This document shows positions 1-11,227 of a stretch of 11,227 nt of DNA, one piece after another. How positions within the stretch are numbered: position 1 is the first letter of the stretch; each line of letters opens with the position of its first letter. Below the pieces are notes generated by a model. The model was not told where the DNA came from. It saw only the letters and a list, made by a program, of their open reading frames with translations, and made no database searches. Both the position numbers and the translations under genes were made by a program. This DNA comes from Candidatus Pacearchaeota archaeon (GTDB lineage Archaea; Nanoarchaeota; Nanoarchaeia; Pacearchaeales; GW2011-AR1), in NCBI GenBank assembly GCA_002686195.1, contig NZAS01000064.1, positions 10,762 through 21,988 on the forward strand, given 5' to 3'.

Positions 1-887
1 TATTCTACAAACGATTGAAAATCTTTTTCATACCATTCTCTATAGGTTTCAAATGGATTCTTTAGTTTACGTTCTCCCAACTCAACATATGCAATATGAT
101 CTAACCTATAGGACTCTTGGTTTGTGTAAACATATTTTTTATACAGGTCCAAATAATCCAACACAGTCACGCCGAACAATTCATACATCAAAAGGGAACG
201 ACCCATCATGTTACTATAACGACTGTGAACAACCTTCCACGGTGATAATCTTTGTACATCATCCTCAGACAATAATTGTTCTATTCTTCGACAGATATAT
301 GGAATATCAAAAAACTTACAGTTCCAACCTGTAACAATATCTACATCATACTTGTTCCAAAAGTCTAAAAACTTATTCAGCATCTGTGTTTCGTTTGCAC
401 ACCGAATATAATGAACGTCATCCCGATCATTTTCAAATTCATCTACACCCCAAACAATGATGCGTTTGTTATTATAGTTCTTGACTGTGATACACAGTAT
501 TTCTTCTTCGGCTTTCTCTACATCGGGAAATCCGTTATCACAACGAACCTCAATATCAATAGATAAAATATTCAATCGTTCAAAGTCCCAATCAATCAGG
601 CCTTTATAGTTATCGGATATCCAAGTGTAATGAAAACGCTCAAGACCATTGACCAACTCTGGTTGATCTTCATATTGATCTATGAATTCTTTTGCTTTTG
701 AGATACCTGAGCACTTGTGAGGAGCAACATACTTCCCATCTAGTGTACGATATTTCGTTTTCTTTGCGGCAGGTACAAACAAAGTGGGTTCATAACGAAC
801 CCGATACTTTATTCTTTCACCATTGGCGATCTCACGGACAAGGAGTTGATTACCCCTTTGTATTACATTGATATAAAATTTTGCCAT
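1..887 (-). CDS. 43: DNA polymerase gp43, N-terminal part (cut by window edge)
   Basis: Family B replicative DNA polymerase of the T4 gp43 type; only the first ~295 residues are visible, covering the N-terminal and 3'-5' exonuclease domains. I translated it by hand: it starts MAKFYINVIQRG and runs open to the left edge. The Exo I motif SIDIEV gives D111 and E113, almost the same positions as D112/E114 of T4 gp43. The Exo II region is TGWNCKFFDIPYI, with D194. The reading frame ends shortly before the expected Exo III motif, and the polymerase palm lies outside the window. The ATG at 885-887 lies 12 bp after the preceding gene and has no obvious Shine-Dalgarno. A sigma70-like promoter (894-922) would start transcription at about this ATG. 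It synthesises phage DNA with the gp45 clamp and gp44/62 loader encoded upstream. Confidence 0.95.
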   Translation of the reverse strand, partial: MAKFYINVIQRGNQLLVREIANGERIKYRVRYEPTLFVPAAKKTKYRTLDGKYVAPHKCSGISKAKEFIDQYEDQPELVNGLERFHYTWISDNYKGLIDWDFERLNILSIDIEVRCDNGFPDVEKAEEEILCITVKNYNNKRIIVWGVDEFENDRDDVHYIRCANETQMLNKFLDFWNKYDVDIVTGWNCKFFDIPYICRRIEQLLSEDDVQRLSPWKVVHSRYSNMMGRSLLMYELFGVTVLDYLDLYKKYVYTNQESYRLDHIAYVELGERKLKNPFETYREWYEKDFQSFVE

Positions 888-893
888 ACATTA

Positions 894-922
894 AGTATAT
901 CAAATATTTTTCTTTTTGTCAA
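894..922 (-). promoter_or_regulatory. Sigma70-like promoter for gp43
   Basis: On the minus strand TTGACA (922-917) is followed after exactly 17 nt by TATACT (899-894). The -35 box is a perfect consensus and the -10 matches 5 of 6. The promoter lies in the end of the RimK/RimB gene and the short gap. The predicted start, about 7 nt past the -10, falls on or beside the gp43 ATG at 887, so this transcript would have little or no leader. Confidence 0.6.
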
Positions 923-2390
923 TGGTACCAGAGGGCATTTTATCGCGAGAAGTCCAATCGGAAAGTATAAATTTTTTATTTGGATTTACAGATACTTTGA
1001 AACGTATTAGCAAATCTCTGTTCACCAACATTTCACTAAAACTATCTTCGGTTGTCAAACCAAAAAGAACATTATCGTAACCCCTATTGTTAAAAGTAAT
1101 AGATAATTCTATTATAGGTCGTTCTTCTATCTTTTTAGCAAAGGCTCGTTCTGGTTTACTTATACCCTTCAAATCAGAAACAAAAGTTTTTTTATTTTTC
1201 TTCCAATGAACCTTATCTTTTTTTATTTCATAATCATCTACATGAAACATTGTTGCATCTGTTCCATTACCCGTATCCATTTTTGCCCGAACAAGATCCG
1301 GTATACCATCAACAGATATAGACTCTATAAATCCACACTCTTGAGAAAATCTATTTGTTCTGTGCTGGATATATTGTAAATACTCAAGAACTATTTTGAA
1401 AATTTCTTTATCTGTTTTTGAACCGATTGGTTTCTGCGGCCATTCCGTAACATCATAAGACATAAACTTGGAACGTATACCAGGAGAACCATTGACTTCC
1501 AAAATAATAGGTTCGCCTTTTATAACACAATGGTCAACACCTACCATATATCCGCCAGTAGTTCGTGATGCAGCCAAAATAACATTCTTCTCCACATCAG
1601 TCAAAGAATATGGTTCTGTCTCTGCTCCCATGTGAATATTACTTCTAAACTCTTCCTTGTCGGTAATTCGTTTAGCAGAACCAATAATACGATTATTCAA
1701 TACCAAAGTTCTAACATCAAAATCTATATCCAACCATTCCTGTAAAAGTATAGCCGCATCATATTTCCAAAGAGCCTCACAAACAGAAACTAAAGATTCC
1801 ATGCTATCTACTTTAGAAACACCAATACCTTGTGTACCGGTTAGAGTTTTTATAATTACTGGGAACTTACCACCAATTCGGTTATGAGTATCCTCGATGG
1901 ACTTTCTACTGTTCACAATAGAAGTACTGGGAATAGCTACATTATGCTTCATCAACTGAATTGCTGTTGTCATTTTGTTATCACACAGCAACATAGATTC
2001 CAAATCGTTTATCATAAAACAACCAGCACTTTCAAATGTACTTGTTAGTGCTTGACCACTCATGGTCATAATTGCTCCACGTCTTACAAATACAACTGCA
2101 GACTTGGTTATTACTTTTTCTTTAGAATCTTTACCATCATAATTAGAAACAGTCAAGGTACCCCTTTCAACATCCTGATCCGATACCCAGGCTTCTTCAA
2201 CATTTACAGAAATTTGCTTTATACCTAAATCTTCACAAACTTCAGAAATAATTTTATTAACTGTATTCTCACCTTGATCTATACCCAGAACAACAACTTC
2301 TATCTTGGATTTTTTATCAGGTAATTCATGCTTTTCTTCCCGCACAACTTGCCGGGCCCGACGAATCATCGAAAAGGTTTTTGTAGTCAT
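900..2390 (-). CDS. RimK-like ATP-grasp ligase fused to RimB-like retropepsin domain
   Basis: A 496-residue protein with two recognisable halves. Residues ~100-335 look like an ATP-grasp ligase of the RimK (glutamate ligase) type: the nucleotide-binding strand and loop PVIIKTLTGTQGIGV (177-191), QEWLDIDFDVR (217-227), and the metal-binding EVNGSPG (298-304). Residues ~353-478 resemble the RimB family (PF05618, formerly 'ATP-dependent zinc protease'), a retropepsin-like aspartic protease: AKMDTGNGTDA with Asp-Thr-Gly at 372-374, ERPIIELSI (423-431) and LVNRDLLIRF (455-464). In bacteria RimK adds glutamates to the C terminus of ribosomal protein S6 and RimB is a separate protein linked to the same pathway. 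The fusion suggests an add-and-remove enzyme acting on a host or phage protein; the substrate is unknown. The first ~28 residues are basic and unassigned. A second in-frame Met occurs at residue 8. The gene lies between the small conserved protein and gp43. Confidence 0.8.
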   Translation of the reverse strand: MTTKTFSMIRRARQVVREEKHELPDKKSKIEVVVLGIDQGENTVNKIISEVCEDLGIKQISVNVEEAWVSDQDVERGTLTVSNYDGKDSKEKVITKSAVVFVRRGAIMTMSGQALTSTFESAGCFMINDLESMLLCDNKMTTAIQLMKHNVAIPSTSIVNSRKSIEDTHNRIGGKFPVIIKTLTGTQGIGVSKVDSMESLVSVCEALWKYDAAILLQEWLDIDFDVRTLVLNNRIIGSAKRITDKEEFRSNIHMGAETEPYSLTDVEKNVILAASRTTGGYMVGVDHCVIKGEPIILEVNGSPGIRSKFMSYDVTEWPQKPIGSKTDKEIFKIVLEYLQYIQHRTNRFSQECGFIESISVDGIPDLVRAKMDTGNGTDATMFHVDDYEIKKDKVHWKKNKKTFVSDLKGISKPERAFAKKIEERPIIELSITFNNRGYDNVLFGLTTEDSFSEMLVNRDLLIRFKVSVNPNKKFILSDWTSRDKMPSGTIDKKKNI

Positions 2391-2395
2391 GTGAC

Positions 2396-2403
2396 TATTT
2401 ATG
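2396..2403 (-). promoter_or_regulatory. Possible late promoter box upstream of the ATP-grasp gene
   Basis: The minus strand reads CATAAATA, matching T4-late-type TATAAATA in 7 of 8 positions, 5 nt before the ATG of the RimK/RimB fusion gene and overlapping the stop of the preceding gene. If used, it would start transcription at about the ATG. Eight-base matches are easily found by chance in AT-rich DNA, so this is weak. Confidence 0.25.
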
Positions 2404-2698
2404 ATAGTAACATTGATTGCTTTGGAACTTCAATACCAGAACCAAAATTACTTCTCCAACCATCAGCAATATCATCGGCAGGTTCGGTATCAGTCACGAC
2501 CCAATCCCTAGGAATTTGAAAATCTTTTGATTTACTGAAAGGTTGCCAAGGTACCATACCCATCTGAACTGTGCCACCACGGCCGTCAGGCATGGGCATG
2601 AGTACCGCTGGTTTTTCTACATTTATGAATTCTTGGTTTTCACTTACTACATCACCAATAACATCTTCACCTGATCTCATTCTAAATAATCTAATCAT
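2399..2698 (-). CDS. Small conserved T4-like phage protein downstream of regA
   Basis: A 99-residue protein that begins MIRLFRMRSGEDVIGDVV and ends in an acidic stretch with FGSGI. From memory, T4-like cyanophages carry small proteins with the same plan: an N-terminal 'L.TGE.iiG.V' segment resembling an Sm/LSm-like beta barrel, a central 'PF.K.K...I..DW' segment (here PFSKSKDFQIPRDW, residues 53-66), and a C-terminal FGSGI, encoded near regA and gp43. The function is unknown; an RNA-binding role is only a guess from the barrel-like start and the neighbouring RegA. The ATG overlaps the regA stop by 4 bp (ATGA), which argues for translational coupling. Confidence 0.7.
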   Translation of the reverse strand: MIRLFRMRSGEDVIGDVVSENQEFINVEKPAVLMPMPDGRGGTVQMGMVPWQPFSKSKDFQIPRDWVVTDTEPADDIADGWRSNFGSGIEVPKQSMLLS

Positions 2699-3099
2699 TC
2701 TATTCGTTTCTTCCCAATATTATATTTTGTTTCCAAAATCCATTCATCTTTTTCTTTAAAACTTAACACCTTTATTTGTGATAATGGTGCTTTAGGTTCA
2801 TCCATACCGATAATTTCTATCAAGTCCCAATCAGACAAAAGCCCTGCAATAGTATTCCGACGTTCAATATCATTTTGAGATATGTTAGTAGGTTTACCAT
2901 CTAACGCAAATAGTTCTTTAAAATGAACAATGAAATAACGTCCTTGTTTATGTAGGATGTGGCACGACTGATATAGTTTTCTCTCTTTCCTTGAGGCAAC
3001 GCCTATACGAGATAAAGTTTCACGGACTTTGAGGAAATCATCAGGATCTTTGAGTCGGACCTCCAGCATTAAGCCAGGATCCCAATCAAGTTTTTCCAT
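2695..3099 (-). CDS. regA: RegA translational repressor
   Basis: Close relative of T4 RegA, the mRNA-binding protein that represses translation of early phage genes, including the sliding clamp and clamp-loader genes, by covering their ribosome-binding regions. The segment from LMLEVRLKDPDDFLKVRETL through LYQSCHILHKQGRYFIVHFKEL and on to LLSDWDLIEI follows T4 RegA almost position by position (T4 has LYQSCHILQKKG, YIVHFKEM and LLEDWGLIEI). I chose the ATG at 3099, giving 134 residues, because AGGTGG lies just upstream; an in-frame GTG at 3108 would add three residues. It overlaps the end of gp62 by 14 bp and the next gene by 4 bp, and sits directly after gp62 as in T4. Confidence 0.95.
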   Translation of the reverse strand: MEKLDWDPGLMLEVRLKDPDDFLKVRETLSRIGVASRKERKLYQSCHILHKQGRYFIVHFKELFALDGKPTNISQNDIERRNTIAGLLSDWDLIEIIGMDEPKAPLSQIKVLSFKEKDEWILETKYNIGKKRIE

Positions 3100-3532
3100 G
3101 TTTTCCACCTCGACTTATTATAGTTTTTATTTCTTCAAGTTGGTCATCGTTTAGAATTTCAAGGGCCTGTTTGGCCTTCTCATTACTATAACCATAGTAT
3201 TCTTTTACATATTCAAGATTCTTAATCTTGCTAGACCTGAGCCATTTACTGAATCTCTTTTTTGGTCTTATACTATTTAGAAAAAATTGGAACTGTAACT
3301 TCTTGTCGAGGTGGTGCATCTTATTCATTTCGTTTGCATATAACAAACACTCTGGAAATGAACTTAATGCTTTGTTCACAATATATGTTGGATATTTCTT
3401 TTCCCAGAACGCGTCATCGCCTGCCATAAGGTCTTCCTTCTTATGGTTGATGGCATTAAGGTAATGTTTAAGAGCGTAGGGGTCCTCTTGAGGACCATCT
3501 CTTTTCTTGTCTTGCTTTTTTAATGCGTTCAC
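3086..3532 (-). CDS. 62: Clamp loader small subunit gp62
   Basis: 148-residue small subunit that joins gp44 to load the gp45 clamp at primer-template junctions. The diagnostic segment is YIVNKALSSFPECLLYANEMN (residues ~50-70), matching T4 gp62 (MVENALSQFPECMPAVYAMN), followed by RPKKRFSKWLR where T4 has PRGKRYGKWAK. It is shorter than T4 gp62 (187 residues), as in marine T4-like phages. The start is probably the GTG at 3532: the next in-frame ATG, at residue 36, would remove the conserved HYLNAINHKK segment. No strong Shine-Dalgarno precedes the GTG. A 16-bp near-perfect palindrome lies at codons ~13-18 (3481-3496). Unlike T4, gp44 and gp62 are here separated by about 1.9 kb of accessory genes. 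Confidence 0.9.
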   Translation of the reverse strand: MNALKKQDKKRDGPQEDPYALKHYLNAINHKKEDLMAGDDAFWEKKYPTYIVNKALSSFPECLLYANEMNKMHHLDKKLQFQFFLNSIRPKKRFSKWLRSSKIKNLEYVKEYYGYSNEKAKQALEILNDDQLEEIKTIISRGGKHGKT

Positions 3533-3623
3533 TTTGTTTTCTTCTATTCTCTGGGTCGGACCAATACTCTGTCCTCTTGTCTCTCATTTTGGTTAGAGTT
3601 TCTTCACTGTGCTTTCTATTCAA
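3468..3623 (-). pseudogene. Short NUMOD3-like basic ORF, possible homing endonuclease remnant
   Basis: A 51-codon reading frame, if started at TTG 3623, between the CmoA-like gene and gp62, overlapping gp62 in another frame by 65 bp. Its start LNRKHSEETLTKMRDK resembles NUMOD3, the small DNA-binding repeat with 'KHSEET' found in the tails of GIY-YIG and HNH homing endonucleases. The following WSDPENRRKQSERIKKARQ looks like a second, diverged copy. There is no nuclease catalytic domain. An ATG at 3587 would give a still shorter product. It could be a decayed homing endonuclease tail left by insertion of the neighbouring cargo, a real small DNA-binding protein, or simply coincidence. No good ribosome-binding site was seen. 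Confidence 0.4.
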
Positions 3624-3630
3624 GTTTTCA

Positions 3631-4341
3631 TTATTTTGTCTCCGTTGAAAATTTACCTTCTGCTTCCTTGATACAAAGCAAAGCAACAAAATTAAAGTTT
3701 TGCCAAAATGGTTGGACAACTTCAAATCCAGCAGTCCTACACATTCCAACTAATTCATCCATAGTCAGAGGTTTCATCATATGTCGTAGATTCTGTTCCT
3801 TATCTAACAACTCCTCTGCACTATAAAACTGGCGTTTGTAATCGTAATAGCAAAACTGCATCATTTCCTGTAACTGTGCGTGCTCACTATAAATCTTTTC
3901 CGCACATATAAACGCCCCACCCTTTACAAGTGATTCATAGACACGTTGAATAATAACCTGTCTATTTCTTTTCGGCATAAACTGTAATGAAAATATTGAG
4001 GTGGTAAAACAGTTATTCACTGCTCCTGTTACCCATTCAAAAGACCTAACATCTTGTTTATAAAACTTCAGATTCTTTTCATCTTTCAAGTCAGGAAAGA
4101 AATCTTCTTCAATCTCAATACCTCTATACGCTACTTTATCCGCAAAGCAATCATTCTGTGTTTTCATATGTTTCAACAGTTTTCCTGTAGAACACCCAAT
4201 GTCAACTACAGTACAACCATCTTCAACAAAGTATTCTGAAAACTTTAGAACATCTTCCCAAAGGTCAGAATACCCACGGACAGACTGGTCGATATGAGAA
4301 TCGAACCCTTCTTCCGCTTGTGCAAATGTAAATTTAGTCAT
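3631..4341 (-). CDS. CmoA-like carboxy-SAM synthase / class I SAM enzyme
   Basis: A 236-residue class I SAM-binding protein. Comparison with remembered E. coli CmoA (247 residues), which converts SAM plus prephenate to carboxy-SAM for tRNA wobble uridine modification, is convincing over most of the length: IDQSVRGYSDL (17-27) versus IQRSVPGYSNI; motif I VVDIGCSTG (45-53) versus VYDLGCSLG; SLQFMPKRNRQ (118-128) versus TLQFLEPSERQ; KGGAFICAEK (140-149) versus PGGALVLSEK; DYKR (167-170) versus DFKR; FWQNFNF (212-218) versus WFQCFNF. One point is odd: ungapped alignment places Glu182 opposite CmoA Arg199, the carboxylate-binding residue, and Arg186 opposite Glu203. It starts inside the end of the DNA methyltransferase gene (8-bp overlap, AAGG upstream), so the two are probably co-translated. 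CxSAM synthesis is inferred; a plain methyltransferase is the alternative. Confidence 0.8.
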   Translation of the reverse strand: MTKFTFAQAEEGFDSHIDQSVRGYSDLWEDVLKFSEYFVEDGCTVVDIGCSTGKLLKHMKTQNDCFADKVAYRGIEIEEDFFPDLKDEKNLKFYKQDVRSFEWVTGAVNNCFTTSIFSLQFMPKRNRQVIIQRVYESLVKGGAFICAEKIYSEHAQLQEMMQFCYYDYKRQFYSAEELLDKEQNLRHMMKPLTMDELVGMCRTAGFEVVQPFWQNFNFVALLCIKEAEGKFSTETK

Positions 4342-5449
4342 AATCTAATACCTTATTATACACGGATGTAGCCAAACTTGCAATACATTTCGGAGCGACC
4401 ATCCGTCCAATTCGCTCCGCCTTTTGATTAAATGTACCTTCCAAAATAAAATCATCTGGAAGACCTTGAACTCTTTTTAGTTCTTTGATAGTTAGTTTTC
4501 TATCTAACTCATAATGTATCACACCAGACAAACCCTTCTGCTGTCCTTGCTGTGTGATAGTGGGACTAGGTAAATTGGGACACGGACGTATCAAATTAAA
4601 CAAACTTTGATTAGGATGATACTCCGAACCTTTTACTTGTCTCTCTGGATTCTTTGGCAGTTTAGGTATCCAGTCTTTTAGAAAACCTTTTGCAACTGCC
4701 TCATACAATTCTTTTTCTTCCTCGGGATCATTCTCTATATTATGTATCGCTTCATATAATGAAACGTGTTCTTTATATGTTGGTGTCGGATAAACACTTT
4801 CAAGAGTCATAAAGTTTAGAGAAGTCTTTGCCAAGATATCATTTCTTATTGCAACAAAGAAACATCTTTCCCGAGCCTGGGGTGTCCCATAGTCGGCCGC
4901 ATTGAGTGACTTACCCACTGCCGTATAACCAATGTCTTGAAACGCATTGATGATGCGATTGAAGTATTCCTTTGCCTTACCAAACATTATTGACTTTACA
5001 TTCTCGCCAATAATAACCTTAGGTTGTATATCGTTAGCAACACGGATAAACTCAAAGAACAAATCCTCAACGCCTTTGACCTTTCCCTTGTCACTATAAT
5101 TCTTTTCTTTACCCCATCCCTTCTCTCTACGGCCTGCGATACTAAACGCCGAGCAGGGTGGAGAACCATCTAATATATCCAATTCACCCCTTTCTAGTGA
5201 AGTCATATCCAACAGGTCACCACCAGTCAAATAATTAATGTCTCCATCAACAAATGGTGTGCCTGGATAGTTTGCCAAATAAGTTTTTTGAGCAGACTCC
5301 ACAAACTCGTTTACACATAGAATGTCTCCACCTGCAAGTTTATAACCTGTAGACGAACCACCGCCACCAGCAAAGGTGGAGATAACTGTAAACAGTTTTC
5401 TCTCTGCTGATTGCTTTACATCATTCAATGTGTATGGGTCATATTTCAC
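4334..5449 (-). CDS. DNA cytosine-C5 methyltransferase with altered cofactor pocket
   Basis: A 371-residue C5-cytosine DNA methyltransferase with the family motifs in order: motif I FAGGGGSSTG (26-35); motif IV GSPPCSAFS (95-103) with catalytic Cys99; motif VI GENV (148-151); motif VIII QARER (191-195); a variable target-recognition region at ~205-310; LTIKELKRVQGLPDDF (319-334) leading into motif X; and motif X RIGRMVAP (346-353). Two positions depart from the family norm: Ser100 where M.HhaI has Gln82, and Arg349 (codon CGG, 4403-4405) where nearly all members have Asn (GNxV; Asn304 of M.HhaI). Both line the pocket around the group being transferred. The start overlaps the gp44 stop by 4 bp and the end overlaps the CmoA-like gene by 8 bp. 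No restriction endonuclease is visible. The target sequence cannot be read from the protein. Transfer of a carboxymethyl group is inferred. Confidence 0.93.
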   Translation of the reverse strand: MKYDPYTLNDVKQSAERKLFTVISTFAGGGGSSTGYKLAGGDILCVNEFVESAQKTYLANYPGTPFVDGDINYLTGGDLLDMTSLERGELDILDGSPPCSAFSIAGRREKGWGKEKNYSDKGKVKGVEDLFFEFIRVANDIQPKVIIGENVKSIMFGKAKEYFNRIINAFQDIGYTAVGKSLNAADYGTPQARERCFFVAIRNDILAKTSLNFMTLESVYPTPTYKEHVSLYEAIHNIENDPEEEKELYEAVAKGFLKDWIPKLPKNPERQVKGSEYHPNQSLFNLIRPCPNLPSPTITQQGQQKGLSGVIHYELDRKLTIKELKRVQGLPDDFILEGTFNQKAERIGRMVAPKCIASLATSVYNKVLDYD

Positions 5450-6387
5450 TTGAATTCACATTGACTCATTATTTCTGTAAGACACGCCAGCATATTTACT
5501 TCCGGGTCAGCAACAAAAGCTGAATAATATTGATACTTGCCTATCACCAACACTGCTGCTGGAATACTTGCAGGTTTCATATACTGATATAATGTTTCAT
5601 ATATTCTACGGAATACCTTTACTGGGTCATTGTCTATATTATCCACAACCCATTTGCGAACTTTACTAAATTCTTTACCTTTCAAATGACCCATCAGTTC
5701 CTTCATATTGACTTCTGCAATATTTACAAGGATACCCGAATCAATATTACCACTTACACTATACCGTTGCAGTTCATTCAATACTCTCCTAAAATCAGGA
5801 AAGTGTTTCATTATCAATTCTGCAACGACTTCTTCCTCAAAGCCAATACCTTCTTCTTTTAGAATCGACTCAACGCGATTCATAAACTGAGATGCTAATA
5901 TAGCCTTGTTGCCATTTATCTTGAATTCTATAACTGAACATCTGGAGTGCAGAGGTTCAATAATACGATTACGATAATTACAAGTGAAAATAAAACGACA
6001 ATTTTTATGAAACTCCTCAATGAACCCACGGAGTGCAGGTTGCGTTGACTGAGGATTTAGATAATCAGCTTCATCTAAAATAACAACCTTATGTCCAGCA
6101 TTCTGTAATGATACTGTCGAGGCAAAAGTTTTTATTTTATTTCTGAGAACATCAATACCGGATTCTTCCGAACCGTTGATAATGATATAATCACAACCCA
6201 GTTCTTCACAAAGAGCTCGGGCAACTGTGGTCTTACCAACACCAGATCCGCCAGCCAAAAGTAGATTAGGAATCTCTTTTCGGCCGACGAATTCTAGAAA
6301 TGTATTTTTTATACCTTCTGGTAAAACGCAATCAGTTATCGTTTTTGGACGATACTTTTCTACGAACAGGAAACTCTCTTTCATCAT
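5446..6387 (-). CDS. 44: Clamp loader large subunit gp44 (AAA+ ATPase)
   Basis: AAA+ ATPase subunit of the T4-type clamp loader; four gp44 with one gp62 open and close the gp45 ring. From the chosen start (MMKESFLFVEKYRP) it has 313 residues (T4: 319). The N-terminal VEKYRPKT is typical of clamp loaders. Walker A is GGSGVGKT (46-53), Walker B VVILDEAD (101-108), and the arginine-finger motif is HSRC (147-150). Tandem ATGs lie at 6387 and 6384 with TAGGT just upstream; an in-frame GTG at 6405 would add six residues. The start lies 56 bp inside the preceding zinc-ribbon gene, and the stop overlaps the methyltransferase start by 4 bp. Confidence 0.96.
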   Translation of the reverse strand: MMKESFLFVEKYRPKTITDCVLPEGIKNTFLEFVGRKEIPNLLLAGGSGVGKTTVARALCEELGCDYIIINGSEESGIDVLRNKIKTFASTVSLQNAGHKVVILDEADYLNPQSTQPALRGFIEEFHKNCRFIFTCNYRNRIIEPLHSRCSVIEFKINGNKAILASQFMNRVESILKEEGIGFEEEVVAELIMKHFPDFRRVLNELQRYSVSGNIDSGILVNIAEVNMKELMGHLKGKEFSKVRKWVVDNIDNDPVKVFRRIYETLYQYMKPASIPAAVLVIGKYQYYSAFVADPEVNMLACLTEIMSQCEFK

Positions 6388-6532
6388 CAAACCTACTTTT
6401 CTCACCGCACCAAGGACAGAACCATTTTCTGTCCAGTAGTAAAAATTCTTCTACTGCTATGGACCACCAACCACTACACTTGTGACACATAAAATGATAT
6501 AGTACTTCAGTACTAATCCGTGGGTTGCTCAA
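6332..6532 (-). CDS. Small zinc-ribbon protein between gp45 and gp44
   Basis: A short protein with two CxxC knuckles, CHKC (16-19) and CPWC (39-42), spaced as in a treble-clef or zinc-ribbon fold, separated by an aromatic segment SGWWSIAVEEF. The C-terminal tail is charged. From its TTG at 6532 it has 66 residues and overlaps the gp45 stop by 20 bp; the first ATG, at 6490, would give 52 residues and still keep all four cysteines. Neither start has a convincing Shine-Dalgarno. It overlaps gp44 by 56 bp in another frame. Its place between clamp and clamp-loader genes hints at a role in replication or transcription (in T4 the RNA-polymerase-binding protein RpbA is encoded near gp45), but there is no sequence evidence for a specific function. 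Confidence 0.65.
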   Translation of the reverse strand: MSNPRISTEVLYHFMCHKCSGWWSIAVEEFLLLDRKWFCPWCGEKSRFDDEREFPVRRKVSSKNDN

Positions 6533-7151
6533 GAGCGATCCAGTAAGTTACCTTACTACCCTTCCAACAAGATACCAGGGCCTGGGATGATACAGAAACA
6601 TCATACTTATCAGGAATCATTTTGAGATTATCAGCCTTGAAATTGAACTCATAATCTTGACCATTATCATCCAACGTAACATCATAATTGTTCGATGTTG
6701 AATTTTTCAGATCGGTAACTGTAATCTTACCTCGGGTCATAACAACATCTGGCAACTGCATCACTGTGGATGCTTTCAATACGTTAGCCAATGTTTCTTG
6801 TGAAACTTCAAAATGTACATCTGTATCTGGTGCATTGAATGTATCTGGTGGGGAAATCAGAATAGATGGATCCGAATAGAAATAACGAATATTTGATCCA
6901 CCACCATTGACAGTCAAATATTTTTCTTCCATTTTCAAATTCGGGTCTTTCACCAAAGTCAACACACCAAGAAATTCTGTTAGATCGTAAATACCGAATT
7001 CCTGTGTGAAGTCCTCTGAAACATCTGCCTCTGCCAAAATATTTTTCATGGTAGACATTGTTCGTACCTGGCAACCTTCTTTGATTAAAATATTTTGATT
7101 GATATTTGAAAAGTTCTTTAGAACTTCAATCGTATCATTACTTAACTTCAT
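6513..7151 (-). CDS. 45: Sliding clamp gp45
   Basis: DNA polymerase processivity clamp of the T4 gp45 type, a trimeric ring that holds gp43 on DNA and in T4 also activates late transcription. The 212-residue product (T4: 228) begins MKLSNDTIEVLKNFSNIN, a typical gp45 N terminus, with NILIKEGCQVRTMS (22-35), FGIYDLTEFLGVL (53-65) and the late segment YDVSVSSQALVSCW (~182-195). The ATG at 7151 is chosen because AGGAG lies 7 nt upstream; an upstream in-frame start would add six residues. It overlaps the DUF3310-like gene by 14 bp. Confidence 0.93.
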   Translation of the reverse strand: MKLSNDTIEVLKNFSNINQNILIKEGCQVRTMSTMKNILAEADVSEDFTQEFGIYDLTEFLGVLTLVKDPNLKMEEKYLTVNGGGSNIRYFYSDPSILISPPDTFNAPDTDVHFEVSQETLANVLKASTVMQLPDVVMTRGKITVTDLKNSTSNNYDVTLDDNGQDYEFNFKADNLKMIPDKYDVSVSSQALVSCWKGSKVTYWIALEQPTD

Positions 7152-7446
7152 CTTCACTCTCCTGCTCATGTATGTGGAGCATCATAATACCATAATGTAA
7201 AATTTTCATAAGGTCATCTTTATTCTTGCCGCCCTTCCGGCCATATCGTTGAGCATACTTCAAAATGTTGCCCATACAAAATCCCGAACCATGACCACAT
7301 TCTTCAATGAACTCCATGGCTTGAAATCTGTTTTTTGAATAATGTAATTGGTAGGTGTTATCAATATACGTTCTCAATTCTTTTAGTGATTTGTTTTCAC
7401 TAAACTTGTAAATATTTTCTGGAATCTTTGTCACTTTCATATTCAT
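7138..7446 (-). CDS. DUF3310 (SaV-like) protein
   Basis: A 102-residue protein (from ATG 7446) whose core LHYSKNRFQAMEFIEECG (34-51), followed by FCMGNILKYAQRYGRKGG and DDLMKILHYGIMML, fits the DUF3310 family: 'HY....iE.idfIe..g..F..GN.iKY..R.grK....Dl.Ka..Y'. Such proteins are widespread in phages and are sometimes annotated as nucleotide kinase-like, without solid biochemical proof. The start is ambiguous: AAGGTG lies 8 nt before ATG 7446, but a strong promoter (7448-7476) would begin transcription near 7441, favouring ATG 7440 (MKVTKIPEN) as a leaderless start. A TTG at 7476 is part of the promoter's -35 box and unlikely to be used. The gene precedes gp45 and overlaps it by 14 bp, so its promoter probably also feeds the clamp and loader genes. 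Confidence 0.75.
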   Translation of the reverse strand: MNMKVTKIPENIYKFSENKSLKELRTYIDNTYQLHYSKNRFQAMEFIEECGHGSGFCMGNILKYAQRYGRKGGKNKDDLMKILHYGIMMLHIHEQESEDEVK

Positions 7447-7447
7447 A

Positions 7448-7476
7448 ATAATAACACCTTTTTCAGTGATTGTCAA
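7448..7476 (-). promoter_or_regulatory. Sigma70-like extended -10 promoter upstream of DUF3310/gp45
   Basis: Minus-strand TTGACA (7476-7471), a 17-nt spacer ending in TGT, then TATTAT (7453-7448), giving an extended -10 (TGnTATTAT). The spacer end and -10 are shared with the hsp20 promoter (both read TGTTATTATTAT). It would drive DUF3310, gp45, the zinc-ribbon gene and gp44. The predicted start is near 7441, at the first codons of the DUF3310-like gene. Confidence 0.7.
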
Positions 7477-7592
7477 GGGGAAATGAGGGCAGGATAGATG
7501 TGTCAGTGGCGGCTGACAGAGCTTTCTTCAAGGGCCTCTCCAAGCATCAGGTGAAGGCTCCCAGTTACCTGAGAGCCGCACCCCCATAACCT
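7477..7592 (-). ncRNA. GC-rich, hairpin-forming intergenic RNA element (candidate)
   Basis: This 116-bp gap between hsp20 and the DUF3310-like promoter has no ORF and is about 57% G+C by my count, in otherwise AT-rich DNA. Read as hsp20-proximal RNA it holds a 9-bp hairpin with one wobble and a GUAA (GNRA) tetraloop at 7577-7556, and a 6-bp stem with a 6-nt loop at 7518-7501. Two competing pairings are possible: UCAGGU (7572-7567) with ACCUGA (7552-7547), and GUGCGGCU (7581-7574) with AGCCGCCAC (7514-7506) with one bulge. No U-run follows either hairpin, so it is not a standard intrinsic terminator. It may be a 3'-end or processing structure, a small RNA, or a cis-regulator. I recognise no known RNA family. 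Confidence 0.5.
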
Positions 7593-8048
7593 CTAACTAA
7601 TTTTGATGAGTTTTGGTTTCTTCTCATCTGGTACAATACGTTCAATCTCAACGTATAGCATACCATCTTCCATCTTCGCACGATTCACTACTGCATCATC
7701 TGCCATGGACCAAGTCCTGGAGAATTTACGTTGTGAGATACCACGATGAACCAGAACAGCCGAGTTATTGTCATTCGACATTTCATCCTTATCATTATCT
7801 TTCGTCGCAACTACCAGTTTTCCTTCGACAGTCTTGATTTCGATATCCTTCTTGTCGTATCCTGCCAACGCAACTTCGACCTGCCATTTGTTTTCGTCTA
7901 ACTTACGAATATTGTAAGGCGGGAAATTGGCAGTTGTATGTAGTTGATAGTGTTCATTCAGTCTGTCAAAAAGACTGTCAAAACCGACAAAGTGTGGGGC
8001 CAGAGTGGCCGTGTCAAAAAGATTTGCTAATGCTTTGCTTGTAACCAT
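7593..8048 (-). CDS. Small heat shock protein Hsp20 (IbpA-like)
   Basis: A 151-residue small heat shock protein. The alpha-crystallin domain spans ~43-138: PPYNIRKLDENKWQVEVALAGYDKKDIEI (43-71), GKLVV (76-80), then HRGISQRKFSRTWSM (101-115) and MEDGMLYVEIER (126-137). The tail carries IKI (148-150), the I-x-I motif used for oligomer assembly. Such ATP-independent holdases keep unfolding proteins soluble; Hsp20 genes are a hallmark of T4-like cyanophages and relatives. The start ATG has a strong AGGAGGT 8 nt upstream. The gene stands alone with its own promoters (8115-8151) and a 5' leader hairpin, suggesting high and separately timed expression. Confidence 0.95.
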   Translation of the reverse strand: MVTSKALANLFDTATLAPHFVGFDSLFDRLNEHYQLHTTANFPPYNIRKLDENKWQVEVALAGYDKKDIEIKTVEGKLVVATKDNDKDEMSNDNNSAVLVHRGISQRKFSRTWSMADDAVVNRAKMEDGMLYVEIERIVPDEKKPKLIKIS

Positions 8049-8056
8049 TTTATGTT

Positions 8057-8063
8057 ACCTCCT
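8057..8063 (-). promoter_or_regulatory. Strong Shine-Dalgarno of hsp20
   Basis: AGGAGGT on the minus strand, 8 nt before the hsp20 ATG, the strongest ribosome-binding site in the window. It fixes the start at 8048. Confidence 0.85.
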
Positions 8064-8085
8064 ATTACTGTTTAGCAAGGTTGAA

Positions 8086-8110
8086 TGAGAAACCCCGAAG
8101 GCATTCCTCA
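8086..8110 (-). promoter_or_regulatory. UUCG tetraloop hairpin in the hsp20 leader
   Basis: Minus-strand stem TGAGGAATGCC / GGGTTTCTCA closed by C(UUCG)G, with ten pairs (two G-U) and one bulged G. It sits between the promoters and the Shine-Dalgarno. No U-run follows, so it is not an intrinsic terminator. If transcription starts near 8116 the hairpin lies only a few nucleotides from the mRNA 5' end, where it could protect the message; melting could also make it heat-responsive. Confidence 0.6.
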
Positions 8111-8114
8111 GTAG

Positions 8115-8122
8115 TATTTATA
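8115..8122 (-). promoter_or_regulatory. T4-type late promoter box of hsp20
   Basis: Perfect TATAAATA on the minus strand, directly abutting the TATTAT box of the sigma70-like promoter. In T4 this octamer is the whole late promoter, read by the gp55 sigma with gp33 and the gp45 clamp. The late transcript would start near 8109, inside the base of the leader hairpin. Confidence 0.6.
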
Positions 8123-8151
8123 ATAATAACAGGAAAAAGATTCTCTGTCAA
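8123..8151 (-). promoter_or_regulatory. Sigma70-like extended -10 promoter of hsp20
   Basis: TTGACA (8151-8146), a 17-nt spacer ending TGT, then TATTAT (8128-8123). The -35 is perfect and the extended TG is present. It begins four nucleotides after the stop of the upstream gene, in a true intergenic gap, which strengthens the call. Confidence 0.75.
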
Positions 8152-8154
8152 GGG

Positions 8155-8499
8155 TTATCTCGATATTAAATATAGAAGAACTAAAACAAGTAAACCATAA
8201 AAACCATACCTGAAAAGCTTACCCATAGCCACATAAAAACAATGTGCTACTTGTAACTTCCACATCTTACCCGAATCGTAGTTGATCTTAGCGGCATTTT
8301 GTAATTCCAATCGAACTGGCGCTGGCAAACGCTTTTGAAGAAGGGCCCATTGAGGATACTCATAAAAGGGATCCATGTGTGCCTGCTTATAGGCCACTTT
8401 GTACACCTTCTCCGGCTTCCATTTCTCACACCAGGCAACTAGACAAATCAAGTCGTCGTCGTTGATATCGACATAGTTAGGTTCTACATTAATCTTCAC
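8155..8499 (-). CDS. Unknown small protein with C-terminal membrane segment
   Basis: A 114-residue protein I do not recognise. It starts at GTG 8499, overlapping the deformylase end by 11 bp; the next in-frame Met is at residue 42, which would discard much of the protein. The N-terminal half is acidic, then basic and aromatic (WCEKWKPEKVYKVAY, 23-37). Residues ~98-113 (YGFYGLLVLVLLYLIS) form one hydrophobic segment ending two residues from the C terminus, so the protein is probably a tail-anchored inner membrane protein with its body in the cytoplasm. It has no signal peptide. It is the last gene before the hsp20 promoter region. Confidence 0.65.
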   Translation of the reverse strand: MKINVEPNYVDINDDDLICLVAWCEKWKPEKVYKVAYKQAHMDPFYEYPQWALLQKRLPAPVRLELQNAAKINYDSGKMWKLQVAHCFYVAMGKLFRYGFYGLLVLVLLYLISR

Positions 8500-8998
8500 G
8501 TTTCTTCATCCGTTCTAATTTCTTTGATTCTTTCTTTGCTTTATTCAAATGATATATACTGGCACGTTTTGTAAACACCAAACCATTCAAATGATCTATC
8601 TCATGCTGTATGATTCGTGCAGTAATACCGGTAGGTTGATTCTCAACCGTTGTACCGTCAGGATCATAATATGTAAGTTTTATAGTCTTGGGTCTTTTGA
8701 TATTGACAAAGAAATGTGGAAAACTCAAACAACCTTCTATCATGTATTCGTCACCATCTTCTTTGACAACCTCATAAGTGGGGTTGATAAATACGTGCTC
8801 AATATCTTCACCCATACCCACAACAATAACCCGTGTATTCAAATCAATCTGCGGGGCCGCCAAACCAATACCATTATTAGTTCTTCGGATTTTCTGCATA
8901 TGGTCTATTAGTTCATTGATATCCATAAGGGGGTTATCGAAATCCCAAGCATCTGCTACTTTATGCAGTGCTGGGTGTGGGTCGTAAACTAGGTTCAT
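8489..8998 (-). CDS. def: Peptide deformylase
   Basis: A 169-residue peptide deformylase, the metalloenzyme that removes the formyl group from the N-terminal methionine of new proteins. All three signature motifs are intact: GIGLAAPQ (43-50), EGCLS (88-92) with metal ligand Cys90, and HEIDH (132-136) with ligands His132 and His136 and catalytic Glu133. The Lys-rich tail (152-169) is unassigned. Phage deformylases are typical of marine T4-like phages. The ATG overlaps the gp46 stop by 4 bp (8995-8998), so translation is probably coupled. Confidence 0.96.
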   Translation of the reverse strand: MNLVYDPHPALHKVADAWDFDNPLMDINELIDHMQKIRRTNNGIGLAAPQIDLNTRVIVVGMGEDIEHVFINPTYEVVKEDGDEYMIEGCLSFPHFFVNIKRPKTIKLTYYDPDGTTVENQPTGITARIIQHEIDHLNGLVFTKRASIYHLNKAKKESKKLERMKKRED

Positions 8999-10668
8999 GA
9001 AATCATCCTACTAAAGTTGTTCTGTTTTTGAAAACAAATACTGTGCTCGAATTTATCTACACTCAAATCAGGTTTATGACTTACCAAAAATACATTCTCA
9101 TCTGATAGTGTTGCAAGGATACGGAGAAACTCATCAGTACCATTCGCATCCAAACTTGAATCAAATATTTCATCCAATATCAATAGATTCGTATTTGTAG
9201 AGTTTTTCATCTTAGCTATTTGTCGCCAGGTAAAAAGAAGTGCCAGGTCAATTCTCATCTTTTCACCTTCACTAAAATTAGCATAAGAAAACTCATCACG
9301 ATATCTAGATTTGATTGTTTCATTGAACTCCTCATCCAATTGAAACTTGACCTGGAACTCCAATTTGTTCAAGTACATATTAATAAAATCATTCATTACA
9401 GGAAGATACTTACAAACTATCTTTGTTTTTATACCAGAGTCCTGCAACAGTTGTTTAGCTATTATATAATAATTTTGATCCATTGTCAAGGAATTTCTTT
9501 CCTTATTCACAGATTTTATTTCTTCCTTATACATTTTTAATTTAGTTTTATCTTCGGCCAATTCTATTTCTATAACCGCAAGACTTTCCATTTGTGCAAC
9601 CAACTCACTGTTGAACTGTTCTAAAGCTTTCATAGAAACCTGTTGTTTGGCAATACCAATTTCCATAAGAGTATACTCAGTTTCTTGCTTATCCATGTGA
9701 GTCAATCGTTCATTCATTTCTGTTATGGCTTCAGAATTTGTCAGTATCTTATCACTTCGTTTTCCAATTTCATGTTCTTTAAATGTAGCATCTATATGCT
9801 GATGACAAGTAGGACAATCATCATTATCGTGAAACCATTTTATTTCTGTTCGCATCCTACTGGCGTTATGACTCAACTTATCACGAACTCTTATAAACTC
9901 CTGTTTCTCGTTATGTAATTTCTGATACTGTGGACTGATATTTTCATTCCAATCAAGTATACCTTCATATAAAGATTTTATTTCTTTTGTATTGTCAGTA
10001 ATCTTCTTCTTGGTTGCATCTTTAGATGTTTTACTCTGACCTTTAATTTTTTCAATATGGTCGGTAGTCATTGTAATTTTAGTTTCTAACAAATCTGCTT
10101 GATGCACCAACTGATTCTGTCTGTCCTTGAGGTCTTTTATTTTCTGTTTCAATATCCAATTCATCATAGAGAAAATTTTGATATCTAATATCTCTTCCAC
10201 GACCTCTCGTCTGGCTCGGGCAGTCAGTTGCATGAACGGAACAAACGATGATGAACCAAGCATAACTACCTGTGTAAAGGACCTATAATTTAGTTTGAGA
10301 ATTTGTTCCTCTAACTGTTTTTGATAATCTCTTACAGAGGCATCCTGATTCAATAACTTACCATTTTGATAAATTTCAAAACGAGTAGGTTTTATACTCC
10401 GTTTGATATGATACTTCTTTCTACCAATACTGAAAAAAACTTCAACAACACAATCCCGTTCATTTACAGAATTGACAAGTTGATCCTTTTTGATATTGCG
10501 AAAGGGCTTACCAAACAAACCAAAACACAACGCATCGAGCATTGTTGACTTACCTGATCCATTCTCACCCGTGACGAGTGTAGTGGAATATTTGTTTAGT
10601 TCAATTTCGGTAGGTGTGTTGCCTGTAGAAAGAAAATTCTTCCAACTTACCTTCTCAAATACTATCAT
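8995..10668 (-). CDS. 46: Recombination endonuclease subunit gp46 (Rad50/SbcC-like)
   Basis: A 557-residue SMC-like ATPase, partner of gp47 in the phage Mre11-Rad50 complex that resects DNA ends for recombination-dependent replication. Walker A is GENGSGKS (34-41), followed by a coiled coil from ~170 to ~390 interrupted by the zinc hook CPTC (Cys285, Cys288). The ABC signature is NFSEGEK (464-470), Walker B LLILDE (495-500), and the H-loop His is in LVSHKPD (528-534). Length matches T4 gp46 (560). It overlaps gp47 by 4 bp (ATGA at 10665-10668), matching the fixed pairing of the two subunits. A perfect sigma70 promoter match lies inside it at 9461-9489. Confidence 0.97.
   Translation of the reverse strand: MIVFEKVSWKNFLSTGNTPTEIELNKYSTTLVTGENGSGKSTMLDALCFGLFGKPFRNIKKDQLVNSVNERDCVVEVFFSIGRKKYHIKRSIKPTRFEIYQNGKLLNQDASVRDYQKQLEEQILKLNYRSFTQVVMLGSSSFVPFMQLTARARREVVEEILDIKIFSMMNWILKQKIKDLKDRQNQLVHQADLLETKITMTTDHIEKIKGQSKTSKDATKKKITDNTKEIKSLYEGILDWNENISPQYQKLHNEKQEFIRVRDKLSHNASRMRTEIKWFHDNDDCPTCHQHIDATFKEHEIGKRSDKILTNSEAITEMNERLTHMDKQETEYTLMEIGIAKQQVSMKALEQFNSELVAQMESLAVIEIELAEDKTKLKMYKEEIKSVNKERNSLTMDQNYYIIAKQLLQDSGIKTKIVCKYLPVMNDFINMYLNKLEFQVKFQLDEEFNETIKSRYRDEFSYANFSEGEKMRIDLALLFTWRQIAKMKNSTNTNLLILDEIFDSSLDANGTDEFLRILATLSDENVFLVSHKPDLSVDKFEHSICFQKQNNFSRMIS
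9461..9489 (-). promoter_or_regulatory. Perfect sigma70 consensus inside gp46
   Basis: Minus-strand TTGACA (9489-9484), exactly 17 nt, then TATAAT (9466-9461): 12 of 12 consensus bases, at codons ~393-403 of gp46. If active it would transcribe the last third of gp46, deformylase and the membrane protein gene. It could be chance, since it lies in AT-rich coding sequence. Confidence 0.45.
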
Positions 10669-11227
10669 ACTACTTCGTTGGCTTCTACATATAAAGTTTT
10701 CAAAAGATTATTCAATTTATTTTTGTTTAGTCCTTGACTATCAATTTCATCTACATATTTTTGTAGTAAACTAATAGTATCTTCCATTTCTTCAAAATGT
10801 TCCTCTGTAAGATTTTCGTGATCCAAGTCAGAAAAATCTTCAACTATTTTCAATTCGTGAAAGTTACCTTCATTGTAGCAACGATCCACAAAACGGTCGA
10901 AAGTATAAAAATCTGTTTTGTTTACTACAAATAATTTTACATAGCAACCTTCATACTCGGACAAATTTGTTTCCAACATATTTTGTTGACTGTCATCATA
11001 AAAGATTTTCTTAAATAGTCTATTGGGATTTTGATAAAACTCCAACTCTCTTGTTTCAGTGTCAAGAATATGAAACCCCTTGGCAGTATTATAATCTGAC
11101 CAAGTTATTTCGTATGGTGCTCCCAAATATCGTATCTGTCCATCGTCTTGCTGTTGATGAAAATGTCCAGAAAATACTCTTTCATATCTTTTGAATATGT
11201 CTCTGGGAATTCCATCTTCACAATAAA
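10665..11227 (-). CDS. 47: Recombination endonuclease subunit gp47 (Mre11/SbcD-like), C-terminal part
   Basis: C-terminal ~186 residues of the T4 gp47 nuclease, a calcineurin-like metallophosphatase paired with gp46. The frame is open to the right window edge, so the true start lies outside. Near the edge I read IPRDIFKRYERVFSGHFHQQ by hand: SGHFH is the last metal-binding motif of the Mre11/SbcD family, followed by GQIRYLGAPYEITWSDY and GFHILDTE, the usual gp47 continuation. The earlier phosphoesterase motifs are not in the window. The rest, rich in acidic residues, is the cap and C-terminal region that contacts gp46. The TTG in YLGAPY near 11126 is internal, not a start. The stop overlaps the gp46 ATG. 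Confidence 0.93.
   Translation of the reverse strand, partial: YCEDGIPRDIFKRYERVFSGHFHQQQDDGQIRYLGAPYEITWSDYNTAKGFHILDTETRELEFYQNPNRLFKKIFYDDSQQNMLETNLSEYEGCYVKLFVVNKTDFYTFDRFVDRCYNEGNFHELKIVEDFSDLDHENLTEEHFEEMEDTISLLQKYVDEIDSQGLNKNKLNNLLKTLYVEANEVV

Follow-up and report, generated by a model that had tools for sequence, protein, structure and literature searches.

A natural pathway for the carboxymethylation of DNA has been described for the Synechococcus phage S-B43, in which CmoA produces carboxy-SAM (Cx-SAM), CmoX uses it to form 5-carboxymethylcytosine (5cxmC), and CmoY, an AMP-forming amide ligase, adds glycine to the carboxymethylated base (Yang et al., Nat Commun, 7 Dec 2025, PMC12783734). 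The same paper demonstrates that SpCmoA makes Cx-SAM, and that SpCmoX, whose structure with Cx-SAM is available as 8YF3, contacts the carboxymethyl group via Arg350, takes only Cx-SAM in its wild-type form and makes 5cxmC in DNA at GC. A basic residue at the motif-X Asn also lets the engineered, CG-preferring C5 transferase M.MpeI N374K accept Cx-SAM (PMC12783734), whereas the locus described here has a natural Arg at this position. The homologous E. coli CmoA (4gek/4iwn) acts in the bacterial tRNA pathway, its product being passed on to tRNA via CmoB (Byrne et al., 2013, PMC3663124).

The window analyzed here, a stretch of 11,227 nucleotides, contains an intact CmoA-CmoX pair, and its phage is predicted by analogy to S-B43, with a probability of about 0.9, to put 5cxmC into its own DNA via Cx-SAM. 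The CmoA-like protein would make Cx-SAM from SAM and host prephenate, CmoX would move the carboxymethyl group from this cofactor to C5 of cytosines in the phage DNA, and the modified base would likely block host nucleases. We infer the catalysis, cofactor choice and product of the window pair from the S-B43 enzymes. An earlier note on this DNA had proposed just such a C5-carboxymethyltransferase fed by its own Cx-SAM synthase, an arrangement which is biochemically established for the S-B43 homologues (PMC12783734) and may be extended to this phage, whose transferase has Arg349; the accompanying statement that no natural system of this kind had been described is outdated by the publication of December 2025. 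The pathway itself is no longer new, and the window pair adds a member from a branch in which no CmoY is visible.

Gene pair and its setting in the replication operon

The two intact genes overlap and occupy the interval between gp44 and gp62, in a part of a T4-like replication operon encoded on the minus strand. The gene for the predicted C5-cytosine (carboxymethyl)transferase, cmoX, starts with GTG and codes for 371 amino acids (4334..5449, minus strand), and the cmoA-like gene for the predicted Cx-SAM synthase starts with ATG and codes for 236 amino acids (3631..4341, minus strand). The stop of cmoX and the start of cmoA share the 8-bp overlap ATGACTAA (4334..4341, minus strand). The two reading frames and their overlap are found exactly where the earlier note had placed them. 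Beyond what had been noted before, the sequence and the list of open reading frames also reveal a 4-bp overlap, GTGA, between the stop of gp44 and the start of cmoX (5446..5449, minus strand), as well as the T4-like operon itself. The flanking genes code for the large clamp-loader subunit gp44 (5446..6405, minus strand; PF00004, PF21328) and the small clamp-loader subunit gp62 (3086..3532, minus strand; PF16790, phrog_225). Besides these two, Pfam or PHROG matches were obtained for a RegA-type translational regulator, a DUF3310 protein and a RimK-like protein, while gp45 and gp43 were assigned by their similarity to annotated genes of Synechococcus phage S-CRM01 and gp46 by annotated matches, its closest cultured relative being that of the marine Methylophilales phage Melnitz (50.8% identity).

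The order gp44-cmoX-cmoA-gp62 differs from those of the known systems, which is cmoA-cmoY-cmoX in S-B43 and gp62-three small genes-cmoA-cmoX-one small gene-regA in S-CRM01, although the latter phage resembles the window in carrying CmoA and an Arg-type CmoX near gp44 and gp62. The nearest relative of the window is a 42.9-kb viral sequence (G001, identical to locus L006), whose CmoX and CmoA-like proteins are 97-98% identical to those of the window. Its cassette holds three further genes on the minus strand: one for a 302-aa protein before cmoX (16563-17471; ParB-like by eye, no Pfam match), one for a 192-aa orphan in the cmoX-cmoA interval (14857-15435), and one for a type II glutamine synthetase (13149-14150), which overlaps cmoA by 4 bp. 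As judged from blastn breakpoints, the last of these occupies the place of a 153-bp segment of the cmoA-gp62 interval in the window (3464..3616, minus strand), which has no counterpart in G001. This segment shows a weak NUMOD3-like similarity (E 0.045, below cut-off) and is possibly a remnant of a homing endonuclease.

Features of CmoX and the CmoA-like protein

The window transferase is a full member of the C5-cytosine DNA methyltransferase family (PF00145, E 4.1e-54), as had been noted earlier, and its best PDB match is SpCmoX itself (8YF3, E 5.5e-118, residues 5-368), the identity to the CmoX of S-B43 amounting to about 52%. CmoX enzymes were recognized by Yang et al. by an SPPC motif together with an Arg at SpCmoX position 350, and the aligned window protein contains both, namely the motif at S96-C99 with the catalytic Cys99 (codon 5153..5155, minus strand; SpCmoX Cys98) and Arg349 in motif X (codon 4403..4405, minus strand), which corresponds to Arg350 of SpCmoX, whose role is known from PMC12783734, and to Asn304 of M.HhaI. 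The Cx-SAM contacts Phe25, Glu47, Phe48 and Asp69 seen in the SpCmoX crystal structure are all retained (Phe26, Glu48, Phe49 and Asp70 of the window protein), and every cofactor residue that was checked is present. Since Phe25, Glu47 and Asp69 also occur in M.HhaI and only Phe48 does not, these contacts alone do not separate a CmoX from a methyltransferase.

The product of the second gene matches NCBIfam TIGR00740 over residues 4-225 (E 2.9e-28) and the E. coli CmoA structures 4iwn and 4gek (E 3.1e-19 and 3.8e-19), which agrees with the CmoA likeness over most of its length reported before. As its TIGR00740 score of 99.2 bits stays under the cut-off of 193.3 bits, it is named CmoA-like here, by which a phage CmoA as described by Yang et al. 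is meant. It matches phrog_4752 (E 1.2e-53) and is a homologue of SpCmoA, the S-B43 enzyme, with 46-48% identity, the tblastn match spanning 94% of the window protein. The marks of a bacterial CmoA of the tRNA pathway, a TIGR00740 score above cut-off and an Arg at E. coli position 199, are both absent, and the protein is only about 27% identical to E. coli CmoA, with which it partly shares the cofactor residues.

These residues, including the carboxylate-holding Arg199, are known from the E. coli structure (Byrne et al., 2013, PMC3663124) and were surveyed in 65 phage rows, which count the window and some duplicate contigs. Tyr39, Asp62, Gly64, Ser66 and Phe137 are conserved in all 65 rows, Asp117 is retained in 59, and Glu164 in 60 with Asp in the other five, whereas Asp89 is replaced by Glu in 64 rows and Asn90 and Asn132 are not conserved. 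Arg199 is replaced by Glu in 64 of the 65 rows, and Glu203, one helical turn further on, by Arg in 59. The window protein has Glu, Glu, Ile and Ile at positions 199, 89, 90 and 132, and its charges are swapped relative to Arg199...Glu203 in the aligned segment Glu182...Arg186 (3784..3798, minus strand; role of Arg199 from PMC3663124). The active SpCmoA differs from the E. coli enzyme at these four positions as well (Glu, Glu, Leu, Leu) and shares the swapped charge pattern, while the CmoAs of phages PaBG, Yoloswag and Afa-NA1 have the charges in the E. coli order. From this alignment we infer that the carboxylate-holding Arg of phage CmoA has probably shifted by one helical turn.

The conserved pairing of the two genes in other phages, which the earlier note had suggested looking for, is borne out by the viral loci in IMG/VR, as 42 of the 43 loci found with CmoA contain a CmoX match of at least 45 bits on the fetched stretch. 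With the window CmoX as query, 45 loci were obtained, among which CmoA is present on the stretch in 24 of the 26 with a motif-X Arg, the two others being contigs of just 6052 and 4151 bases, and in none of the 16 with Met, Leu, Asn or Tyr at this position, three loci being unreadable; the CmoA profile for this count was built from rows of the same data set. Fisher's test gives p 9e-10 for this association, taken over rows which include many close kin and are not phylogenetically independent. Seven phages were inspected out of 67 phage records matching CmoA, and the motif-X Arg recurs in S-B43, S-CRM01, PaBG and Yoloswag. A rule that CmoA always goes along with this Arg is broken by two distant staphylococcal phages, SPbeta-like and vB-SscS-F1, which have a C5-transferase with Gly at the aligned position near CmoA (L328 6675-7673 and L331 7461-8468, respectively) and would therefore escape a search by the SPPC-plus-Arg criterion of Yang et al. 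In Alcaligenes phage Afa-NA1, a CmoA-like protein is present and no PF00145 match was found. In the CmoX-like protein of Erwinia phage Yoloswag (L329 16397-18505), the catalytic Cys of SPPC is immediately preceded by a long insertion that resembles an intein by eye. A scan of bacterial genomes yielded 30 loci, the best of which is 50% identical and lies on a contig labelled as a Chloroflexi MAG.

That the window transferase is an ordinary SAM-dependent enzyme making 5-methylcytosine, with its CmoA neighbour serving tRNA or being incidental, is improbable. It does belong to PF00145, bacterial CmoA is a tRNA-pathway enzyme, and one relative (L019) carries a CmoA 83% identical to that of the window without any CmoX on its 47-kb contig; the Arg349 in place of the motif-X Asn and the cmoA-like gene overlapping cmoX nevertheless render this reading unlikely, since wild-type SpCmoX with such an Arg takes only Cx-SAM (PMC12783734), and the co-occurrence of both genes in 42 of 43 loci as well as the fact that no CmoB-like gene was noticed among those of the window point in the same direction. 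Even less credit is given to a decaying or recently captured, inactive pair: of the genes around the pair in G001, those for the 302-aa and 192-aa proteins and glutamine synthetase are missing from the window, which has the non-homologous 153-bp stretch after cmoA, but both reading frames are undamaged, nearly identical to those of G001 and complete in the CmoX cofactor residues checked. An active pair for DNA carboxymethylation remains the preferred reading. In L019, CmoA lies amid a row of proteins (5822-16228) that look like radical-SAM enzymes by eye, from their CxxCxxC motifs, and may belong to another use of Cx-SAM.

CmoY and other candidate ligases

S-B43 contains CmoY, whereas none was found beside the window pair, where gp44, cmoX and cmoA leave no room for it; the window as a whole gave no match to SpCmoY, and G001 gave none to PF00733. 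The search covered ligases of the Asn_synthase type and, for the window genome, the part represented here. None of the eight loci of the window's branch (L009-L015, L020) shows a CmoY match, two of them (L014, L020) being cut off in that they begin inside cmoX or cmoA, with the gp44 side outside the contig. In five of the others (L010-L013, L015), gp44, cmoX and cmoA follow each other without space for a further gene, and L009, like G001, contains the 302-aa and 192-aa genes in the two intervals. G001 and L009 are close to 100% identical in their cassette proteins and probably represent one virus, and the CmoX rows of L012, L013 and L015 are identical, so that the branch provides few independent cases of a missing CmoY. 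Outside this branch, CmoY is present in 31 of 35 CmoA loci, and the four exceptions are L019 and three contigs starting inside or just before cmoX-cmoA (L031, L032, L036). In the sister branch (L016-L018, L053), CmoY is located between gp44 and cmoX. The complete 178.6-kb genome of S-CRM01, with its CmoA and CmoX, also lacks an Asn_synthase-family protein, and none was found in the SPbeta-like phage.

With no amide ligase of the CmoY type found in the cassettes of the window's branch, it may be supposed, on weaker grounds than the chemistry of the pair, that the carboxylate of 5cxmC remains free there, which makes bare 5cxmC possible, or that an enzyme from another part of the genome caps it. 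In a further reading, which appears rather unlikely, the carboxymethyl group is a mere handle that a ligase unrelated to CmoY would cap, either the type II glutamine synthetase of the sister phages or, in the window, the RimK-like protein of the ATP-grasp type (900-2390). The glutamine synthetase gene overlaps cmoA in G001 and follows cmoA in seven of the 43 CmoA loci, but it is absent from the window, and its product, of 333 residues, aligns with glutamine synthetase 3fky from residue 5 to 325 and looks like an ordinary member of that family, while no cmo gene occurs on the stretch in 73 of the 80 glutamine synthetase loci kept (230 found), on which grounds it was rejected as the missing ligase. 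RimK-type genes lie between regA and gp43 wherever this interval is visible in the window's branch, and there is no room for them in L046, which has CmoY, or in L062, a relative of the CmoY-bearing L053 with its own CmoY side cut off; against a role in capping, seven of nine RimK loci are free of cmo genes on the stretch, four of them spanning the gp44-gp62 gap, and the pelagiphage Mosig has a RimK-like relative and no CmoA, so that this candidate was discarded as well. The G001 copy of the RimK-like protein shows a weak C-terminal match to PF05618 (Zn_protease), below cut-off.

Two kinds of CmoX and the contents of the gp44-gp62 gap

In the CmoX tree, a clade with support 100/96 comprises SpCmoX, the CmoX of S-CRM01 (about 50% identical to that of the window) and the second of the two CmoX of G001; its members share an 8-residue loop insertion and a target-recognition segment of their own. 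The window CmoX lacks this insertion, differs from the S-B43 enzyme in the target-recognition segment and falls outside the clade, among CmoX proteins that are weakly united (94/74; 87/41 with motif X masked). Because of this position and the different segment, its specificity need not be the GC of SpCmoX. G001 and L009 each carry one CmoX of either kind, the second gene following directly after gp43 (6921-8060, minus strand, in G001); the window stops inside gp43, and the position of any second cmoX lies beyond it. The main text of PMC12783734 makes no mention of a paralog, two CmoX, the clamp loader, a glutamine synthetase, S-CRM01 or ATP-grasp enzymes.

The gap between gp44 and gp62 was compared in 26 loci of the window's lineage, selected by a gp44 at least 74% identical to that of G001, with the window included and known duplicate contigs removed, although some may still be one virus from different samples. 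Nine of these loci have CmoX and CmoA in the gap, 13 have a DNA methyltransferase of the SPPY type there, four have neither of the two and none has both. A representative of the SPPY type scores 26.2 bits against PF01555 (N6/N4), just below the cut-off of 26.7. Three more loci passed the gp44 filter only with the gp44 of L064 itself as yardstick and are not among the 26. Of all 132 gp44-gp62 gaps, 41 measure at most 40 bp and 82 exceed 300 bp. Contents and lengths together characterize the gap as an insertion site, which in the window's lineage takes up mostly, but not only, alternative DNA-modification modules.

A different module occupies the same slot in L063-L065, where a C5-transferase of the window's branch with a motif-X Leu is followed by a TET/JBP-type dioxygenase (PF12851) and CmoA is absent; a similar pair is present in the gap of L322. 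Melnitz has a TET-linked C5-methyltransferase of this branch with the same differences from the window, located after gp43 instead of in the gap, and its whole genome gave no CmoA match. In the tree, the Leu-type branch is placed together with the CmoX enzymes on the side of the window (support 97/85, or 97/90 after masking of motif X), which suggests a change from Arg to Leu with replacement of CmoA by TET, this being the likely direction. The Leu-type enzymes were dismissed as proof of such a switch, as a placement outside all CmoX of the group is not rejected by the AU test (p 0.118).

Further gene clusters were observed in the gap. In L016 (8327-10863) and L053 (4575-7105), the CmoY-CmoX-CmoA run is followed, before gp62, by a hexapeptide transferase gene (PF00132) and three more genes without Pfam matches, by eye one GNAT-like and two glycosyltransferase-like. 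A connection of the cmoA-gp62 cluster of L016, L017, L053 and L062 to 5cxmC was abandoned, as the same gap holds the cluster without cmo genes in other loci (e.g., L262, L266). In the gap of L167 (3605-8914), an SPPY DNA methyltransferase is accompanied by an Asp/Asn hydroxylase (PF05118), a protein that resembles a dehydrogenase by eye, a PALP enzyme (PF00291) and two more proteins, an assembly which looks like another DNA hypermodification cluster.

A more speculative scenario, offered only tentatively, would join these observations: in marine T4-like phages, one C5-transferase lineage may switch its chemistry as a module at the gp44-gp62 gap, between carboxymethylation with Arg and CmoA and methylation followed by oxidation with Leu and TET, while the window's branch would have shed the amide ligase and bear bare, negatively charged 5cxmC, with two kinds of CmoX served by one CmoA and directed to two sequence motifs. 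With the predicted activity of the window pair, a DNA modification pathway that has been known only since December 2025 would also operate in another branch of the T4-like phages. The pairs without CmoY, including that in the complete genome of the isolate S-CRM01, offer a direct test of bare 5cxmC, and the gp44-gp62 gap would represent a genome address at which phages exchange alternative DNA-modification modules.
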